A stretch of 64,000 bases of DNA, from the NCBI RefSeq assembly GCF_030376605.1, contig NZ_JARRAE010000001.1, forward strand, positions 62,001 through 126,000, in the 5' to 3' direction. Made by a program: the position numbers and the translations under genes. The number at the start of each line of letters is the position of its first letter. Position 1 is the stretch's first letter. Positions 1-64,000 of the stretch are shown piece after piece. Source of the DNA: Pseudochrobactrum sp. sp1633 (GTDB taxonomy: Bacteria > Pseudomonadota > Alphaproteobacteria > Rhizobiales > Rhizobiaceae). The notes below the pieces were generated by a model that made no database searches, was not told the DNA's origin, and saw nothing but the letters and a program-made list of their open reading frames with translations.

Positions 1-90
1 AAAATACGCTTGGCACATCTGCCTCACTCAACGCGGCAGATTAAAATACAACTCCGGTACGCAGTACCTGATCCGGAGCGGGAGACATGA
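1..90 (+). CDS. 3' end of an unidentified protein gene (partial)
   Basis: The frame starting at base 1 is open for 29 codons and ends at TGA 88-90. The residues end in VPDPERET and have an ordinary composition. That resembles the cytoplasmic tail of some membrane channels, but far too little is visible to name a family. A 7-bp hairpin (GAGACAT-GA-ATGTCTC, 83-98) straddles the stop. It is followed by a T-rich stretch and could be a weak terminator. A second frame is also open over the same bases, so even the reading frame is uncertain. Confidence 0.3.
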   Translation, partial: KIRLAHLPHSTRQIKIQLRYAVPDPERET

Positions 91-298
91 ATGTCTCTTA
101 TCCACTCTTTTAAACGCACATCGTTACCGTTCGGTTAGCAAGAGTTTAACGGGTGGTAAATATTGAGGTTTTTTGATTGTTTTTCTCTGATGACAGAGAA
201 AATTGCTGTCAGGTGATCTTGTTGTTCTATAAAAATAAGAACATCTGCCTGATTATTGCTACTCTGATTATTTCAGCGTGCAGATTAAAGGAAAAATA

Positions 299-727
299 AT
301 GACAGAAAGCTGGCAGTTCTGGGCGCTGGTATCGGCTGCATTTGCAGCGCTGACGGCAATTTTTGCCAAGCTGGGCATTGCAGGAATCAATTCGGATTTT
401 GCGACTTTTATCCGAACGCTGGTGATTATTGCTGCACTGTGTCTGTTTCTCACAATTAGCGGGCAATGGCAGAAAACGACGGATATTTCCGCCAAAAGCT
501 GGCTGTTTCTGGTGCTGTCAGGTCTTGCGACCGGCGCATCATGGATCGCCTATTTTCGTGCGCTCAAAATCGGCGATGCGGCGCGCGTCGCACCGGTAGA
601 CAAGCTGTCGATCATCATGGTGGCAATTTTTGGCGTTGTTTTTCTTGGCGAAAAACTTTCCGCGATTAACTGGGCAGGTGTGGTGATGATTGCAGGCGGC
701 GTTATTTTGCTGTCGCTAAAGGTTTAA
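299..727 (+). CDS. Half-size EamA/DMT family transporter (142 aa)
   Basis: Small integral membrane protein with one EamA unit of about five hydrophobic segments. Full-size drug/metabolite transporters have two such units, so this one probably works as a dimer. Proteins of this length form a known group (COG2510-like), so it is not a truncation. Visible features are an N-terminal helix with FAALTAIFAKLGI, the conserved YFRALKIGDAARVAPVDKLS segment near residues 85-105, and a C-terminal helix starting FLGEKLS. I chose the ATG at 299 rather than 278 because AAAGGA (286-291) sits at the right distance before it. The stop overlaps that of the convergent TSUP gene by 4 bases. The substrate is unknown. 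Confidence 0.85.
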   Translation: MTESWQFWALVSAAFAALTAIFAKLGIAGINSDFATFIRTLVIIAALCLFLTISGQWQKTTDISAKSWLFLVLSGLATGASWIAYFRALKIGDAARVAPVDKLSIIMVAIFGVVFLGEKLSAINWAGVVMIAGGVILLSLKV

Positions 728-1509
728 AAGCCGAGCCACAGACGCAACGGATTAGCCGGTTCCATCAGCAGGCGGATTGTTAGAAGAACACAGGTGATGA
801 TCAGCAATGGTTTGATCAGTCCTGCGCCTACGCGCATTGCCAGATGCGCACCGGCTGTAGCGCCGAACATTTGTGCCACACCCATCACCAGACCGACTTT
901 CCAGTTAATTGCACCGAACGCCAGAAACGTCAGGAAACTGCCGAAGTTGGAAGCAAAGTTCAGCATTTTGGTATGTGCTGTTGCTTTAAGCAGACCATAA
1001 CCGGCCAGCGAGACAAAGCACAGCATGAAGAAAGAGCCGGTGCCGGGGCCAAACAAACCATCATAAAAACCGATCAGCGGCACAATTGTGAGGCCGAAGA
1101 GAAACGGCTTCATGCGCTGGGCGCGGCTGACATCGCCGACATTCGGTTTGAGAGCAAAATAAATTGCGATAGCAATCAGCAGAACCGGCAGCAGGCCATA
1201 GAGCATATCGCCCGGAATATAAGTGGCGAGCAGTGCACCGAACACGGCACCAATGCCGGACATTAAGGCCTGTGGTAGCTGCTCTTTGATATTCACATGG
1301 CCTTTTCGTGCATAGGAAATGGTTGCTGAAGAGGAGCCGAATAAAGACTGGAGCTTGTTGGTGCCGAGTGCCTCAACAGGCGGTATGCCTGCCAGCATCA
1401 GTGCCGGAACGGTAATCATACCGCCACCACCGGCAATTGCATCAATAAAACCGGCGATAAAACCTGCAAGGGCCAACAGCAGAAGCATGGAATCAATAGA
1501 TGCGGACAT
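724..1509 (-). CDS. TSUP family (TauE/SafE) membrane transporter
   Basis: About 261 residues with eight hydrophobic segments. The family hallmark GFIDAIAGGGGMITVPAL lies in the first helix, and GTNKLQSLFGSS and GFYDGLFGPGTGSF follow in the first and second repeats. TSUP proteins export or import small organic or sulfur-containing anions across the inner membrane (sulfite, sulfoacetate, taurine-related compounds). Nothing nearby points to a substrate. A TTG at 1560 would add 17 residues, but the ATG at 1509 puts the first helix at the N-terminus as in relatives. It stands alone, convergent with the EamA gene. Confidence 0.85.
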   Translation of the reverse strand: MSASIDSMLLLLALAGFIAGFIDAIAGGGGMITVPALMLAGIPPVEALGTNKLQSLFGSSSATISYARKGHVNIKEQLPQALMSGIGAVFGALLATYIPGDMLYGLLPVLLIAIAIYFALKPNVGDVSRAQRMKPFLFGLTIVPLIGFYDGLFGPGTGSFFMLCFVSLAGYGLLKATAHTKMLNFASNFGSFLTFLAFGAINWKVGLVMGVAQMFGATAGAHLAMRVGAGLIKPLLIITCVLLTIRLLMEPANPLRLWLGF

Positions 1510-1742
1510 GAGAACCGTTAGAAGCTGTGCTGCTGATCTTGCAAAAACCGGAGAGGGCAAGCGGCAAACTTTAATCTTGGGGGCAATTCATAAAGACTGC
1601 GGGAATGCGGCGCAAGATACAGCAGAGCAATAACAGAATTGTTTGTTTAAATCTGTCCTGTATCTAAAGAATTGCCCGGCAGGACTTGTCATTTGGCCGC
1701 AGTCTTGCCAACACTGCAATACAAGAATTTTCGGGGACAGTT

Positions 1743-2195
1743 ATGAGTGAGACGATTTTTGAGCGTATCAGCGCCTACTTAAGCAAAAAGACAGCTGTGC
1801 AGCGCTTGTCGGAAGATCCGGCTCTGGTCTCCGAACTGCTTTTGCTGGTGCGGCTGGTTTTTGCTGATGGTCAGAAAAATCAGGCAGAGATGAATGCGCT
1901 GTTGCGCATTATGCAGAATGATTTTGATATTAAGCCGGAAGAACTGCCGGAAATTGCGGATTATCTGAAAACATTCTCTTATGAAACCACGAGCACGCAG
2001 GCCGCGGCCTTGTTCAGCGAGATGGTGCCTGAGCGCCGTCAGTCACTGGTCGGGCATCTGCTGACGATTGCGAAAGCTGATAATGAAATTCATCCGGCAG
2101 AAAGCGCATTGATTGCCCGCGTGATTGAGCAGCTGAATGTAACGCCGGATGAGTTGTTCGCCCGTCGCCAGAATCTCGGACAGACTGAGGATTAA
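1743..2195 (+). CDS. TerB-like (tellurite resistance TerB family) protein
   Basis: Acidic all-helical protein of 150 residues with the TerB/DjlA-type arrangement: an acidic helix pair LVRLVFADGQKNQAEMNALLRIM (residues about 35-57) and a repeated one near residues 100-125 (LLTIAKADNEIHPAESALIARV). These segments resemble the metal-binding loops of TerB. The start at 1743 follows GGGGACAG. It is monocistronic and ends just before a strong terminator. No other ter genes are present, so a tellurite phenotype should not be assumed. In alphaproteobacteria single-gene TerB proteins are common and functionally undefined. Confidence 0.8.
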   Translation: MSETIFERISAYLSKKTAVQRLSEDPALVSELLLLVRLVFADGQKNQAEMNALLRIMQNDFDIKPEELPEIADYLKTFSYETTSTQAAALFSEMVPERRQSLVGHLLTIAKADNEIHPAESALIARVIEQLNVTPDELFARRQNLGQTED

Positions 2196-2218
2196 TCGTA
2201 ATCTGCATTTAGTTTTTG

Positions 2219-2249
2219 AAAAGAGCGCGCCGGACAGGGGCGCTCTTTT
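2219..2249. terminator. Bidirectional intrinsic terminator
   Basis: AAAAGAGCGC (2219-2228) pairs with GCGCTCTTTT (2240-2249) around an 11-base loop, with T runs on both sides. It serves the TerB-like gene on the plus strand and the P1 peptidase gene on the minus strand. Confidence 0.9.
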
Positions 2250-2255
2250 TGTTTT

Positions 2256-3305
2256 TTAACTCTTGAGTGTGTTCCAGCAGGGAAACAGATCATTGTCCTT
2301 GGGTTGTGCCAAATAAACGCCCCTTGCGACGGCACGCGCCATGCTTGAGGCAGCAGCGGCACAAAGATCAATAAAATCCTCAACGGATGGTTCAATGCCG
2401 CTGGCACCGGTGGCAAGCGCAAAGATCAGATCGCCGTCAAAGGGCGTGTGCGCCGGCCAGATAGCACGGGAATAGCCATCATGAGCGGCAATGGCCAGTC
2501 GTTTGGCCTGTGCTTTGGTCAAAACCGCATCAGTGGCAACAACACCAATGGTGGTATTGGCTGCCGGAGGGAGAGCAGTGCCGCCTTCACGAAATTTAAT
2601 GCGCAGATCAGTTGCATCCGCTGGCATAGGAGAGGGGTAGCCGAGCCCGCCAAACTCATTGGCCTGCTCAAAGGGCGCTGCCCAGAAATGCGGGGTGTTG
2701 CCCACTGTGACAGAGCCAACGGCATTGACCGCAACCAATGCCCCCATGCTGATACCATTGGGCAGAATATGGGATGAGGAACCAAGCCCGCCTTTGAGAC
2801 CGGCCACCAAGGCACCAGCACCGGCACCGCAACTGCCGAGGTCAAAATCTTCCCGCGCGTTTTCTACTGCCTGATAGCCGAGATCACGATAAGGCGGGTA
2901 ACGCCCCCAGTCTTTGACGCCACCATTATGCATATCGAAGAGAATGGCTGAGGGAACAATCGGAATGTAGTGTCCGGCGGCTTCAAAACCGATTTTTCTC
3001 TCGCGCAGAAAAGCCTGCACTCCGGATGCCGCATCCAGCCCGAATGCCGAGCCGCCGGAGAGCACAATGGCATTGACCGTTTGCACCGTATTATGCGGCT
3101 CCAGCAAATCGGTTTCCCGCGCTCCGGGCGCGCCGCCTAAGACCTGAACAGCGGCCGTGGTTGCACGGTCGCACAAAATGGCGGTGACGCCGGTTTTGAT
3201 ATAATCATCCTGCGCATTGCCAACCCGCAGGTCTGCGACATCGGTGATGAGATTTCTGGGGCCGGAAATGCCCGCTCTGCGGCTGGAGACTTTTGAATGT
3301 GCCAT
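2256..3305 (-). CDS. P1 family (S58, DmpA-like) aminopeptidase
   Basis: 349-residue member of the DmpA/P1 family. These are N-terminal-nucleophile hydrolases that cleave themselves into two chains and then release N-terminal amino acids, including D-residues or beta-residues, from small peptides. Supporting segments are the N-terminal ITDVADLRVGNAQ, VLSGGSAFGLDAASGV near residue 85, and NTTIGVVATDA near residue 250. The Thr in the last segment is at the expected autocleavage/nucleophile position. No signal peptide is seen, so it is probably cytoplasmic. It lies 28 bases downstream of an orphan periplasmic binding protein gene on the same strand, suggesting co-transcription and a role in handling an imported peptide-like compound. 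Confidence 0.88.
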   Translation of the reverse strand: MAHSKVSSRRAGISGPRNLITDVADLRVGNAQDDYIKTGVTAILCDRATTAAVQVLGGAPGARETDLLEPHNTVQTVNAIVLSGGSAFGLDAASGVQAFLRERKIGFEAAGHYIPIVPSAILFDMHNGGVKDWGRYPPYRDLGYQAVENAREDFDLGSCGAGAGALVAGLKGGLGSSSHILPNGISMGALVAVNAVGSVTVGNTPHFWAAPFEQANEFGGLGYPSPMPADATDLRIKFREGGTALPPAANTTIGVVATDAVLTKAQAKRLAIAAHDGYSRAIWPAHTPFDGDLIFALATGASGIEPSVEDFIDLCAAAASSMARAVARGVYLAQPKDNDLFPCWNTLKS

Positions 3306-3333
3306 TGCGTTTATGCCCCCGTATCAGTTTTAT

Positions 3334-4461
3334 TTATTTGGCAGGCTCAAAGTCTTTGCCGTTAAAACGCATCAGCCTGTAGGGATTTTCCTGCCGCAAG
3401 CCCTGCGGTGTAAAACTGACGGCACCAATGACTGTCTCAAAGCGCGTTGTCTGCAAGATTGAAGCTGCCGGTTTTGGTGGCTCTGATGTGTCAGACAATG
3501 TTTGTGACACAATTTGCATCGCAGCATAGGCAGGCAATGCATAACCATCTGCCAGCATTTCTTGCGTATCGCTTTGCTTGCCCGCAAGCGCGGCAATGGC
3601 TTTGATTGCACTGTCCGTATAGGTCTGTGTTTCGGTTTCCGGAATGCTGCTCATTAACAGCCCGACGGGAAGCGGAGTTTGCGGATCAGCGCGTAGCAAG
3701 GATTCGCCGCCTGCAATCGTCAGTGGTAATCCGGCGGCAGCAGCGCTGCGGGCAATCACCGCAGCATCGTCGCCTTCACCGCCAAGCAGGATATGGTTGA
3801 TGCCTGCACGTTTGAGCTGGGCCACCAATGCATTTTGCGAGGTCTGGGCAGGGCGGTAGGTGTCGGTGAGTGCCGGTTCAAGGCCGCGGGCTTTGAATGC
3901 CGGTAAAACCTGACGGGCAAAATCACGCCCCTGAACTGTGCCGTCCTCAATCAGCGCAAACGGCACTGTCCGCCATAGCGGTGCCAGCCGGTCTGCCAGA
4001 ACAGCGGTGGCCATTTTACGATCCGGCTGAAGCCGGAAAATGCCGAAACTCTGTCTGGTTTGTTGTTCAAGAAGTGTCTGCTGGCGGCTGCCAAGGCTGA
4101 GAATGGTAATGCCATCGCGGGCAAGTACGGGCGCAGCACCTTCAAGCGATTCACTGCACAGATAGCCGATGACGAATTTGATATTTTCCTGTCTGATTTT
4201 TTCTGCTGTTTCAGCGTCCTGCTCCGCCTTGCAGTGTTCAGGCAAATAAATCAGGCTGACAGGATATTGGTTTTGTAACTTGGCAGCTTCCGCGCCCAGT
4301 TTAATCTGCTTTGCTAGAATAGCATAAGACCCGCTCTCAGGCACTACTATACCGATTTTCGGATCATCGTTTTGCTGAGTCTGGCTATAGGCCGGAGCGG
4401 CAGACAGGACAGTTGCTCCCATACACAGGGACAGGCAGCAAATTTTGACAGCAAGTCTCAT
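3334..4461 (-). CDS. Periplasmic amino-acid/amide-type (LivJ-like) binding protein
   Basis: 375 residues. A signal peptide (MRLAVKICCLSLCMGATVLS, cleaved near AAPAYSQ) is followed by a type I periplasmic-binding fold: KIGIVVPESGSYAILAKQIKLGAEAA, then FVIGYLCSE, AVLADRLAPLWRTVPFALIEDG and AGINHILLGGEGDDAAVIA. The family usually feeds branched-chain amino acid/urea/amide ABC transporters, but no permease or ATPase gene is adjacent. It may use a transporter encoded elsewhere or act as a sensor. The gene directly upstream of the P1 peptidase suggests a shared substrate. The upstream region (4462-4702) is divergent with the flavin reductase gene and must hold promoters for both. Confidence 0.85.
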   Translation of the reverse strand: MRLAVKICCLSLCMGATVLSAAPAYSQTQQNDDPKIGIVVPESGSYAILAKQIKLGAEAAKLQNQYPVSLIYLPEHCKAEQDAETAEKIRQENIKFVIGYLCSESLEGAAPVLARDGITILSLGSRQQTLLEQQTRQSFGIFRLQPDRKMATAVLADRLAPLWRTVPFALIEDGTVQGRDFARQVLPAFKARGLEPALTDTYRPAQTSQNALVAQLKRAGINHILLGGEGDDAAVIARSAAAAGLPLTIAGGESLLRADPQTPLPVGLLMSSIPETETQTYTDSAIKAIAALAGKQSDTQEMLADGYALPAYAAMQIVSQTLSDTSEPPKPAASILQTTRFETVIGAVSFTPQGLRQENPYRLMRFNGKDFEPAK

Positions 4462-4702
4462 GGAAGTGAGTTCAACTCCGGCTACAAAAAAACAATTGTT
4501 TATGAGGTAAAGTGTTCTGCCGCAGCTTGCAATGCCTAGCTGAGCAGGGATGACAACCGGTTATGTTTATGAACTGCAGAGATCACCGTCATTTGATAGC
4601 TAAATTACGACAGTTAATGCTGTAAAGTTTGCATTTGACGTGTAATGAGAGTGTTAAAACCTTATATGCGTGGACAATCGGTATACTGGCAGAGCAATAC
4701 AA

Positions 4703-5245
4703 ATGAATATGGTGAAGTCTATAGTGACGACAAATCAGACAGTTGATCCGCTGAGCTATCGCAATGCGATGAGCCAGTTTGCCGGTGCTGTGAATATTGT
4801 GACGACCAACGGTTCCGCTGGGCGGCGGGGGCTGACGTTGTCTGCAGGCTGCTCCGTATCAGATAATCCGGCAACTATTCTGATCTGTCTGCAGCGTGTG
4901 CATACCGATAATCTGATGTTTATCGAAAACGGCGTTTTTGCTTTCAATGTATTACATGCAGGGCAGCAAGATCTGGCGGAGGCCTTTGCCGGTCGTAATA
5001 AGCTGACGATGGAAGAGCGCTTTGCTCTGGGTGAGTGGGATGAGATGGTGACCGGATCGCCTGTCCTTAAAGGGGCGCTGGCGAGTTTTGATTGTAAAGT
5101 CATCTCCTGTCAGGATCATGCCACGCATCATGTGTTGTTTGGCGAGGTACTGAATTTGCGGCAGACTTCTGTGGAGCAGTTACAGGAAGATACTGCTGAG
5201 GCGCTGGTTTATCTCAATCGCTCTTATCATCAGCTCAAAATCTGA
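4703..5245 (+). CDS. Flavin reductase domain protein (RutF/HpaC-like)
   Basis: About 180 residues of the FMN-binding split-barrel flavin reductase family, which supplies reduced FMN or FAD to monooxygenases. Recognisable parts are YRNAMSQFAGAVNIVTTNG near the N-terminus, GLTLSAGCSVSDNPATILICL (the flavin phosphate and isoalloxazine contacts), FAFNVLHAGQQDLAEAFAG and the C-terminal HHVLFGEVLNL ending in YLNRSYHQL. A GTG at 4670 would lengthen it, but the ATG at 4703 has GGCAGAG upstream and a better fit. No partner monooxygenase is adjacent. It is followed by a strong intrinsic terminator. Confidence 0.85.
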   Translation: MNMVKSIVTTNQTVDPLSYRNAMSQFAGAVNIVTTNGSAGRRGLTLSAGCSVSDNPATILICLQRVHTDNLMFIENGVFAFNVLHAGQQDLAEAFAGRNKLTMEERFALGEWDEMVTGSPVLKGALASFDCKVISCQDHATHHVLFGEVLNLRQTSVEQLQEDTAEALVYLNRSYHQLKI

Positions 5246-5282
5246 AGCCTGTTAATTAAACGAGACTTGGTTTGACAAAAAA

Positions 5283-5318
5283 GCCCGTGCGCAGCACTCT
5301 GCGCGCGGGTATTTTTAT
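5283..5318 (+). terminator. Intrinsic terminator of the flavin reductase gene
   Basis: Eleven-pair stem (CCCGTGCGCAG / CTGCGCGCGGG) with loop CACT, followed by ATTTTTATT. Confidence 0.88.
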
Positions 5319-5353
5319 TACGAGAATACCGGAGGCTGCAAAGGGAGATTGCA

Positions 5354-6256
5354 GTGGGAGTTTTGGGAATTTCATTGCGGCCTGCGGGGGCGCTGGTTCT
5401 GGCTGCAGGATTATTCTGCTTCGCTACGGCTCATGCGCAATCGCAGTTGCAACCTTTTAAAGATGACTTGTTTTCCTCGCAAACAGTGCTGAAAAGTGCG
5501 GATAACGGGCATTATCTCACCCTCGATTATAACGAGATACGTGACATTAACGGCCGCGATGTGATTGTCGAAAAACGCGTGCAGGATAAATATGTATCGC
5601 TAAAAGTCCGCAGTCAGCAGAAAGATGTGGTTGTGCAAACTGCGGCGGGCGTGGTGAAAACCTATCAGGTTGGCAAGTTAACGCCGCAGACCTCCATGAT
5701 CGTGCTTTATCTGCATGGCAGGGGCGGCAACCGCCATCAGGGCGTGAACGATTTTACCTTCGGCGGGAATTTCAACCGGCTTAAAAATCTGGTGGTGCAG
5801 GCTGGCGGTGTTTATTTTTCACCTGACTTTTCCGATTTTGAGAGCAAAGGCACGGCAGAACTTTCAGGGCTTATTGCGGCGATGCGGCAGGAAACACCCC
5901 GTGCGAAGATTTTTGTCGCCTGTGGCTCTGCCGGTGGCGTGCTGTGCTGGCAGTTGGCGACTGATGCGACTGCTTCACAGCAAATCGATGGTCTGGCTCT
6001 GCTCGGTTCGCTCTGGGATGACAAGTTCAATAAAAGCGCGGCTTTTAAACGTAAAATTCCGGTTTTCTTGAGCCACGGCAGCCGCGATCCGGTTTTTGCG
6101 ATTGACAGTCAGGAGGCTTTTTACAGGTCATTGCGTAAAACCAAAGGCGGATATCCGGTAGTGATGCACCGTTATGAGAGCGGCAATCACGGCACGCCGA
6201 TCCGCATGACAGACTGGCGGGCGGCGTTGAACTGGATGATAAGCAAAGCGCCGTAA
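5354..6256 (+). CDS. Exported alpha/beta-hydrolase-like protein
   Basis: 300 residues from a GTG start with AAAGGGAG just upstream. A signal peptide (about residues 1-28, ending ATAHAQS) predicts export. The mature part has a hydrolase core: VLYLHGRGGNRHQG (oxyanion strand and turn), VACGSAGGVLCW (nucleophile elbow in the G-x-S-x-G position, Ser in GSAGG), VFLSHGSRDPVF (acid strand) and a late His in SGNHGTP. Together these give a plausible Ser-Asp-His triad. It may be a periplasmic esterase or peptidase, and the substrate is not evident. It stands alone between the flavin reductase terminator and a lipoprotein gene. Confidence 0.75.
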   Translation: MGVLGISLRPAGALVLAAGLFCFATAHAQSQLQPFKDDLFSSQTVLKSADNGHYLTLDYNEIRDINGRDVIVEKRVQDKYVSLKVRSQQKDVVVQTAAGVVKTYQVGKLTPQTSMIVLYLHGRGGNRHQGVNDFTFGGNFNRLKNLVVQAGGVYFSPDFSDFESKGTAELSGLIAAMRQETPRAKIFVACGSAGGVLCWQLATDATASQQIDGLALLGSLWDDKFNKSAAFKRKIPVFLSHGSRDPVFAIDSQEAFYRSLRKTKGGYPVVMHRYESGNHGTPIRMTDWRAALNWMISKAP

Positions 6257-6428
6257 AATCTGCTGCGGATAATGGCCGTGCAGGGCATTTTGATTGTGGA
6301 GCATGAAGGATTGTTGGTCAGTGTGACTGTGCTGCCACTCGACATTTAGGAAAAAGCGAATAGGTTCGGCTCAGAAAAAAAGTGACGATTTCACTGCAAT
6401 AACATCTGTTTTATGAATGAGGCATGGT

Positions 6429-6917
6429 ATGCGCACCAGCACAGGTTCCGCAAAACGTTTTGTACTTCTGGCAATGTTTGCTCCGCTGGTTGCCGCCTGT
6501 ACCACAACATCCAATACAACTCCGGCTCCGACAACGGCTGCTGCACAGGCACCGGTTCCGGTTGCTTCGCAAATGCCAAGCTTCCCGCAATTCGTGCGCA
6601 GCAATGTAGCGCCTGAACTGGCAAATCCGTGCATTACAGCTGCTGCTAATCGCTACTATATTCCTGAGCGTGTGATTACTGCTGTAGACAGCCGCCCGGG
6701 TGGCGGTGGCAACACGGATGTGATCCTCAAAGTTGATTCACGCGATGCCCGTTGCACCATCAGCGCCAATGGCACTGTGCGCTCTGTTGTTGATACCAGC
6801 CCGATGAGTGCGGATCAGCGCGCGGCGAATGAAGCTGCAGCAAATGCTCCGGCTGTTGCCCCTGCCAAAGCGGCTCCGGCTAAAAAAGCTTCGGCAAAGC
6901 AGAAAAAGGCCAGCTGA
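6429..6917 (+). CDS. Ala/Pro-rich lipoprotein, unknown function
   Basis: 162 residues. A lipoprotein signal ends in LVAAC at about residues 20-24, so it should be lipidated and membrane-anchored. A Thr/Pro/Ala linker follows, then a folded part (residues about 55-115) with two Cys, in NPCITAAANRYY and DARCTISANG, that could form a disulfide. The C-terminus is a low-complexity Ala/Lys tail (AAPAKKASAKQKKAS). The core resembles small exported proteins common in rhizobia, but I cannot name a characterised family. The ATG at 6429 is preferred over 6417 because GAGG precedes it by six bases. Confidence 0.75.
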   Translation: MRTSTGSAKRFVLLAMFAPLVAACTTTSNTTPAPTTAAAQAPVPVASQMPSFPQFVRSNVAPELANPCITAAANRYYIPERVITAVDSRPGGGGNTDVILKVDSRDARCTISANGTVRSVVDTSPMSADQRAANEAAANAPAVAPAKAAPAKKASAKQKKAS

Positions 6918-6938
6918 TTTTATAAACTGGGGAATTTA

Positions 6939-6972
6939 AAAAAAGCCGCTCTTAATACAGGGCGGCTTTTTT
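6939..6972. terminator. Intrinsic terminator after the lipoprotein gene
   Basis: AAAAAAGCCGCT pairs with GGCGGCTTTTTT, with a short loop. It is A-rich before and T-rich after the stem, so it can act in both directions. Confidence 0.88.
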
Positions 6973-7032
6973 GTTGAGAAAATGATTCTGATATTGAGTG
7001 TAAGTTGCTGAAATTATTCATTCGCAGCTTAT

Positions 7033-7063
7033 AAAAAAGGCCGCGGTCGTGAGACGCGCGGCC
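7033..7063 (-). terminator. Terminator of the dipeptide transport operon
   Basis: GGCCGCG (7039-7045) pairs with CGCGGCC (7057-7063). On the minus strand the stem is followed by six T. It lies 25 bases beyond the last ATPase gene of the operon. Confidence 0.85.
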
Positions 7064-7087
7064 TGATTTTTTGTAGCTTTTAGACGT

Positions 7088-7858
7088 TCAGCGTTTGAAG
7101 CCTTCACTCGCAACCATCAGATTGCGGGTATAATCTTCTTTCAGCACGCCCTTCGCCAGATCATCGGCTTTGAGCTTTTCAACGATCTTACCGTTCTGCA
7201 TCACGGCCAGCTCATCACACATATGGGTAATAACTGCCAGATCGTGACTGACCATCACAAAGGTCAGCTTGCGGTCGCGGCGGATCTGCTCCAGCAGGTT
7301 GAGCACTTCCGCCTGAACGGAAGCATCCAGTGCCGAGGTCGGTTCATCCAGCAGCAGAATGCTTGGCTCAACGATGAGAGCGCGGGCAATTGCAATACGC
7401 TGGCGCTGACCACCGGAGAGCTGATGCGGATAGCGGAAACGGAAGCCGGAGCCTAAGCCCACTTCATCCAGCGCACGCACGATGCGCTTTTCCGTATCTT
7501 TGATGCCGTGAATGGCCAGAGGCTCAAGCAGCAGGCGATCTACGGTCTGGCGCGGGTGCAGGGAGCCGTAAGGATCCTGAAACACCATCTGCACCGTGTT
7601 GTAGAAAGCCTTGTCACGCGGGTTTGGTATTGGTTTGCCATTGACCTCGATCTTGCCGGAAGAGGTTGGTGCCAGTCCTGCAACTGCGCGCAGCAGTGTG
7701 GACTTGCCCGAACCGGATTCTCCGACCAGACCAAAGGAGGAGCCGTTACCAACCGTGATCGACGCATCTTTCAACGCGTGGAATTCATTGAACAATACAT
7801 TGAGATTTTCAATGAGCAATGCCGGATGGGCAGGTGTTTTTGTACTGGTACCGGTCAT
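7088..7858 (-). CDS. dppF: Dipeptide/oligopeptide ABC transporter ATP-binding protein (DppF/OppF type)
   Basis: 256-residue ABC ATPase: Walker [15 protein letters not shown] near residue 50, Q-loop VFQDPYGSLHPRQ, signature LSGGQRQRIAIARAL, Walker [13 protein letters not shown] and switch His in VMVSHDLAV. The QDP.GSL.P.. motif is typical of peptide-transporter ATPases. It is the last gene of the operon. Its ATG (7858) overlaps the stop of the preceding ATPase gene as ATGA, indicating translational coupling. It pairs with that gene to power the two permeases. It lacks the long OppF C-terminal tail, which is normal in this subfamily. Confidence 0.9.
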   Translation of the reverse strand: MTGTSTKTPAHPALLIENLNVLFNEFHALKDASITVGNGSSFGLVGESGSGKSTLLRAVAGLAPTSSGKIEVNGKPIPNPRDKAFYNTVQMVFQDPYGSLHPRQTVDRLLLEPLAIHGIKDTEKRIVRALDEVGLGSGFRFRYPHQLSGGQRQRIAIARALIVEPSILLLDEPTSALDASVQAEVLNLLEQIRRDRKLTFVMVSHDLAVITHMCDELAVMQNGKIVEKLKADDLAKGVLKEDYTRNLMVASEGFKR

Positions 7859-8691
7859 ACGCTCCACTCCGCCTGACGTTGCAGGGTTGGCAGCGGATGA
7901 CGGTCAGCGCCGATCTTTGGCATGCAGTTCAGAAGCCCCTGAGTATATGGATGTTTTGCATTGGCCAGGTCGCTTGCAGCAATTTCTTCAACAATACGAC
8001 CGGCATACATAACAATAACGCGGTCACAGAATGAGGAAACTAGACGCAGATCGTGACTGATGAAGATCAGCCCCATACCACGGTCGGCTACCAGCTTGTC
8101 GAGAATACCAAGCACTTCAAGCTGAACGGTGACATCCAGAGCCGAAGTCGGCTCATCGGCAATCAGCAGTTCAGGCTGGGCAATCAACATCATGGCGATC
8201 ATCACGCGCTGTCCCATGCCGCCTGATACTTCATGCGGGTAGAGATCAAACACACGCTCAGGATCACGGATCTGCACGGCTTCCAGCATTTCCAGAGCCT
8301 TCTGACGGGCTTCTGATTTTTTAACCGGAGCATGAGCGGACAGCGTCTCAATAATCTGGCGACCAATGGTCATCACCGGATTGAGAGAATATTTCGGATC
8401 CTGCAACACCATTGCCACACGACTGCCGCGCAACGAACGACGCTCTTTGGCAGAGATGCCAAGCAGGTCGATACCGTCAAACTCCAGACGCTTGGCTGTG
8501 ATTTTGGCATGCGGTGGTGTCAAGCCCATGATGGCGCGGCCGGTCTGGGATTTGCCCGAGCCGGATTCGCCAACAATACCCAGACGCTCACGACCCAGCG
8601 TGAAAGATACGCCGCGAACGGCCTCAATCGAGCCGGTGCGGGTGGGAAAAGACACCCGCAGATCATCAACATAAAGTAACTTATCACTCAT
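7855..8691 (-). CDS. dppD: Dipeptide/oligopeptide ABC transporter ATP-binding protein (DppD/OppD type)
   Basis: 278 residues with Walker [16 protein letters not shown]-loop [19 protein letters not shown], signature [15 protein letters not shown], Walker [13 protein letters not shown] and switch HDLRL. The C-terminus ([13 protein letters not shown]) is the conserved oligopeptide-transporter tail. It has ATGA overlaps with both neighbours (8688-8691 upstream, 7855-7858 downstream), so the five transport genes form one tightly coupled unit. Confidence 0.92.
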
Positions 8692-9617
8692 TGGTTGTTG
8701 CCTCGCGGATCAAGAGCGTCACGCAGGCCGTCACCAAGCAGGTTGAAGCCAAGGCTGACAATGAGAATGGCCATGCCGGGTACGGCAGCAACCCACCACT
8801 GGTCGAGAATGAAACGACGGCCGGAAGCAATCATTGCACCCCATTCAGGCAGCGGTGGCTGAGCACCAAGGCCTAAGAAACCAAGACCGGCAGCGGTCAG
8901 AATAATACCGGCCATATCCAGCGTCACACGAACGATCAGCGAGGACAGGCAAAGCGGCATAATATGACGAATAACGATACGGGCAGGGGATGCCCCCATC
9001 AGTTTCACAGCTGAGATATAGTCCGAATTGCGCAGTGTCAGTGTTTCTGCGCGCGCAATACGGGCATAAGGCGGCCATGAGGTGATGGCGATAGCGATAA
9101 CCGCATTTTCAATGCCGGGTCCGAGTGCTGCAACAAAAGCGAGCGCCAGAATGAGCTTTGGAAATGCGAGGAAAATATCGGTAATGCGCATCAGAACCGC
9201 ATCAACCCAGCCACCGGCATAACCGGCTACAGTACCGACCAGCAGACCGACCGGAGCCGACAGAATGGCAACGAGCAGCACAACATAGAGTGTCCAGCGT
9301 GAGCCATAGATCAGACGGGAGAGAATATCACGCCCCTGATCGTCGGTGCCGAGCAGATAACCCGGTGAGCCCATTGGCAGCAGGCGCGAATTGGCCAGAT
9401 CACCGACAACCGGTGAGTGCGGCGCCAGCAATGGTGCAAAAGCTGCAACAAAAACCAGCACACCGATAATAAGCAGACCAAGTACCGCCAGCTTGTTGGA
9501 AGCGAAGCGCCGCCAGATCATATAAGACCGGCCGAGTTTTGCCTGAGCACGGGATTGCGGACGCTCAGTGAGCAGCCATTCCCGCCATGTTTCTTTTGGA
9601 AGTGTTGTCTCACTCAT
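8688..9617 (-). CDS. dppC: Dipeptide ABC transporter permease (DppC type)
   Basis: 309-residue inner-membrane permease. The long cytoplasmic N-terminus and first helix (FASNKLAVLGLLIIGVLVFV) are typical of DppC/OppC. The binding-protein-dependent signature region is EWGAMIASGRRF, and the ATPase-docking loop is ARAETLTLRNSDYISAVKLMG. The ATGA overlaps with dppB and dppD are consistent with stoichiometric expression. The short C-terminal peptide LGDGLRDALDPRG is also characteristic. Confidence 0.92.
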   Translation of the reverse strand: MSETTLPKETWREWLLTERPQSRAQAKLGRSYMIWRRFASNKLAVLGLLIIGVLVFVAAFAPLLAPHSPVVGDLANSRLLPMGSPGYLLGTDDQGRDILSRLIYGSRWTLYVVLLVAILSAPVGLLVGTVAGYAGGWVDAVLMRITDIFLAFPKLILALAFVAALGPGIENAVIAIAITSWPPYARIARAETLTLRNSDYISAVKLMGASPARIVIRHIMPLCLSSLIVRVTLDMAGIILTAAGLGFLGLGAQPPLPEWGAMIASGRRFILDQWWVAAVPGMAILIVSLGFNLLGDGLRDALDPRGNNQ

Positions 9618-10678
9618 CGTGCGCGCGTCCGTGGGTCGAGTGTCCGATAGAGCAGATCGGAAAGCAGATTAAGGGCAATAAACACAGAGCCGATGATAAT
9701 GGTGCCGCCGAGAACAGCATTCATATCAGCGCTTTGCAGAGAATTGGTGATGTAAAGTCCAAGACCAGGCCATGAGAAGACGGTCTCAGTCAGAACTGAA
9801 CCTTCAAGCATACCGGCATAGGACAGGGCGATCACAGTCACGAGCGGCACTGCGGCATTGCGCAGAGCATGACCCCAGATGATTTTAGTTTCGCTTAAGC
9901 CCTTGGCACGCGCTGCAACGATATATTCCTGATCCAGCTCATTGAGCATGAAAGAACGGGTCATGCGGCTGATATAGGCCAGAGAGAAATAACCGAGCAG
10001 CGAGGCCGGCAGGATGATGTGTGACAGAATATTGCCGAGCGCATCCCACTGGCGTTGGATAATCGCATCCAGCATGTAAAGACCAGTGATCGGCGTGAAT
10101 GTATATTCATAAGCCACGTCAATACGACCCGGACCTGCAACCCAGCCAAGCTTTGCGTAGAAAATCAGCAGGCAAATCATACCGAGCCAGAAGATCGGAA
10201 CAGAATAGCCGAACAGGCCGATAACGCGTACCAGCTGGTCGATGAAGCTGCCGCGCTTTACAGCTGCGAGCACACCAAGCGGAATGCCGAATACAGCGCC
10301 GATAAGGGTGCCGAGTGTCGCCAGTTCCATTGTCGCCGGAAATACGCGTTTGATATCTGTCATGACCGGATTGGAGGTCAGAACGGACATGCCGAAATCG
10401 CCGGAGAGGGCTTTTTGAACGTAAATGATAAACTGCTGCCAGATCGGCAGATTAAATCCTAACTCTTCGCGGGTGCGCTCAATAACATGAGCCGGTGCGC
10501 GGTCACCGAGAATGGCAAGAACCGGATCAATCGGGATGACGCGACCGATGAAAAAGGTCACGGCCAAAAGCCCGAGATAGGTGGTGATGACGACCAGCAA
10601 GAAGCTCCCGATAGCGAGAGCCCATTTGCTGATCCGGGCGTTTTTGCGCCCGGATGTTGTTACAGTACTTACACTCAT
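9614..10678 (-). CDS. dppB: Dipeptide ABC transporter permease (DppB type)
   Basis: 354-residue inner-membrane permease. It has an N-terminal helix, then FFIGRVIPIDPVLAILGDRAP and REELGFNLPIWQQFIIYV (the periplasmic DppB/OppB motif). The ATPase-docking loop is RSFMLNELDQEYIVAARAKGLSE, and the end is LLSDLLYRTLDPRTRAR. It sits seven bases after the binding protein gene and overlaps dppC by four bases. Confidence 0.92.
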   Translation of the reverse strand: MSVSTVTTSGRKNARISKWALAIGSFLLVVITTYLGLLAVTFFIGRVIPIDPVLAILGDRAPAHVIERTREELGFNLPIWQQFIIYVQKALSGDFGMSVLTSNPVMTDIKRVFPATMELATLGTLIGAVFGIPLGVLAAVKRGSFIDQLVRVIGLFGYSVPIFWLGMICLLIFYAKLGWVAGPGRIDVAYEYTFTPITGLYMLDAIIQRQWDALGNILSHIILPASLLGYFSLAYISRMTRSFMLNELDQEYIVAARAKGLSETKIIWGHALRNAAVPLVTVIALSYAGMLEGSVLTETVFSWPGLGLYITNSLQSADMNAVLGGTIIIGSVFIALNLLSDLLYRTLDPRTRAR

Positions 10679-10684
10679 ACCGGA

Positions 10685-12307
10685 TTATTTCTTCGATACG
10701 TTGTAAACAGAGTTGGTTGTGAAGGTCACGCCCAGCTTGTAGTTTTCAACATTGTTGCGGTAGGCAGCAACTTCAGTCTGCTGGAACAGAATGACAAACG
10801 GGCCGTCATCCAGAAGCTTCTTCTGCAGATCGATATACATCTGTTCACGCTTTGCAGTGTCACGCTCCAGAACAGCAGCTTTGGTTTCCTTTGTCAGCTC
10901 AGGAATATCCCATGCGTTGCGCCATGCCAGTGTTTTGGCCGATGCATCGTCTTTATTGTCAGGATTGCTGGCAAAGGTGTCCGCATTGGTATTCGGATCC
11001 CAATAGTCTGTGCCCCACTGACCGATATAAAGATCGTGCTTACGGGCGCGATATTTGGTCAGTGTCTGCTTGCCGTCACCCGGAATAATTTCCATTTTGA
11101 CGCCGGCCTGAGCAAAAGTCTGCTGAATGGATTCAGCAATACCGGTTACAGGCTGCGAGGAGCGCACATCCATAGTAATGCTGAAACCGTCTTTCAGACC
11201 GGCTTTTTCCAGCAGTTCCTTGGCTTTCGCTACATCGAGCTTGTATGGTTTTTCATCAGAAGCGCCGAGCAGGCCCTTTGGCAGGAATGTCTGATGCTGA
11301 ACACCGATATGTTTGATCAGTGTTGATTCAATCGCGCTGTAATCAACGAGATATTTCAGCGCTTCACGAACTTCAGGTTTGGCCAGAGTTTCGTTTTTCT
11401 GGTTGAGGCTGAAATAGTAAACGGTGCCTTTTGGTGCGGAAGACAGAGAAACGCCTTCAGTCTTGGCAATCGCATCAATGTCGCCCGGCTCAAGGTTACG
11501 CGCTACGTCGATATCGCCTTTTTCAAGCATCAGACGCTGGGTCGCGCTTTCCTTGACATAGCGGTAAATCGCACGCTTCAGCGGAGATTTATCGCCGCGG
11601 TAATTGTCATTGCGCTCAAGCACAACGATTTCGTTGGCGCGCCAGTCGCGGATGATCATCGGGCCGGAACCGGCATAGTTGGTTTTCAGCCAGCCATAAC
11701 CGTAGTCGCCGTCCTTGGCGTTTTCTTCAACCAGCTTCTTGTCAACCACAGAGGCAACGTCAGCAGTCAGGCAGTTCAGCACGAAGCTTGGTGCATAAGA
11801 CTGGTCAACGGTGATAACGAGTGTGTTGGCATCGGTTGCCTTGATCTTTTCTTCCACATTGTCAGCCTTGAAGCCGAACTGGGTGAGAATGAAAGACGGG
11901 CTCTTGTCGATTTTAACAGCGCGGATGAGCGAATAGGCCACATCTTCAGCAGTCAGAGGATTGCCGGAGGCAAATTTCTGGCCTTCACGGATTTTGAATG
12001 TATAGGTCAGACCGTCTTCGGAAACTTCCCAGCTTTCAGCAATATCGCCGACAACCTTGGAAGCATCATTCGGATCAAGACGCAGCAGGCGGTCATAAGA
12101 GTTACCGAGAATTTCACCGGTGGAAAGCTCAAAGGATTCAGCAGGATCAAGCGTGATCATATCATCGAATGTCCAGCCCAGAACCAGCGTATCAGCCGGT
12201 GTTGCAGCCTGAACAGCCGCAGCACTGACAAAAACACTCAGTGCCGCACCGGCAGCGAGATAAGCAAAACGATTTAATGTTTTGATCCCATCGGATTTTT
12301 TAATCAT
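10685..12307 (-). CDS. dppA: Periplasmic peptide-binding protein of the dipeptide ABC transporter (SBP family 5)
   Basis: 540 residues from ATG 12307, which has GGGGTG at a good distance. Signal peptide residues 1-34 (cleavage near AVQA-ATP). Family 5 features are LVLGWTFDDMITLDPAESFE at the mature N-terminus, the lipid/peptide-binding consensus RLLRLDPNDASKVVGDIAESW, ASGNPLTAEDVAYSL, and the C-terminal LYIGQWGTDYWDPNTNAD. It delivers peptides to DppBC. The longer reading from 12319 lacks a ribosome-binding site. The adjacent dipeptidase supports di- or tripeptides as substrate, but family 5 also binds opines and metal chelates, so specificity is inferred. Confidence 0.9.
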   Translation of the reverse strand: MIKKSDGIKTLNRFAYLAAGAALSVFVSAAAVQAATPADTLVLGWTFDDMITLDPAESFELSTGEILGNSYDRLLRLDPNDASKVVGDIAESWEVSEDGLTYTFKIREGQKFASGNPLTAEDVAYSLIRAVKIDKSPSFILTQFGFKADNVEEKIKATDANTLVITVDQSYAPSFVLNCLTADVASVVDKKLVEENAKDGDYGYGWLKTNYAGSGPMIIRDWRANEIVVLERNDNYRGDKSPLKRAIYRYVKESATQRLMLEKGDIDVARNLEPGDIDAIAKTEGVSLSSAPKGTVYYFSLNQKNETLAKPEVREALKYLVDYSAIESTLIKHIGVQHQTFLPKGLLGASDEKPYKLDVAKAKELLEKAGLKDGFSITMDVRSSQPVTGIAESIQQTFAQAGVKMEIIPGDGKQTLTKYRARKHDLYIGQWGTDYWDPNTNADTFASNPDNKDDASAKTLAWRNAWDIPELTKETKAAVLERDTAKREQMYIDLQKKLLDDGPFVILFQQTEVAAYRNNVENYKLGVTFTTNSVYNVSKK

Positions 12308-12547
12308 TGTACACCCCATATTTCATCCCAAACATTCGGCCGGTTAAAGGGCCAAAACGATACTTTGATCACGCGTACCGCACCGTGTTTTATAGTTTCT
12401 GCTGCCCTGAGGCTGACAGAAATTTTGTTATGCATCATAGGACTGAATGCCGGAACTTCGCAAGCAGGCTGACAATCGTCGTCAACCGATAGTTTTTGCT
12501 TTTCTTGTTTCTGCGAAAACCGGAATTTCAGTAGCCATATCTATAGA

Positions 12548-13606
12548 TTAGTGGTTTTCATGCCATGCAGCGCGCAGCACGCGCAGCCAGTTTTCGCGGC
12601 AGAGTTTGGCCAGATCATCTTCGCCATAGCCCGCTTCACGCAGTGCCTGAACAAGGTTCTGTGTGCCGGCAGCATCCGCAATACCCTCCGGTATCGGGCC
12701 GCCGTCATAATCCGAGCCGAGTGCCACGCCGTCGATCCCGACTTTGCCCACCAGATAATCAATATGGCGCACCATGTCGCTCATCGGAGTGGCCGTATTC
12801 ACCTGACCATCTTCACGCAGCATAGTGGTTACATAGTTGAGACCGACCAGCCCGTTGCTCTCGGCAATGGCTGCCAGCTGTTTATCAGTGAGATTGCGGG
12901 CAACAGGCGTCAAAGCATGGGCATTGGAGTGACTGGCGATCAGTGGCTGATTGCTGAGCTTGGCCGCATCCCAGAACCCTTTTTCGGTAATGTGAGAAAG
13001 GTCAATCAGAATGCCGAGGCTGTTACAGGCTTTAATGAGCTCACGCCCTGCATCAGTCAGGCCAGGCGCGGTATCAGGGCTCATCGGGTAAGAGAAAGGC
13101 ACGCCGTGGCCGAAAATATTATGGCGGCTCCAGACAGGGCCGAGTGAACGCAGACCTGCCTGATAGAACAGCTCCAGCGCTTTCAGATCTTTATCCAGCG
13201 CTTCACAGCCTTCCATATGCAGAACGGCAGCAAAGTCACCATCAGCCAGTGCATTGTCGATATCCTGACCGGTGCGGCAGATTTTCCAGCCGCCCGCGCG
13301 ATCAAGCTTATAGGCAATATCAATGAACTCGCTGGCGATATCGAATGCATAAACACGGTCCAGTGGTTCGGCCAGCGGTGTGTCGTAATGACCATCACTC
13401 TCCGGCGCGCTAAAAACCGTTTCTGTCGCATTGGGAATATAAATAGCACAGAGACCGCCTGCCAGACCGCCCTTGCGTGCACGCGGCAGATCAATATGAC
13501 CTTGCGTGGTACCCCCGATAAATTCTTTTACAGGATCGCCGCCTTTATTACGGTTCTCCCAAAGACGAAGCAGCACATCATTATGGCCGTCAAAAACTGC
13601 TTGCAT
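12548..13606 (-). CDS. Membrane dipeptidase family (M19, renal dipeptidase-like)
   Basis: 352-residue zinc dipeptidase of family M19. Metal and active-site motifs visible are DGHNDVLLRL (HxD, residues 7-9), EGCEALDKD (bridging Glu), LIDLSHITEKGFWDAAKLSNQPLIASHSNA (two His ligands in order) and ALGSDYDGGPIPEG (Asp). No signal peptide, so it is probably cytoplasmic. It is the first gene in the direction of the dpp operon, 240 bases upstream of dppA. It would cleave imported dipeptides, possibly with relaxed D-residue tolerance as the family shows. The gap before dppA may hold an internal promoter. Confidence 0.9.
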   Translation of the reverse strand: MQAVFDGHNDVLLRLWENRNKGGDPVKEFIGGTTQGHIDLPRARKGGLAGGLCAIYIPNATETVFSAPESDGHYDTPLAEPLDRVYAFDIASEFIDIAYKLDRAGGWKICRTGQDIDNALADGDFAAVLHMEGCEALDKDLKALELFYQAGLRSLGPVWSRHNIFGHGVPFSYPMSPDTAPGLTDAGRELIKACNSLGILIDLSHITEKGFWDAAKLSNQPLIASHSNAHALTPVARNLTDKQLAAIAESNGLVGLNYVTTMLREDGQVNTATPMSDMVRHIDYLVGKVGIDGVALGSDYDGGPIPEGIADAAGTQNLVQALREAGYGEDDLAKLCRENWLRVLRAAWHENH

Positions 13607-13982
13607 GATTTTATTCCCAATTTCCTCAAGCTAACTTTAAAATAGCGCAGGGCATTCAAGTCAAGCACGGAGGTCTTGCCAAGCTGTTGATGGCGCACTG
13701 TAACTGCAGTTAGTGTTATTGAAAGATTTGAAAAACCGCAGTGCTAAAGCGGAAAATGCGGGGAAAATGTTAGTATCGTGACATTTTGACCGTGTTGAAA
13801 TGCAAGATTTGCATAGGCTTATGCTGAAAAAACAATCCATATTAGGAATGGATGCGCTTATTCAAGCTTTTGTATTATATAATGAAATCAATGTATTTTA
13901 GCGTAATTTTTGTGAAAATGAAAAAAGCGCCATATTAATTAAAATATGGCGCTTCGATCTGTTTTGTTCAGATTTTAAAGAA
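13607..13982. other. Intergenic region upstream of the dipeptidase gene, with palindrome
   Basis: No gene seen. A perfect 12-bp palindrome TAACTGCAGTTA (13701-13712) lies about 100 bases upstream of the dipeptidase start and is a candidate operator for the peptide operon. The left end of this description (13921-13954) holds the terminator of the porin gene. The rest is AT-rich. Confidence 0.4.
13921..13954 (-). terminator. Intrinsic terminator of the Omp25-like gene
   Basis: Perfect 12-pair stem (AAGCGCCATATT / AATATGGCGCTT) with a six-base loop. On the minus strand it runs into TTTTTT. Confidence 0.93.
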
Positions 13983-14621
13983 TCAGAAGCGGTAGTTTAC
14001 ACCGGCTTTCAGTGTATGGGTCTTCAGATTGTTCTCGTAACGGGCGTCGTTCACGCTGGTTTTAACACCGTTATGACGCATGTAGTTGTATTCAGCCTTT
14101 ACAGAGAACGGACCTGAAAGCTGCTGCTCAACACCGGCGCCGAGCTGAACGCCGCCAGCCCATTTGCTTCCGGATGTGATGTTGTCTTTTGGTTTGAACT
14201 TGGTCATGCCATAGCCGACAGTACCGTAGACCAGTGTCTTATCCATTGCATAACCGGCTTTGACCTTGGCTACACCGCTCCATGACTGCTGCAGACGGCC
14301 GCCATCCTGAATTTTATGTTCAGCTTCGCCGAAGTTACCTTCTACTTCACCACCATAAACGAAGTTGCCCGACTGAAAGTTTTTACCGGCAACAATACCG
14401 CCCAGAGCCGATGTGCGGCTTGAGAACGGGCTAGGGGTTTTGGAAGATGTGGTGCCCAGATGTGCACCGACATAGTTACCTTCCCATGTTGCAGGCGCAT
14501 CATAGCTGGTTGCGTTGTCGTTATAGTTGTAGTCATTGTTGAAAGCATCGGCCGCAAGAGCCGGAGCTTGTGTAAGTGCCAGTGCGAGTGCAGCTGTGCT
14601 GAAAAGTGTAATGTGACGCAT
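13983..14621 (-). CDS. Outer membrane beta-barrel protein, Omp25/Omp31-like
   Basis: 212 residues: signal peptide (residues 1-23, ending PALAA), a short Asn/Asp/Tyr-rich mature N-terminus (DAFNNDYNYNDNATSYD), then alternating beta strands. Family marks are WEGNYVGAHLG, GGIVAGKNFQSGNFVYGGEVEGNFG, GYAMDKTLVYGTVGYG and the C-terminal strand TLKAGVNYRF ending in Phe, the Bam-recognition residue. Brucella Omp25/Omp31 proteins have the same plan and are abundant surface proteins. It is monocistronic with its own terminator, which fits strong expression. Confidence 0.88.
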   Translation of the reverse strand: MRHITLFSTAALALALTQAPALAADAFNNDYNYNDNATSYDAPATWEGNYVGAHLGTTSSKTPSPFSSRTSALGGIVAGKNFQSGNFVYGGEVEGNFGEAEHKIQDGGRLQQSWSGVAKVKAGYAMDKTLVYGTVGYGMTKFKPKDNITSGSKWAGGVQLGAGVEQQLSGPFSVKAEYNYMRHNGVKTSVNDARYENNLKTHTLKAGVNYRF

Positions 14622-14823
14622 TGTCCGGCTCCGTATTTGCCTTGAGAGGAGGCAATCATTGAAAATCTTCTGGCGCTGAGTCTTTTTAGCTTCGCGCCTT
14701 TGAGCCGGTTATGCAGGTCAAATGTGACCAATTTGGTTTGTTTATGTCATGTTTCTGTTAAGCCGGTCTTATTGTTTTGTTTATAATTAATAATGAGTTA
14801 ACTGGATTTTTGCGCTTATTCCA

Positions 14824-15723
14824 TCAGATAAGTCCGAGGCCGCGCATACTGACATGGCCGGCCTTGCCGATGATAATATGATCATGAACGGCGATATTCA
14901 GCGGTGATGCAATTGCGATAATTACTTTAGTCATATCAATATCCGCGCGGGACGGTGTCGCGTCGCCCGACGGATGATTGTGGAATAAAATCAGAGCGGT
15001 GGAGGACAATTCGAGCGCCCGTTTGATCACCTCCCGCGGGTAAACCGGCGTATGGTCGACCGTGCCGATTTGCTGCACTTCATCGGCAATCAGGCGGTTT
15101 TTCTTGTCGAGGAACAGGATGCGGAATTGCTCACGGTTTTCGTAGGCCATAGAGGTCATGCAATAGGCGATGACCTTGCTCCATGAATCCAGAACATCCT
15201 TTTTCATGATTTCGCTCTTACCCAGCCTGCGCGCGCAGGCATTGAGCAATTTAATATCCTGCGCCACAGCCTCTCCGCAGCCGGAAACCTCCTGCAATAA
15301 TTGTGTTTCTGCACCCAGCACACCGGCAAAACTGCCGAAACGGTTGAGCAGCGCTTTGGCTAGCGGTTTAGTGTCTGCGCGAGCAATGGTGCGAAAGAGC
15401 AGGAGTTCCAGTAATTCGTAATCAGCCAGTACCTCATCTCCGTGACTGACGAAACGCTGCCGTAAGCGCTGACGGTGACCGCTGAAATGTGGTTTCGGTG
15501 CTTTAGGCTTCCGGAGTGTGACCGGTGATTTCTCATTCTGATCCGGTTGAGGGGCAATTTCCGGCATACGGGCAGGCAGGTTTTCGGTCATTCCAGCTGG
15601 CACAGACAACTGGCCCGATGTTTGTTGCAGGGTTCCAGCCTCGTCAAATCTCGGCAGATGAAGTCTTTCGTCATCATACAAATACAGATCTGTAATGTCC
15701 GCTTGCGGAATTTTATTTGCCAT
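14824..15723 (-). CDS. radC: RadC family protein (JAB/MPN metalloprotease fold)
   Basis: 299 residues. An N-terminal extension of about 85 poorly conserved residues is followed by the UPF0758 helix-hairpin-helix part ([45 protein letters not shown]). A JAB1/MPN domain follows with the metal motif Glu...HNHPSGD near residue 248. It was once called a DNA repair protein, but the E. coli radC repair phenotype was later reassigned and the true role is unclear. The map, sfsA and radC neighbourhood is common in rhizobia; here the vitamin B6 block lies between them. Confidence 0.9.
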
Positions 15724-15868
15724 TCTGCAATAGGCCCCCCGAATGCACAGATGGCTACCGCAGGATCAGCGGTTTCCGCTTACAGATTAAACGGAAAATT
15801 GCAAAATGGTCTATCGGAAAATGAGTTTAATCCGTGTGCTTAACAATTTAAGTATTTGATTATATTTC

Positions 15869-16681
15869 TTAAATTGATTTTTGATTATGTGGCTGTTGCG
15901 TTGTGTCTGCCAGACCCGGCCAGTAAAAAGCGTCCGCTGTCGGGCGGGCGCCGAAAATAGCCTGACCGACACGCACAACATCGGCACCTTCTTCAATTGC
16001 TGCTTCAAAATCGCCGGACATGCCCATAGAGAGCTGCGTGAACCCGGAATGGCTGCGCACAGCACGATCACGCAATGCTCTCAGCAAACGGAAGCAGGGG
16101 CGTACCCGATCAAGGTCAGAGCTGAATAGTGCCAGTGTCATCAACCCGCGTGGTTTCAAGCGCGGATAATCGGGCAGGCGCTCGATGAAGGGCAGCAGAT
16201 CATCAGGATGCAGGCCATATTTGCTCTCTTCACCGGATGTGTTGACCTGAGCGAAGACATCAAGATCACGGTTTTCTGCGTCCAGCCTGCGGTTGAGCTC
16301 TTCCGCCAGCCGGATGCTGTCGAGCGCATGAAATTCTGTGGCAAAGCGGGTGAGATATTTCACCTTATTGGTCTGGAGGTGGCCGATAATGCTCCAGTGA
16401 ATGGCAAGATCATCAAGTTCAGCCCGTTTGTCACGGGCTTCCTGCAGCTTGTTCTCACCGAAATCAGAAATACCAGCGGCAAATGCATAGCGCAGAATAT
16501 GAGCGGGAACCGTTTTGGTGACGGGTAGCAAACGCACATTTTCTGGTTTGCGCCCACTGCGCAAGGCAGCCGCAGCGATACGCTCCTGAACAAGTTGCAG
16601 GTTTTGCGCAAAACGTGCGGCAGGCGTTTCACCAAAGCGGGCAATGTCTTCGGCAGAAAGTTCTGTTGGCAGGTTACTCAT
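15869..16681 (-). CDS. yggS: YggS family pyridoxal phosphate homeostasis protein (PLPBP)
   Basis: 270-residue alanine-racemase-fold protein that binds PLP without a known enzymatic reaction and buffers cellular PLP. Marks are LLPVTKTVPAHILRYAFAAG (PLP Lys in VTKT, residue about 55), FGENKLQEARDKRAEL, WSIIGHLQTNKVKYL, VNTSGEESKYGL, and the phosphate-binding C-terminus LSMGMSGDFEAAIEEGADVVRVGQAIFG. It lies about 120 bases from the end of the MocR gene on the same strand. Three PLP-related genes (yggS, mocR, pdxY) therefore cluster here, which may be functional rather than accidental. Confidence 0.93.
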   Translation of the reverse strand: MSNLPTELSAEDIARFGETPAARFAQNLQLVQERIAAAALRSGRKPENVRLLPVTKTVPAHILRYAFAAGISDFGENKLQEARDKRAELDDLAIHWSIIGHLQTNKVKYLTRFATEFHALDSIRLAEELNRRLDAENRDLDVFAQVNTSGEESKYGLHPDDLLPFIERLPDYPRLKPRGLMTLALFSSDLDRVRPCFRLLRALRDRAVRSHSGFTQLSMGMSGDFEAAIEEGADVVRVGQAIFGARPTADAFYWPGLADTTQQPHNQKSI

Positions 16682-16802
16682 GGCATGCGTCTCTCAGTTT
16701 ATCTGCGTTTGGGCAGGCAAAGTATGAGCATCAGCACGTATCATGAGACTGGCCGATATTGACCGGCCACTTTTCATTTTGCAGGCAGACCATTTAAGCG
16801 CA

Positions 16803-18335
16803 TCAGACTTTGATAGTCTGAAAAGCAGTGCTGAGCTTTTTAACGGCGATCTCAAGTTCTGCAGGCGTATAGGCGGCAAAGCCCATCAGAAAACCGGCTT
16901 TGCCGGTGCCGGATGCATGCAGCGGCGTCAGCCCCAGCAGTTCAATACCAACCCGCCGTGCTGCATCAATCGCTGCCCGTTCGGAGATGTTACATGTCAG
17001 CACGCAAGGCATTTGCAGGCCTCCGATGGGAATGCGCGGTTCAACAAAAGCGCTGAGATGTGTTTGCACAAGTCTGGTAAGCGCTTCAAGCCGCTCGGCA
17101 TAGATGCTGCGCATGGCGCGGATATGGGCGCCGAAATGCCCGCCTTCCATGAAGCGGGCGAGGGTAAGCTGAGCAACTGATGCCGTGTGCCCGTCGAGCA
17201 GCGTGCGGGCGACTGTCATCGGTTTGACGAGCTGCGGCGGCAGGACGATGTAGCCAATGCGCAGACCCGGAAACAGCGATTTGGTGAAAGTGCCGATATA
17301 GATTGTGCGGTCATGGGGATCGAGACCCTGCACACAGGCTGTGGGTTTGCCGGTGTAGCGGAACTCACTGTCGTAATCGTCTTCGATAATCCACGCCTGA
17401 TGACGGGCTGCCCATTCGATCAATGCAAGACGTCTGTCGAGTGCCAGTGTCACGCCGGTAGGAAACTGATGAGACGGAGTGAGAAACACTGCTTTCGCTC
17501 TGTGGGGCTCATCCAGAATTTTCTCTGCCACAATGCCCTGCCGGTCAACGGATACGGGAACAGAAATCAGCCCCGCAGCATCAAATGCTCTGCGCGCACC
17601 ATAATAGGCAGGGTCTTCAATGAATATGCTGTCTCCGGCATCCAGCAGCATATTGGCGCATAAGGTCAGCGCTTGCTGAGAGCTTGTGAGCACAAGCACA
17701 CGGTCGGCAGTGGCGCGTGCACCACGTTCAAGGTTTACATAATCGGCAATCGCCCGTCGCAGTGGCTCGGCTCCCTGCGGATCGCCGTGCAGGAGAGCCT
17801 GTGTGCCGGTTTCCTTGAGAACCTGCCGCTCCAGCCGCTCCCAGAGCTGGATTGGAAAGCTGCGCGTTTCCGGCAGTCCCGGTGCGAAGGGGCGGGGCGT
17901 GAGTTGCTCACGAACACCACCGCTGCGGAACATGGCATTGCCACGATTGCTTAAATTCGGTGCCTGATTGCGGGCCAGGGCATCACGTTGTGACAGCCTG
18001 CGTCCGGTAGTGAAGTCGGTCATTTGCGCGACAAAACTGCCGCTGCCCACACGGCGTTCGATGAAGCCTTCAGCGTGGAGCTGCGTATAAGCGGCTTCGA
18101 TTGTATCGCGCGATACATCAAGCGATTTTGCCAATGCGCGTGAGGCAGGCAATGGTTTGCCGGAACTGAGTGCGCCGTCAACTATCAGCTGCCGGATTGC
18201 CCGTTGAATCCGTGCATGCAGCGGCATTGCCGCATGCGCGGGGTGAGCAATCCATGCCTTTACGGATTCGAGTTGGGAGTGCCTGAACAAATGGTCTGAC
18301 CAAAATAATAAAAGTGGATGGGTATAACAGACCAT
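16803..18335 (-). CDS. MocR/PdxR-type GntR regulator with aminotransferase domain
   Basis: A GntR winged helix (PLHARIQRAIRQLIVDGALSSGKPLPASRALAKSLDVSRDTIEAAY) is joined to a fold-type I aminotransferase domain that senses PLP. The PLP-binding Lys lies in TFTKSLFPG, and IIEDDYDSEFRY carries the Asp that contacts the pyridine nitrogen. MocR proteins bind DNA as domain-swapped dimers and respond to PLP or an amino acid-PLP adduct. The gene is divergent from a BenE-type transporter and pdxY, so it probably controls vitamin B6 salvage. The start is uncertain: ATG 18335 lies inside a perfect inverted repeat and upstream of the predicted transcription start, so TTG 18290 or ATG 18227 may be the real one. 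Confidence 0.85.
   Translation of the reverse strand: MVCYTHPLLLFWSDHLFRHSQLESVKAWIAHPAHAAMPLHARIQRAIRQLIVDGALSSGKPLPASRALAKSLDVSRDTIEAAYTQLHAEGFIERRVGSGSFVAQMTDFTTGRRLSQRDALARNQAPNLSNRGNAMFRSGGVREQLTPRPFAPGLPETRSFPIQLWERLERQVLKETGTQALLHGDPQGAEPLRRAIADYVNLERGARATADRVLVLTSSQQALTLCANMLLDAGDSIFIEDPAYYGARRAFDAAGLISVPVSVDRQGIVAEKILDEPHRAKAVFLTPSHQFPTGVTLALDRRLALIEWAARHQAWIIEDDYDSEFRYTGKPTACVQGLDPHDRTIYIGTFTKSLFPGLRIGYIVLPPQLVKPMTVARTLLDGHTASVAQLTLARFMEGGHFGAHIRAMRSIYAERLEALTRLVQTHLSAFVEPRIPIGGLQMPCVLTCNISERAAIDAARRVGIELLGLTPLHASGTGKAGFLMGFAAYTPAELEIAVKKLSTAFQTIKV
18291..18335. promoter_or_regulatory. Candidate MocR operator: perfect inverted repeat
   Basis: ATGGTCTG (18291-18298) and CAGACCAT (18328-18335) form an 8-bp perfect inverted repeat with a 29-base spacer; centres are 37 bases apart. 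The left half also forms GGTCtGACC. A minus-strand promoter TTGACT (18353-18348), 18-base spacer, TGTTAT (18329-18324) places the right half-site over the spacer and -10 edge, as expected for autorepression. This is inference from sequence only. Confidence 0.5.
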
Positions 18336-18413
18336 TTTCAGATTAAGAGTCAAGCCGCCCTGTGGCTGATGCTTGCAGCACAGGGCGCAGACTTTCAGGA
18401 GAGCCCGCACATT

Positions 18414-19640
18414 ATGTCCAGTACACCGCCATCCTCGCCCATTCGTCTCAGTGACCTGCCTCATCCGGTTGTTGCTGGTCTGATTTCCGTGATTGTTAAT
18501 TACGGAGGCACATTTATTCTGGTTTTTCAGGCTGCAAAAATTGCCGGCCTCAGCCCTGAACTCACAGCCTCATGGGTATGGTCTGTTTCCATAGGTGTCG
18601 GGCTGACAGGGCTGTTTCTGAGCTGGCGTACCCGTGAGCCGATCATCACCGCATGGTCAACACCGGCAGCGGCCTTTCTCGTCACTGCGCTGGCAACAAC
18701 ACCTTATGCGGAAGCTGTAGGTGCTTACATTATTTCAGCGCTTGCCTTTGTCGCTCTGGGATTGTCCGGTTATTTTGAGAAGGTGATCCGGTTGATACCG
18801 CCCAGTATCGCTTCCGGCCTGCTGGCTGGTATTCTGCTGCAATTCGGCATCGGCGCTTTTGGCAGCGCGACGATTGATCCGCTGCTGGTTGGCGGGCTGA
18901 TCGTGACTTATGTTTTGCTCAAGCGTTTCACCGCGCGCTATGCAGTTGTGGGCATATTGGTTCTTGGCGTCATCTTTTTGATTGTGCAGGGGCGGGTGGA
19001 TTTATCCAATCTTAGCCTCGCGCTAGCGGCACCGGTATTTACCATGCCGGTCTTCTCGCTGAATGCGCTGCTCAGTGTCGCGCTGCCGCTGTTTCTTATC
19101 ACTCTGACCGGCCAATATATGCCGGGTATGCTGGTGCTACGGAATGACGGTTTTAAAACCAGTGCCAATCCGATTGTGACGGTTACAGGTTTAGGCTCGC
19201 TGATCATGGCGCCATTCGGCTCCCATGCTTTTAACATTGCGGCGATTACAGCGGCTATTGCTACGGGAAAAGAAGCGCATGAAGACCCGCGCAAACGCTG
19301 GATTGCCGGTATTGCTGCGGGTATTTTCTATGTTCTGGTCGGTGTGTTCGGCGTGACTCTTGCCGCTGTCTTCATGGCTTTTCCCGCGACCTTCATCACC
19401 ACGCTGGCGGGGCTTGCCTTGCTTGGCACCATTGGTGGCAGTCTGGCCGGAGCGATGGCCGATGCGAAAACCCGTGAAGCTGCGCTGATAACCTTTCTTG
19501 CCTCGGCAGCGAATATTAATCTGCTGGGTATTGGTGGAGCGTTCTGGGGGCTTGTCATCGGTCTCGTAGCTTATGCCGTATTGAACGGACGTCTGCTGCA
19601 GCGTGAGGCGCTTGTATCAGCTAAAGAAGGAGCAAAGTGA
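18414..19640 (+). CDS. BenE family (benzoate/H+ symporter type) transporter, probably for a B6 vitamer
   Basis: About 408 residues with roughly twelve membrane segments. It opens with LPHPVVAGLISVIVNYGGTFILVFQAA and contains WSTPAAAFLV and PSIASGLLAGILLQFGIGAF. The substrate-site segment is FLITLTGQYMPGMLVLRNDGFKT, and APFGSHAFNIAAITAAIATGKEAHEDP follows. All are typical of BenE proteins, which belong to the NAT/SulP-like 7+7 inverted-repeat transporters. The start is ATG 18414 with AGGAG upstream. The stop overlaps the pdxY start as TGATG. Coupling to pyridoxal kinase and a divergent PLP-binding regulator argue that it imports pyridoxal, pyridoxine or pyridoxamine rather than benzoate. No aromatic catabolism genes are nearby. 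Confidence 0.85.
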   Translation: MSSTPPSSPIRLSDLPHPVVAGLISVIVNYGGTFILVFQAAKIAGLSPELTASWVWSVSIGVGLTGLFLSWRTREPIITAWSTPAAAFLVTALATTPYAEAVGAYIISALAFVALGLSGYFEKVIRLIPPSIASGLLAGILLQFGIGAFGSATIDPLLVGGLIVTYVLLKRFTARYAVVGILVLGVIFLIVQGRVDLSNLSLALAAPVFTMPVFSLNALLSVALPLFLITLTGQYMPGMLVLRNDGFKTSANPIVTVTGLGSLIMAPFGSHAFNIAAITAAIATGKEAHEDPRKRWIAGIAAGIFYVLVGVFGVTLAAVFMAFPATFITTLAGLALLGTIGGSLAGAMADAKTREAALITFLASAANINLLGIGGAFWGLVIGLVAYAVLNGRLLQREALVSAKEGAK

Positions 19641-20485
19641 TGCCGCAATCGCTATCAATGCAAACATCTGTCATTTCCATTCAAAGTCAGGTTGTCTATG
19701 GCCATGTCGGCAACAGCGCCGCAGTGTTGCCGATGCAGGCACGCGGGCTGAATGTTGCGGCTGTTCCCACAACATTGCTTTCCAACCACCCGGGCTATGC
19801 AACAATGCGCGGCCGCGTGCTTGAGCCGGAGCTGGTGAGTGATCTGCTGCGTGGTGTGGAGGAGCGGGGGCTGATTGAAACCAGCCGCTATATCGTCTCC
19901 GGTTATCTCGGATCGCGTGCCAATGGTGAGGTTGTTGCGGATTTCGTTAAACGGGCGCGAAAGATAAATCCGGAAATCACCTATATTTGCGATCCGGTGA
20001 TGGGTGATACCGGATTGGGTGTTTTTGTTGCTGATCCGGTGGTCGAGTGCATTATTAATCAGCTTGTGCCGCTTGCCGATCTCTTAACGCCCAATCAGTT
20101 TGAGGTCGGGCTGATTACGAAGAGCGAGCCGACATCTTTTGCAGTGATGGAAGAAAAAGTGCGGCAGATACAGGTGTTTAATAATGCGCGTGTGGTGGCA
20201 ACAGGATGCGTTTTTCCTGATACGCCCTATGGTTCTCTGGAAAATGTTGTTTTTGAAGGCGCATTACAGACAAGACTGACATCGCCGCGCGTGCCGGTTG
20301 TACCGGTGGGGACGGGGGATCTCTTCACCGGACTTCTCACCGCTGATCTTGTGCATGGCTGTTCTTTAACGGATGCCGCGCGCAATGCTGCGGCCACAGT
20401 GCTCAGGGTTGTCGGGCGAATGGCCGCGCACGGAGAGCAGGAAATGCAGTTGGGTAGTGCAATTGATGCGCTGCTGTCTGATTAA
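19640..20485 (+). CDS. pdxY: Pyridoxal kinase PdxY
   Basis: 281-residue ribokinase-fold kinase that phosphorylates pyridoxal to PLP with ATP in the salvage pathway. Family marks are VISIQSQVVYGHVGNSAAVLPMQ at the N-terminus (substrate site), YICDPVMGDTGLGVFV, LADLLTPNQFEVGLI and the catalytic VPVGTGDLFTGLLTADL (anion hole and Asp in GTGD). The ATG at 19640 overlaps the transporter stop by one base, and AAGGAG (19626-19631) serves it. It is translationally coupled to the BenE-type gene. A 12-pair hairpin ends the operon. Confidence 0.93.
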   Translation: MPQSLSMQTSVISIQSQVVYGHVGNSAAVLPMQARGLNVAAVPTTLLSNHPGYATMRGRVLEPELVSDLLRGVEERGLIETSRYIVSGYLGSRANGEVVADFVKRARKINPEITYICDPVMGDTGLGVFVADPVVECIINQLVPLADLLTPNQFEVGLITKSEPTSFAVMEEKVRQIQVFNNARVVATGCVFPDTPYGSLENVVFEGALQTRLTSPRVPVVPVGTGDLFTGLLTADLVHGCSLTDAARNAAATVLRVVGRMAAHGEQEMQLGSAIDALLSD

Positions 20486-20498
20486 CCGACATAATATT

Positions 20499-20531
20499 AT
20501 GGCCGCATCACTTTCTCAATGATGCGGCCAT
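20499..20531. terminator. Terminator between convergent pdxY and map
   Basis: Perfect 12-pair stem (ATGGCCGCATCA / TGATGCGGCCAT) with a nine-base loop. T-rich but interrupted tails follow on both strands, so it probably serves both genes. Confidence 0.8.
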
Positions 20532-20535
20532 TCTG

Positions 20536-21363
20536 TTATTTTGAAGTCGTTGTGTAGAAAATATCTTTCGGCGACAGCGTGAAAATCTCACAGCCGTCTT
20601 TGGTAACGCCGATCGTGTGTTCATATTGGGCCGTCAGCGAACGGTCACGGGTAACAGCCGTCCAGCCGTCTTTGAGCACTTTCACATCCGGTTTGCCGAG
20701 ATTAATCATCGGCTCAATGGTGAAGATCATGCCTTCGCGGATTTCTACGCCATCATTCGCTTTACCGTAGTGCAGAATATTCGGTGCATCATGAAACAGC
20801 TGTCCCACACCGTGGCCACAGAAATCGCGCACAGCTGAACAGCGTTCCGCTTCCACATAGGCCTGAATAGCGGCACCGATCGCACCGGTTTTGGCGCCCG
20901 GTTTGACCGCTGCAATACCGCGCAGCAGGCTCTCATAAGTCACTTCCATCAGTCGCTCGGCGGCGCGCTTGATCTGACCTACCGCATACATGCGGCTTGA
21001 ATCGCCATACCAGCCGTCTTGCAGAAAGGTGATGTCGATATTGACGATATCACCTTCGCGCAGTGGTTTGTCATCGGGAATACCGTGACAGACCACATGG
21101 TTGATCGATGTGCAGGAGCTCTTGGTATAACCACGATAGTTCAGTGTGGCTGGGACAACACCGCGATCCGCACCGAACTCAAACACAAAACGATCAATCT
21201 CATTGGTCGTGACGCCTGGTTTGACAATATCATTTAAGGCATCAAGGCATTCTGCAGTGATTGCGCAAATTTTGCGCATCGCAGCAAAACCTTCAGGGCC
21301 ATAGAGTTTGATCTGGCCGGTATATTTAAGCGGTGCGCTTTCTGCGCTGACGTAACTTACCAT
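20536..21363 (-). CDS. map: Methionine aminopeptidase, type I
   Basis: 275 residues. It removes the N-terminal Met of nascent proteins at the ribosome. The five metal ligands are visible in order: Asp in VNIDITFLQDGWYGDSSRM (two Asp), His in FCGHGVGQLFHD, Glu in FTIEPMINLG and Glu in YEHTIGVT (residues about 107-245). HGIPDD and NHVVCHG flank the substrate pocket. It is the type I short form, with a 20-residue N-terminal extension usual in rhizobia. sfsA lies 90 bases upstream on the same strand, and the two may be co-transcribed. Confidence 0.95.
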   Translation of the reverse strand: MVSYVSAESAPLKYTGQIKLYGPEGFAAMRKICAITAECLDALNDIVKPGVTTNEIDRFVFEFGADRGVVPATLNYRGYTKSSCTSINHVVCHGIPDDKPLREGDIVNIDITFLQDGWYGDSSRMYAVGQIKRAAERLMEVTYESLLRGIAAVKPGAKTGAIGAAIQAYVEAERCSAVRDFCGHGVGQLFHDAPNILHYGKANDGVEIREGMIFTIEPMINLGKPDVKVLKDGWTAVTRDRSLTAQYEHTIGVTKDGCEIFTLSPKDIFYTTTSK

Positions 21364-21453
21364 CGGATAATCCGTATTTTAATTTGTTAGAGCCAGCGCT
21401 CACGCTGTGCCGGACGTGTCTGCCTTTGCAATATTTCATGCGGCAGTGAGATT

Positions 21454-22158
21454 TTATGCAGTCAATACAGGAACCGTCTGATCTGCGGTAATTGATTCAG
21501 GACTTATGTGGCACCGAATTGCATAGGCCTCAACCCCATGCTGCCGTGCTTTTGCAAATGCCGCAGAGTAAACAGGATCAAGATCGCCACATATGGACAG
21601 GGAATCGCAATCCTGACGCTGAATAACGAAAACCATAACACCGCGATGACCGGCTTTGACCATATCGCCAAGTTCGGCAAGATGCTTCGCGCCGCGGGCT
21701 GTTACGCTATCGGGAAACTCTGCAAGTTGTCCTGTTCGTCTGAAATGCACATTCTTGACCTCTACATAGGTTTGCTGCCCCGTTTCGCCAAGGAGCAAAA
21801 GATCAATACGTGAGTTCTGCCCGTATTTTTGCTCACGTTTGAGAGTGGTGAAACCTGATAATTGCGGAATCATTCCTGACAGAATCGCTTCTTCAGCAAT
21901 TTTGTTCGGCAGACCGGTGTTGATGCCGACGAGAGTATTGTCAGCGCGCACAATTTGCAGTGTATGCGCATATTTGCGCGTAGGGCTGTCAGAGATGCTG
22001 AGCCAGACTTCAGAATCAGGAGCAGTCAATCCGCGCATCGAGCCGGTATTGGGAACGGATGCGGTGATGAACGCGCCGTCATCCAGCCTGATGTCTGCAA
22101 GAAAGCGTTTGTAACGCTGCAACAGAGTGCCGCGAATAAGGGGAGAAGGAAAAAGCAT
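21454..22158 (-). CDS. sfsA: SfsA family protein (sugar fermentation stimulation, nuclease-like fold)
   Basis: 234 residues with the SfsA pattern: [22 protein letters not shown], then [10 protein letters not shown] (OB-like N-terminal domain), and a PD-(D/E)XK-like C-terminal domain with SRIDLLLLG and YVEVKNVHF (catalytic Asp...Glu-x-Lys). [13 protein letters not shown] ends the conserved core. E. coli SfsA binds DNA and affects maltose metabolism, but the nuclease-type residues leave its biochemical role open. It is next to map as in many alphaproteobacteria. Confidence 0.93.
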
Positions 22159-22250
22159 AATTCTGCTTAAAGCAAAGTGCCGGTGTTTACAAAACAGAAT
22201 TAAGAAGAGGGAAATTTAATACCGGTTCTGCAAATGTTGCAGAGAAGAAG

Positions 22251-22325
22251 TGGTACGCCCAAGGGGAATCGAACCCCTGTCTGCGCCGTGAAAGGGCGCT
22301 GTCCTAACCGCTAGACGATGGGCGC
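22251..22325 (-). tRNA. tRNA-Glu (TTC), copy 1
   Basis: 75 bases including encoded CCA. On the minus strand it begins GCGCCCATCG, has anticodon loop CTTTCAC (anticodon TTC), T-loop GGTTCGATTCC, and a G1-U72 acceptor pair. The body is identical to the second copy 262 bases away. Confidence 0.95.
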
Positions 22326-22587
22326 CTGCCGGTGAGCGCTGTATAGCTAAGCTGTATCGGATGCGCAAGAGGAAAAATTCAAAAAATCATAAAATACGTG
22401 AAAAAAATCTGAGGCTTATGAAAATGCACTTATTGCGCCGCGATTCGAAACCGGCGTGTCTTTAACGATAAAACATCAGAGCAAAGCAGCTGAAAAACAG
22501 ACTGATTTTGTTTTGACTATATGGCTTTCAGAGAGGGAAAATTTGATCGTTACAACCGATCCGCTATCTTCTTTTATGCTGAGAAGA

Positions 22588-22662
22588 TGGTACGCCCAAG
22601 GGGAATCGAACCCCTGTCTGCGCCGTGAAAGGGCGCTGTCCTAACCGCTAGACGATGGGCGC
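22588..22662 (-). tRNA. tRNA-Glu (TTC), copy 2
   Basis: Identical in sequence to the tRNA-Glu at 22251-22325, with CCA encoded. The immediate 5' and 3' flanks (GAGAAGA..., GCCTGCYGGTGA...) also match partly, so this is a recent tandem duplication or gene conversion. It lies upstream of copy 1 in the direction of transcription. Confidence 0.95.
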
Positions 22663-22988
22663 CTGCTGGTGATCCGGCTTATAGCGGCATGATATTTATC
22701 GTGCAAGTGGGTAAAATACGAAAATCGTAAAAAATGCAGATTTTTTTCATCCGGCAGCGTTTTGGCTGTGAATAAATAAGGGGCTGGGTAGAAATCTGCG
22801 TTTGAAATGAGAGGTTTAGGGCGCCTTGCAGTCCTGCGTGCCCCAAATAATCTGCTTCTTCGTGCGGGATTTTAGATTTTTGCCGCTCTGCGGATGCTGA
22901 ATCAGGTGATTGGGCTGTGAAATAAAATCAGGCAGGAATCAGAAAACCTGATTCCTGCCTGTCTAGAATGATTTGCATGATAATTTTT
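22663..22988. other. Intergenic region between tRNA-Glu and the M15 peptidase gene
   Basis: No gene found. The region should contain the promoter of the tRNA-Glu pair at its left end, and it holds the terminator of the M15 peptidase gene at 22923-22960. Confidence 0.5.
22923..22960 (-). terminator. Terminator of the M15 peptidase lipoprotein gene
   Basis: Perfect 13-pair stem (AGGCAGGAATCAG / CTGATTCCTGCCT) with loop AAAAC. On the minus strand it runs into GATTTTATT. Confidence 0.9.
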
Positions 22989-24194
22989 TTAACCGCGACG
23001 ACAGCGCCAGTTCCAGTCGCGCTCCGGTCCCACATCAATATGCACTGATTCCGTATGACAATAGGTGCCTACACCACCGCGCGCAGGCCATGCGCGTACC
23101 TGACGGGCGATTTCCCATTTGGATACGCCGGGGATTTGCAGATCGGCCGCAGAGCACGACATGTGCAGGGAGCGTTTTGCACCGCTGACGGAGCGGTTGT
23201 GTGCCGGGCTGCGATAACCGGATGTGATGACAACCGGTTTACGATAATGACTTTCAAGACGCTTGATCATTGAGACCAGTTGCGGCTTGAGGCAGGAGAC
23301 CTGCACTTTGTCGTGTTGGGTGCGCAGACCATTCGGAGCCAGACGCGCCATACCGCCTGCCGAGGCTAATGTTACAGGTGCGCTGAAATCATCTTCATCA
23401 AGATCAATGTCGCTCTCGTCAAAGACTTTATTACTATGGCGGATTTCAACACCGCCATTGGCGCGCACACCCGGCAAAGTATAATTATAGGCGCTGGTAT
23501 TCTTCGGCGCAGCAGATGCGGTTACAGTTGCTTCAAGCTTGCCGCTGCCACGAACGCTGTTTTTGCCTGAGGAGAACAAACGTGCCGCAGCGCCTGCGCT
23601 TTGGCTGGTGCGGTCTGTTTGGGGGGCGGCAACCGGCGGAACTGCTCTGGCTGTGGATTCTGCTTTGGCAGCTTCAGCTTGCGCTGCGTTTTCCTGCTGC
23701 TTTGGCTGGCTTGTTGCGGTTGTTTCCGGCTGCGGAATGGCTGCCAGTGCGGCAGTTGGCTTGCTGCGGGTGCCGAATAATGCAGCAAGCGTGCTCGGCT
23801 GCTCGGCCGCAGGTGTCGTATCTGTTGTCTGCAGAGCCTGATTGGTGGCGGTTGCGATTGCGGTTTCTGCCGACGCGACCTGCACAGGTTTTTCAGGTTG
23901 TGCTTCTGGCGCTGTCAGCTTTGCAGCTTCCGCGAGAGTGGCTGCGGATGCTGTTGCCGGAGTAGTGCCGCCAGTTTTCTGGTCTGATGCTGCAGCGGCT
24001 TGCGCTGTTGCCGGTGTGTTTTCTTTCGATGCTTCACCGGTTTTATTGCCCGCGAGAGTGGTGTCACTGGCGACGCTCTCCAGCAGTGAAGTGCCTGACG
24101 TCGTGCAGCCACTGATGCCGAGAGCGAGAATGATTGCTGAGCCGCAGAAAAGCTGAGCGTTTTTTTCTCGTATACGTTTTATCGTATCGAACAA
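22989..24194 (-). CDS. Lipoprotein with C-terminal peptidase M15A domain
   Basis: 401 residues. The N-terminus has a lipobox LGISGC (Cys near residue 30), so it should be membrane-anchored. Residues about 35-280 are low-complexity (Ala, Thr, Gln, Pro, Lys) and probably a periplasmic spacer. The C-terminal domain (about 290-401) is M15A type: LVSMIKRLESHYRKPVVITSGYRSPAHN, the zinc motif in SLHMSCSAADLQI (His...Asp), and HIDVGPERDWNWRCRR (second His). Relatives are D,D-carboxypeptidases or murein endopeptidases, so a role in peptidoglycan trimming is likely. Two Cys in the catalytic part (SCLKP, MSCS) plus YCHTE and WRCRR may form disulfides. Confidence 0.85.
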   Translation of the reverse strand: MFDTIKRIREKNAQLFCGSAIILALGISGCTTSGTSLLESVASDTTLAGNKTGEASKENTPATAQAAAASDQKTGGTTPATASAATLAEAAKLTAPEAQPEKPVQVASAETAIATATNQALQTTDTTPAAEQPSTLAALFGTRSKPTAALAAIPQPETTATSQPKQQENAAQAEAAKAESTARAVPPVAAPQTDRTSQSAGAAARLFSSGKNSVRGSGKLEATVTASAAPKNTSAYNYTLPGVRANGGVEIRHSNKVFDESDIDLDEDDFSAPVTLASAGGMARLAPNGLRTQHDKVQVSCLKPQLVSMIKRLESHYRKPVVITSGYRSPAHNRSVSGAKRSLHMSCSAADLQIPGVSKWEIARQVRAWPARGGVGTYCHTESVHIDVGPERDWNWRCRRG

Positions 24195-24593
24195 AGCGAC
24201 CTCTTATAATGCTGCGACATGTCGGAGTGTACCTTCAGAAACAATGCACAATTTATATTGTTTCCTGTACGACTGCCGGCGCAAGGGCTGTGAAATAAGG
24301 CTCCGCTTGCGCAAAATTCAAATGTTACTATAGGCGAAATGGCCGGAAATGGCAGATTTCGTCAGGAAAAAATTGTTAATTCTTTATTAAATAGGGTGCA
24401 AGTTACACGCTGTAACAATTCATTTCAATGTTGTAACAAGCGTTATGCCATGTGCATGAGATAAAGAATAACGGATAGACACAAATAACAGCGATTTTCC
24501 TGCGGGAATTTACAGCTTCCTGTTGCGAAATGCAGCTATACGTTTATTGTCCGCATATTCGGCCTAGGTCATGAAATGCAGGGAACTTCTTTG
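24195..24593. other. Divergent promoter region between two lipoprotein genes
   Basis: No ORF with a convincing ribosome site. The middle part (24360-24500) is AT-rich and must carry the promoters of the M15 lipoprotein gene (leftward) and the small lipoprotein gene (rightward). I could not assign -35/-10 boxes with confidence. Confidence 0.4.
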
Positions 24594-24938
24594 ATGAGCG
24601 CACAACAGAATACTCACTTCGCAACACTGCGTTTTGCATTGCTTGCCGTGGCTGCTGTGACGCTTGCGGCCTGCACAAGCGGACCATCTGCCGGTGTGCC
24701 TCAGGAAGGCGCGCTGCGCACGGGGACTTATCCGACTTTCGGTGTGATGCCGCGCGGTGAAACCAAGCAGCTGAGCTTTGAGGAAAAGGATCAGATTGCC
24801 GGTAACCTCAAAAGCGCAAAAGCACGGCAGGGAGCAGTTGGTGCCGCCGGATCAAGCCGCGCTGAGATTGAAGCGCGTAAACGTCAGTTGCAGGCCGAGA
24901 CCGATGCAACGTTGAAGGCTATTGAAACCGGGCAATAA
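24594..24938 (+). CDS. Small lipoprotein, unknown function
   Basis: 114 residues from ATG 24594, with AGGGA nine bases before. Lipobox VTLAAC gives a lipidated Cys near residue 27. The mature part contains RTGTYPTFGVMPRGETKQLSFEEKDQIAGNLKSA, then a charged helix (SRAEIEARKRQLQAETDATLKAIE) likely to form a coiled coil. Similar small lipoproteins are frequent in rhizobia without an assigned function. It has no operon partner. Confidence 0.75.
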   Translation: MSAQQNTHFATLRFALLAVAAVTLAACTSGPSAGVPQEGALRTGTYPTFGVMPRGETKQLSFEEKDQIAGNLKSAKARQGAVGAAGSSRAEIEARKRQLQAETDATLKAIETGQ

Positions 24939-25082
24939 CCGGAAACCGAATATTAGCCGTCTGACCGGCGGCTCTGCGCTATAATTTATTCGCATTTTAA
25001 ATTTACGGATCGGGGTGCCTTCGGGCGCTCTGGTATTGAGCCGCACCGGCTCAAACTTTAGAAACAGAACAGTTTCAGAAAA

Positions 25083-25140
25083 ACGGGTGTTACCTGTGCG
25101 GGAAATGGTTCATTGAACTATTTCTTATCCCGCTTCGATT
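25083..25140. repeat. Intergenic palindromic repeat fragment
   Basis: The segment from GGGAAATGGTTC to CTTATCCCGCTTCGATT matches, with changes, the insert in the mosaic at 36957-37010 (GGGAAATCAGTTC ... CTTATCCTGCTTCGATT). Both fold on themselves as an imperfect inverted repeat (TTC...GAA core). It is a dispersed element of rhizobial type. Confidence 0.6.
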
Positions 25141-25231
25141 TCCCTGAAGCTGAGCTGATATAAAAAGCAGTTTTCTGATCTCAGGAAATATGAAAATTGC
25201 TCTGCAACATTTAATCAAACGGAAGAAAGAT

Positions 25232-26425
25232 ATGTCGGAAGAATTCCATAAAATCCGCCGCCTGCCACCTTATGTCTTCGAACAGGTTAATCGCCTGAAG
25301 GCGAGTGCGCGAGCGGCCGGAGCCGACATTATTGATCTTGGCATGGGTAATCCTGATCTGCCGACCCCGCAGAGCATTATCGACAAGCTGTGCGAAGCTG
25401 TGCAGGATCCGCGCTCGCACCGCTATTCCTCGTCCAAGGGTATTCCGGGTTTGCGCAAGGCGCAGGCTAATTATTATGCACGCCGTTTTGGCGTGAAGCT
25501 CAATCCGGATACCCAAGTGGTAGCAACCCTCGGCTCCAAGGAAGGCTTCGCCAATATGGCGCAGGCAATTACTGCGCCGGGCGATGTTATTCTTTGTCCT
25601 GATCCGACCTATCCGATTCATACATTCGGCTTTGTCATGTCCGGCGGTGTTATCCGCTCAATCAGCGCTGCGCCTGATGATGATTTCATTACGGCGCTGG
25701 AGCGCGGGGTCAAACACTCTATTCCAAGCCCGATTGCGCTGATTCTGAACTTTCCGTCCAATCCGACGGCACATGTGGCGACACTCGACTTCTATAAGGA
25801 AGTTGTGGCCTTCGCCCGCAAGCACAATATTATCATCCTGTCAGATCTGGCCTATTCGGAAATCTATTTCGATGAAAACAATCCGCCGCCATCCGTTTTG
25901 CAGGTTGAAGGCGCTATGGATGTCGCCGTTGAATTTACGTCTATGTCGAAGTCTTTCTCTATGGCAGGCTGGCGTATGGGCTTTGCGGTCGGCAATGAAA
26001 AGCTGATTGCGGCGCTCACAAGGGTGAAGTCCTATCTGGATTACGGTGCTTTCACGCCGATTCAGGTGGCCGCAACGGCAGCACTGAATGGTGATGGCAG
26101 CGACATTGAATATGTGCGCAATGTTTACAAAACACGGCGTGATGTGTTGGTTGAAAGTTTTGGCCGCGCAGGCTGGACTATTCCGGCGCCTGCGGCGACA
26201 ATGTTTGCGTGGGTTCATATCCCTGAGCGCTACCGCGCAATGGGCTCATTGAATTTTTCCAAGTTGCTGATCGAAAAAGCGGATGTAGCTGTTGCGCCCG
26301 GCCTTGGTTTCGGTGAACATGGGGATGAGTTTGTGCGTATTGCACTGGTGGAGAACGAACATCGTATTCGTCAGGCTGCACGTAATATCAAACGCTTTCT
26401 GGGGAATGCTGACGGAGCTGCCTGA
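25232..26425 (+). CDS. PLP-dependent aminotransferase (AlaC/LL-DAP aminotransferase-like)
   Basis: 397-residue fold-type I aminotransferase from ATG 25232, with GGAAG upstream. Class I marks are IDLGMGNPDLPTPQ, SSSKGIPGLRKA, ATLGSKEGFANMAQA, PDPTYPIHTFGFV, NFPSNPTAHVA, LSDLAYSEIYFD, and the PLP Schiff-base Lys in SMSKSFSMAGWRMGF near residue 240. It closely precedes hom (105 bases), a conserved pair in rhizobia. The enzyme is probably an alanine/glutamate aminotransferase or one of aspartate-family metabolism. Annotated relatives range from AlaC to LL-diaminopimelate aminotransferase, and I cannot decide between them. Confidence 0.9.
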   Translation: MSEEFHKIRRLPPYVFEQVNRLKASARAAGADIIDLGMGNPDLPTPQSIIDKLCEAVQDPRSHRYSSSKGIPGLRKAQANYYARRFGVKLNPDTQVVATLGSKEGFANMAQAITAPGDVILCPDPTYPIHTFGFVMSGGVIRSISAAPDDDFITALERGVKHSIPSPIALILNFPSNPTAHVATLDFYKEVVAFARKHNIIILSDLAYSEIYFDENNPPPSVLQVEGAMDVAVEFTSMSKSFSMAGWRMGFAVGNEKLIAALTRVKSYLDYGAFTPIQVAATAALNGDGSDIEYVRNVYKTRRDVLVESFGRAGWTIPAPAATMFAWVHIPERYRAMGSLNFSKLLIEKADVAVAPGLGFGEHGDEFVRIALVENEHRIRQAARNIKRFLGNADGAA

Positions 26426-26530
26426 TAAAAGGGCGGCTTCAGGGGATTGTCCTGAGCCAAGCGAATAAAGTGAGGCGGGAGCATACAGTTTCCGCCCGTT
26501 GAATTAAGTATATATTGCTGAGGCACGATA

Positions 26531-27850
26531 ATGAGTAATGCATTGCGGATCGGTGTCGCCGGACTTGGCACCGTAGGGGCATCGGTTTTGCGCATCTTGC
26601 GCGATAAAGCCGAAATGATGACAAGGCAATGCGGACGCGAAATTGTAGTGACGGCGGTCAGCGCACGTGATCGTGCGCGTGATCGCGGTATTGATCTTGG
26701 CAATATTGAATGGTTTGACGATCCTGTCGCTCTGGCGCGGTCAGAGAATATTGATGTTTTTGTTGAGTTGATCGGCGGATCAGAAGGCACTGCGCGTGCA
26801 GCCGTTGAGGCAGCGCTGAATGCCGGTCGCCATGTGGTGACAGCGAATAAAGCACTGCTGGCCTATCATGGCGTGGAACTGGCCAAAATCGCGGAAGCCA
26901 AAGGCGTGCTGCTGAACTTTGAAGCAGCGGTCGCCGGCGGTATTCCGGTGATTAAGGCAATGCGTGAATCGCTGACCGGTAATACTGTGTCGCGCGTTTA
27001 CGGTATTATGAACGGTACCTGTAACTATATCCTGACCCGTATGGGTGAGGAGGGGATTTCCTTCACCGAATGTCTGAAAGATGCGCAGCGTCTGGGTTAT
27101 GCGGAAGCTGATCCGACATTTGATATTGAAGGCAATGATACAGCGCATAAGCTGGCACTGCTCACCAGTATTGCATTTGGTACGCAGATTGCGGCGGATG
27201 ATATTTATCTGGAAGGGATCAGTAATATTTCGCTCGCGGATATCCGTGCAGCGGAAGAGCTTGGCTATAAAATCAAATTGCTCGGCGTGGCTGTGAAAAC
27301 TGAAACCGGTATTGAGCAGCGCGTGCACCCAACACTGGTGCCGACATCATCTGTCATTGCGCAGGTGCATGGCGTAACCAATGCGGTTGCCATTGAAACG
27401 GATTTGCTGGGTGAGTTGTTGCTGTCAGGCCCTGGTGCCGGCGGTAATGCAACGGCCTCTGCTGTGATCGGTGATATTGCGGATATCGGCAAGAGTCGTC
27501 CGGGTTTCCAGCATGGACCGGTATTCGGCACTCCTGCGAAGGATCTGAAGCCGACAGCGCGCGCGAAAATGCGCTCTCATGCCGGTGGTTATTTCATTCG
27601 TCTGAATGTGCATGACCGTGCCGGTGTGTTTGCAACAATCGCAAAACGCATGGCGGAAAATGACATTTCTCTGGAATCCATTGTTCAGCGCGGAACTGGT
27701 GCGAATATGCAGGAAACAGTGATTAAGACGGTTGTTTTGGTCACGCATGCAACAACAGAATCGGCTGTAAAGCAGGCTTTGAAAGCGATTACCGAAGACG
27801 GTGATCTTTATGATAAGCCGCAGATGATCCGTATCGAGCGCGCGGGTTAA
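26531..27850 (+). CDS. hom: Homoserine dehydrogenase
   Basis: 439 residues. Oxidises and reduces between aspartate semialdehyde and homoserine, the branch point to threonine and methionine. It has an N-terminal Rossmann motif GVAGLGTVGASVLRIL, VTANKALLAYHG, AAVAGGIPVIKAMRESL, the catalytic GIMNGTCNYILTRM, YAEADPTFDIEGNDTAHKLALL (catalytic Asp and Lys), and a C-terminal ACT domain (YFIRLNVHDRAGVFATIAKRMAENDISLESIVQR, residues about 350-380) for feedback by threonine. The ribosome site GAGG lies before the ATG. It shares an orientation with the aminotransferase gene and is closed by a terminator. Confidence 0.96.
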   Translation: MSNALRIGVAGLGTVGASVLRILRDKAEMMTRQCGREIVVTAVSARDRARDRGIDLGNIEWFDDPVALARSENIDVFVELIGGSEGTARAAVEAALNAGRHVVTANKALLAYHGVELAKIAEAKGVLLNFEAAVAGGIPVIKAMRESLTGNTVSRVYGIMNGTCNYILTRMGEEGISFTECLKDAQRLGYAEADPTFDIEGNDTAHKLALLTSIAFGTQIAADDIYLEGISNISLADIRAAEELGYKIKLLGVAVKTETGIEQRVHPTLVPTSSVIAQVHGVTNAVAIETDLLGELLLSGPGAGGNATASAVIGDIADIGKSRPGFQHGPVFGTPAKDLKPTARAKMRSHAGGYFIRLNVHDRAGVFATIAKRMAENDISLESIVQRGTGANMQETVIKTVVLVTHATTESAVKQALKAITEDGDLYDKPQMIRIERAG

Positions 27851-27859
27851 GCAAGGTCT

Positions 27860-27914
27860 GGAGCGTATTCCGAGACGTGTGAAGCGCTTTTCGGATCAAG
27901 ATATGCGTAAAAAT
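27860..27914. repeat. Degenerate copy of the rhizobial intergenic palindrome
   Basis: GTGTGAAGCGCTTTTCGGAT with flanking GAGCGTATTCC and ATATGCGTAAAAATAG matches the clearer copy at 36881-36934 (GTGTGAAGCGGTTTTCGGAT...). It sits directly after the hom stop. Confidence 0.7.
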
Positions 27915-27925
27915 AGTCTGAAAAG

Positions 27926-27959
27926 AGCCGCCGTGATCTGTGATCCGGCGGCTTTTTTG
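27926..27959 (+). terminator. Intrinsic terminator of the aminotransferase-hom operon
   Basis: AGCCGCCG pairs with CGGCGGCT, with GATC/GATC extending the inner stem, followed by TTTTTT. Confidence 0.92.
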
Positions 27960-28050
27960 TTTCTGCATCTCCGGTATCTTGTCATCAAACTGTGTTTTTG
28001 ATAAAAATGATCTCGGTTTCAACCGCAGCTCAGAAAAGGAGGGCCGTAAG

Positions 28051-28113
28051 ATGTTTACACTGCGACATCAGCATCATCACACTTTCGGTCCTGATTTCGC
28101 CCTGCATCAGTAA
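28051..28113 (+). CDS. Candidate His-rich leader peptide upstream of the ABC-F gene
   Basis: A 20-codon ORF (MFTLRHQHHHTFGPDFALHQ) preceded by a near-perfect Shine-Dalgarno, AAGGAGGG (28036-28043), seven bases before the ATG. Four His fall within five codons (RHQHHH). Its last codons lie in an 8-pair hairpin GCCCTGCA (28099-28106) / TGCAGGGC (28118-28125) that a translating ribosome would melt. The ABC-F start follows 173 bases later, with no good ribosome site of its own. The layout suggests a sensing leader ORF, but no terminator is obvious, and a short functional peptide is also possible. Confidence 0.5.
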   Translation: MFTLRHQHHHTFGPDFALHQ

Positions 28114-28286
28114 TTTGTGCAGGGCCGATTAAGACTGTTAAATCTGTCTTCATCAGCCTTTTTTAAAAGGTGCAGTTTTGCATGCGCAATCCCGCATCTG
28201 ATTTCAGTCATTCCTGCCGTCATGATTTTACACCTGTGGAGGTGTTTCGACGTTGCGCGGATATGGCAAAATCCTGAGTTGAATCT

Positions 28287-29810
28287 ATGTCTCTTCTTAA
28301 TTTACAAAATCTTTCTCTCAATCTGTCTGTTGATCTGTTTCGTAATCTGAGCCTTGTTGTCGGCGAGGGCGAACGGCTCGGCATTGTTGCGGCCAACGGA
28401 CGCGGCAAATCCAGTCTGATGCGTGTCATCAGCAGCGAATTGGAACCGACTGACGGCATGGTGACGCGTGCCCGCGGGTTGAAAACCGGCGTGGTGCCGC
28501 AATATGTGCCGCAGGACTGGATGGATGTATCATTATATAATGTTGTGCTTGGCGGGCTTGATGAGGATGCGCAGCAGCATGAAAGCTGGCGCGTTGATAT
28601 TATTCTCGATGACTTGAGCGTGCCGCCGGATATGCGCGACCGGCCAATGCGTAATCTGAGCGGTGGCTGGCAGCGTCTTGCGCTTTTGGCGCGAACGCAG
28701 ATTGCCGAGCCGGATTTGCTGTTGCTGGATGAGCCGACCAACCATCTTGATCTGGAAAAAATCCACTTGCTTGAAGGCTGGCTGAATGATCTTCCGCGCT
28801 CAACAGCGGTGATTATGTGCAGCCATGACCGTGCGTTTTTGGATGCGGTGACCAAGCGCACGCTGTTTTTGCGCCCTGAAAATTCACAAATCTATGCGTT
28901 GCCTTATAGCAAAGCCCGTATCGCACTGGATGAGGCCGATGCAGCAGACGCGCGCCAATATCAGAAGGATATGAAGACAGCACAGCAATTGCGCAAACAG
29001 GCGGCCAAACTCAATAATATCGGGATCAACTCCGGCAGTGATTTGCTGGTGATTAAAACCAAGCAGCTGAAAGACCGTGCGGAAAAACTGGAAGATGCGG
29101 CTAAGCCTGCCCATCTGGAACGCTCTGCCGGTGCAATCAGGCTGGCTGGTCAGAGCAGCCATGTGCGGGCGCTGGTGACGATTGATAATCTCGATGTGGT
29201 TACGCCCGATAATCGCGTACTTTATAAAACCGGCCGGTTATGGATTAATCCGGGGGATCGTATTGTGCTGCTCGGTGCCAATGGTACGGGCAAAACGTGC
29301 TTGCTGACGATGGTGCGTAATGTGATTACAGGCGCTTTACCGGAAAGCGCGGCGCTGAAAGCCACGCCGTCATTGGTGCTGGGCTATAGCGATCAGGCGC
29401 TGTCGGAGCTCAATGACAAGCATACACCGCTTGAGACGATCACCCGCCGTTTTGACATTGGTGATCAGAAGGCGCGCACGTTGCTGGCCGGTGCAGGCAT
29501 GAATATTGATATGCAGGGCAAGGCGGTTGCGCACCTTTCCGGTGGGCAAAAGGCGCGACTGGCTATGCTGGTGCTGCGTTTGACACATCCGAATTTCTAT
29601 ATTCTTGATGAGCCGACCAACCATCTGGATATTGAGGGGCAGGAGGCACTGGAGGCAGAATTGCTGAACAGTGACGCCGCTTGTCTTCTGGTGTCCCATG
29701 ACCGCAGTTTTGTGCGCAATACCGGCAATCGTTTCTGGCAGATTATGAAAAACAAGCTGGTTGAGGTTGAGACGCCGGAAGATTTTTTCAATCAAAACAC
29801 GTCAGCATAG
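28287..29810 (+). CDS. ABC-F family ATPase (ribosome-associated)
   Basis: 507 residues with two ABC domains and no membrane segments. Domain 1: Walker A AANGRGKSS (residues 35-43), signature LSGGWQRLALLA, Walker B LLLLDEPTNHLD. Linker with a charged helical region about 215-270. Domain 2: Walker A GANGTGKTC near residue 332, signature LSGGQKARLAMLVL near 417, Walker B FYILDEPTNHLD. ABC-F proteins bind the ribosomal E site and relieve stalled or antibiotic-bound ribosomes. Gly-Trp in signature 1 is a slight variant. It is short for an Uup protein (no C-terminal coiled coil), so the subfamily is undecided. The start codon lacks a strong Shine-Dalgarno. Confidence 0.9.
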   Translation: MSLLNLQNLSLNLSVDLFRNLSLVVGEGERLGIVAANGRGKSSLMRVISSELEPTDGMVTRARGLKTGVVPQYVPQDWMDVSLYNVVLGGLDEDAQQHESWRVDIILDDLSVPPDMRDRPMRNLSGGWQRLALLARTQIAEPDLLLLDEPTNHLDLEKIHLLEGWLNDLPRSTAVIMCSHDRAFLDAVTKRTLFLRPENSQIYALPYSKARIALDEADAADARQYQKDMKTAQQLRKQAAKLNNIGINSGSDLLVIKTKQLKDRAEKLEDAAKPAHLERSAGAIRLAGQSSHVRALVTIDNLDVVTPDNRVLYKTGRLWINPGDRIVLLGANGTGKTCLLTMVRNVITGALPESAALKATPSLVLGYSDQALSELNDKHTPLETITRRFDIGDQKARTLLAGAGMNIDMQGKAVAHLSGGQKARLAMLVLRLTHPNFYILDEPTNHLDIEGQEALEAELLNSDAACLLVSHDRSFVRNTGNRFWQIMKNKLVEVETPEDFFNQNTSA

Positions 29811-29832
29811 TCTGAAACCTGTGGACCTCTGA

Positions 29833-29869
29833 TAACAGCGGCGTATTTAAACAAAATGCGCCGCTGTTA
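29833..29869 (+). terminator. Probable terminator after the ABC-F gene
   Basis: TAACAGCGGCGTAT pairs with ATGCGCCGCTGTTA (14 positions, one G-U). The following tail is only weakly T-rich, so efficiency is uncertain. Confidence 0.6.
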
Positions 29870-30097
29870 ATACTGAATTTAAAAAGTGATATTTTTCAAC
29901 GCACATTAATCGATTTACATTTTGAAACAGTCGCTTTGTCTCTTGCAGCGCGTGCGCGACTTTGACAAAAGATGACGACCGTGCCTGACAATCCGCTGTC
30001 ATTATTAACAGTTAAGGATGATCCTGCTATAGAATGCAGGAAAATCGTCTGTCTGATTGCAGGCATATCTTTCGATAACGAATTTAGGACTGTTTAA

Positions 30098-31087
30098 ATG
30101 GCCAATTCTGCAGAGCAGACTCCACAGGGTCTCGACCGTATTCTGACACTTGAGCTGGTTCGCGTGACTGAGCGCGCCGCTGTGGCTGCTGCCCGTCTGC
30201 GTGGCCGTGGTGACGAAAAAGCTGCGGATCAGGTTGCTGTTGACGCGATGCGTAAAGAGCTGAACCGTCTGCCGATCTCCGGTACTGTTGTTATCGGTGA
30301 AGGTGAACGCGACGAAGCGCCGATGCTCTATATCGGTGAAGAAGTCGGCACCCGCAACGGCCCTGAAGTGGACATCGCGCTTGACCCGTTGGAAGGCACC
30401 ACAATCTGCGCTAAGAACCTGCCAAACTCATTGGCTGTTGTAGCGATTGCTGAAAAAGGCAACCTGCTTTACGCGCCAGACGTTTACATGCAGAAAATCG
30501 CTGTTGGTCCGGGCTACCCGCGCGGCGTTGTGGATATTGATGCTTCCGCCACTGAAAACCTGAACGCACTGGCAAAAGCCAAAGGCGTTAAGGTCAACGA
30601 AATCACCGCCTGCATCATGGACCGTCCGCGTCACGCACGCCTGATCGAAGAAGTACGCGCAACCGGTGCAGCAATCCGTCTGATCGGTGACGGTGACGTT
30701 GCCGGTGTTATGCACACCACAAACCCTGATGAAACCGGCATTGATATTTATATCGGTATCGGCGGCGCGCCTGAAGGCGTTCTGGCAGCAGCAGCTCTGC
30801 GTTGCATCGGTGGCCAGATGCAGGGTCGTCTGCAGTTCAACTCGGACGAACAGATCGCCCGCGCTCTGAAAATGGGCATCACAGACCCGAACAAGGTCTA
30901 TCTGATGGAAGAAATGGCGAAAGGCGACGTGCTGTTTGCTGCCACCGGTGTCACCGATGGTAACATGCTCTCCGGCGTTAAATTTGCCCGCGACTATATC
31001 CAGACCCACACCATCGTCATGCGTGCTCAGTCACAGACTGTGCGTGAGATTAAGGCGCGTCATCAGGACCTCTCCAAGTTTCTGTAA
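30098..31087 (+). CDS. glpX: Fructose-1,6-bisphosphatase, class II (GlpX)
   Basis: 329 residues. Hydrolyses fructose 1,6-bisphosphate in gluconeogenesis, using lithium-sensitive phosphatase chemistry. Motifs are VVIGEGERDEAPMLYIGEEVG (residues about 65-86), VDIALDPLEGTTICA (metal-binding DPLEGT, about 96-110), GDVAGVMHTTNPDETGIDIYIGIGGAPEGVLAAAALRCIGGQMQG, and a C-terminal EMAKGDVLFAATGVTDGNMLSGV. Codon choice is more biased toward C-ending and frequent codons than in neighbours, which suggests high expression. It is placed in the hom / glpX / recJ order common in rhizobia, here with an ABC-F gene between hom and glpX. Confidence 0.96.
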   Translation: MANSAEQTPQGLDRILTLELVRVTERAAVAAARLRGRGDEKAADQVAVDAMRKELNRLPISGTVVIGEGERDEAPMLYIGEEVGTRNGPEVDIALDPLEGTTICAKNLPNSLAVVAIAEKGNLLYAPDVYMQKIAVGPGYPRGVVDIDASATENLNALAKAKGVKVNEITACIMDRPRHARLIEEVRATGAAIRLIGDGDVAGVMHTTNPDETGIDIYIGIGGAPEGVLAAAALRCIGGQMQGRLQFNSDEQIARALKMGITDPNKVYLMEEMAKGDVLFAATGVTDGNMLSGVKFARDYIQTHTIVMRAQSQTVREIKARHQDLSKFL

Positions 31088-31088
31088 T

Positions 31089-31207
31089 AAAAAACATCAG
31101 GGTTGGTCTGCAAATGGCGATTTCTGTGCTTCCGGTGCTCACGTACTATAAGTACGCTCCGCTCCGGTTCTCGAAATCACCATTTTCGCCGCAACCTGAT
31201 GATTTTT
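31089..31207. repeat. Long imperfect palindrome between glpX and recJ
   Basis: CATCAGGGTTG near 31095 pairs with CAACCTGATG near 31192, AAATGGCGATTTC with GAAATCACCATTT, around the centre GTACTATAAGTAC (31143-31155). Together they form a stem of about 110 bases ending in a T run. The centre and its GCTCCGCTCCG flank are typical of dispersed rhizobial/Brucella intergenic repeats. It can serve as terminator for glpX. Confidence 0.75.
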
Positions 31208-31329
31208 AGCCTTGGCGCTACAGGGACAGCTACGAGAGTGGCACCACAATTAAATTCTGCTATAAGGCGACATTGAAAAATGTCGCCTTTTGCGTTTGTA
31301 AAAACCCAATGCCAACAGGAGTTGCCCGC

Positions 31330-33138
31330 GTGGATATGAGTGAGCGTTTGTTTCTCGGAATACGTTCTTCTGCAACGGGCATGAAATGGGTTGATCGTTT
31401 AGGTCTGCGTGAAGCCAATACCGCACTCGCCATCGCCCAGAATTATGGTATCCCCGATCTGGTTTCCCGCGTTATGGCAGGGCGCGGCGTCGGGTTGGAA
31501 GCCGCTGAAGAATTTCTCAATCCGAGCATCCGCTCCCTGATGCCTGATCCGCTGACATTGACCGATATGAAACAGGCGGCAGTCCGTATTGCTGATGCTA
31601 TTCAGCGCCGTGAGAATGTTGCGATTTTCGGCGATTATGACGTGGATGGTGCTTGTTCATCGGCGCTGCTGTCCCGCTTCCTCAATGCGTATGACATCAG
31701 GAATGTCATTTATATTCCTGACCGTATTTTTGAAGGTTATGGCCCTAATCCCGATGCGATGCGCGAGCTGGTCGGTAAAGGCGCATCGCTGATTGTGACT
31801 GTCGATTGCGGCACCAATAGTGCTGTGTCGATTACCGCTGCGAAAGAAGCGGGTGCTGATGTTGTGGTTCTGGATCACCATCAGGTCGGTGGTGCCTTGC
31901 CGGAAGATGCTGCCGCTATTGTGAACCCGAACCGTGAGGACGATATTTCAGGGCAGGGGCATCTTTGTGCTGCGGGCGTTGTCTTTATGACCTTGGTGCA
32001 ACTGGCGCGGGAATTGCGCGAGCGTGGTATCAAAGCAGCTCAAGGCACGCCGGATCTGCTGGGTTATCTCGATCTTGTAGGCTTGGCTACGGTTTGTGAC
32101 GTGGTGCCGCTGATTGGTGTGAACCGCGCTTTTGTGGTCAAAGGTCTGCTTGCTGCCCGCAATCAGAGCAATGCAGGTTTGGCGGCACTTGCGCGGGTTT
32201 CGCGTATCGGTGAGCCGCTCAATAGTTTCCATTTCGGCTTTCTCATTGGCCCCCGCATCAATGCGGGTGGGCGTATCGGTAATGCTGCTCTGGGTAGTCG
32301 CTTGCTCACACTGGACGATCCGGTTGAAGCCAATACCATTGCCGAGGAGCTGGACAGGCTGAATGCCGAACGTCAGGCGATGGAAGCGGTGATGTTGCAG
32401 CAGGCAGAAGCGGAGGCTTCAGCCGAACTTTCCGGCAAATCGGGGCCTGCGGTATTGGTAACCGCGAATGAAGACTGGCATCCGGGCATTGTAGGCCTGC
32501 TGGCTTCCCGTCTGAAGGATAAGGCGAAACGTCCGACCTTCGCTATTGCCTTTAACGGTAATGGCGTGGGCACAGGATCAGGGCGCTCGATCAGTGGTTT
32601 TGATCTTGGCAAGCTGGTGCGCAAAGCCGTTGAACAGGGATTGCTGGTCAAAGGCGGCGGTCATGCCATGGCGGCGGGCATCACGGTGGAGAAATCTAAG
32701 CTGGGTGCTTTGCGGGCTTTCTTCGAGGAGCAGGCTGCCGAGCAGGTGGATGAACTGCGTGCTGAGCAAATTCTGGCAATTGATGGCGCTGTTTCAGCCA
32801 CCGGCGCCACCGTTACGCTGTATAATGCGCTGGAAAAAGCAGGGCCTTATGGTGCAGGCCATGTGCAGCCGCTATTGGCGCTGCCGAACCACACAATCGC
32901 AGATGTGCGTGTTGTCGGGCGCGATCATGTGAAAGTTGCTCTGAAAGGTTTGGACGGTAAACGCGTTGACGGTATCGCTTTCCGTGCGGCCGATAGTGAT
33001 CTTGGGCGTTTCCTGTTCGATCAGGCCGGACACATGGTTCATGTCGCCGGCCATTTATCGCTCAATCACTGGAACGGTTCTGTTTCAACACAGATCCGCA
33101 TTGTGGATGCGGCGAAAGTTGATCTGTCGCGCCAGTAA
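31330..33138 (+). CDS. recJ: Single-stranded-DNA-specific exonuclease RecJ
   Basis: 602 residues from GTG 31330, chosen because AGGAG (31317-31321) sits eight bases before it. An upstream in-frame ATG at 31273 has no such site. DHH-family motifs in order: FGDYDVDGACSSALL (motif I, residue about 101), VDCGTNS, VVLDHHQVG (DHH, about 182), ATVCDVVPL, and the DHHA1 domain with SGRSISGFDLGKLV and GGGHAMAAGITVE. The C-terminal OB fold starts after about residue 470. It degrades 5' single-stranded tails in recombination and mismatch repair. The palindrome upstream separates it from glpX, so it may have its own promoter. Confidence 0.95.
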   Translation: MDMSERLFLGIRSSATGMKWVDRLGLREANTALAIAQNYGIPDLVSRVMAGRGVGLEAAEEFLNPSIRSLMPDPLTLTDMKQAAVRIADAIQRRENVAIFGDYDVDGACSSALLSRFLNAYDIRNVIYIPDRIFEGYGPNPDAMRELVGKGASLIVTVDCGTNSAVSITAAKEAGADVVVLDHHQVGGALPEDAAAIVNPNREDDISGQGHLCAAGVVFMTLVQLARELRERGIKAAQGTPDLLGYLDLVGLATVCDVVPLIGVNRAFVVKGLLAARNQSNAGLAALARVSRIGEPLNSFHFGFLIGPRINAGGRIGNAALGSRLLTLDDPVEANTIAEELDRLNAERQAMEAVMLQQAEAEASAELSGKSGPAVLVTANEDWHPGIVGLLASRLKDKAKRPTFAIAFNGNGVGTGSGRSISGFDLGKLVRKAVEQGLLVKGGGHAMAAGITVEKSKLGALRAFFEEQAAEQVDELRAEQILAIDGAVSATGATVTLYNALEKAGPYGAGHVQPLLALPNHTIADVRVVGRDHVKVALKGLDGKRVDGIAFRAADSDLGRFLFDQAGHMVHVAGHLSLNHWNGSVSTQIRIVDAAKVDLSRQ

Positions 33139-33172
33139 AACAGTTGGCTTGCCAACTACTTTATAACACTGC

Positions 33173-33613
33173 TTACCAACTGCCGGTATTCTCCATCGAT
33201 ACCCAAGGCTCTTGCGGTGCCAGTCTTTCGCCTTTTTGCAGGATTTCAATGGAAATACCGTCCGGCGATTTAACAAAAGCCATGCGGCCGTCGCGTGGCG
33301 GGCGGTTGATGGTGATGCCTTTGTCTTTCAGGTTCTGGCAGAATTCATAAATATTGTCGACTTCATAGGCGAGATGGCCGAAATTGCGTCCGCCGGTATA
33401 GGTTTCCGTATCCCAGTTATAGGTTAGTTCCAGCTCCGGTGCGCGCGTGCTTTCCGCATTCGCCTGATCTTTCGAGGCGCTGAGGAAAATCAATGTAAAA
33501 CGACCTTGCTCGCTTTCAGTGCGACGGGTTTCCACCAGCCCGAATTTATTCACGTAAAAATCCAGCGATTTATCAATATCGCGTATGCGAACCATCGTAT
33601 GCAAAAAGCGCAT
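33173..33613 (-). CDS. gloA: Lactoylglutathione lyase (glyoxalase I), VOC superfamily
   Basis: 146 residues from ATG 33613, with AGGAG six bases before. Detoxifies methylglyoxal-glutathione hemithioacetal to S-lactoylglutathione. Marks are [29 protein letters not shown] (first metal His), [32 protein letters not shown] (Glu and second His), and [21 protein letters not shown] (final Glu). The full glyoxalase I length and ligand set are present. It converges on recJ with a 34-base gap. Confidence 0.93.
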
Positions 33614-33832
33614 GTTCATCTCCTGTAGCGTCCTGTCATTTGAACTAGTTGATTCACTATAAATGTCTATGAACTGTGACAGTTCATTGTTATTTTCGTA
33701 TGCACACGCATAAAGTCTGTGATCGAAGCGGTAATTATGAAAGTTTGCTCTTGCCGGATACGGTTAAGGAAGTGTTATCTTGGAACGAAGAATCAACCTG
33801 ATTTGCCCGGCAGATGAAAGGAGGAGCGTGCC

Positions 33833-34414
33833 ATGACTGACAAGTCTTTGTCCCATGAGTCTGTGGACGGTGCGAACTCCGCTGAAACGGCTACGGATAT
33901 CGTTGAGATTTCCGGTGTTATTAAATGGTTCGACGTAGCAAAAGGCTACGGTTTTGTTGTGCCTGATCAGGAAGGCTACGGCGATATTCTCGTTCATGTA
34001 ACAACATTGCGTCGTGACGGTTTTCAGACCGCTCAAGAGGGCGCGCGACTTGTTTGCGAAATTCGCCGTGGCGAGCGCGGCTGGCAGTGCTTTCGCATTT
34101 TGTCGCTTGATCTTTCTGATGTTGCACATCCTTCAACTTTGCCGCCTGCACGCACCCATGTGGTTGTTACACCGTCAAGCGGTTTGGAACGCGCTATCGT
34201 CAAATGGTTCAACCGCACCAAGGGTTTTGGCTTCCTCAGTCGTGGTGAGGGAACGGAAGATATTTTCGTGCATATGGAAACGCTTCGTCGTTTCGGTATG
34301 ATGGAGCTGCGTCCGGGACAAGTGGTTCTGGTACGTTTTGGCGATGGTGATAAAGGCCTGATGGCTGCAGAAATTCATCCGGATATTGGCTCCCCTTTCA
34401 CAAATCCTCATTGA
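33833..34414 (+). CDS. Double cold-shock domain protein
   Basis: 193 residues with two cold-shock domains: residues about 25-90 ([37 protein letters not shown]) and 122-188 ([36 protein letters not shown]). RNP1-type aromatic motifs (KGYGFV, KGFGFL) and RNP2-type (DILVHV, DIFVHM) are intact in both, so it should bind single-stranded RNA or DNA. This tandem form is a hallmark of rhizobia, unlike the 70-residue CspA of enterics. It has a good Shine-Dalgarno (AAAGGAGG) and its own terminator; DUF192 follows. Confidence 0.93.
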
Positions 34415-34415
34415 G

Positions 34416-34439
34416 AAACCGGTCGCTGACCGGTTTTTT
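34416..34439 (+). terminator. Terminator of the cold-shock gene
   Basis: AAACCGGTC / GACCGGTTT with loop GCT, then TTTTT. It starts just past the stop codon. Confidence 0.93.
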
Positions 34440-34502
34440 CATATGTGCTATTGCTATAAAGATTGCTGCTTTCCGAAACGGCTTTGAAATACGGATTGTC
34501 CG

Positions 34503-34985
34503 ATGAAACAATTGTTTGCTTGTTTTGTATTTGTTGTGGCGCTTTTTTGCGGCAGCCTGTCTGCTTTTGCGCAGCAGGAACCCTTGCGTGTTCCGGTTGA
34601 TGCGCAGGCTTTGAAAGTGCTCACTGCATCGGGTGAAAAAAGCTTTGCGCTGGAAATTGCTGATACAGATCAGAAACGCAGTGCCGGATTGATGTATCGC
34701 ACGGATTTACCTGCTGACCGCGCCATGATCTTTGTTTTCGGTGAAGAGCGACAGGTGATGATGTGGATGGCCAATACGCCGCTGCCGCTGGATATGCTGT
34801 TTGTTCGCAAGGACGGGTCGATTGCGCGTGTTGCCGGAAATACCAAACCGTTCTCGGAGGATATTGTTTCCTCCGGTGAGCCGGTGGCTTATGTCATAGA
34901 AGTGAACGCGGGCATTGCCGCGAAACTCGGCATCAAGGCTGGCGATAAGGTGCGGCACCGGATAATATGCGGGCAATGTCAGTGA
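34503..34985 (+). CDS. Exported DUF192 protein
   Basis: 160 residues with a signal peptide (about residues 1-24, ending SAFAQQ). The DUF192 core is FALEIADTDQKRSAGLMYRTDLPADRAMIFVF, then VMMWMANTPLPLDMLFVRKDGSIARVAGNTKP and VAYVIEVNAGIAAKLGIKAGDKV. Function in the family is unknown, but small secreted DUF192 domains are widespread and sometimes lie near stress genes. Its position after the cold-shock gene is conserved in rhizobia, although the terminator between them suggests separate transcripts. Confidence 0.9.
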   Translation: MKQLFACFVFVVALFCGSLSAFAQQEPLRVPVDAQALKVLTASGEKSFALEIADTDQKRSAGLMYRTDLPADRAMIFVFGEERQVMMWMANTPLPLDMLFVRKDGSIARVAGNTKPFSEDIVSSGEPVAYVIEVNAGIAAKLGIKAGDKVRHRIICGQCQ

Positions 34986-35038
34986 ATTTGAGTCCTGTTG
35001 CGCTAAACAGGGCGGAAGATAAATCTCGGAAGTGAACT

Positions 35039-35818
35039 ATGGTCGTGAATGTGAATGAAGTCCGTTATTTTGAACATGACGGATTAAAGCTGGCTTATCG
35101 TGACGAAGGACAAGGTGAACCGGTTTTATTGATCCATGGGTTCGCATCTTCCGGCATGGTCAACTGGCTCAATCCGGGTTGGATCAAAACACTGACCGAT
35201 GCAGGCTATCGCGCGATTGCGATTGATAATCGTGGGCATGGCCGCTCTGACAAGCCGCATGATCGTGAACTTTACTATCCGTCACTCATGGCGGCTGATG
35301 CTGTTGCCCTGCTCGATCATCTGAATATAGATAAAGCCCATGTTATGGGGTATTCAATGGGCGCGCGCATCAGTGCTTTCGCGGCGCTGGAGCACCCGCC
35401 GCGGGTGCAAAGTCTGGTTTTTGGCGGCTTAGGCATCGGTATGGTCACCGGAGCCGGTGACTGGGATCCGATTTATGAAGCGCTGCTGACAGACGATGTG
35501 GATGGTATTACCAATTCGCGCGGTCTGATGTTCCGCAAATTTGCTGATCAGACAAAGAGCGACCGTTATGCCCTTGCTGCCTGCGTTATTACCTCGAAAG
35601 AGCTCATTCCCGCACAGGCTATGGCAATGATCAGCCAGCCGGCGCTGGTTGCCGTTGGCACCAAGGATGATATTGCCGGTGATGCGCAGGATCTGGCTGA
35701 TCTGATGCCGAATGCATCTGCGGTGGATATTCCTGATCGTGATCATATGCTGGCGGTCGGCGATAAAGTTTACAAGCAGGCTGTGCTGGAGTTTTTGAAA
35801 GCGCATCCTATCGTTTGA
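35039..35818 (+). CDS. Alpha/beta-fold hydrolase
   Basis: 259 residues. HGFASSG (oxyanion), IAIDNRGHGRSDKP, the nucleophile elbow GYSMGAR (Ser near residue 107), acid strand VAVGTKDDIAGDA, and the final His in DRDHMLAVGD make a complete Ser-Asp-His triad. No signal peptide, so it is cytoplasmic. Candidate activities are esterase or ring-cleavage product hydrolase, with no neighbour to decide. It starts 53 bases after the DUF192 stop and may be co-transcribed with it. Confidence 0.88.
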   Translation: MVVNVNEVRYFEHDGLKLAYRDEGQGEPVLLIHGFASSGMVNWLNPGWIKTLTDAGYRAIAIDNRGHGRSDKPHDRELYYPSLMAADAVALLDHLNIDKAHVMGYSMGARISAFAALEHPPRVQSLVFGGLGIGMVTGAGDWDPIYEALLTDDVDGITNSRGLMFRKFADQTKSDRYALAACVITSKELIPAQAMAMISQPALVAVGTKDDIAGDAQDLADLMPNASAVDIPDRDHMLAVGDKVYKQAVLEFLKAHPIV

Positions 35819-35831
35819 TCGACCTGAAACA

Positions 35832-35892
35832 AAATGTGCCGGTTTTTATTCGTTTTGCAATATGAAATAACGAACAAGACCGGCATGGCTCT
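35832..35892. terminator. Large imperfect hairpin between the hydrolase and cysE genes
   Basis: GTGCCGGTTTTTATTCG is matched in reverse by CGAACAAGACCGGCAT, giving a stem of about 18 pairs with mismatches and an AT-rich loop. It probably ends the hydrolase transcript. Confidence 0.5.
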
Positions 35893-36054
35893 TTGCATTC
35901 CGATGAATGCGGTTTAAACTCCGATCAGTTAAAGACGCATACTGTATTTTTGGGTTTTTGCAGTTTCTGGCAGATGAGCGGCAATAAAAACAGCTGAAGA
36001 CTGGTTTTGATCAAGACCGGTTCTTATCTGTAAAACTGCTGCAGGAGTAACGAT

Positions 36055-36879
36055 ATGGCCACACCTAATCCGGTTTCAGTGAGCAAGATCGTCGATCATA
36101 TGGATCCGATCTGGTATTCTGTGCGTGCTGAGGCTGAAGCTGCGGCAGTTAAAGAGCCGTTGCTGGCGGCATTTTTGTATTCTACGGTGCTCAATCAGAA
36201 TAGTCTGGAAGATGTGGTGATGCATCGCATTTCCGAGCGCCTCGGCCATGCGGATGTGGCTGCTGATTTGTTGCGCCAGACTTTTGTGACGATGAGCAAG
36301 GCTTCGCCGGAATGGTCACAGACTTTGCGCATTGATTTGCAGGCGGTTTATGACCGCGATCCGGCGGCTAACCGTTTTCTTGATCCTTTGCTCTATATGA
36401 AGGGCTTCCATGCTATTCAAACGCACCGTCTGGCGCATTGGCTGTGGAAGGAAGGCCGCAAGGATTTCGCCTATTATCTGCAGAGCCGCTCGTCTTCTAT
36501 TTTTCAGACGGATGTTCATCCGGCTGCAAAATTCGGCAGCGGAATTTTTCTCGATCATGCAACCGGTCTCGTTGTCGGTGAAACGGCGGAGATCGGTGAT
36601 GATGTTTCCATTCTGCATGAAGTGACGCTTGGCGGTACGGGTAAGGCAGGCGGTGATCGCCATCCGAAAATTGGTCGCGGTGTGCTGATCGGTGCCGGTG
36701 CAAAAATTCTTGGTAATATTACTGTTGGTTCATGCTCAAAAATTGCTGCCGGTTCGGTGGTTGTTAAAGCGGTTCCGGATAATGTGACTGTTGCCGGTGT
36801 TCCGGCCAAAGTGATTGGCGGTTGCGATTGTGCAGAGCCGTCGCGTGCTATGGATCAGCTGATTAACGCGGCTGAGTAA
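36055..36879 (+). CDS. cysE: Serine O-acetyltransferase
   Basis: 274 residues. Acetylates serine with acetyl-CoA, the first step of cysteine synthesis. An N-terminal helical domain (IWYSVRAEAEAAAVKEPLLAAFLYSTVLNQ) is followed by a left-handed beta-helix of hexapeptide repeats: GIFLDHATGLVVGETAEIGDDVSILHEVTLGGTG and HPKIGRGVLIGAGAKILGNITVG. The catalytic Asp-His pair (FLDHATG, near residue 165) and His in ILHEVTLGG are present. The C-terminal tail has Cys-Asp-Cys (GGCDCAEPSRA), where CysK docks by its last residues in other species. DUF3126 follows, as in other rhizobia. Confidence 0.95.
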   Translation: MATPNPVSVSKIVDHMDPIWYSVRAEAEAAAVKEPLLAAFLYSTVLNQNSLEDVVMHRISERLGHADVAADLLRQTFVTMSKASPEWSQTLRIDLQAVYDRDPAANRFLDPLLYMKGFHAIQTHRLAHWLWKEGRKDFAYYLQSRSSSIFQTDVHPAAKFGSGIFLDHATGLVVGETAEIGDDVSILHEVTLGGTGKAGGDRHPKIGRGVLIGAGAKILGNITVGSCSKIAAGSVVVKAVPDNVTVAGVPAKVIGGCDCAEPSRAMDQLINAAE

Positions 36880-36880
36880 G

Positions 36881-37078
36881 GAGCGCATCCCGAAAAGTGT
36901 GAAGCGGTTTTCGGATAAGATGCGCGTGAGAATAGGGTGCGCATCCCGAAAAGTGTAAACGCCTACGCAGGGAAATCAGTTCGCCGGACTGATTTCTTAT
37001 CCTGCTTCGATTAGATAAGATGCGCGTAAGGACAAGAAGACAGCGCATTTCCGATATTTCAAGGTCAACCGGAAATGC
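36881..37078. repeat. Mosaic of rhizobial intergenic palindromes
   Basis: Unit A (36881-36934) contains CCCGAAAAGTGTGAAGCGG and TTTTCGGATAAGATGCGCG. A second copy starts at 36937 (GCGCATCCCGAAAAGTGT), is interrupted by about 54 bases with their own inverted repeat (GGGAAATCAGTTC... GACTGATTTC), and resumes at 37011 (TTAGATAAGATGCGCG). A third palindrome GCATTTCCG... CGGAAATGC spans 37046-37077. Relics of the same family are at 27860 and 25083. Confidence 0.8.
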
Positions 37079-37160
37079 TCCAAGCGACATGTTGCCTCTT
37101 TACATATCGGGCACAGGGGCGCATGAGACAGCCCCGTCAAAATGAAACAGGAGAATCCGT

Positions 37161-37373
37161 TTGAAACCCGAAGAAATTAAGAAACTGGACGCCTATTTCA
37201 AGCGGACTTTCGATAATCAGGGCCTCGCCGTTAAAGCACGTCCGCGTAAGGATGACTCCTGTGAAGTTTTTCTTGATGATGAGTTTTTGGGCCTGATTTA
37301 CAAAGATGAAGATGAGGGCGAATTGTCCTACAACTTCTCTATGGCCATTCTGGATATTGATCTGGAAGGCTAA
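37161..37373 (+). CDS. DUF3126 family protein
   Basis: 70 residues from a TTG start with ACAGGAG seven bases before. The whole protein (KLDAYFKRTFDNQGLAVKARPRKDD, then EVFLDDEFLGLIYKDEDEGELSYNF) matches the small acidic DUF3126 family restricted to alphaproteobacteria. Function unknown. The gene next to cysE is a stable pair in the order, hinting at a sulfur or cysteine link, though the palindrome block separates the two. Confidence 0.88.
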   Translation: MKPEEIKKLDAYFKRTFDNQGLAVKARPRKDDSCEVFLDDEFLGLIYKDEDEGELSYNFSMAILDIDLEG

Positions 37374-37520
37374 GAATTTTAGCTTTTGCGCCTTTTCAGG
37401 TGTAAAACATTAATATAAACAAATGTTTGTGGCGGTTTGTGCGTGAAGAGATTCATTCGTGCAAGCCGCCATTTTCATATGTGTTCTATACGCATTATTA
37501 TCTGCAAAGCCTCTTGTTTT

Positions 37521-37537
37521 ATGTAACTTTATAACAT
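37521..37537. promoter_or_regulatory. Zur-box-like palindrome upstream of the CobW-type gene
   Basis: ATGTAACTTTATAACAT is an imperfect palindrome close to the alphaproteobacterial Zur pattern (ATGTTATA..TATAACAT). It lies 72 bases before the start codon at 37609. A weaker AACATT...AATGTT pair sits at 37406-37427. Inference by pattern only. Confidence 0.5.
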
Positions 37538-37608
37538 ATCGATTGTCTCCTTTTGTGGTCAAGATAATTGCATTTTGTTGTCGGGCAGCAGAATGCGAAG
37601 GAGATAAT

Positions 37609-38814
37609 ATGGATCAGCGTTTACCCGTGACGGTTTTGTCGGGCTTTCTCGGTGCCGGAAAAACCACATTGCTTAATCACATTCTGAACACTCGTGAGCA
37701 GGTGCGTGTTGCTCTGATTGTGAATGATATGAGCGAAGTGAATATTGATGCGGCCTTATTGCGTGATGGCGGTGCCAATCTGTCCCGCACGCAAGAGCAG
37801 TTGGTTGAGTTGACCAATGGCTGTATCTGCTGCACTTTGCGCGATGATCTGTTGCAGGAAGTGACGCAACTCGCCAAACAGGGACGGTTTGATTATCTGC
37901 TGATTGAATCGACCGGTATTTCCGAGCCGTTGCCTGTAGCTTCGACTTTTGAGTTTCGCGATGAAGAGGGCTTCAGCCTGTCTGATGTGGCGCGACTGGA
38001 TACAATGGTAACGGTGGTCGACAGTGCTAATCTGCTGCGCGACTATGCCTCGCAGGATTTTCTGAGCGACCGTGGCGAGACAGCCGGTGAAGGGGATGAG
38101 CGCGGTATTGTGGATTTGCTGGTGGAGCAGATCGAATTTGCCGATGTTGTGGTGCTGAACAAGATCAGCGAAGTGTCGCTCACACAAAAGCAGGATATTT
38201 ATAAAATCATCCGCGCGCTCAATCCGGACTGTGATGTGGTTGATGCTGACTTCGGCAAAGTACCATTGGCAAAGATGATGAATACCGGACGGTTCAGTTT
38301 TGAAAAGGCCGAGCAGCACCCGCTGTGGTTTAAAGAGCTTTATGGTTTTAAAGATCATGTGCCGGAAACTGAGGAATACGGCATCCGTTCTTTTGTCTAT
38401 CGGGAGCGTCGTCCGTTTGATCCGGCTAAACTCCATGATTTCATCCAGCAAAGTTGGGCAGGTTTGATCCGCTCGAAAGGTTTTTTCTGGCTGGCCACCC
38501 GCCCGCGCTATGTGGGCGAGCTTAGTCAGGCAGGCGCATTGTTGCGCACCGGCAAGCGCGGTCTGTGGTGGGCATCAATCCCGAAACAATATTGGCCGGA
38601 TGATGAAAGCTGGCAGCAGTCCATGCAGCCTTATCTTGATCCGTTTTGGGGTGACCGGCGACAGGAGTTGGTTTTTATTGGTACTGCTGCTATGGACGAG
38701 GGGGTAATAAGAGCTGCTTTGGATGCTTGTCTGGTTGAGGCGCAGAATTTTGTGCCCGATGAATGGGCCGCACTCTATGACCCGTTTGAGTCATGGGAAA
38801 GTCGTGGATCGTAA
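37609..38814 (+). CDS. CobW/COG0523 family GTPase, putative zinc metallochaperone
   Basis: 401 residues from ATG 37609, with AAGGAG before it. An upstream in-frame ATG at 37459 is rejected because the regulatory palindrome lies within it. Walker [10 protein letters not shown] (residues 10-18), metal motif GCICC near residue 72 (CxCC), Walker [13 protein letters not shown]-motif LNKISEVS near 182, and C-terminal CobW_C domain ([22 protein letters not shown]). These proteins hand zinc to client enzymes under starvation and are typically Zur-repressed, which the upstream box supports. The ZigA/YeiR-like subgroup is likely. Confidence 0.88.
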
Positions 38815-38838
38815 TTCATTATGTAAAACAATGCTTTG

Positions 38839-38881
38839 TATTCATGCGTGGATAATTAGATTCACGCATGAATATGTTTTT
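38839..38881 (+). terminator. Terminator of the CobW-type gene
   Basis: Perfect 12-pair stem (TATTCATGCGTG / CACGCATGAATA) with a 12-base loop, followed by TGTTTTTA. The last bases overlap the stop of the convergent putR gene. Confidence 0.88.
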
Positions 38882-39341
38882 ATATGCCGATTGCCGAGGT
38901 TTCTTTCACTTCTTCCATTACCGGATAGGTATGAGTTTCCCGCACCCCCGGGAGTGAAAGCAGAGAGTCTGCCAAGAAGCGGCGATATTGCTCCATGTCA
39001 GCTACACGCGCTTTGACGAGATAATCAAACCCACCCGCCACCATATGGCATTCCATCACCACCGGATTGTTTTTTGTGGCCTCGGCAAAGGTTTCAAAAA
39101 CCTCCGGTGTCGTGCGGTCGAGCTTGATTTCTACAAAGACCAGCATGGAGCGGTTGAGCATTTTCGGCGAGAGTTTTGCCGTATAGCCCAGCACGTAACC
39201 ATCGCGCGTTAAGCGCTTGACCCGCTCGGCGGTTGCCGTCTGTGACAGGCTGATTTTCTCTGCCAGTTCGGCATTGGTCAGCTTGCCGTCCTCCTGCAAA
39301 GCACGGAGGATTTTTTTGTCCATAGCGTCAATTTGCTTCAT
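38880..39341 (-). CDS. putR: Lrp/AsnC family regulator, probable PutR
   Basis: 153 residues from ATG 39341 (a GTG at 39377 is possible). N-terminal helix-turn-helix (MDKKILRALQEDGKLTNAELAEKISLSQTATAERVKRLTRDG) and a C-terminal RAM ligand domain (VFVEIKLDRTTPEVFETFAEATKNNP ... AGGFDYLVKARVADMEQYRRFL). Divergently placed 125 bases from putA, as for PutR of Agrobacterium and Rhodobacter, where it activates proline catabolism in response to proline. The AT-rich spacer (39378-39466) would hold its binding sites. Confidence 0.88.
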   Translation of the reverse strand: MKQIDAMDKKILRALQEDGKLTNAELAEKISLSQTATAERVKRLTRDGYVLGYTAKLSPKMLNRSMLVFVEIKLDRTTPEVFETFAEATKNNPVVMECHMVAGGFDYLVKARVADMEQYRRFLADSLLSLPGVRETHTYPVMEEVKETSAIGI

Positions 39342-39466
39342 TTTAGCTAAAATTCCGATTTTTGCAGTGATATCCACCGAATAAAGCGCTTTAATTAGTG
39401 AGATAAACTATATGAGATAAAATATACAGTTAAAAACTCGTCGCAAGACTCTGTAGGAGCCTTTTT

Positions 39467-42400
39467 ATGACTGTATTTGTTGCTGCCCCCTTAAATTCGA
39501 GTGAGGCTGGTTCAAAACCGGCTCTGGAGCGTCCTTTGCCGTTGCCGCCTTTTACTGCACCTTATGCGCCTGATGATACTGAACTTGTGAGTTCATTGCT
39601 GGCAAGCGTGACATTTGATGATGCTGCCAATCGTCGTATTGATGCGCGCACAACTGAGTTCATCAACAATATCCGTAAGGCATCCAAGGGTATTGGCGGC
39701 GTTGAGGATTTCCTTCGTGAATACGGGCTTTCCACCCGTGAAGGACTGGCGCTGATGGTGCTGGCTGAAGCGCTTCTGCGCGTGCCGGACAGTGCAACGC
39801 AGGATAAGCTGATTGAAGATAAGCTGAAACAGGGCAACTGGTCTGAGCATCAGGCTCAGGGCGATACATGGTTTGTGTCTGCTTCCGCATGGGCGCTCGG
39901 CCTGTCGGCCAAGGTTATCCGTCCGGGTGAGACACCGGAAGGCGTGCTGGCTTCGCTGATCAAGCGTATGGGCTTGCCAACTGTACGTACTGCAACCAAG
40001 CAGGCGATGCGCTTCCTCGGCTCGCATTTCGTGCTCGGTGAGAACATCAAGGATGCCTTGAAGCGCGCTAAAACCGCAGAGAAAAAAGGCTATCGTCATT
40101 CCTTCGACATGCTGGGCGAAGGTGCCCGCACGCTGGAAGATGCCAAGCGCTATTATAAATCCTATTCTGATGCGATTGATGCCATTGGTAAGGCGACCGG
40201 CGACGGCAAACTGCCTGATCGTATGGGGATTTCGGTTAAGCTTTCAGCGCTGCATCCGCGCTATCTGGCAACGCACCATGATCAGGTGATGCGTGAACTG
40301 GTGCCGGACGTGTTGGCACTGGCGCAGAAAGCCAAGTCCTATGATCTGAACTTCACCATTGATGCGGAAGAAGCAGATCGTCTGGAACTGTCGCTTGATC
40401 TGATTGACCGCGTGTTCAGTGATCCGTCACTGGCCGGTTGGGATGGTTTTGGTCTGGCTATTCAGGCCTATCAGAAGCGCGCATTGCCGGTCATCCAGCA
40501 TATTGTTTCCCTGTGCGAAAAAACCGGTCAGCGCATGATGGTGCGTCTGGTTAAAGGTGCTTACTGGGATACAGAAGTGAAGCGCACGCAGGAGCGCGGC
40601 TTAGAGGGCTATCCGGTTTTCACACGTAAAGCGGCAACCGATGCGTCTTATATTGCCTGTGCGCAATATATGCTCTCTGTGCGTAAGCATATTTTCCCGC
40701 AATTTGCCGGACATAATGCCCTGACTGTGGCGATGATTTTGGAAATGGCTGGCAATGATAAGAGCGGCTTCGAGTTCCAGCGTCTGCACGGCATGGGCGA
40801 AAGCCTGTTCAAACAGGTAACCGAAGCAGGCGAAAAGATTGCCTGCCGCGTTTACGCGCCTGTTGGCGGCTATCGTGACTTGCTGGCCTATCTGGTGCGC
40901 CGCCTGCTGGAAAACGGGGCGAACTCCTCTTTCGTTTCCGTCGTTGGCGATGAAAATGTACCGGTTGCGAGTCTGCTGAAGCGTCCGGCTGAAATTCTGA
41001 GTGACGGCAAAGGACTGCGGAATGCAAATATTCCGTATCCGGTAGATATGTACGGGCAGCGTCGCAACTCTGCCGGACTTGAATTTGGTGACAGAACAGT
41101 ATTGGGGACTTTTATGGACGGGATCGTTAAGGCACGGGCAAATGTAGATGCCGCGCCATTGTTTGCGGGCTTTGATAAGAAGGGTGCTGGTCAGCCTGTC
41201 TTGTCGCCGGTTGACGGATCTCAGGTTGGTACGGTTGTTGAAGCAACAGCTGAAGATGCCGCAAAGGCAATTGAAACCGCGCGTAAAGGTTTTGCTGTCT
41301 GGTCGCGTGTAAGCGCTGATGATCGTGCAGTCGCTCTGGAACGCGCCGGTGATCTTCTGGAGAAGAACCGCGACCGTTTCATCGACCTTCTGTCGCGCGA
41401 AGCCGGTAAAACTCTGGATGACGGCATTGCCGAAATCCGTGAAGCAGTTGATTTCTGTCGTTATTATGCTGCGGAAGCCCGCCGTCATTTTGCCAATGAA
41501 ACAATTATGCCTGGACCAACAGGTGAGGATAACCGTCTGCGCTATCGTGGTCGCGGTGTATTCGTTTGTATCAGTCCGTGGAATTTCCCGCTGGCGATCT
41601 TCCTTGGTCAGGTTACTGCTGCTCTTGCTGCCGGTAATGCTGTTGTTGCCAAGCCTGCCGAACAGACTCCACTGATCGCTCATGAAGCTATCAAGCTGCT
41701 GCATGAAGCCGGTGTGCCGCAGGATGTGGTGCTTTATCTGCCGGGTGACGGTTCTGTCGGTGCTGCTCTGACATCGCATGCCCGCATTGACGGTGTGTGC
41801 TTTACCGGTTCAACCGATACCGCATGGGCAATCAATCGCACACTGGCCGCTAAAAAAGGCCCGATCGTGCCATTGATCGCTGAAACTGGTGGTCTCAACG
41901 CCATGATCGTTGATGCGACAGCTCTGCCGGAGCAGGTTGCTGATGATGTGGTGATGTCGGCATTCCGCTCTGCCGGTCAGCGTTGTTCGGCTCTGCGCGT
42001 TCTGTACCTTCAGGATGATGTTGCTGACGGCATGCTGAAAATGATTGAAGGCGCCGCGCGGGAAATGACCCTTGGTAATCCGGCGATTGAGACAACAGAT
42101 ATCGGCCCGATCATTGATAATGAACAGCTGGTTATGCTGGAAGACTATGTGGCGCAGATGAAAACTGCGAATAAAGTGACAAAGGTTGGAGCTGTGCCGG
42201 AAGGTGAGCTGAAGGCCGGCCATTTCTTCGCTCCGCATATTATTGAGCTCAATGATGCTGCTGAACTGACCCGCGAAGTGTTTGGCCCTGTGCTGCATGT
42301 TGTGCGCTGGAAGGCTTCTGAGCTTGATAATGTGCTCGATCAGGTTGCCAATTCCGGTTTCGGACTGACTTTTGGTCTGCACAGTCGTATTGAAACGGTT

Positions 42401-42625
42401 GTTGCCCGTGCAGTTGATCGTCTGGATGTTGGTAATATCTACATCAACCGCAACACGATCGGCGCGGTTGTCGGCACTCAGCCATTCGGCGGTTCTGGTC
42501 TTTCCGGTACAGGCCCGAAAGCCGGCGGCCCTAACTATCTGCTGCGCTTTGCGCTTGAGCAGGTGGTGTCGGTTAATACTGCCGCAGCCGGTGGTAATGC
42601 GTCCCTGATTGCTATGGGCGAATAA
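39467..42625 (+). CDS. putA: Bifunctional proline dehydrogenase / L-glutamate gamma-semialdehyde dehydrogenase PutA
   Basis: 1052 residues. Oxidises proline to glutamate in two steps at the membrane, with FAD then NAD+. Proline dehydrogenase barrel residues about 170-480 (RMGISVKLSALHPRYLATH, FTIDAEEADRLELSLDLIDRV, MVRLVKGAYWDTEVKR). Aldehyde dehydrogenase domain about 540-1030, with PWNFPLAIFLGQVTAALAAGNAVVAKPAEQTPL, catalytic Glu in AETGGLN (about 805) and Cys in SAGQRCSALRV (about 839). It lacks the N-terminal ribbon-helix-helix DNA-binding domain of enteric PutA, so regulation falls to PutR. Good TAGGAG site upstream. Confidence 0.97.
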   Translation: MTVFVAAPLNSSEAGSKPALERPLPLPPFTAPYAPDDTELVSSLLASVTFDDAANRRIDARTTEFINNIRKASKGIGGVEDFLREYGLSTREGLALMVLAEALLRVPDSATQDKLIEDKLKQGNWSEHQAQGDTWFVSASAWALGLSAKVIRPGETPEGVLASLIKRMGLPTVRTATKQAMRFLGSHFVLGENIKDALKRAKTAEKKGYRHSFDMLGEGARTLEDAKRYYKSYSDAIDAIGKATGDGKLPDRMGISVKLSALHPRYLATHHDQVMRELVPDVLALAQKAKSYDLNFTIDAEEADRLELSLDLIDRVFSDPSLAGWDGFGLAIQAYQKRALPVIQHIVSLCEKTGQRMMVRLVKGAYWDTEVKRTQERGLEGYPVFTRKAATDASYIACAQYMLSVRKHIFPQFAGHNALTVAMILEMAGNDKSGFEFQRLHGMGESLFKQVTEAGEKIACRVYAPVGGYRDLLAYLVRRLLENGANSSFVSVVGDENVPVASLLKRPAEILSDGKGLRNANIPYPVDMYGQRRNSAGLEFGDRTVLGTFMDGIVKARANVDAAPLFAGFDKKGAGQPVLSPVDGSQVGTVVEATAEDAAKAIETARKGFAVWSRVSADDRAVALERAGDLLEKNRDRFIDLLSREAGKTLDDGIAEIREAVDFCRYYAAEARRHFANETIMPGPTGEDNRLRYRGRGVFVCISPWNFPLAIFLGQVTAALAAGNAVVAKPAEQTPLIAHEAIKLLHEAGVPQDVVLYLPGDGSVGAALTSHARIDGVCFTGSTDTAWAINRTLAAKKGPIVPLIAETGGLNAMIVDATALPEQVADDVVMSAFRSAGQRCSALRVLYLQDDVADGMLKMIEGAAREMTLGNPAIETTDIGPIIDNEQLVMLEDYVAQMKTANKVTKVGAVPEGELKAGHFFAPHIIELNDAAELTREVFGPVLHVVRWKASELDNVLDQVANSGFGLTFGLHSRIETVVARAVDRLDVGNIYINRNTIGAVVGTQPFGGSGLSGTGPKAGGPNYLLRFALEQVVSVNTAAAGGNASLIAMGE

Positions 42626-42681
42626 CCAGCGAGAAATCTCTGTTCTTCGTAAGACAGAAGATTTTTCAAAATTGAGTAAAG

Positions 42682-42720
42682 AATCGCCTGCCATAAAATA
42701 ATTTGGCAGGCGATTTTTAT
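42682..42720 (+). terminator. Terminator of putA
   Basis: Perfect 12-pair stem (AATCGCCTGCCA / TGGCAGGCGATT) with a ten-base loop, then TTTATTTTT. Confidence 0.93.
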
Positions 42721-42772
42721 TTTTACTCTATGCACAGATTCCTGTTGACGATAAATACAACCTAAGGTAGTT

Positions 42773-42950
42773 TTGAATTGTACTGAAAAGCATATTTTAC
42801 CTAGTAATTTTAGATCTGAGCATAATATTTTTTTGAAATTAATTGCTTATGAAAGATGGGACGGGCAAAGCTTCCCCATAGATTATGGCCCGCTCTACGG
42901 TTCGCATATCGGACACTTTAACCCGGATCGGTTTATGATCCGGGTTTTTC
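42773..42950 (+). ncRNA. Candidate small RNA ending in an orphan terminator
   Basis: AACCCGGATC (42920-42929) pairs with GATCCGGGTT (42937-42946) followed by TTTT, a strong intrinsic terminator on the plus strand. The putA transcript already ends at 42720, so the terminator has no obvious gene. The preceding bases contain a possible stem (CGGGC... GCCCG, near 42861-42895) and a possible TTGACG (42745-42750) promoter element. A 65-codon frame over the region has no ribosome site. Exact ends are guesses. Confidence 0.35.
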
Positions 42951-43269
42951 TTGTGGTGATGGTCACTTAAATAAGAATCATAACATGCTGTAATTTAATA
43001 ATTTATTTGATTGTGAAAATGTGAAGGTTCCTCCGTGCGGCTGACGCGAACCGAGAGCTCGCTTGGATTGTTTCGCTTAGTTTTCGAAACAGGATGTGAA
43101 CGCCGCTATGATGGTTTTTAGAAATTAAAGCAGAGAATATGCGATTTTCTTTGATTTCAATTCATACAATTTAAAGATGTGTTTATTGTTTGAAGCAGAA
43201 CGCCGGACGCTGATGGTGTTGATTAAATTTTGGGTTGCATGTGCACAAAACCACAGATAAAAATAATGC
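42951..43269. other. Region upstream of the trp leader
   Basis: No gene seen. The right end holds the trpL promoter, TTGCAT (43235-43240), 17 bases, TAAAAA (43258-43263). The rest is AT-rich and unassigned. Confidence 0.4.
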
Positions 43270-43320
43270 ATGATTACATTGCGCTTAATATCTCTTGTTT
43301 GGTGGTGGGCTCGCTTTTAG
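43270..43320 (+). CDS. trpL: trp operon leader peptide TrpL
   Basis: 16 codons (MITLRLISLVWWWARF) with three consecutive Trp followed by Ala-Arg, the pattern of rhizobial TrpL. No Shine-Dalgarno precedes the ATG, and the predicted -10 ends seven bases before it, so translation is probably leaderless as in Sinorhizobium meliloti. Ribosome stalling at the Trp codons when charged tRNA-Trp is scarce would leave GCGGCC (43320-43325) free to pair downstream. Leader and attenuated RNA of the related S. meliloti locus also act in trans, so a small-RNA role is possible. Confidence 0.92.
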   Translation: MITLRLISLVWWWARF

Positions 43321-43390
43321 CGGCCACGCAGGCATTTGTATAAGTGTCATTTCAGGTCGCTCAAGGTTTTACCGGGCGGCCGTTTTTATT
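43320..43390 (+). promoter_or_regulatory. trp attenuator: antiterminator and terminator
   Basis: Terminator: GGTCGCTC (43355-43362) pairs with GGGCGGCC (43374-43381), with a small inner GGT/ACC, then GTTTTTATTT. Antiterminator: GCGGCC (43320-43325) can pair with GGTCGC (43355-43360), the same bases as the terminator's 5' arm, so the two structures exclude each other. The upstream arm starts at the last base of the trpL stop codon. Confidence 0.88.
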
Positions 43391-43520
43391 TCTCAGCCCT
43401 GAAATCTTGTAGCTCCTGATCATAATGAACAAATCAGAGCAGACATGCTCTGTTTGAAAAACAGGTGCGAAACCTGCCTTTTGAAGGTATAGGGATCGCA
43501 GTAACAGGAGCAGGGCGATT

Positions 43521-45689
43521 ATGGCAAAAACTGCCGATCAGGATCAGCACGATTATCTCACACAGGGCGGTGTTTCAGTTGTGCGCCGCCGTAGTCTGAT
43601 TGATTATAAAACTGCGATCGACAAACGTATCGATGCGCTGGATACACGGCGCGGTGCGGTCTTCTCTTCCAATTATGAATATCCGGGTCGCTATACGCGC
43701 TGGGATACGGCCATTATTGATCCGCCGCTGGTGATTACCTCCAAAGGCCGCACGATGCGTATCGAAGCGTTGAATGCGCGTGGCACGGTTCTGCTCGGGG
43801 CAATCCGTCCTGTCGTTTCGGCTCTGGAAGATGTGACAATTGCCAGTGAAACGGACAATCTGCTCAACCTGATAATTGCTGAACCGACACAGCAATATAT
43901 GGAAGAAGAGCGCTCGCGTATGCCTTCGGTATTTACCGTGCTCCGCGCGATTGTAACGCTGTTCTATTCCGAGGAAGACAGCAATCTCGGCCTTTACGGC
44001 GCCTTCGGTTATGATCTGGCCTTCCAGTTCGAGCCGATTAGCTTCAAGCTGAAACGCCCTGAGGATCAGCGTGATCTGGTGCTGTTTCTGCCGGATGAAA
44101 TTCTGGTGGTTGACCATTATTCAGCAAAAGCGTGGGTGGATTCCTACGATTTCACCGTTGGCAATAAAAAGACAGACGACCTGCCGCGTGAAACACCTGC
44201 CGATGCGTTTAAAGCTGCAAAAAGCACACCGGCGCGCGGCGATCATCAACAGGGCGAATATGCAGCTCTTGTTGAGCGTGCCAAGGAGAGCTTCAAATGC
44301 GGTGATCTTTTTGAAGTTGTACCGGGGCAGATTTTCTATGAAAAATGCGATAATCAGCCGTCAGCCATTTCCCGCAAGCTGAAAAGCATTAATCCGTCGC
44401 CTTATTCGTTCTTCATCAATTTGGGTGAACAGGAATATTTGATCGGTGCCTCACCGGAAATGTTTGTGCGTGTGAACGGACGCCGTATCGAAACATGCCC
44501 GATTTCCGGCACCATCAAACGTGGTGAAGATGCGATTTCAGATTCCGAGCAGATTCTGAAACTGCTCAATTCCAAGAAAGATGAATCCGAGCTAACCATG
44601 TGTTCCGATGTGGATCGCAACGATAAAAGCCGCGTTTGTGAGCCGGAATCGGTGCGCGTGATCGGCCGTCGTCAGATCGAGATGTATTCCCGTCTGATCC
44701 ACACGGTGGATCATATTGAAGGCCGTCTGCGCGATGGTATGGATGCTTTTGACGGTTTCCTCAGTCATGCATGGGCTGTAACGGTAACCGGTGCACCAAA
44801 ACTATGGGCGATGCGCTTCATTGAAGAAAACGAACGCAGCCCACGTGCATGGTATGGTGGTGCGGTCGGGATGATGCATTTCAACGGCGATATGAATACC
44901 GGTCTGACCTTGCGCACCATCCGTATTAAGGATGGTGTAGCGCAGGTGCGGGCAGGGGCGACATTGCTCTATGATTCAAACCCGCAGGAAGAAGAAGCTG
45001 AAACAGAGCTGAAGGCATCTGCGATGCTGACTGCTATCCGTGAAGCGCATATTCAGCCTGAATTGCAGGAAAAGGCGAAATCTATGAAAGCGGGAACCGG
45101 AATCTCCGTTTTGCTGGTGGATCACGAAGATTCATTTGTGCATACGCTGGCCAATTATTTCCGTCAGACTGGTGCAACAGTCGCAACTGTGCGCTCGCCG
45201 GTGAGTGACGAGATTTTTGACCGCTTCAAGCCTGATCTGGTGGTTTTGTCTCCGGGGCCTGGTACGCCGAGCGATTTCGATTGCACCAATACAATCCGAA
45301 AAGCACGCGGCCGTGACTTGCCGGTCTTTGGTGTGTGTCTGGGCTTGCAAGCCTTGACTGAAGCCTATGGCGGCTCCCTGAAACAGCTGGAAATTCCGAT
45401 GCATGGCAAGCCGTCACGCATCAAAATTCTGAAGAATGGTGTGGTTTTCGACGGGCTTGGGCAGGAAGTGACCGTTGGACGTTATCATTCACTCTATGCG
45501 GATAAAGCCACATTGCCGGAAGGTTTTATCATTACGGCTGAGACAGATGATGGCGTGATTATGGGCTTTGAACATGCCAGTGAGCCGGTGACTGCGGTGC
45601 AGTTCCATCCTGAATCGATCATGACGCTCGGCGGTAATGCCGGTATGCAGATGATTGAAAATGTGGTGTCAAAGCTTGTTAAGAAATAA
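43521..45689 (+). CDS. trpE(G): Anthranilate synthase, fused components I and II
   Basis: 722 residues. Makes anthranilate from chorismate and glutamine. TrpE part (about 1-510): [96 protein letters not shown]. TrpG part (about 527-722): [28 protein letters not shown], catalytic Cys in [12 protein letters not shown] (near 605), and His-Glu in [11 protein letters not shown]. The E-G fusion is typical of rhizobia and Brucella. The start follows ACAGGAGCAGGG. Control is by the attenuator upstream. It ends with a strong terminator, so the other trp genes lie elsewhere. Confidence 0.97.
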
Positions 45690-45711
45690 GCGTCGCTGAT
45701 GCTTAAAAGTA

Positions 45712-45742
45712 AAGCCGCAGATGAAAATCTGCGGCTTTTTTC
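45712..45742 (+). terminator. Terminator of trpE(G)
   Basis: Perfect 11-pair stem (AAGCCGCAGAT / ATCTGCGGCTT) with loop GAAA, followed by TTTTCTTTTT. Confidence 0.95.
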
Positions 45743-45747
45743 TTTTT

Positions 45748-45846
45748 AGAGCAGTTTCAACTGAAATGTTGAAACTGCTCTAACTTTTTTGTTTAGGCGC
45801 ATTATCCTACGCAAAACCGCTACGCACTTTTGCTGGAATTGCTCTA
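45748..45846. repeat. Rhizobial intergenic repeat with 14-bp inverted repeat
   Basis: AGAGCAGTTTCAAC is repeated inverted as GTTGAAACTGCTCT across TGAAAT, followed by the AGGCGCATTATCC... GCACTTTTGCTGGAATTGCTCT tail common after genes in rhizobia. The right end abuts the CDF stop codon. A degraded relative of the tail is visible near 56971-57010 (CGCAAAAGTTGCGAGCATTTTAGTGG). Confidence 0.7.
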
Positions 45847-46752
45847 AATCCATGCCTCATCGCCGGTGAAGCTCACCGTGATCCAGCGTTGCGGACCTGC
45901 GCCGCCGATTTCCTCTGCAATTTCCTCACGCAGCGCATCCAGCGTTGCGATGGATGCAATCGGGAAATTTGCAGGCAAAACCACATGAATTTCAATAAAG
46001 CGGGCGCGGCCGATCTTGGCGACATAGCTGGCATATTTCTTAAAGCCATGTTTGGCTTTCATACCATCCATAATCTTGCGTACCCGCAAATCCATACGTT
46101 CAGGTGTGACCAGAAGAATCTCTCGAAATGCGCCCATAACAGTTTTGAGCGGCACAAAGATCAGACCGGCAGATAGCACAAGCAGAATGGCCGGATCGAC
46201 ATAGACCGTCCATTTTTCATAAATGCTGCCTTGAAATGCCCATGCCAGACTAAAGGCTATCAGCAAGGCCAGTGTGATCAATGCAGTCATCAGCCAGCTT
46301 TGTGTATCAAGCGTGATGAAATTCGATTTGAGTCTTTTGTTGATTTTGCGCTGATAGGCCATCATCACAAAACAGATGATGCAGACAATAACGGCATAGA
46401 GAATGGCCCAGTCGAAATTCAGCTCTGTGCCGCCTTGTAGCAATGTGCTAATGGCATTGATGAAAGCATAGAGACAGAACAGGATCAGCACGACCCCGTT
46501 GAAAGCCAGCACAAGTGGTTCAATATGCCAGAACCCGTGCTGGAAGCGTCGCGTGCCCTCACTGGTGAGCAGGCGGGCAACAAAAAGCGCCAATATCGAC
46601 ATGGCGGCATCGGTGGATGAAAACATGCCGTCAAATATGACGGCGCTGGAGCCGGAGATTAGTCCGAAAACAATTCCGAATAGTCCGATAAAGATTGTGA
46701 CAAATATTGATCTTCGTAAAATAAGTTGTTCAAAACGTGCAAGTCGTTGCAT
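45844..46752 (-). CDS. Cation diffusion facilitator family protein with atypical metal site
   Basis: About 302 residues, six membrane helices and a soluble C-terminal domain (residues about 210-300). The CDF plan is clear (SAVIFDGMFSSTDAAMSILALFVARLL, RRFQHGFWHIEPLVLAFNG), but the usual metal ligands differ. The helix II site reads FDGMFSSTD rather than SDALxHS-xD, HPYGH is replaced by QHGFWH, and helix V reads LDTQSWLMTA rather than HxxxD. It resembles the COG3965 group. Transported ion uncertain. ATG 46752 was chosen; 46806 would add 18 residues. Divergent from a canonical CDF gene 690 bases away. Confidence 0.75.
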   Translation of the reverse strand: MQRLARFEQLILRRSIFVTIFIGLFGIVFGLISGSSAVIFDGMFSSTDAAMSILALFVARLLTSEGTRRFQHGFWHIEPLVLAFNGVVLILFCLYAFINAISTLLQGGTELNFDWAILYAVIVCIICFVMMAYQRKINKRLKSNFITLDTQSWLMTALITLALLIAFSLAWAFQGSIYEKWTVYVDPAILLVLSAGLIFVPLKTVMGAFREILLVTPERMDLRVRKIMDGMKAKHGFKKYASYVAKIGRARFIEIHVVLPANFPIASIATLDALREEIAEEIGGAGPQRWITVSFTGDEAWI

Positions 46753-47441
46753 TTTAAAAGTACTGCCTTTGTAGAAACAACAGTCAATCAGAAGGCCGGT
46801 AGGCATAAGTATTTTTGCCGGAGAACCGGTTCAGTAAGCTGTTTTTTTGTTTTTAGCATTTTTAATGCGCTGACCCGGACAAATATTGTCTTATTACTGT
46901 TATACGTAAGTTTGGAACGGAGTGTTAAGATGCGCATTTATGCATAGTCACTCTATATATTATTCTTATGAAAATTAAAAGTCACGGCGCTTTCAGCAAT
47001 TTTTAAAAACCATTTCTGACATTCGATATGATTCGTTTTTTGCGTTCTTGCTAAGAGTTTTTTGCAAATGATTTGCAGTTAAAGTGACTTTAAGCTTCTG
47101 AATTTGCTGATTTATTGCTTAAGGGGGCGTGAGTGAAAATCAGTTGCAACTAGGCTCTGGAATCTTGCTGAAAATGACAGGTTTACTGCATTAGTGTTTT
47201 TGAAATTGTCGGTTTTGAGCTAAAGAAAATTAAGAATTGAGAGCGGTTCAGTCGATCCGATGTGAGCATATCCCGCTCCGGAATGAATTTCATGAAAACG
47301 GCATGCATGTTCGGGATGTCAGACCCCGCAGGCCGCCGGATAATTTGTAATACAGCATAATTTGAAATCACATATTTCTCTGACCGGATATTCGTGAAGC
47401 CGGCAGAATTGATTATGTGAGATAATGTAAAAGGTTTGGAT
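46753..47441. other. Divergent region between two CDF genes with two adjacent palindromes
   Basis: No gene seen in about 690 bases of AT-rich sequence. It contains two perfect odd palindromes side by side: TGCAAATGATTTGCA (47063-47077) and TTAAAGTGACTTTAA (47079-47093), each 7 bp around a central G, with centres 16 bases apart. They could be operators for the flanking transporter genes. Confidence 0.45.
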
Positions 47442-48350
47442 ATGGATGCTAATCTGAGAATCCGGCGGCTGGCCACATGGACAATACCGGTATCTATCGG
47501 AGTGATGGCGCTTAAATATCTGGCCTATCTTTTGACCGGTTCGGTGGCACTTTATTCCGATGCGCTTGAATCGATAGTGAATGTGATTGCTGCAGTCGGG
47601 GCATGGTGGGCGATCAGTGTCAGCCTAATGCCGGCTGACAATAATCATCCCTACGGGCACCATAAGGCCGAATATCTCTCGGCTGTTGTTGAAGGTGTGC
47701 TGATTGTTGTGGCTGCCTTGCTGATTGTTCGTGAGGCGTGGAGTGCCCTAGATAATCCGCGCACATTGGATGAGCCGTGGCTGGGCTTGGGCATCAATCT
47801 GATTGCCGGTGTCATTAATATGTTTTGGGCGGGGTTACTGATCCGCGTAGGCCGTGCTGCGAAATCACCGGCTTTGCTGGCTGATGGCAAGCATATCATG
47901 ACGGATGTCGTGACGTCCGCAGGCGTACTGGTTGGTCTGGTTGCCGCGATTGTCACCGGCTGGTCAATCCTTGATCCGATATTGGCGATTATTGTTGCGC
48001 TGAATATTCTCTGGCAGGGCTGGCATGTCATCAATGCTTCTGTGCAGGGGCTGATGGATGTGGGGGTTGAGCCTGTCGAGGAAATGCAGATCCGTGATAT
48101 TATTTCCACCAATGCGGAAGGGGCGATTGAGGTGCATGACCTCAAAACCCGCATTGCCGGACGTGTCACTTTTATCGAGTTTCATCTGGTTGTCGCGGCC
48201 GATATGACCGTTGGTGAATCGCATATTATTTGCGACCGGATTGAAGATGCGTTGCATGAAAAAATTGATAATTCACGGGTTGTGATTCATGTTGAGCCTG
48301 AGGATGAGGCAAAACTTCCACCGGGAACTGCGGCTGTTCCTTTCGCGTGA
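47442..48350 (+). CDS. Cation diffusion facilitator (zinc/iron/manganese exporter type)
   Basis: 302 residues from ATG 47442, with AAAGG upstream. Canonical CDF metal-site residues: SDALES (residues about 39-44), NHPYGHHKAE (about 67-76), and DGKHIMTDVVTS (about 149-160), giving the DxxxD/HxxxD-type tetrahedral site. The C-terminal cytoplasmic domain holds EVHDLKTRIAGRVTFIEFHLVV and HVEPEDE. It should export Zn2+ or related divalent cations by proton antiport. Its exact metal cannot be read. It has its own terminator. Confidence 0.9.
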   Translation: MDANLRIRRLATWTIPVSIGVMALKYLAYLLTGSVALYSDALESIVNVIAAVGAWWAISVSLMPADNNHPYGHHKAEYLSAVVEGVLIVVAALLIVREAWSALDNPRTLDEPWLGLGINLIAGVINMFWAGLLIRVGRAAKSPALLADGKHIMTDVVTSAGVLVGLVAAIVTGWSILDPILAIIVALNILWQGWHVINASVQGLMDVGVEPVEEMQIRDIISTNAEGAIEVHDLKTRIAGRVTFIEFHLVVAADMTVGESHIICDRIEDALHEKIDNSRVVIHVEPEDEAKLPPGTAAVPFA

Positions 48351-48380
48351 CGTAAGTTTAACACATTGATTTTTAATTAT

Positions 48381-48420
48381 AAAAACACTGTCATGCAAAT
48401 GCGCATGGCAGTGTTTTTAT
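48381..48420 (+). terminator. Terminator of the canonical CDF gene
   Basis: AAAAACACTGTCATGC pairs with GCATGGCAGTGTTTTT (16 positions, one G-U), loop AAATGC, then TATTTTTC. Confidence 0.92.
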
Positions 48421-48504
48421 TTTTCTCTGAATATCGCTGTAATTTTATTTCGTTTAGGCGGAAATCTATTGCAACTTGTTATCAGGGCGTATAGCATTTG
48501 CCCC

Positions 48505-48642
48505 ATGAACAACGCGCATCATCATACCAGCTCTTTTGTGAGCTTCGGAGCAGATCAGGGCTTTGCCGCCGCTGAATCTTGCGCGCGTCCACTCTCGCTT
48601 CTACTTCTACTCGGCCTTAGCGGCGATCGCCGGGCTCATTGA
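48505..48642 (+). CDS. leuL: leu leader peptide (candidate LeuL)
   Basis: 45 codons with a late run PLSLLLLLGL (seven Leu among nine residues, about 30-38), then stop TGA at 48640. It lies 173 bases before leuA on the same strand, the expected place for a leucine-sensing leader. No Shine-Dalgarno is visible; a TTGCAA (48469-48474), 17-base spacer, TAGCAT (48492-48497) promoter would start RNA at or one base before the ATG, so it is probably leaderless, like trpL. The N-terminal half (HHHTSSFVSFGADQGFAAAES) is unusually long for a leader. Leu codons include CTC, CTT and CTA. Confidence 0.75.
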   Translation: MNNAHHHTSSFVSFGADQGFAAAESCARPLSLLLLLGLSGDRRAH

Positions 48643-48690
48643 TTGGAGCGTCCGGCGGTCGTACAGAGCCGTCAGACTCATGCTCCTGTC
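48616..48690 (+). promoter_or_regulatory. Folding region downstream of the leu leader's Leu codons
   Basis: Several alternative stems are visible: CGGCGATCGCCG (48621-48632); GCTC (48635-48638) with GAGC (48646-48649); and GGAGC (48645-48649) with GCTCC, near 48681-48685. The last two share bases and so exclude each other. No U-tract follows, so control may be Rho-dependent or act at another level. The structure assignment is tentative. Confidence 0.4.
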
Positions 48691-48815
48691 AAAGAATCCG
48701 ATTAGATTGTGCCCGTAGCTTCTGCATATTCGTTTTGTGAATTGAGCAGACAGGGTTTGTTTAAGCAGCTTGTTATTGAATGAATAACAGTTGCTATGGC
48801 TGATGAGAAATTACG

Positions 48816-50522
48816 ATGACCATTATTACTTCCGCTTCAAAACCTGCCCGTAAAGGTATGCCGATTGCGGCAGAAAAATATACTCCGTTCAGAACCACAG
48901 TTCTGCAGGATCGCCAGTGGCCTTCAAAAATGATCGAAAAGGCACCGATCTGGTGTTCGGTTGATTTGCGTGATGGTAATCAGGCATTGGTTGACCCGAT
49001 GGGGCATGACCGTAAAGCGCGTATGTTCCAGCTGTTGCTGGATATGGGCTTTCCGGAAATTGAAATCGGTTTTCCGTCGGCTTCCCAGACAGATTTTGAC
49101 TTCTGCCGCTGGTGCATCGAGCAGGGCAATGTGCCGGATGAGGTGGATTTACAGGTGCTGGTGCAGTGCCGTCCGGAGCTGATTACCCGTACTTTTGAAT
49201 CGCTGGAAGGCGCGAAGAGCCCGATCATTCATTTCTACAACTCTACCAGCGAATTGCAGCGCCGCGTGGTGTTTGGCAAGGATGTGGCAGGGATTAAGCA
49301 AATTGCCACCGATGCCGCCAAGATGATTATGGATATGGCTGCGAAGGCTGGCGGCGGCTATCGTTTCCAGTATTCGCCGGAAAGCTTTACCGGCACTGAA
49401 CTGGAAGTGGCGCTGGAAATTTGTAATGCAGTCGCGGAAATCGTGCAGCCGACAGCTGAAAATAAGCTGATCCTCAACCTGCCGTCCACTGTGGAAATGA
49501 ACACCCCGAATGTTTATGCCGATCAGATTGAATGGATGTGCCGCAATCTGGATAATCGTGAAAATCTGATTATCTCCCTGCATCCGCATAATGACCGCGG
49601 TACAGGTATTGCCGCGACTGAGCTGGGCCTGATGGCCGGTGCCGACCGTGTTGAAGGCACTTTGTTCGGCAATGGCGAGCGCACCGGTAACGTCGATCTG
49701 GTAACGCTGGCACTGAACATGTTCACGCAAGGTATTGATCCTGAACTGGATTGTTCAGATATCAACCGCATGAAGGAAGTTTACGAATATTCTAACCAGC
49801 TGGTTATTCCTGAGCGTCATCCTTATGTGGGCGAACTGGTTTATACTGCTTTCTCCGGCTCGCATCAGGATGCGATTAACAAGGGTATGAAAGCTAAGAA
49901 AGGCGCGAACACGCCGACATGGGAAGTGCCTTATCTGCCGATTGACCCGCAGGATGTTGGCCGTTCTTATGAAGCGATCATCCGTATCAATTCCCAGTCT
50001 GGTAAGGGCGGCATCGCTTATATTCTGCAGCAGGATTATGGTCTGAATATTCCGCGCAAGATGCAGGTGGAATTCCGCGAGATCATTCAGCAGATTACTG
50101 ATGATGAAGGCAAGGAATTGCAGGCGCAGCGTATTTATGAAGAGTTCAAAAAGTCCTATGTGAGCCAGCCAGGTTCCCGTCTGGAATTTGTTGATCATCA
50201 CACTTTTGCTGATCCGGAGAATAAAACGATCCGTATTATGCAGGCGGAAATCATTGATAATGGTGTGACGAAGACGATTGAAGGGCGCGGTACAGGTCCG
50301 GTAGACGGCTTTATTGATGCGCTTTCCAAGCATATCGGCATTGATATTTCTGTTGCTGATTATTCGGAACACTCATTGCAGCGCGGTTCTGATGCTTCGG
50401 CGATCAGCTATGTGGAGCTTTCGCATCCTCAGGGAGCGGTGTTTGGTGTGGGTGTGAACCATAATATCGTTACCTCGTCACTGGCGGCGATCGTTTCTGC
50501 GACCAACCGCCTGATTAAATAA
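48816..50522 (+). CDS. leuA: 2-isopropylmalate synthase (class II LeuA)
   Basis: 568 residues of the longer LeuA type that also occurs in actinobacteria and yeast. Condenses acetyl-CoA with 2-oxoisovalerate in leucine synthesis. Catalytic TIM barrel: WCSVDLRDGNQALVDPMG (residues about 46-63), FPEIEIGFPSASQTDFDF, FQYSPESFTGTELEVALE, LNLPSTVEMNTPNVYADQIEW, ISLHPHNDRGTGIAATELGLMAGADRVEGTLFGNGERTGNVDLVT (metal His-x-His and GNGERTGN). The C-terminal leucine-binding regulatory domain runs from about residue 430. The upstream leader suggests added control by leucine supply. It ends with a strong terminator. Confidence 0.96.
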   Translation: MTIITSASKPARKGMPIAAEKYTPFRTTVLQDRQWPSKMIEKAPIWCSVDLRDGNQALVDPMGHDRKARMFQLLLDMGFPEIEIGFPSASQTDFDFCRWCIEQGNVPDEVDLQVLVQCRPELITRTFESLEGAKSPIIHFYNSTSELQRRVVFGKDVAGIKQIATDAAKMIMDMAAKAGGGYRFQYSPESFTGTELEVALEICNAVAEIVQPTAENKLILNLPSTVEMNTPNVYADQIEWMCRNLDNRENLIISLHPHNDRGTGIAATELGLMAGADRVEGTLFGNGERTGNVDLVTLALNMFTQGIDPELDCSDINRMKEVYEYSNQLVIPERHPYVGELVYTAFSGSHQDAINKGMKAKKGANTPTWEVPYLPIDPQDVGRSYEAIIRINSQSGKGGIAYILQQDYGLNIPRKMQVEFREIIQQITDDEGKELQAQRIYEEFKKSYVSQPGSRLEFVDHHTFADPENKTIRIMQAEIIDNGVTKTIEGRGTGPVDGFIDALSKHIGIDISVADYSEHSLQRGSDASAISYVELSHPQGAVFGVGVNHNIVTSSLAAIVSATNRLIK

Positions 50523-50543
50523 GAAAATCATTGCAGATTGATA

Positions 50544-50581
50544 AAAGGCCTGAAACCACATGGTTTCAGGCCTTTTTCTTT
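50544..50581 (+). terminator. Terminator of leuA
   Basis: AAAGGCCTGAAACCA / TGGTTTCAGGCCTTT with CA between (a real loop of four or more bases), then TTCTTTTC. Confidence 0.93.
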
Positions 50582-50657
50582 TCAAATACCTGCGAAAGCC
50601 ATAAAATCGCCATGCATGATATTGTCTGTAAAAGGAACAAACTGAAAAGGCGGCGGC

Positions 50658-51329
50658 ATGAATAAAAACGAGGATCAATTCATTGCATCGCCGTCTGAAG
50701 CAGATGCAATGCAACCTGCGGAGCATGGTAATGGTCACGAGCGGCTGAAATCAGCAATTAGGCAGATAAAATCTGCTCAGGCTGACCGGATGGATAGTAT
50801 TTCGGATATCAGAGAAACGGATATTGCCCGTCTTGAATTGTTGTTGCAGGACTTGCAGCCGGTTTTTGATGCTGTGCCTGCAGAGGATGAGCAATGGGAC
50901 TTCTGTCTGAACAGAGGTATGCAGCCGCGTTTATGGCTGGATGCCAGTGCCTTTGTGATGATTGCAAAAGACCGGCGCAGTTATCGTTTTGTGCGCGATA
51001 CCCGTCTGGGACGGATTATTCTAGCCGATAATAAAGACATCAAGGTCATCTCAAATGCTGTGACCCGCTATATTGCTTCGCGCATTCTTGAGCGTGAGCG
51101 GTTGATGGATGACTGCAAGCTTGAAGCACCACCCGCAGCAGCGGAAAAGAATGAAGCCGCTGATAGCGTAGCAACAGAGAATACCGGTGCAGTATCATCT
51201 GATAATGCACCGCTGATGAAACTGCTGTGGTTTGCGGGAGGTGCTTTGCTTGGTGCCGTGGCGCTAATTTTGCTGCTGCGCTTTTACGGGTTCACTCTGC
51301 CAATGCTGCCGGATCTGATGAACCGCTGA
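50658..51329 (+). CDS. Hypothetical membrane-anchored protein
   Basis: 223 residues with no family I recognise. An acidic N-terminal stretch of about 35 residues; a helical part with RMDSISDIRETDIARLELLLQDLQPVFDAVPAEDEQWDFCLNRGMQPRLWLDASAFVMIAKDRRSYRFVRD, split between residues about 45 and 110; an Ala/Glu-rich linker (about 155-185); and one C-terminal transmembrane helix (LLWFAGGALLGAVALILLLRFYG, about 192-212). This is a tail-anchored layout with the N-terminal part in the cytoplasm. The stop overlaps the convergent metallophosphoesterase gene by 38 bases. Confidence 0.75.
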   Translation: MNKNEDQFIASPSEADAMQPAEHGNGHERLKSAIRQIKSAQADRMDSISDIRETDIARLELLLQDLQPVFDAVPAEDEQWDFCLNRGMQPRLWLDASAFVMIAKDRRSYRFVRDTRLGRIILADNKDIKVISNAVTRYIASRILERERLMDDCKLEAPPAAAEKNEAADSVATENTGAVSSDNAPLMKLLWFAGGALLGAVALILLLRFYGFTLPMLPDLMNR

Positions 51330-52269
51330 TTTGCGGCGCTGATCTGCCAAGCATCAGCACTTGCTCACTAATCAGCTGCACCTCGGTATTTTCACTGGTA
51401 AAGCCATATTGCTGCCAAAGGCACTGCCAGCTAAGCGGCTGCTCTGCCGGAGCAATGGAAAACAGATTATAGCGCGCAGGCGGCTTGCGGCCTTCATGGC
51501 CAACCGGATAGGGCGCCTGACTGGCGGACGGCACGCAGATCACCGGCACCGCGCCATGCGGCGAAGCAATTTCATTATAAGTTGCCAGATGGGTGTGCCC
51601 GTGCAGCACAAGCTCAGCACCGGCTTCTCTGATAATTTTTTGAAAACGGCCAATGCCGAACAACCGCTTATAGGCAGGCGTTGCGTTGCGCACCGGCGGA
51701 TGGTGGATCAGAACCACGCGGCACAGACCTTTTTCACCGGTCTCCGTCAGCATCTTTTTCAGCCGTGCTGCCTGTGCAGGCAAAAAATCACCGCTGGCCA
51801 TGAAGGGGCCGGTGGCGCGAGCCGAACTGACGCCAATAATAGCAACGCCGTCACGTTCTCTCAGATAGGGAAATTGCGGACGTTTATTGTGATTATCAAT
51901 GCCGTCACCGCGCATCCACGGTTCCCAGCTGCAGCAGGATTTTTCCAGAGCACCCGGTACATAGGCATCGTGATTGCCCGGCACAAAAGATACGTCCTGC
52001 GACGAACCAAGTTGTTTCAGCCAGTTATATCCGTTGTCAATCTCGAGGTTGAGCGCCAGATTCACCAGATCGCCGGTGACAGCAATATGATCGGGAGCGC
52101 GGGCTTTCAAATCTGTAATGAGATTGTTCAGTACCCAGTCATGCAAGGCATCTTTACGATGACGTTTCCAGTTAATATAGCCGGTGATACGTTTCGAGGC
52201 CAGCTCACGCAGGCGTACCTGCGGTAAAGGCGACAGATGAATATCCGAGATATGGGCAAGTCTGAACAT
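51292..52269 (-). CDS. Metallophosphoesterase (calcineurin-like)
   Basis: 325 residues from ATG 52269 (52314 is an alternative). The dinuclear metal ligands are in order: HISDIHLS (D-x-H, residues about 6-9), ITGDLVNLALN (GD), FVPGNHDAYVPG (GNHD), VLIHHPPV (His) and VLHGHTHLATYN (GH-x-H). It probably hydrolyses phosphodiesters, perhaps nucleotides. Relatives include cyclic-nucleotide phosphodiesterases and LpxH-like enzymes. There is no operon partner, and the 3' end overlaps the convergent hypothetical gene. Confidence 0.88.
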   Translation of the reverse strand: MFRLAHISDIHLSPLPQVRLRELASKRITGYINWKRHRKDALHDWVLNNLITDLKARAPDHIAVTGDLVNLALNLEIDNGYNWLKQLGSSQDVSFVPGNHDAYVPGALEKSCCSWEPWMRGDGIDNHNKRPQFPYLRERDGVAIIGVSSARATGPFMASGDFLPAQAARLKKMLTETGEKGLCRVVLIHHPPVRNATPAYKRLFGIGRFQKIIREAGAELVLHGHTHLATYNEIASPHGAVPVICVPSASQAPYPVGHEGRKPPARYNLFSIAPAEQPLSWQCLWQQYGFTSENTEVQLISEQVLMLGRSAPQISGSSDPAALAE

Positions 52270-52454
52270 TGGCGAAGATTTAGCCTTCAGCCGCGCATAG
52301 TCAATAAAAAACACGCAGCATAAGATGTGTGATGCACGAAAACTCTGTGCTTCCTGTAAAAAGTCTCAATTGACAGGACACAAATCCGCTATTCTTATAG
52401 CCGTGCGACTGGCGATTTTCGCTTTTGCCTCAACTGCTTAAGTAAAGACAATTT

Positions 52455-52910
52455 ATGAAATTCAAAAGCTGGTTATTCCATACATATTTTTTGTTTCGCC
52501 GTCCCATGACTTTGGGAGTGAGAGCGGTTGTGCTGGGTGATGAGGGGCAAAGCGTTTTTCTTGTACGGCATACTTATGTCAAAGGCTGGCATTTGCCGGG
52601 TGGCGGGGTGGAGCGCGGAGAGACTTTCGGGCAGGCTCTGATGAAGGAACTGCGCGAAGAGGCGTCAATCGAGCTGACCGGCACGCCGGAACTGTTCGGA
52701 CTTTACAAAAATACCAAAGTCTCCAACCGGGATCATGTGGCACTGTATGTTTGCCGGTCTTTCGAGCAGACAGGAACCCGTGCGCCGGATTGGGAAATTG
52801 CCGAGGCTCGATTTTTTCCGCTCAGTGACTTGCCCGATGATGTAACAGAGGCCACGATGCGCCGTCTGAATGAAGTCACAACCCATGCGGTGCCGGATGC
52901 GTTGTGGTGA
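52455..52910 (+). CDS. Nudix hydrolase
   Basis: 151 residues. A Nudix box is complete: GGGVERGETFGQALMKEL, then REEASIEL, residues about 48-73 (GX5EX7REUXEEXGU pattern, with a Ser-Ile variation at its end). The N-terminal helix (KFKSWLFHTYFLFRRPMTLGVRAVVL) is like that of the NudG/RppH-related alphaproteobacterial group. It hydrolyses a nucleoside diphosphate linked to another moiety, substrate unknown. 29 bases before the gamma carbonic anhydrase gene, so probably co-transcribed. Confidence 0.88.
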   Translation: MKFKSWLFHTYFLFRRPMTLGVRAVVLGDEGQSVFLVRHTYVKGWHLPGGGVERGETFGQALMKELREEASIELTGTPELFGLYKNTKVSNRDHVALYVCRSFEQTGTRAPDWEIAEARFFPLSDLPDDVTEATMRRLNEVTTHAVPDALW

Positions 52911-52939
52911 TTTGAGTTTGTGAAAACGGAGATATTACC

Positions 52940-53470
52940 ATGCCGGTTTATGTGCTGGACGGCCACAGCCCGCAATTTGATCATCGCGCCAGCAACTGGC
53001 TTGCGCCCGATGCCACGCTGATTGGCAATGTGCGGGTAGGGGAAAACGCAGGAATCTGGTTCGGTGTTATTGCGCGTGGCGACAATGAGCTGATTCACAT
53101 CGGCAAAGACAGCAATGTGCAAGAACATGTTGTTCTGCATACGGATATTGGTTTTCCGCTGACAATCGGTGAAGGTTGTACAATCGGCCATCGGGCGATG
53201 CTGCATGGTTGCACAATCGGTGACAACAGCCTGATCGGTATTGGTGCTATCGTTCTCAACGGAGCGAAAATTGGTAAAAATTCTCTGGTTGGCGCCGGTG
53301 CCTTGGTAACAGAGGGCAAAGAATTTCCGGATAATTCTTTGATTGTCGGTTCTCCGGCGCGGGTATTGCGCGAGCTGACACCAGAGCAAATTGAAAAATT
53401 GCGGGTATCTGCACAAAACTATGTGGCTAATGGCAGACGCTATCAGCGTGGTCTGGAGATAGCGCCGTAA
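52940..53470 (+). CDS. Gamma carbonic anhydrase family protein (YrdA/PaaY-like)
   Basis: 176-residue left-handed beta-helix with hexapeptide repeats from about residue 25 to 140 (GNVRVGENAGIWFGVIARGD, IGKDSNVQEHVVLH, GFPLTIGEGCTIGHRAMLHGCTIGDNSLIGIGA). Zinc ligand His lie in NVQEHV (about 63), IGHRA (about 83) and MLHGC (about 88). The family contains true carbonic anhydrases and paralogs without activity. It follows the Nudix gene in the same orientation. Confidence 0.9.
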   Translation: MPVYVLDGHSPQFDHRASNWLAPDATLIGNVRVGENAGIWFGVIARGDNELIHIGKDSNVQEHVVLHTDIGFPLTIGEGCTIGHRAMLHGCTIGDNSLIGIGAIVLNGAKIGKNSLVGAGALVTEGKEFPDNSLIVGSPARVLRELTPEQIEKLRVSAQNYVANGRRYQRGLEIAP

Positions 53471-53489
53471 TTCTCTTTCTGTAAGCTGC

Positions 53490-54179
53490 TTAATTGCCGA
53501 GAGCGGAGGTTGCGATGCTGCTGATCAGAAGTTCAGGCGCATGACGGATATCGACCCACTGACCGCTGTGACGTGCTGACTGGCGCTTGAGATAAGTGTA
53601 GCTGGTCTGATTCCAGATTTTGACACTGTCTTCCAGATTATCGAGAATGAAATCACCGCGATCTGTACGCACTGTTAAGACGGCGTGGCCTTCACCATTC
53701 TGCTGGCGCACAACTGTAATCAGTAGTGTATTGACCGGAAATCCTGCATTGATCAGCATACGGCGCTTCAGCAATACATAGTCTTCGCAATCGCCGTATT
53801 GGATGCCGGACTGTGTTGGGTAAGACCAAACCTCTTCCTTGCCCCACATTTCCATGTCTGTGCGTGGCAGAATGGCTGTATTCACCTGTGCGTTGACCTG
53901 AATGATCTTAGCCCACAAGTCTTTAGTGAGTTGCAGCGGAGCTTCTGTGCGGCTGGTCTGGCTGCATTCTTTTTTATATTGTTTGCAGAAATCATAGTGA
54001 CCGACAGGCTGGGTTGTGCGGCCCTCTGTCTGCATCCACGGCTGAGCAGCCTGACTTGTCGTTGTGCCACTGAAAATGGTTACTAAAACTGTCAGTGTAA
54101 GCAGCAGAGTTGCGGTAGCCAGCTTATGCTTTGCTGTTGTGCCGCGCGCACTCTTTTTATGTGCTGTCTTGTTATACAT
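53490..54179 (-). CDS. Bacterial transglutaminase-like cysteine peptidase
   Basis: 229 residues from ATG 54179, with AAGGAG. An N-terminal signal anchor or signal peptide (KLATATLLLTLTVLVTIFSG, cleaved before QAAQPW) points outside the cytoplasm. The BTLCP core has VNAQVNTAILPRTDMEMWGKEEVWSYP, the catalytic Cys in QYGDCEDYVLLKRRMLINAGFP (near residue 129), His in GEGHAVLTVRTDRGD and Asp in FILDNLEDSV. Members often act as periplasmic proteases linked to type I secretion or c-di-GMP adhesin release (LapG-like), but no partner is adjacent. A 34-residue insert of TGase-linked Cys (FCKQYKKECSQ) may form a disulfide. Confidence 0.85.
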   Translation of the reverse strand: MYNKTAHKKSARGTTAKHKLATATLLLTLTVLVTIFSGTTTSQAAQPWMQTEGRTTQPVGHYDFCKQYKKECSQTSRTEAPLQLTKDLWAKIIQVNAQVNTAILPRTDMEMWGKEEVWSYPTQSGIQYGDCEDYVLLKRRMLINAGFPVNTLLITVVRQQNGEGHAVLTVRTDRGDFILDNLEDSVKIWNQTSYTYLKRQSARHSGQWVDIRHAPELLISSIATSALGN

Positions 54180-54863
54180 TGTGACGCTCCTTGTTGAGAG
54201 CACCTTGGCATCGAGACATTGACAGTATCCAAAGGGATATGAATAAGACAAAGTAAACGCAGAGGTGAAAATTTGTAAACCTTAACTGCTTGTAAAATCA
54301 ATGTTTTAACGAAAATTAGGACTTGCTATACGCAAAATTCATGCAGGTTTCCTTTGTGTGAAACCTTGAGGTTAACAGAGTGTTTTGCGGTTAATGGCAG
54401 GTTGAAATCGGGGGCTTGTCCACAGGCGCTGGTTAATATGCAGTGTAAGGGACAATGTTACGGATAAGCTTATATTTACCTAGCTGTTCCGCAGGCAGGA
54501 AATTGAGCGAAAAATTATTTCAGGCTTTGATAACTATAAAGATGAATGCGTGTTTTTATAAACGCAAATATTGCCGGAATTAAAGGCGTGACTGACTGCT
54601 CGCCGCTTTTATAAGCGGCATTTGCCAGTGCAGAATCAAAATAAACAGGAAAACCCGGATGTCAGACTATGGCTGACGAAGCGTGATACGCGCGGAATAA
54701 GACGGTTCGAGCCGATAATGCTCAACTTGGAACATTTCGAAGGTATGATGAAAGACAAGGCTCCGGAGCATGGCGCAATTAAACGGACGTAATTAACGCC
54801 TGCGAGCATGCCAAGAGTAAAAAACTCAGAGCAGAACTATGAATGTGATTGATTGTGACGGTT
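54180..54863. other. Long intergenic region between the cysteine peptidase and PilZ genes
   Basis: No supported gene. A 24-codon ORF (54718-54792) has no convincing ribosome site. Hairpins GCGT...ACGC (54549-54566) and GCCGCTT-TTAT-AAGCGGC (54602-54619) lack a T tail. The left end holds the peptidase promoter region. Confidence 0.4.
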
Positions 54864-55496
54864 CTAGTCTTTTGGCAGGTCGGTTTGCAGAACCAGAAAT
54901 TCAATACCGATACCATCATCGAAATGGCGCATGACTTTGGCCTGAGTATTGCCAAGAGTGACGATGCTGCGCAGCGGCGGGCGCAGAGCCGTTACAACTG
55001 CCGCGCCGGAAAGTGACAGATCAAGAATTTTGCATGCATGGGTTGAGCCGTCATCGAGCGTTAACACGGCTTCAGTGCGTGCCGGTGTATGACGCGTGTG
55101 GCGTCTTTGTTCCGGTTGCTGCTGGCTGCTGTTTTTGCTGAGCCAGTCTATTTTGGCAGCAAGTTTGTTTTTCTGGTGCGGCGTATGTTGCAACTGCAGC
55201 GTGAACTCATCGCGCTGGGTGCTGATGACAGCCCCTTCTAAACGCCCGACACCGTCAATATATGCAATAATATGATCATCAGAATTGATGGCAATGCTAT
55301 CGTTTGTCAGGCTGAGGTCAGCGTTGTTTGTGGAAATTCGCCATAATGCACAGGCATATTCACTGCCGTCCGCACGCATAAAACGACCATTGAGCGGGGA
55401 TTTCAAAGTCAGTCTGACAGGGGCATCGGAGTGCTCCGTTGTCTTTGCAGGCATTAATCCTGACGCGTGCGAAGATGGAGGTGTTGCTGCCGACAT
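54864..55496 (-). CDS. PilZ domain protein (putative c-di-GMP receptor)
   Basis: 210 residues. The C-terminal PilZ domain (about 130-205) shows the c-di-GMP motifs: RRHTRHTPA (RxxxR at the domain entry) and DLSLSGAAVV ((D/N)xSxxG). The N-terminal half (RLTLKSPLNGRFMRADGSEYACALWRISTNNADLSL) looks like a second, degenerate PilZ or YcgR-N-like domain without the Arg motif. It should bind cyclic di-GMP and relay it to an unknown partner. The next gene leftward in transcription order is the PAS_5 gene, 195 bases upstream on the same strand. Confidence 0.82.
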   Translation of the reverse strand: MSAATPPSSHASGLMPAKTTEHSDAPVRLTLKSPLNGRFMRADGSEYACALWRISTNNADLSLTNDSIAINSDDHIIAYIDGVGRLEGAVISTQRDEFTLQLQHTPHQKNKLAAKIDWLSKNSSQQQPEQRRHTRHTPARTEAVLTLDDGSTHACKILDLSLSGAAVVTALRPPLRSIVTLGNTQAKVMRHFDDGIGIEFLVLQTDLPKD

Positions 55497-55690
55497 ATTG
55501 CTGAAATGTGCCTCTGGACGATTTTATAAATACGAAAGCCGGCGCTATCCCCATCACCGGCACTTATCATGCTATAATAATTTTTGCTAGCACGCTACTA
55601 AAAGCTTGGTTTTATAGTGTTTCTTGTGAGTAATTATCTGGGAATAAGAATTTTATAGCAATGAATTCACGCATATACTGAGCTGGCACG

Positions 55691-56719
55691 TTAATTTTTG
55701 TCTTTCCCGCCGGTGATCAGCTTCAAATGAGCTGCTTTTTGTACCGATGGTGCGGATTCGGGTTTTGGTGCTGCCGGATGTATACTTTTGATGAGATCAG
55801 CAACTGTAAGTGGTGCCGATCCTGTTGCAGGGGCAGGGCGGATAGCATGATGGATTGTTGGTTCAGAGGTGCGTGCTGCCGGAAGTAATGCCTCAATCTG
55901 AGGCAGTAAAGCTCTGGCAAAAGCGGTATCAGCGACGCCGGCACCTTCAAGTTTGCTCTTTATATTTATAGAAGGGACGGTAGCCTCGGCCACAGCGAAT
56001 GAATTCTCTGTGCTCGGCATAAGTTCATGATGACGGTCCAATAGAACCTGTAGCACAGATTTCATGCCTTTTGTTGCAGGCGCTATATCTTCCTGAGCGG
56101 CAGATGGGGTTGTTTCGCTGCGCAATCCCATGTGATTGCTGATCAGCGGGTCGCTGCCAAGCCAAAGCGGCTGATCCAGAGGAACCATGCTGCCGATCCA
56201 TGCGAGCGAACCATCCGCCTCGTGCAATGGCAATAATAAGGATTCAAAATGGCAGGCTTTTTCAGTCAGCGTCAGTCCGGTATGTTCCAGACGCAAGGGC
56301 CGGTAATCAAGTCCGGACAGGTGTAACTGCTCCGCAAGCCACAAGCGTACATCATCATGCCAGAGAGATAAAAAGCGGGTATTGCGTAATTCTCTGCCAT
56401 AAATCGTGCAAAGACGGGTTCCTGCCAGCCTGAACTGCCATTGTTTTGGCTGAGGAATGCCGGTGCTGTCAGGATTAGCTGTCGTGGCGCTCGCTTCATG
56501 ATCGCCGCGCAGGATGAAAATATTCGGAAGCTTGCCGCCCAGATCACGCGGGCTGATGTCACGACGATCCGGCGCCGCGCGGGTTCCGCGCAACCTGTCC
56601 CAATATGTGAGCAGATCGGCCGTCCAATCATGTTTCATGATGTGGCTGCTATCCTCGTCTTTTCTGAGCCCGTACTGTTGGGGGATTTCCACCAATAAAT
56701 GCTGAAATCCGTTTAACAT
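55691..56719 (-). CDS. PAS domain (PAS_5 family) protein
   Basis: 342 residues. A PAS_5 domain (about 30-180) has the family layout HDWTADLLTYWDRLRGTRAAPDRRDISPRDLGGKLPNIFILRG, split around residues 30-75, then FRLAGTRLCTIYGRELRNTRFLSLWHDD, typical of alphaproteobacteria. The rest is a low-complexity Pro/Ala linker and a C-terminal helical tail. PAS_5 proteins are poorly studied sensors. The ATG at 56719 has only a weak AAAGACAG; an internal ATG at 56638 is an alternative. It precedes the PilZ gene and may act with it in cyclic-di-GMP or surface signalling. Confidence 0.8.
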   Translation of the reverse strand: MLNGFQHLLVEIPQQYGLRKDEDSSHIMKHDWTADLLTYWDRLRGTRAAPDRRDISPRDLGGKLPNIFILRGDHEASATTANPDSTGIPQPKQWQFRLAGTRLCTIYGRELRNTRFLSLWHDDVRLWLAEQLHLSGLDYRPLRLEHTGLTLTEKACHFESLLLPLHEADGSLAWIGSMVPLDQPLWLGSDPLISNHMGLRSETTPSAAQEDIAPATKGMKSVLQVLLDRHHELMPSTENSFAVAEATVPSINIKSKLEGAGVADTAFARALLPQIEALLPAARTSEPTIHHAIRPAPATGSAPLTVADLIKSIHPAAPKPESAPSVQKAAHLKLITGGKDKN

Positions 56720-57200
56720 AGTGCGCGTATCTGTCTTTCAGATTGAAACACCATTTACGCGAAACACTTTTTAATTTTTGTCACCCGATATAAAAGCGTC
56801 AGTCATGGTGATGACTGTTGTGCTTCCCTGCATCCGGTTGATGGCAATAATATGCGCAGATGAATGTAAACAAGCCATGTTTGAGACCAGAACATCCACG
56901 AACAATAAAATTTATGGTTAACGCTTTGCTTAGATTGCATTAATCAATTAAGTATGTTTAGATACTTTTACGCAAAAGTTGCGAGCATTTTAGTGGAAAC
57001 TGCTCATTGCTTCTGATGCTTGAACTCCAGAATTTAAGTCCGGACTTGCATTGTCCGTTCGCCGCCTGTCTGACAGGCGGTTTTTTCTTGTCTTGATTTG
57101 GCTGTGTTCCTGTCCCAAACATAATTCTGAACAGGTTCCATATGCGCTGACCGCGACAGCTGCATCATGAAAACATTACACAAATCTCTATGAGGACAGA
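56720..57200. other. Intergenic region with an orphan terminator upstream of the rhomboid gene
   Basis: No protein gene seen. It includes the PAS_5 promoter side, a degraded repeat tail (56971-57010), and a plus-strand terminator at 57062-57086 with no gene before it. Confidence 0.5.
56969..57087 (+). ncRNA. Candidate small RNA ending at an orphan terminator
   Basis: CCGCCTGTC-T-GACAGGCGG (57062-57080) followed by TTTTTT is an intrinsic terminator on the plus strand. The nearest plus-strand gene upstream ended about 3.6 kb before, so this terminator needs its own transcript. A possible promoter TTGCAT (56935-56940), 17-base spacer, TTAGAT (56958-56963) would give an RNA of about 115 bases. 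5' end and boundaries are uncertain. Confidence 0.4.
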
Positions 57201-57938
57201 ATGCAGCAACCGGTAAACGAATCTCATGCAGATGATCAGCACGGGCGTGGCGGCTCCCAGCCGGTATTTAATATTCCGCCTGTTGTTGTGGCCCTGATCG
57301 GTATTTGTGTGGCGGTTTATCTCATTCAGTCTTATCTGCTGAATGACGGCCAATATGTCTGGTTCATGCTGAATTTTGCTTTTATTCCGCAACGCTTCAG
57401 TCTCGGAGGCGGCTTTGGTGATCCATTCGCGTGGCTCACAGCATTAACATATTCATTCATGCATGGCGGATTTGCGCATCTGGCGGTCAACAGCGTCTGG
57501 TTTGCTGCTTTCGGCTCTCCGCTGGCAGGGCGTATCGGAACGCGAAAGTTTCTGCTTTTCTGGCTGCTTACGGCCGTTATAGCGGCCTTTACGCATTATG
57601 CGCTTTATCCTGACAGTAATATCCCGCTGGTCGGGGCTTCCGGCGCTATTTCCGGCATGATGGGCGCGGCTGCCCGTTTTGGTTTTCGCCGCGTAACATA
57701 TTATTCCAGGGCAGGGCGGCAAATTCCGGCTTTTGGCGGGCCGCTTCTCTCTGTTTTGCAAACCTTTCAAAACCGGACTGTGCTCACATTTGTCGGCTTC
57801 TGGCTGATTATCAATGTGATTACCGGCCTTTATGCAACTGCGCCGGGCGAGCTTTCGGGTATTGCCTGGGAAGCACATATCGGTGGCTTTGTTGCCGGAT
57901 TTTTCGGAATCGCACTGTTGTTACGTGATCGCTCCTGA
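57201..57938 (+). CDS. Rhomboid family intramembrane serine protease
   Basis: 245 residues with six membrane segments. Catalytic Ser in VGASGAISGMMGAAARFG (GASG, near residue 146) and His in WEAHIGGFVAGFFGIALLL (near 225). The helix-1 and loop signature YSFMHGGFAHLAVNSVWFAAFGSPLAGR (HxxxN: His-Asn pair near 90-98) is intact, so it should be active. Soluble N-terminus of about 25 residues is acidic. Substrate unknown. It is 3' of the orphan terminator and has its own start site ATGAGGACAGAATG region. Confidence 0.92.
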   Translation: MQQPVNESHADDQHGRGGSQPVFNIPPVVVALIGICVAVYLIQSYLLNDGQYVWFMLNFAFIPQRFSLGGGFGDPFAWLTALTYSFMHGGFAHLAVNSVWFAAFGSPLAGRIGTRKFLLFWLLTAVIAAFTHYALYPDSNIPLVGASGAISGMMGAAARFGFRRVTYYSRAGRQIPAFGGPLLSVLQTFQNRTVLTFVGFWLIINVITGLYATAPGELSGIAWEAHIGGFVAGFFGIALLLRDRS

Positions 57939-58126
57939 TGCGATTAATTTATGATTTTATCTGATTTGTGTTATTCTGAATCAATGGTTTCTGGTCTGGT
58001 TCCGGCTTGTGTCAGCAACAATATATAATCTCAGCGCTTTCCCATGCCGGTAAACCGTCCTGATGTCATAAACGCTCCTGTTTTCAGGCGCGATAGATGG
58101 TTTGGCGTTTTTATCGGGAGGAAATA

Positions 58127-58561
58127 ATGACTGTACGAGCAATTCTGGAGCAAAAAGGCAGTGATGTTTACACTGTCAAAGCTGATGCAGATCTGGAAAC
58201 GGCAGCAAAACAGCTCTCAGCGCACCGTATTGGTGCATTGCTGGTGGATGAAGGCGCGGGGAAATATACAGGAATTCTTTCTGAGCGGGATATTGTGCGT
58301 GCCTGCGCCAATCACGGTATTCAGGCTTTACAAATGCCGGTTTCTAAAACCATGACCACGAAGGTTCTGCATTGCAGTCCGCATGATACGGTTCATTACG
58401 TGATGGAAATGATGACCCGACACCGCTTCCGGCATCTGCCGGTTGTTGATGAATCGGGAGAACTTGTTGGTATTATTTCGATCGGTGACGTTGTGAAGCG
58501 TCGTATTGAGCAGGCCGAGCAGGAAACCGCGGAAATGATTCAGTATATTGCAACAGCCTGA
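58127..58561 (+). CDS. Two-CBS-domain protein
   Basis: 144 residues from ATG 58127, with GGGAGG five to ten bases before. Two CBS motifs: residues about 5-60 (YTVKADADLETAAKQLSAHRIGALLVDEGAGKYTGILSERDIVRA) and about 72-130 (VLHCSPHDTVHYVMEMMTRHRFRHLPVVDESGELVGIISIGDVVKR), which form a Bateman module that binds AMP, ATP or similar. As a stand-alone protein its partner is unknown. It ends at a shared terminator with convergent rlmB. Confidence 0.93.
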   Translation: MTVRAILEQKGSDVYTVKADADLETAAKQLSAHRIGALLVDEGAGKYTGILSERDIVRACANHGIQALQMPVSKTMTTKVLHCSPHDTVHYVMEMMTRHRFRHLPVVDESGELVGIISIGDVVKRRIEQAEQETAEMIQYIATA

Positions 58562-58663
58562 CAATTAGCGCGTGTCACATAAAAGCGGCACAGTTTGATG
58601 CTGCCGGCCGTTCGCATATTGATGTCTCACACTGCTTCGATGCGATGATTCTATGCATAAAAA

Positions 58664-58710
58664 CAAAAAAAGCCCCGCACCTTGAATCATCAAAGTGCGG
58701 GGCTTTTTTT
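58664..58710. terminator. Bidirectional terminator between the CBS and rlmB genes
   Basis: AAAAAAAGCCCCGCAC pairs with GTGCGGGGCTTTTTTT (16 pairs) across a 14-base loop. A and T runs on each side suit both strands. Confidence 0.95.
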
Positions 58711-58719
58711 AAAAGAGTG

Positions 58720-59622
58720 TTATTTGCTCAAAAAACGCTGCGCAGCATAAAGCGAAATGGCTGCGGCATTCGAGACATTCAGCGATTTAATCGCGCCCGG
58801 CATATCAAGACGTGCCAGTGCATTGACTGTTTCGCGTGTTTTTTGACGCAAGCCTTTGCCTTCTGCTCCCAGAACAAGCGCAACTTTGTTGCCCTTGAGC
58901 GTTTGTTCCATTTCCAGCGGGCCTTCCGAATCGAGGCCGATGGTCATGTACCCGAGTTCATGCAGCTCCTGAATCGCTTCAGCAAGGTTGCGCACTTCGA
59001 TCTGGTCAATCATTTCCAGCGCACCGGAAGCGGATTTTGCCAATACACCTGATTCCTGCGGGCTGTGCCGTGAGGTTGTGATGATCGCATCAGCACCAAA
59101 GGCAACAGCGGAACGCAAAATAGCGCCGACATTATGCGGATCAGTCACCTGATCCAGAATCAAAAGCAGGCGACCTTCTTTAAGATCCTGCAATTTACGC
59201 GGTTTCAGAGCTGCAGTTTCAATCAGAACGCCCTGATGAACTGCATCTGAACCGGTCAGCGCATCAATATCCCGCGGCTCAACCATTTCAGGGGTGAGGC
59301 GGGCAAGCGTTGCATCATCCAGTTCAAGGCGTGCCAGAGCATTTTTAGTAACAAGCATACGGAAAATACGGCGACGCGGATTTTCAATCGCTGCTTTTAC
59401 TGTGTGCAGGCCATAAAGACGGATGATTCCATCCTCTGCCGGACTGCCTTTGACAGATTTACGTCTGTCGAAACGGTTATCCTGACGGTATGGCTGCGAA
59501 TTTTGTTCGCTGCCGCCGGATTTTTGATCACGAAACTGGCGCCGCAGACGCGCATAATGCGAATCTTTAGGTGTGCCGGTGGAGGAGCCGGATGAGTCCG
59601 GTGACGATTTTTTATCTTTCAT
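58720..59622 (-). CDS. rlmB: 23S rRNA (guanosine-2'-O)-methyltransferase RlmB
   Basis: 300 residues, SPOUT/TrmH family. An N-terminal extension rich in charged residues is followed by a substrate-binding L30e-like domain (GLHTVKAAIENPRRRIFRMLVT). The catalytic knot has LILDQVTDPHNVGAILRSAVAFG, VALVLGAEGKGLRQKTRETV and KSLNVSNAAAISLYAAQR. It methylates G2251 of 23S rRNA by family role, although the TrmH group contains several rRNA and tRNA targets. Convergent with the CBS gene. Confidence 0.9.
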   Translation of the reverse strand: MKDKKSSPDSSGSSTGTPKDSHYARLRRQFRDQKSGGSEQNSQPYRQDNRFDRRKSVKGSPAEDGIIRLYGLHTVKAAIENPRRRIFRMLVTKNALARLELDDATLARLTPEMVEPRDIDALTGSDAVHQGVLIETAALKPRKLQDLKEGRLLLILDQVTDPHNVGAILRSAVAFGADAIITTSRHSPQESGVLAKSASGALEMIDQIEVRNLAEAIQELHELGYMTIGLDSEGPLEMEQTLKGNKVALVLGAEGKGLRQKTRETVNALARLDMPGAIKSLNVSNAAAISLYAAQRFLSK

Positions 59623-59902
59623 GAGCGCTCTATACCGATTTTCCTGTCTTCAAGGTAGCATCTTTCCTTATTCACAGGCAGGAAAGTTTCGTGATGCGAA
59701 AAAAGACCACCGGAAAAGCCCTATATTGTGGATGATTGATAAGCCTGTGAAAATTTTATGCATTTTTTTCAAAAAGAGCTGTTGACTTATCAGGGTCTTA
59801 TCGGCATAACCCGCCTCGTTCACAGCGACAAACGAGCCAAGCGCTACGGGGTCACAGTGAACGGAATGCCTAGTCGCTCAACTCTGCTTGCAGTGAGTTT
59901 CT

Positions 59903-59987
59903 GGAGGAGTGCCCGAGTGGTTAAAGGGGGCGGACTGTAAATCCGCTGGCTTAGCCTACGTTGGTTCGAAACCAACCTCCTCCACCA
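59903..59987 (+). tRNA. tRNA-Tyr (GTA)
   Basis: 85 bases with encoded CCA. Acceptor GGAGGAG pairs with CTCCTCC, anticodon loop ACTGTAAAT (GTA), long variable arm (TGGCTTAGCCTACG region), T-arm GGTTCGAAACC. It is the first tRNA of the pair upstream of tuf. Confidence 0.96.
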
Positions 59988-60012
59988 CTGCCAGAGCATG
60001 AGTTTTGAGTGC

Positions 60013-60086
60013 GCGGGTATAGCTCAATGGTAGAGCAGCAGCCTTCCAAGCTGAATACGCGGGTTCGATTCCCGCTACCCGCTCCA
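60013..60086 (+). tRNA. tRNA-Gly (TCC)
   Basis: 74 bases with encoded CCA. GCGGGTA acceptor pairs with TACCCGC, anticodon loop CTTCCAA (TCC), T-arm GGGTTCGATTCCC. It lies 25 bases after tRNA-Tyr and 211 before tuf, so the three probably form one transcription unit, as in other bacteria. Confidence 0.96.
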
Positions 60087-60297
60087 GATATTTCAGAGCG
60101 GTATGGCGTGTAGGGTAATTTGGCTGGCTTTAAAAAGCTTAAGTCAAAAGCGAGTTCAATAAGCTTCAAGCCGAGAGGGTTGGAGCTTAGTTCTACTGTA
60201 CAATATCCTGGGTAAGTTGCCTTAGGGTAGGTTATATAGCATTTAAAATTGTTGCAGCGCGTGAAAATATGCGTTGTGGTGAAAGAGAGCGACAGCG

Positions 60298-61473
<1,176 letters not shown>

Positions 61474-61483
61474 TAAAGATTTA

Positions 61484-61507
61484 ACAAGGCTGGGTAGCCA
61501 GCCTTGT
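61484..61507 (+). other. Hairpin without U-tract after tuf
   Basis: ACAAGGCTGG pairs with CCAGCCTTGT around GTAG. No T run follows, so it is unlikely to be a terminator; it may stabilise the tuf mRNA 3' end or guide cleavage before tRNA-Trp. Confidence 0.6.
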
Positions 61508-61526
61508 ATCGCTCAGGCGATAATAC

Positions 61527-61602
61527 AGGGGTATAGCTCAGTTGGTAGAGCGACGGTCTCCAAAACCGTAGGTCGCGGGTTCGAGCCCTGCTGCCCCTGC
61601 CA
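61527..61602 (+). tRNA. tRNA-Trp (CCA)
   Basis: 76 bases with encoded CCA. AGGGGTA acceptor pairs with TGCCCCT, anticodon loop CTCCAAA (CCA), T-arm GGGTTCGAGCCC. It follows tuf by 54 bases; a 10-pair hairpin without a T run (61484-61507) lies between and may mark processing. Confidence 0.96.
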
Positions 61603-61610
61603 TTTTAAGG

Positions 61611-61642
61611 CGGCGTCACACATCTTGTGTGGCGCCGTTTTT
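61611..61642 (+). terminator. Terminator after tRNA-Trp
   Basis: CGGCGTCACACA pairs with TGTGTGGCGCCG (one G-U), loop TCT, followed by TTTTTG. Confidence 0.9.
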
Positions 61643-61958
61643 GTATGTAAGATGGTTTTATGTGATACATAGAGCGGTCTTGCAGCGGATCTGATATAGC
61701 GCTGTTTTATCGTTGACCTGTTTGCAATTCAGGGCAGGGCGGCTGTCAATTCCGCCATGTAATACACGGAATTTATCATATCTTAGCATATGGGCTTGTG
61801 TTTTTAAGGAATCGGCTCTATGTAAGGGCATTCAATAACGGTGCGTGGGATTGAGTTATCGTCCGACGTGCCGTAATCTTGTGAGTTCTTTCTGATTAAT
61901 GCATTCTTAATAGCTTGTTTTGATTGGGATTAATTTTAATACAAGCGCAGAGTGGCAA
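61643..61958. other. Promoter region of secE-nusG
   Basis: No gene in about 315 AT-rich bases between the tRNA-Trp terminator and secE. It should hold the secE-nusG promoter, but I could not fix -35/-10 boxes. Confidence 0.4.
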
Positions 61959-62159
61959 ATGGCGTCCAAAACTAATCCGATTACGTTTTTCCGTCAGGTT
62001 CGTGCCGAGGCGGCTAAAGTAACGTGGCCAACCCGGCGTGAGACCGTGATTTCAACTGTTATGGTCGTTATCATGGCTTTTCTGGCGGCGCTCTTTTTCT
62101 TTGTTGCGGATCAGCTGATGGCTTATGGCGTTGAATTGCTTCTGGGTCTCGGACGTTAA
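61959..62159 (+). CDS. secE: Preprotein translocase subunit SecE
   Basis: 66 residues from ATG 61959 (the frame is open from 61920). The soluble N-terminus (TNPITFFRQVRAEAAKVTWPTRRETV) contains the conserved VTWPTR motif, followed by one membrane helix (VVIMAFLAALFFFVADQLM). It stabilises SecY in the inner-membrane translocon. The short single-helix form is usual in alphaproteobacteria. nusG follows in the same orientation. Confidence 0.96.
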   Translation: MASKTNPITFFRQVRAEAAKVTWPTRRETVISTVMVVIMAFLAALFFFVADQLMAYGVELLLGLGR

Positions 62160-62198
62160 CATAGGTTTGGTTGGCGTGAGCTATACGGGAGAAGCATA

Positions 62199-62729
62199 AT
62201 GACTGCGCGTTGGTATATCGTACACGCATATTCGAATTTCGAAAAAAAGGTTGCTGAGGCAATCGAAGAGAAGGCGAAGCAGAAGGGTCTGTTTCATCTT
62301 TTTGAAAAAATTCTGGTTCCTACAGAAAAGATCGTGGAAGTGCGCCGCGGCCGTAAGGTTGACGCTGAGCGCAAGTTTTTCCCTGGTTATGTTCTGGTTC
62401 GCGCCAATCTGACAGATGATGTCTATCATCTGATTAAGAATACGCCGCGTGTAACAGGTTTCCTTGGTACAGAGTCAAAGCCGGTTCCGATCAGTGATCG
62501 TGAAGTTGATCAGATTCTGTCTCAGGTGCAGGACGGTGTTGAGCGTCCGCGTGCTTCAATTTCGTTTGAAGTGGGTGAGTCTGTACGCGTTTCTGATGGT
62601 CCGTTTGCTTCCTTCAACGGTATTGTTCAGGAAGTTGATGAGGATCGTTCGCGCCTTAAAGTCGAGGTCTCGATTTTTGGTCGTGCAACGCCTGTTGATC
62701 TGGATTTTGGTCAGGTTGAAAAACTCTGA
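62199..62729 (+). CDS. nusG: Transcription termination/antitermination factor NusG
   Basis: 176 residues. N-terminal RNAP-binding domain (WYIVHAYSNFEKKVAEAIEEKAKQ ... GRKVDAERKFFPGYVLVRANLTDDVYHLIKNTPRVTGFLG) and C-terminal KOW domain (GESVRVSDGPFASFNGIVQEVDEDRSRLKVEVSIFGRATPVDLDFGQVEKL, residues about 125-176). Couples RNA polymerase to ribosomes and Rho. Standard secE-nusG-rplK-rplA order. Confidence 0.97.
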   Translation: MTARWYIVHAYSNFEKKVAEAIEEKAKQKGLFHLFEKILVPTEKIVEVRRGRKVDAERKFFPGYVLVRANLTDDVYHLIKNTPRVTGFLGTESKPVPISDREVDQILSQVQDGVERPRASISFEVGESVRVSDGPFASFNGIVQEVDEDRSRLKVEVSIFGRATPVDLDFGQVEKL

Positions 62730-62826
62730 TCAAGCTGGCCTTCGGGTCAGTGTGCCGCTTTAGCGGCGCAAATGGGTGGAAGGGGCGCAGGCTTAGCCGC
62801 TCTGTCAACCGCACCACCCGCTGCAA

Positions 62827-62890
62827 CGCTATATTATATAGCGGTTCAATAGTGCCTCTGTGGCATTGTAACTTTACCCTGAGGGGTAAG
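62827..62890 (+). promoter_or_regulatory. Leader of rplK with hairpins, candidate L1 control site
   Basis: CGCTATA-TTA-TATAGCG (62827-62843) and TTACCC-TGAG-GGGTAA (62874-62889) lie just before the rplK ribosome site. In E. coli ribosomal protein L1 binds the rplK leader for autogenous control. Whether either stem is that site is unproven. Confidence 0.3.
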
Positions 62891-62907
62891 AATAAAGGCA
62901 GATAGTA

Positions 62908-63336
62908 ATGGCTAAAAAAATTGCTGGCCAGCTGAAACTTCAGGTTTCCGCAGCCTCCGCAACTCCATCGCCGCCAATTGGTCCGGCTCTGGGTCAGCGC
63001 GGTATTAACATCATGGAATTCTGTAAGGCATTTAATGCTGCTACGCAGGAACTGGAAAAAGGTTCGCCTGTTCCAGTCGTGATCACATATTATCAGGATA
63101 AGTCTTTCACCTTCGTGATGAAGACTCCACCTGTAAGCTACTTCCTTAAAAAAGCTGCCAACCTGAAGTCCGGTTCGAAAGAGCCAGGTAAAGTTGTTGC
63201 CGGTACGATTTCACGTGACAAAGTTCGTGAAATTGCTGAAGCGAAGATGAAAGATCTGAACGCGTCAGATATCGAAGCAGCAATGCGCATGGTTGAAGGC
63301 TCCGCCCGCTCGATGGGCCTTAAGGTAGAAGGCTGA
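62908..63336 (+). CDS. rplK: 50S ribosomal protein L11
   Basis: 142 residues. The N-terminal domain holds [34 protein letters not shown] (GTPase-centre switch region, residues about 10-43); the C-terminal rRNA-binding domain has [49 protein letters not shown]. Length and sequence match the family. It overlaps closely with rplA (4-base gap), so they are co-translated. Confidence 0.97.
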
Positions 63337-63340
63337 TACG

Positions 63341-64000
63341 ATGACGAAAATTTCAAAGCGTGTCGCTAAGATCCGTGAAGGCGTAGAGCCTATGAAACTT
63401 TACGACCTGGGCACAGCTCTTGGTCTCGTAAAGGAACGCGCGGTTGCTAAGTTCGATGAAACCATCGAAGTAGCTCTGAATCTTGGTGTTGATCCTCGCC
63501 ATGCGGATCAGATGGTTCGTGGCGTTGTTAATCTGCCAAACGGTACAGGCCGTACTGTTCGCGTTGCTGTATTTGCCCGTGGTGACAAAGCTGAAGAAGC
63601 TAAGAAAGCCGGTGCGGATATCGTTGGTGCGGAAGACCTGTTCGAAACCATCAATGCCGGCAATATCGATTTCGATCGCTGCATTGCTACCCCTGACATG
63701 ATGCCACTCGTTGGTCGTCTGGGTAAGGTTCTCGGTCCTCGCGGCATGATGCCAAACCCTAAAGTTGGTACTGTAACAGTTGACGTAGCTGGTGCCGTTA
63801 AGGCTTCCAAGGGCGGCGCTGTTGAATTCCGCGTTGAAAAAGCCGGTATCATTCATGCAGGTATTGGTAAAGCTTCGTTCGAAGTTAAGGCTCTGGAAGA
63901 AAACATCCGCGCTTTCGCAGATGCAGTTCTCAAAGCCAAGCCAGCTGGTGCAAAGGGTGAATACCTGAAGCGCGTTGCGGTTTCTTCGACAATGGGCGTT
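63341..64000 (+). CDS. rplA: 50S ribosomal protein L1 (3' end outside window)
   Basis: 220 codons visible, running off the end; the family is about 230 residues, so only the last few are missing. ATG 63341 lies four bases after the rplK stop. Conserved segments include [55 protein letters not shown] and [44 protein letters not shown]. It binds the L1 stalk of 23S rRNA and represses its own operon. Confidence 0.97.

Follow-up and report, generated by a model that had tools for sequence, protein, structure and literature searches.

A BenE-family permease paired with a PdxR-type regulator in Pseudochrobactrum is a candidate vitamin B6 transporter of a widespread gene cassette

Analysis of a 64,000-nucleotide stretch of Pseudochrobactrum sp. 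sp1633 DNA (the window) revealed a MocR regulator gene divergent from a gene for a BenE-family permease, with genes related to vitamin B6 at either end of the pair. The reading that we regard as rather probable is that this locus represents, in the short version found in Pseudochrobactrum, a mobile and widespread cassette for PLP homeostasis under PdxR control, with BenE most likely a B6-vitamer permease. In such a cassette, MocR/PdxR would bind a three-box operator between the divergent units, read cellular PLP and control BenE, which would most likely be an H+-coupled permease for pyridoxal, pyridoxine, pyridoxamine or a closely related pyridine. The vitamer would then be trapped as its phosphate by the kinase PdxY, whose gene is coupled to benE, and YggS would buffer or deliver PLP. 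That BenE may transport B6 is not a new idea, having been predicted in print by Suvorova and Rodionov in 2016 (PMC5320631), the only relevant paper on BenE with B6 that our literature search found; no experimental test of the prediction was found in that search.

Gene identities, linkage, gene overlap, the operator-like site, extra gene copies and the spread across classes and onto plasmids were seen in the DNA itself. Profile searches and inspection of open reading frames confirmed the genes of the locus, their order and their strands (Table 1). As the initial annotation had described, MocR is divergent from benE, with yggS and MocR on the minus strand and benE and pdxY on the plus strand, yggS adjoins the regulator gene, and the benE stop codon (19638-19640) and the pdxY ATG (19640-19642) overlap in a TGATG. 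The open reading frame listed for MocR (16803-18464) extends across the promoter; comparison with relatives indicates that MocR probably starts at the TTG at 18290, beside operator box 1. An equivalent start position was found in 62/77 relatives, and the other 15 were from Pseudomonas and Delftia, which have a different MocR lineage. By homology, benE probably starts at 18414 rather than 18318.

Table 1. Features of the MocR-BenE locus (window coordinates).
Feature	Position	Strand	Basis and remarks
yggS, PLP-binding protein family (COG0325)	15869..16681	-	TIGR00044, 172 bits; second, divergent copy in the genome; cassette member
MocR/PdxR-type regulator, 495 aa, probable TTG start	16803..18290	-	PF00392 and PF00155; NF052282; start by comparison
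Three-box operator, predicted	18292..18336	+	TGGTCTG 18292-18298, TGGATGGG 18315-18322, inverted CAGACCAT 18328-18335
BenE-family permease, PdxR-linked subfamily	18414..19640	+	PF03594, 440 bits; tree branch; identity to relatives
pdxY, pyridoxal kinase, second divergent copy	19640..20485	+	TIGR00687, above cut-off; overlaps benE stop (TGATG)

The regulator has a GntR-type winged helix-turn-helix domain (PF00392) fused to an aminotransferase-like domain with the PLP lysine (Aminotran_1_2, PF00155). It scored 409 bits against the NCBIfam PdxR model NF052282 (cut-off 320); its score against the rhizopine MocR model was higher, at 430 bits, yet below that model's own cut-off of 650. The PLP-lysine motif is present in the window MocR as GTFTKS and was kept in 75/77 relatives. 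Two features are those of a PdxR-type regulon: the divergent operon carries a PLP-metabolism gene, pdxY, overlapping benE, and the intergenic region has an operator-like site of three repeated boxes at constant spacing. The three-box pattern matched 59/78 regions compared with a mean of 2.94 and a maximum of 6 in shuffled sequences, the pattern having been derived from the same regions that were later counted and the background being shuffles of those regions. Box spacing was 23/36 bases in 57 of the 59 matching regions, and many of the 19 regions without a match show weaker boxes by eye. The window site is the sole exact match in the genome to TGGTCTG-N26..31-CAGRCCA. Two direct boxes plus one inverted box is given in PMC5320631 as the most frequent PdxR motif structure, and the PdxR regulons described there resemble the window in this arrangement, in their regulator being of the PdxR group of MocR proteins and in containing the same gene families. 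We infer that MocR binds the three-box operator with PLP as its effector.

A different effector would follow if BenE moved an amino compound that is the ligand of MocR together with PLP, in the style of GABA and GabR, with the neighboring PLP enzymes acting on that compound. The conserved PLP-lysine motif of MocR fits this, members of other MocR groups such as GabR are described as binding amino ligands, and BenE is also noted in PMC5320631 within MocR regulons of unknown metabolic function. On a Rhodococcus plasmid, a MocR only 28% identical is paired with a BenE 41% identical. We nonetheless consider an amino ligand improbable, as the neighbors are mixed anabolic enzymes (for Gly, Arg, Trp, Ser and haem) of no single pathway, accompanied by a B6 kinase and YggS.

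The pairing of MocR with BenE proved to be widely conserved. MocR-BenE-PdxY was found in 5/6 same-genus genomes, the sixth genome being 61% complete. A search for other BenE genes adjoining MocR or pdxY, which the initial annotation had proposed, was fruitful: among the best 80 of 463 relatives (named genomes), MocR lay divergently upstream of the cassette BenE in 77/80 loci, counted as loci and not independent events since genera are repeated (four loci are from Pseudochrobactrum or near it). MocR was directly beside BenE in 70 of the 80, whereas SerC intervened in 6 loci and a different gene in one; the pairing in this set spans alpha-, beta- and gammaproteobacteria. The same arrangement was observed in 3/3 further genomes from a class sample that had not been selected for the pairing. 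An adjacency kept in one species only was rejected, since both the class sample and the scan of named genomes revealed it well outside the genus. Around other BenE genes (23 loci from other genera and one from the same genus), neither MocR nor PdxY was found within 1.5 kb in any of 24 loci; cassette loci were viewed over up to 7 kb, with MocR within 500 bases in 70. On the basis of this difference, 0/24 compared with 77/80, chance adjacency was rejected. Because the same pairing is found again and again in three classes, and on mobile elements as well, the transporter probably handles B6.

The window BenE belongs to the same protein family as the BenE benzoate/H+ symporters (PF03594, 439.8 bits; TIGR00843, 396.1 bits), and it could be argued that it is an ordinary benzoate symporter with B6 genes nearby by accident. 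A BenE from Diaphorobacter that is linked to benABCD is 44% identical to it and also has the QYxPG segment, so that this segment was rejected as specific to cassette BenE proteins. We regard an ordinary symporter as highly improbable given that linkage and operator are conserved in three classes, and given the control loci described above. In addition, the initial annotation had noted no benzoate catabolic genes, and a genome-wide search found no gene for the benzoate dioxygenase BenA over cut-off (a weak match scored 97 bits against 781) and hence no link to benzoate catabolism through this gene, an observation that counts in favor of the B6 reading. The Diaphorobacter protein is 44-45% identical to three cassette BenE members, and no MocR was among the genes listed around it. 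Cassette BenE proteins form one side of a tree branch with support 99 (classes on the tree having been assigned by hand from record titles), and the window BenE is 81-91% identical to 46 aligned relatives. No solved structure related to BenE by sequence was found, and the AlphaFold model of the window protein had a pLDDT of 46. It is likely that the window BenE departs from the benzoate of its family name.

The genes beside BenE further support the link to vitamin B6. The window PdxY scored 206 bits against TIGR00687 (cut-off 144.5) and 243.5 bits against the stricter PdxY equivalog NF004398, below the cut-off of 292; it is 33% identical to the other B6 kinase of the genome (G000:C54:208580). 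The kinase beside BenE is PdxY in alphaproteobacteria and PdxK in beta- and gammaproteobacteria, PdxK having been named with a model for one kinase and by identity for the remaining ones. Among eight cassette kinases, identity across the two kinds was 28-34%, no higher than the 28-33% to the genome's other kinase, and the simplest explanation is thus that a B6 kinase was recruited twice. PdxY or PdxK was found in 16/80 clusters, four of them from Pseudochrobactrum or near it; the occurrence of these kinases speaks for the B6 reading, and their low number counts against it.

YggS was present in 35/80 clusters, which likewise speaks for the B6 reading. That yggS is a mere housekeeping neighbor was rejected, as the genome has another copy (G000:C54:182915), 39% identical; the window YggS is 70-78% identical to those of four other alphaproteobacterial cassettes. 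Alphaproteobacterial and beta/gammaproteobacterial cassette YggS proteins are 54-61% alike, without the double recruitment of the kinase, which also counts against the uptake reading. In the 46 loci with a named gene close after benE on its strand (31 had none and 3 only a distant one), a start no more than 4 bases away from the stop codon of benE was seen in 10/10 cases for PdxY, 24/25 for YggS and 8/9 for ArgD. Overall, the link of the locus to B6 and to a PLP-binding type of regulator drawn in the initial annotation is strongly supported by the kept pairing, the operator, the two kinds of kinase and the extra copies of yggS and pdxY. This gene context makes a B6 vitamer the candidate substrate of BenE and uptake the candidate direction of transport.

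Many alphaproteobacterial clusters were MocR-BenE alone, which counts against the B6 reading, and spare anabolic enzymes are absent from the Pseudochrobactrum form. Other clusters are longer: in the 80 loci we counted GlyA in 32, ArgD in 27, SerC in 6, TrpB-TrpA in 4, ALAS in 3 (one a fragment), an amidotransferase in 13, an MFS pump in 6 and GNAT in 3. Genes of the clusters were called by codon scoring. The counts, made with a 700-base gap rule and a 60-bit floor, miss some genes (the kinase of L085) and include fragments (ALAS of L081, YggS of L088). At least two GlyA were found in 19/20 hosts, and in 13 beta/gammaproteobacterial hosts the cassette-type GlyA was 82-86% identical to the query (100% in the query's own host), compared with 51-73% for other full copies; TrpB had the same extra-copy pattern in 4/4 hosts. 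Long cassettes were located on conjugative plasmids and ICE-like elements. The window host has PdxJ and PdxA, i.e., de novo PLP synthesis, and PdxJ was found in 20/20 other cassette hosts (21/21 with the window host), so that B6 uptake should be dispensable for growth. Nutrient uptake by itself does not account for the spare anabolic PLP enzymes, and they count against that reading; in hosts that keep pdxJ they may instead reflect tolerance of PLP-enzyme stress, or BenE may carry another substrate.

One such possibility, which we consider doubtful, is that the cassette makes its host tolerant of poisons directed at PLP or at PLP enzymes: a drop in free PLP would release MocR, the spare PLP enzymes, B6 kinase, YggS and permease would be switched on, and the permease would export the poison or import B6 to replace the lost cofactor. 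The enzyme, pump and GNAT content of the clusters, the extra copies of GlyA and TrpB, the mobile elements and the presence of PdxJ in 20/20 hosts all fit. However, there is no known compound, the short clusters lack such enzymes, and YggS and kinase are equally compatible with plain salvage. The cassette enzymes also keep the PLP-lysine motif (ArgD 26/27, SerC 6/6, TrpB 5/5, GlyA 26/30; the ArgD and SerC patterns were rewritten after inspecting the sequences) and so are not PLP-free replacements.

More tentatively than the permease reading, the cassette might be a mobile insurance against PLP loss or poisoning, in which a PLP-sensing MocR would control a B6-related permease, B6 kinase, YggS and spare anabolic PLP enzymes. 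Spare SHMT, acetylornithine aminotransferase, tryptophan synthase, phosphoserine aminotransferase and ALA synthase would be carried in varying combinations and spread via conjugative plasmids and ICEs, the Pseudochrobactrum locus being a short form. A parallel would be the induction of spare, cofactor-economizing paralogues by zinc starvation.

Our literature search found no relevant paper on the long cassette. In the main text of PMC5320631, the terms "Brucell", "plasmid" and "antimetabolite" are absent, and no statement was found there on the enzymes as extra copies or on the set as mobile. As far as we could find, extra copies of PLP-dependent anabolic enzymes together with plasmid or ICE mobility have not been described in print. 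The PdxR-PdxKU system of Streptococcus pyogenes (PMC11619246), as described, combines PdxR with a kinase for B6 and a putative B6 transporter, as does the locus in the window, but in a Gram-positive host and with a transporter, PdxU (COG4720, PF07155; PMC9997740), of a family other than BenE. The P5PA transporter for PLP, reported in PMC9997740 and one of a small number in bacteria whose B6 substrate has been verified, is a binding-protein ABC system, whereas the window BenE belongs to a secondary permease family.

According to the same report, no B6 importer is known for the majority of species, including E. coli and B. subtilis. A BenE subfamily with a fixed regulator, an operator and often a kinase is a sharp candidate for such an importer, and if this is true the label "benzoate transporter" could be corrected on several hundred loci (463 relatives). 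If the plasmid-borne long versions do serve tolerance of PLP-enzyme poisons, they would be mobile stress cassettes of a type that has received little attention.

The window locus contains four genes and is flanked by radC on one side and by map and sfsA on the other, and the stop codon of benE overlaps the start codon of pdxY as TGATG. The window's genome encodes both PdxJ and PdxA and should thus make PLP itself; no BenA above the cut-off was found in it. A second BenE of this genome (L042) was observed after an alpha/beta hydrolase-like gene; pheST lies upstream, apparent trp genes (read by eye) lie downstream, and no B6 or benzoate gene was seen around it.

Positions of the window genes, the candidate operator and further loci named in the text
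Feature	Record	Positions	Strand
yggS	window	15869-16681	minus
MocR/PdxR-type regulator	window	16803-18290	minus
three-box candidate operator	window	18292-18336	
benE	window	18414-19640	plus
pdxY	window	19640-20485	plus
YggS-PdxY pair	L040	7038-8461	
second BenE of the window's genome	L042	7945-9087	
stretch holding the full Pseudochrobactrum locus	L054	1-15233	
region upstream of the pKAZ5 cassette	L134	1867-3584	
Rhodococcus plasmid MocR-BenE pair	L141	4495-7182	

The initial annotation had proposed that this BenE member imports a B6 vitamer under the control of PLP level, and had tied that proposal to conservation of the gene adjacency beyond this species. The adjacency does extend further. 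A scan of named genomes gave 463 BenE relatives, and in 77 of the best 80, which had 82–91% identity and came from alpha-, beta- and gammaproteobacteria, a MocR was found divergently upstream of BenE; it was not found there in L101, L113 and L122. The MocR was less than 500 bases from BenE in 70 of these 80 loci, with SerC intervening in six and another gene in L057. The nearest named loci, with BenE 91% identical, were those of P. kiredjianiae and P. saccharolyticum. Among 61 genomes near the window, the MocR-BenE-PdxY order was retained in five of the six further members of the genus; completeness of the sixth is 61%. A sample of 289 genomes from the class added three from outside the order, whose BenE is 79% identical and in all three cases has a MocR divergent to it. 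In 24 loci with other BenE proteins, which show no more than 42% identity and come from other genera (23) or from the sixth genus member (1), neither MocR nor PdxY was within 1.5 kb. A record titled Bacillus subtilis strain SK6B4 (L054) also carries the full Pseudochrobactrum locus and looks mislabelled.

The cassette BenE subfamily is sharply separated from other BenE proteins. In 43 plasmid records, BenE was 74–90% identical in 21 and below 60% in 22, the top value among those listed being 47.5%, and a quick tree with 90 rows placed the 81 cassette proteins together on one side of a branch supported at 99. On this tree the three classes require 10 changes or more, which points to transfer between classes. 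Another BenE-regulator pairing recurs in five loci, where the neighbour of a BenE 41–46% identical to the window's is a divergent regulator of the XRE type (so annotated in L138; read by eye in L036, L037, L038 and L039), and no MocR was seen at these loci. On a Rhodococcus plasmid (L141), a MocR and a BenE of 41% identity are divergently arranged, so the MocR pairing extends outside the proteobacterial subfamily.

The three-box operator was recognised in 59 of the 78 regions (the window and 77 loci), whereas 100 rounds of shuffling gave 2.94 on average and 6 at most. Its exact outer two boxes occur at a single site in the genome, the window locus. The first box directly adjoins the TTG start of MocR, and the second and third lie a short way upstream of where the benE promoter probably is; based on these positions, the candidate operator would be expected to serve both MocR autoregulation and control of benE. 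According to PMC5320631, two direct boxes and one inverted make up the commonest MocR motif (245 regulons). The MocRs of the six Pseudomonas loci with an intervening SerC (L079, L083, L095, L097, L112, L114) and of nine others (eight labelled Pseudomonas, one Delftia) scored 524–552 bits against that of the window, and those of the remaining loci at least 745 bits (one truncated). The low-scoring proteins form a second lineage of regulator, paired with the same BenE.

The window yggS and pdxY are extra copies, as a second kinase (33% identical to the window's PdxY) and a second YggS (39% identical) are encoded on contig C54. Both window proteins are far closer to copies in other alphaproteobacterial cassettes, at 68–73% identity to three PdxY and 70–78% to four YggS. 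An alphaproteobacterial YggS-PdxY pair with BenE not nearby was seen in L040, its YggS 52–58% identical to cassette YggS and its PdxY 54–55% to alphaproteobacterial cassette PdxY.

Fuller alphaproteobacterial cassettes have the divergent arrangement YggS-GlyA-MocR / BenE-PdxY (L081, L111, L115, L132; L088 is similar, but its YggS and GlyA look like fragments). The beta/gamma form is MocR / BenE-YggS-(GNAT or amidotransferase, or neither)-PdxK-ArgD-TrpB-TrpA-GlyA (L058, L089, L092, L104). In clusters of the best 80 of the 463 relatives we counted MocR in 76 (under the 700-base gap rule), YggS in 35, GlyA in 32, ArgD in 27, PdxY/PdxK in 16, amidotransferase in 13, SerC and MFS in 6 each, TrpB with TrpA in 4, and ALAS (two full, one fragment) and GNAT in 3 each; NCBIfam identifies ArgD, TrpB, SHMT, SerC, ALAS and PdxK from one or two representatives each. 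Kinases of the two forms share 28–34% identity and are no nearer to each other than to the other kinase of the genome; GlyA is 54–55% identical between forms versus 82–88% within each, so both functions seem to have been recruited twice beside one transporter. YggS, 54–61% identical between forms, gave no sign of this. The start codon of the following gene was no more than 4 bases from the stop of benE in 10/10 cases for PdxY, 24/25 for YggS and 8/9 for ArgD (amidotransferase and GlyA, 0/1 each). Given the double recruitment and this close start, whichever of the three genes follows, the B6 link cannot easily be dismissed.

The B6 idea for BenE is a rediscovery of a prediction printed in PMC5320631. 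Our literature search found neither a published test of it nor a further paper linking BenE with B6, and nothing in it dealt with the long mobile cassette. For most species, PMC9997740 states, the B6 transporters are still to be identified; its main text contains neither BenE nor benzoate as a word.

At least two GlyA were found in 19 of 20 hosts searched with cassette GlyA, the exception being the host of L085, where cassette GlyA was absent among the genes called. In the 13 beta/gamma hosts with cassette-type copies, these were 82–86% identical to the query (100% in its own host) and other full copies 51–73%; for TrpB (4/4 hosts), the values were 87–88% versus 54–68%, weaker partial hits aside. 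PdxJ was present in 20/20 hosts. The long cassette occurs on the conjugative plasmids pBYT1-1, pBYT5-1 and pKAZ5, flanked in the first two by a relaxase gene and traG. On pKAZ5 (L134), annotated phosphoserine (SerC) and histidinol-phosphate (HisC) aminotransferases, two more PLP enzymes, are upstream of the cassette, and predicted resistance genes include tmexCD-toprJ, qnrS2 and sul2. A near-identical short form, BenE-ArgD-GlyA, was found in Solimonas, Extensimonas and Luteimonas, and by eye is read as lying between relaxase-like and integrase-like genes. Spare PLP enzymes, mobility and host prototrophy are not explained by B6 feeding, which leaves room for a response to stress, in which falling PLP levels, caused by starvation or a poison, would induce both the supply of cofactor and an additional set of anabolic PLP enzymes. 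Related to this, PMC5320631 suggests that some MocR regulons respond to metabolic damage by PLP enzymes.

Overall, membership of the cassette's BenE subfamily in a PLP-linked regulon is established. The simplest reading of the gene arrangements is that this BenE moves a B6 vitamer, which the PdxY/PdxK kinase would trap, with YggS handling PLP; import would be the default direction, because BenE proteins are by name H+ symporters and a kinase often follows.
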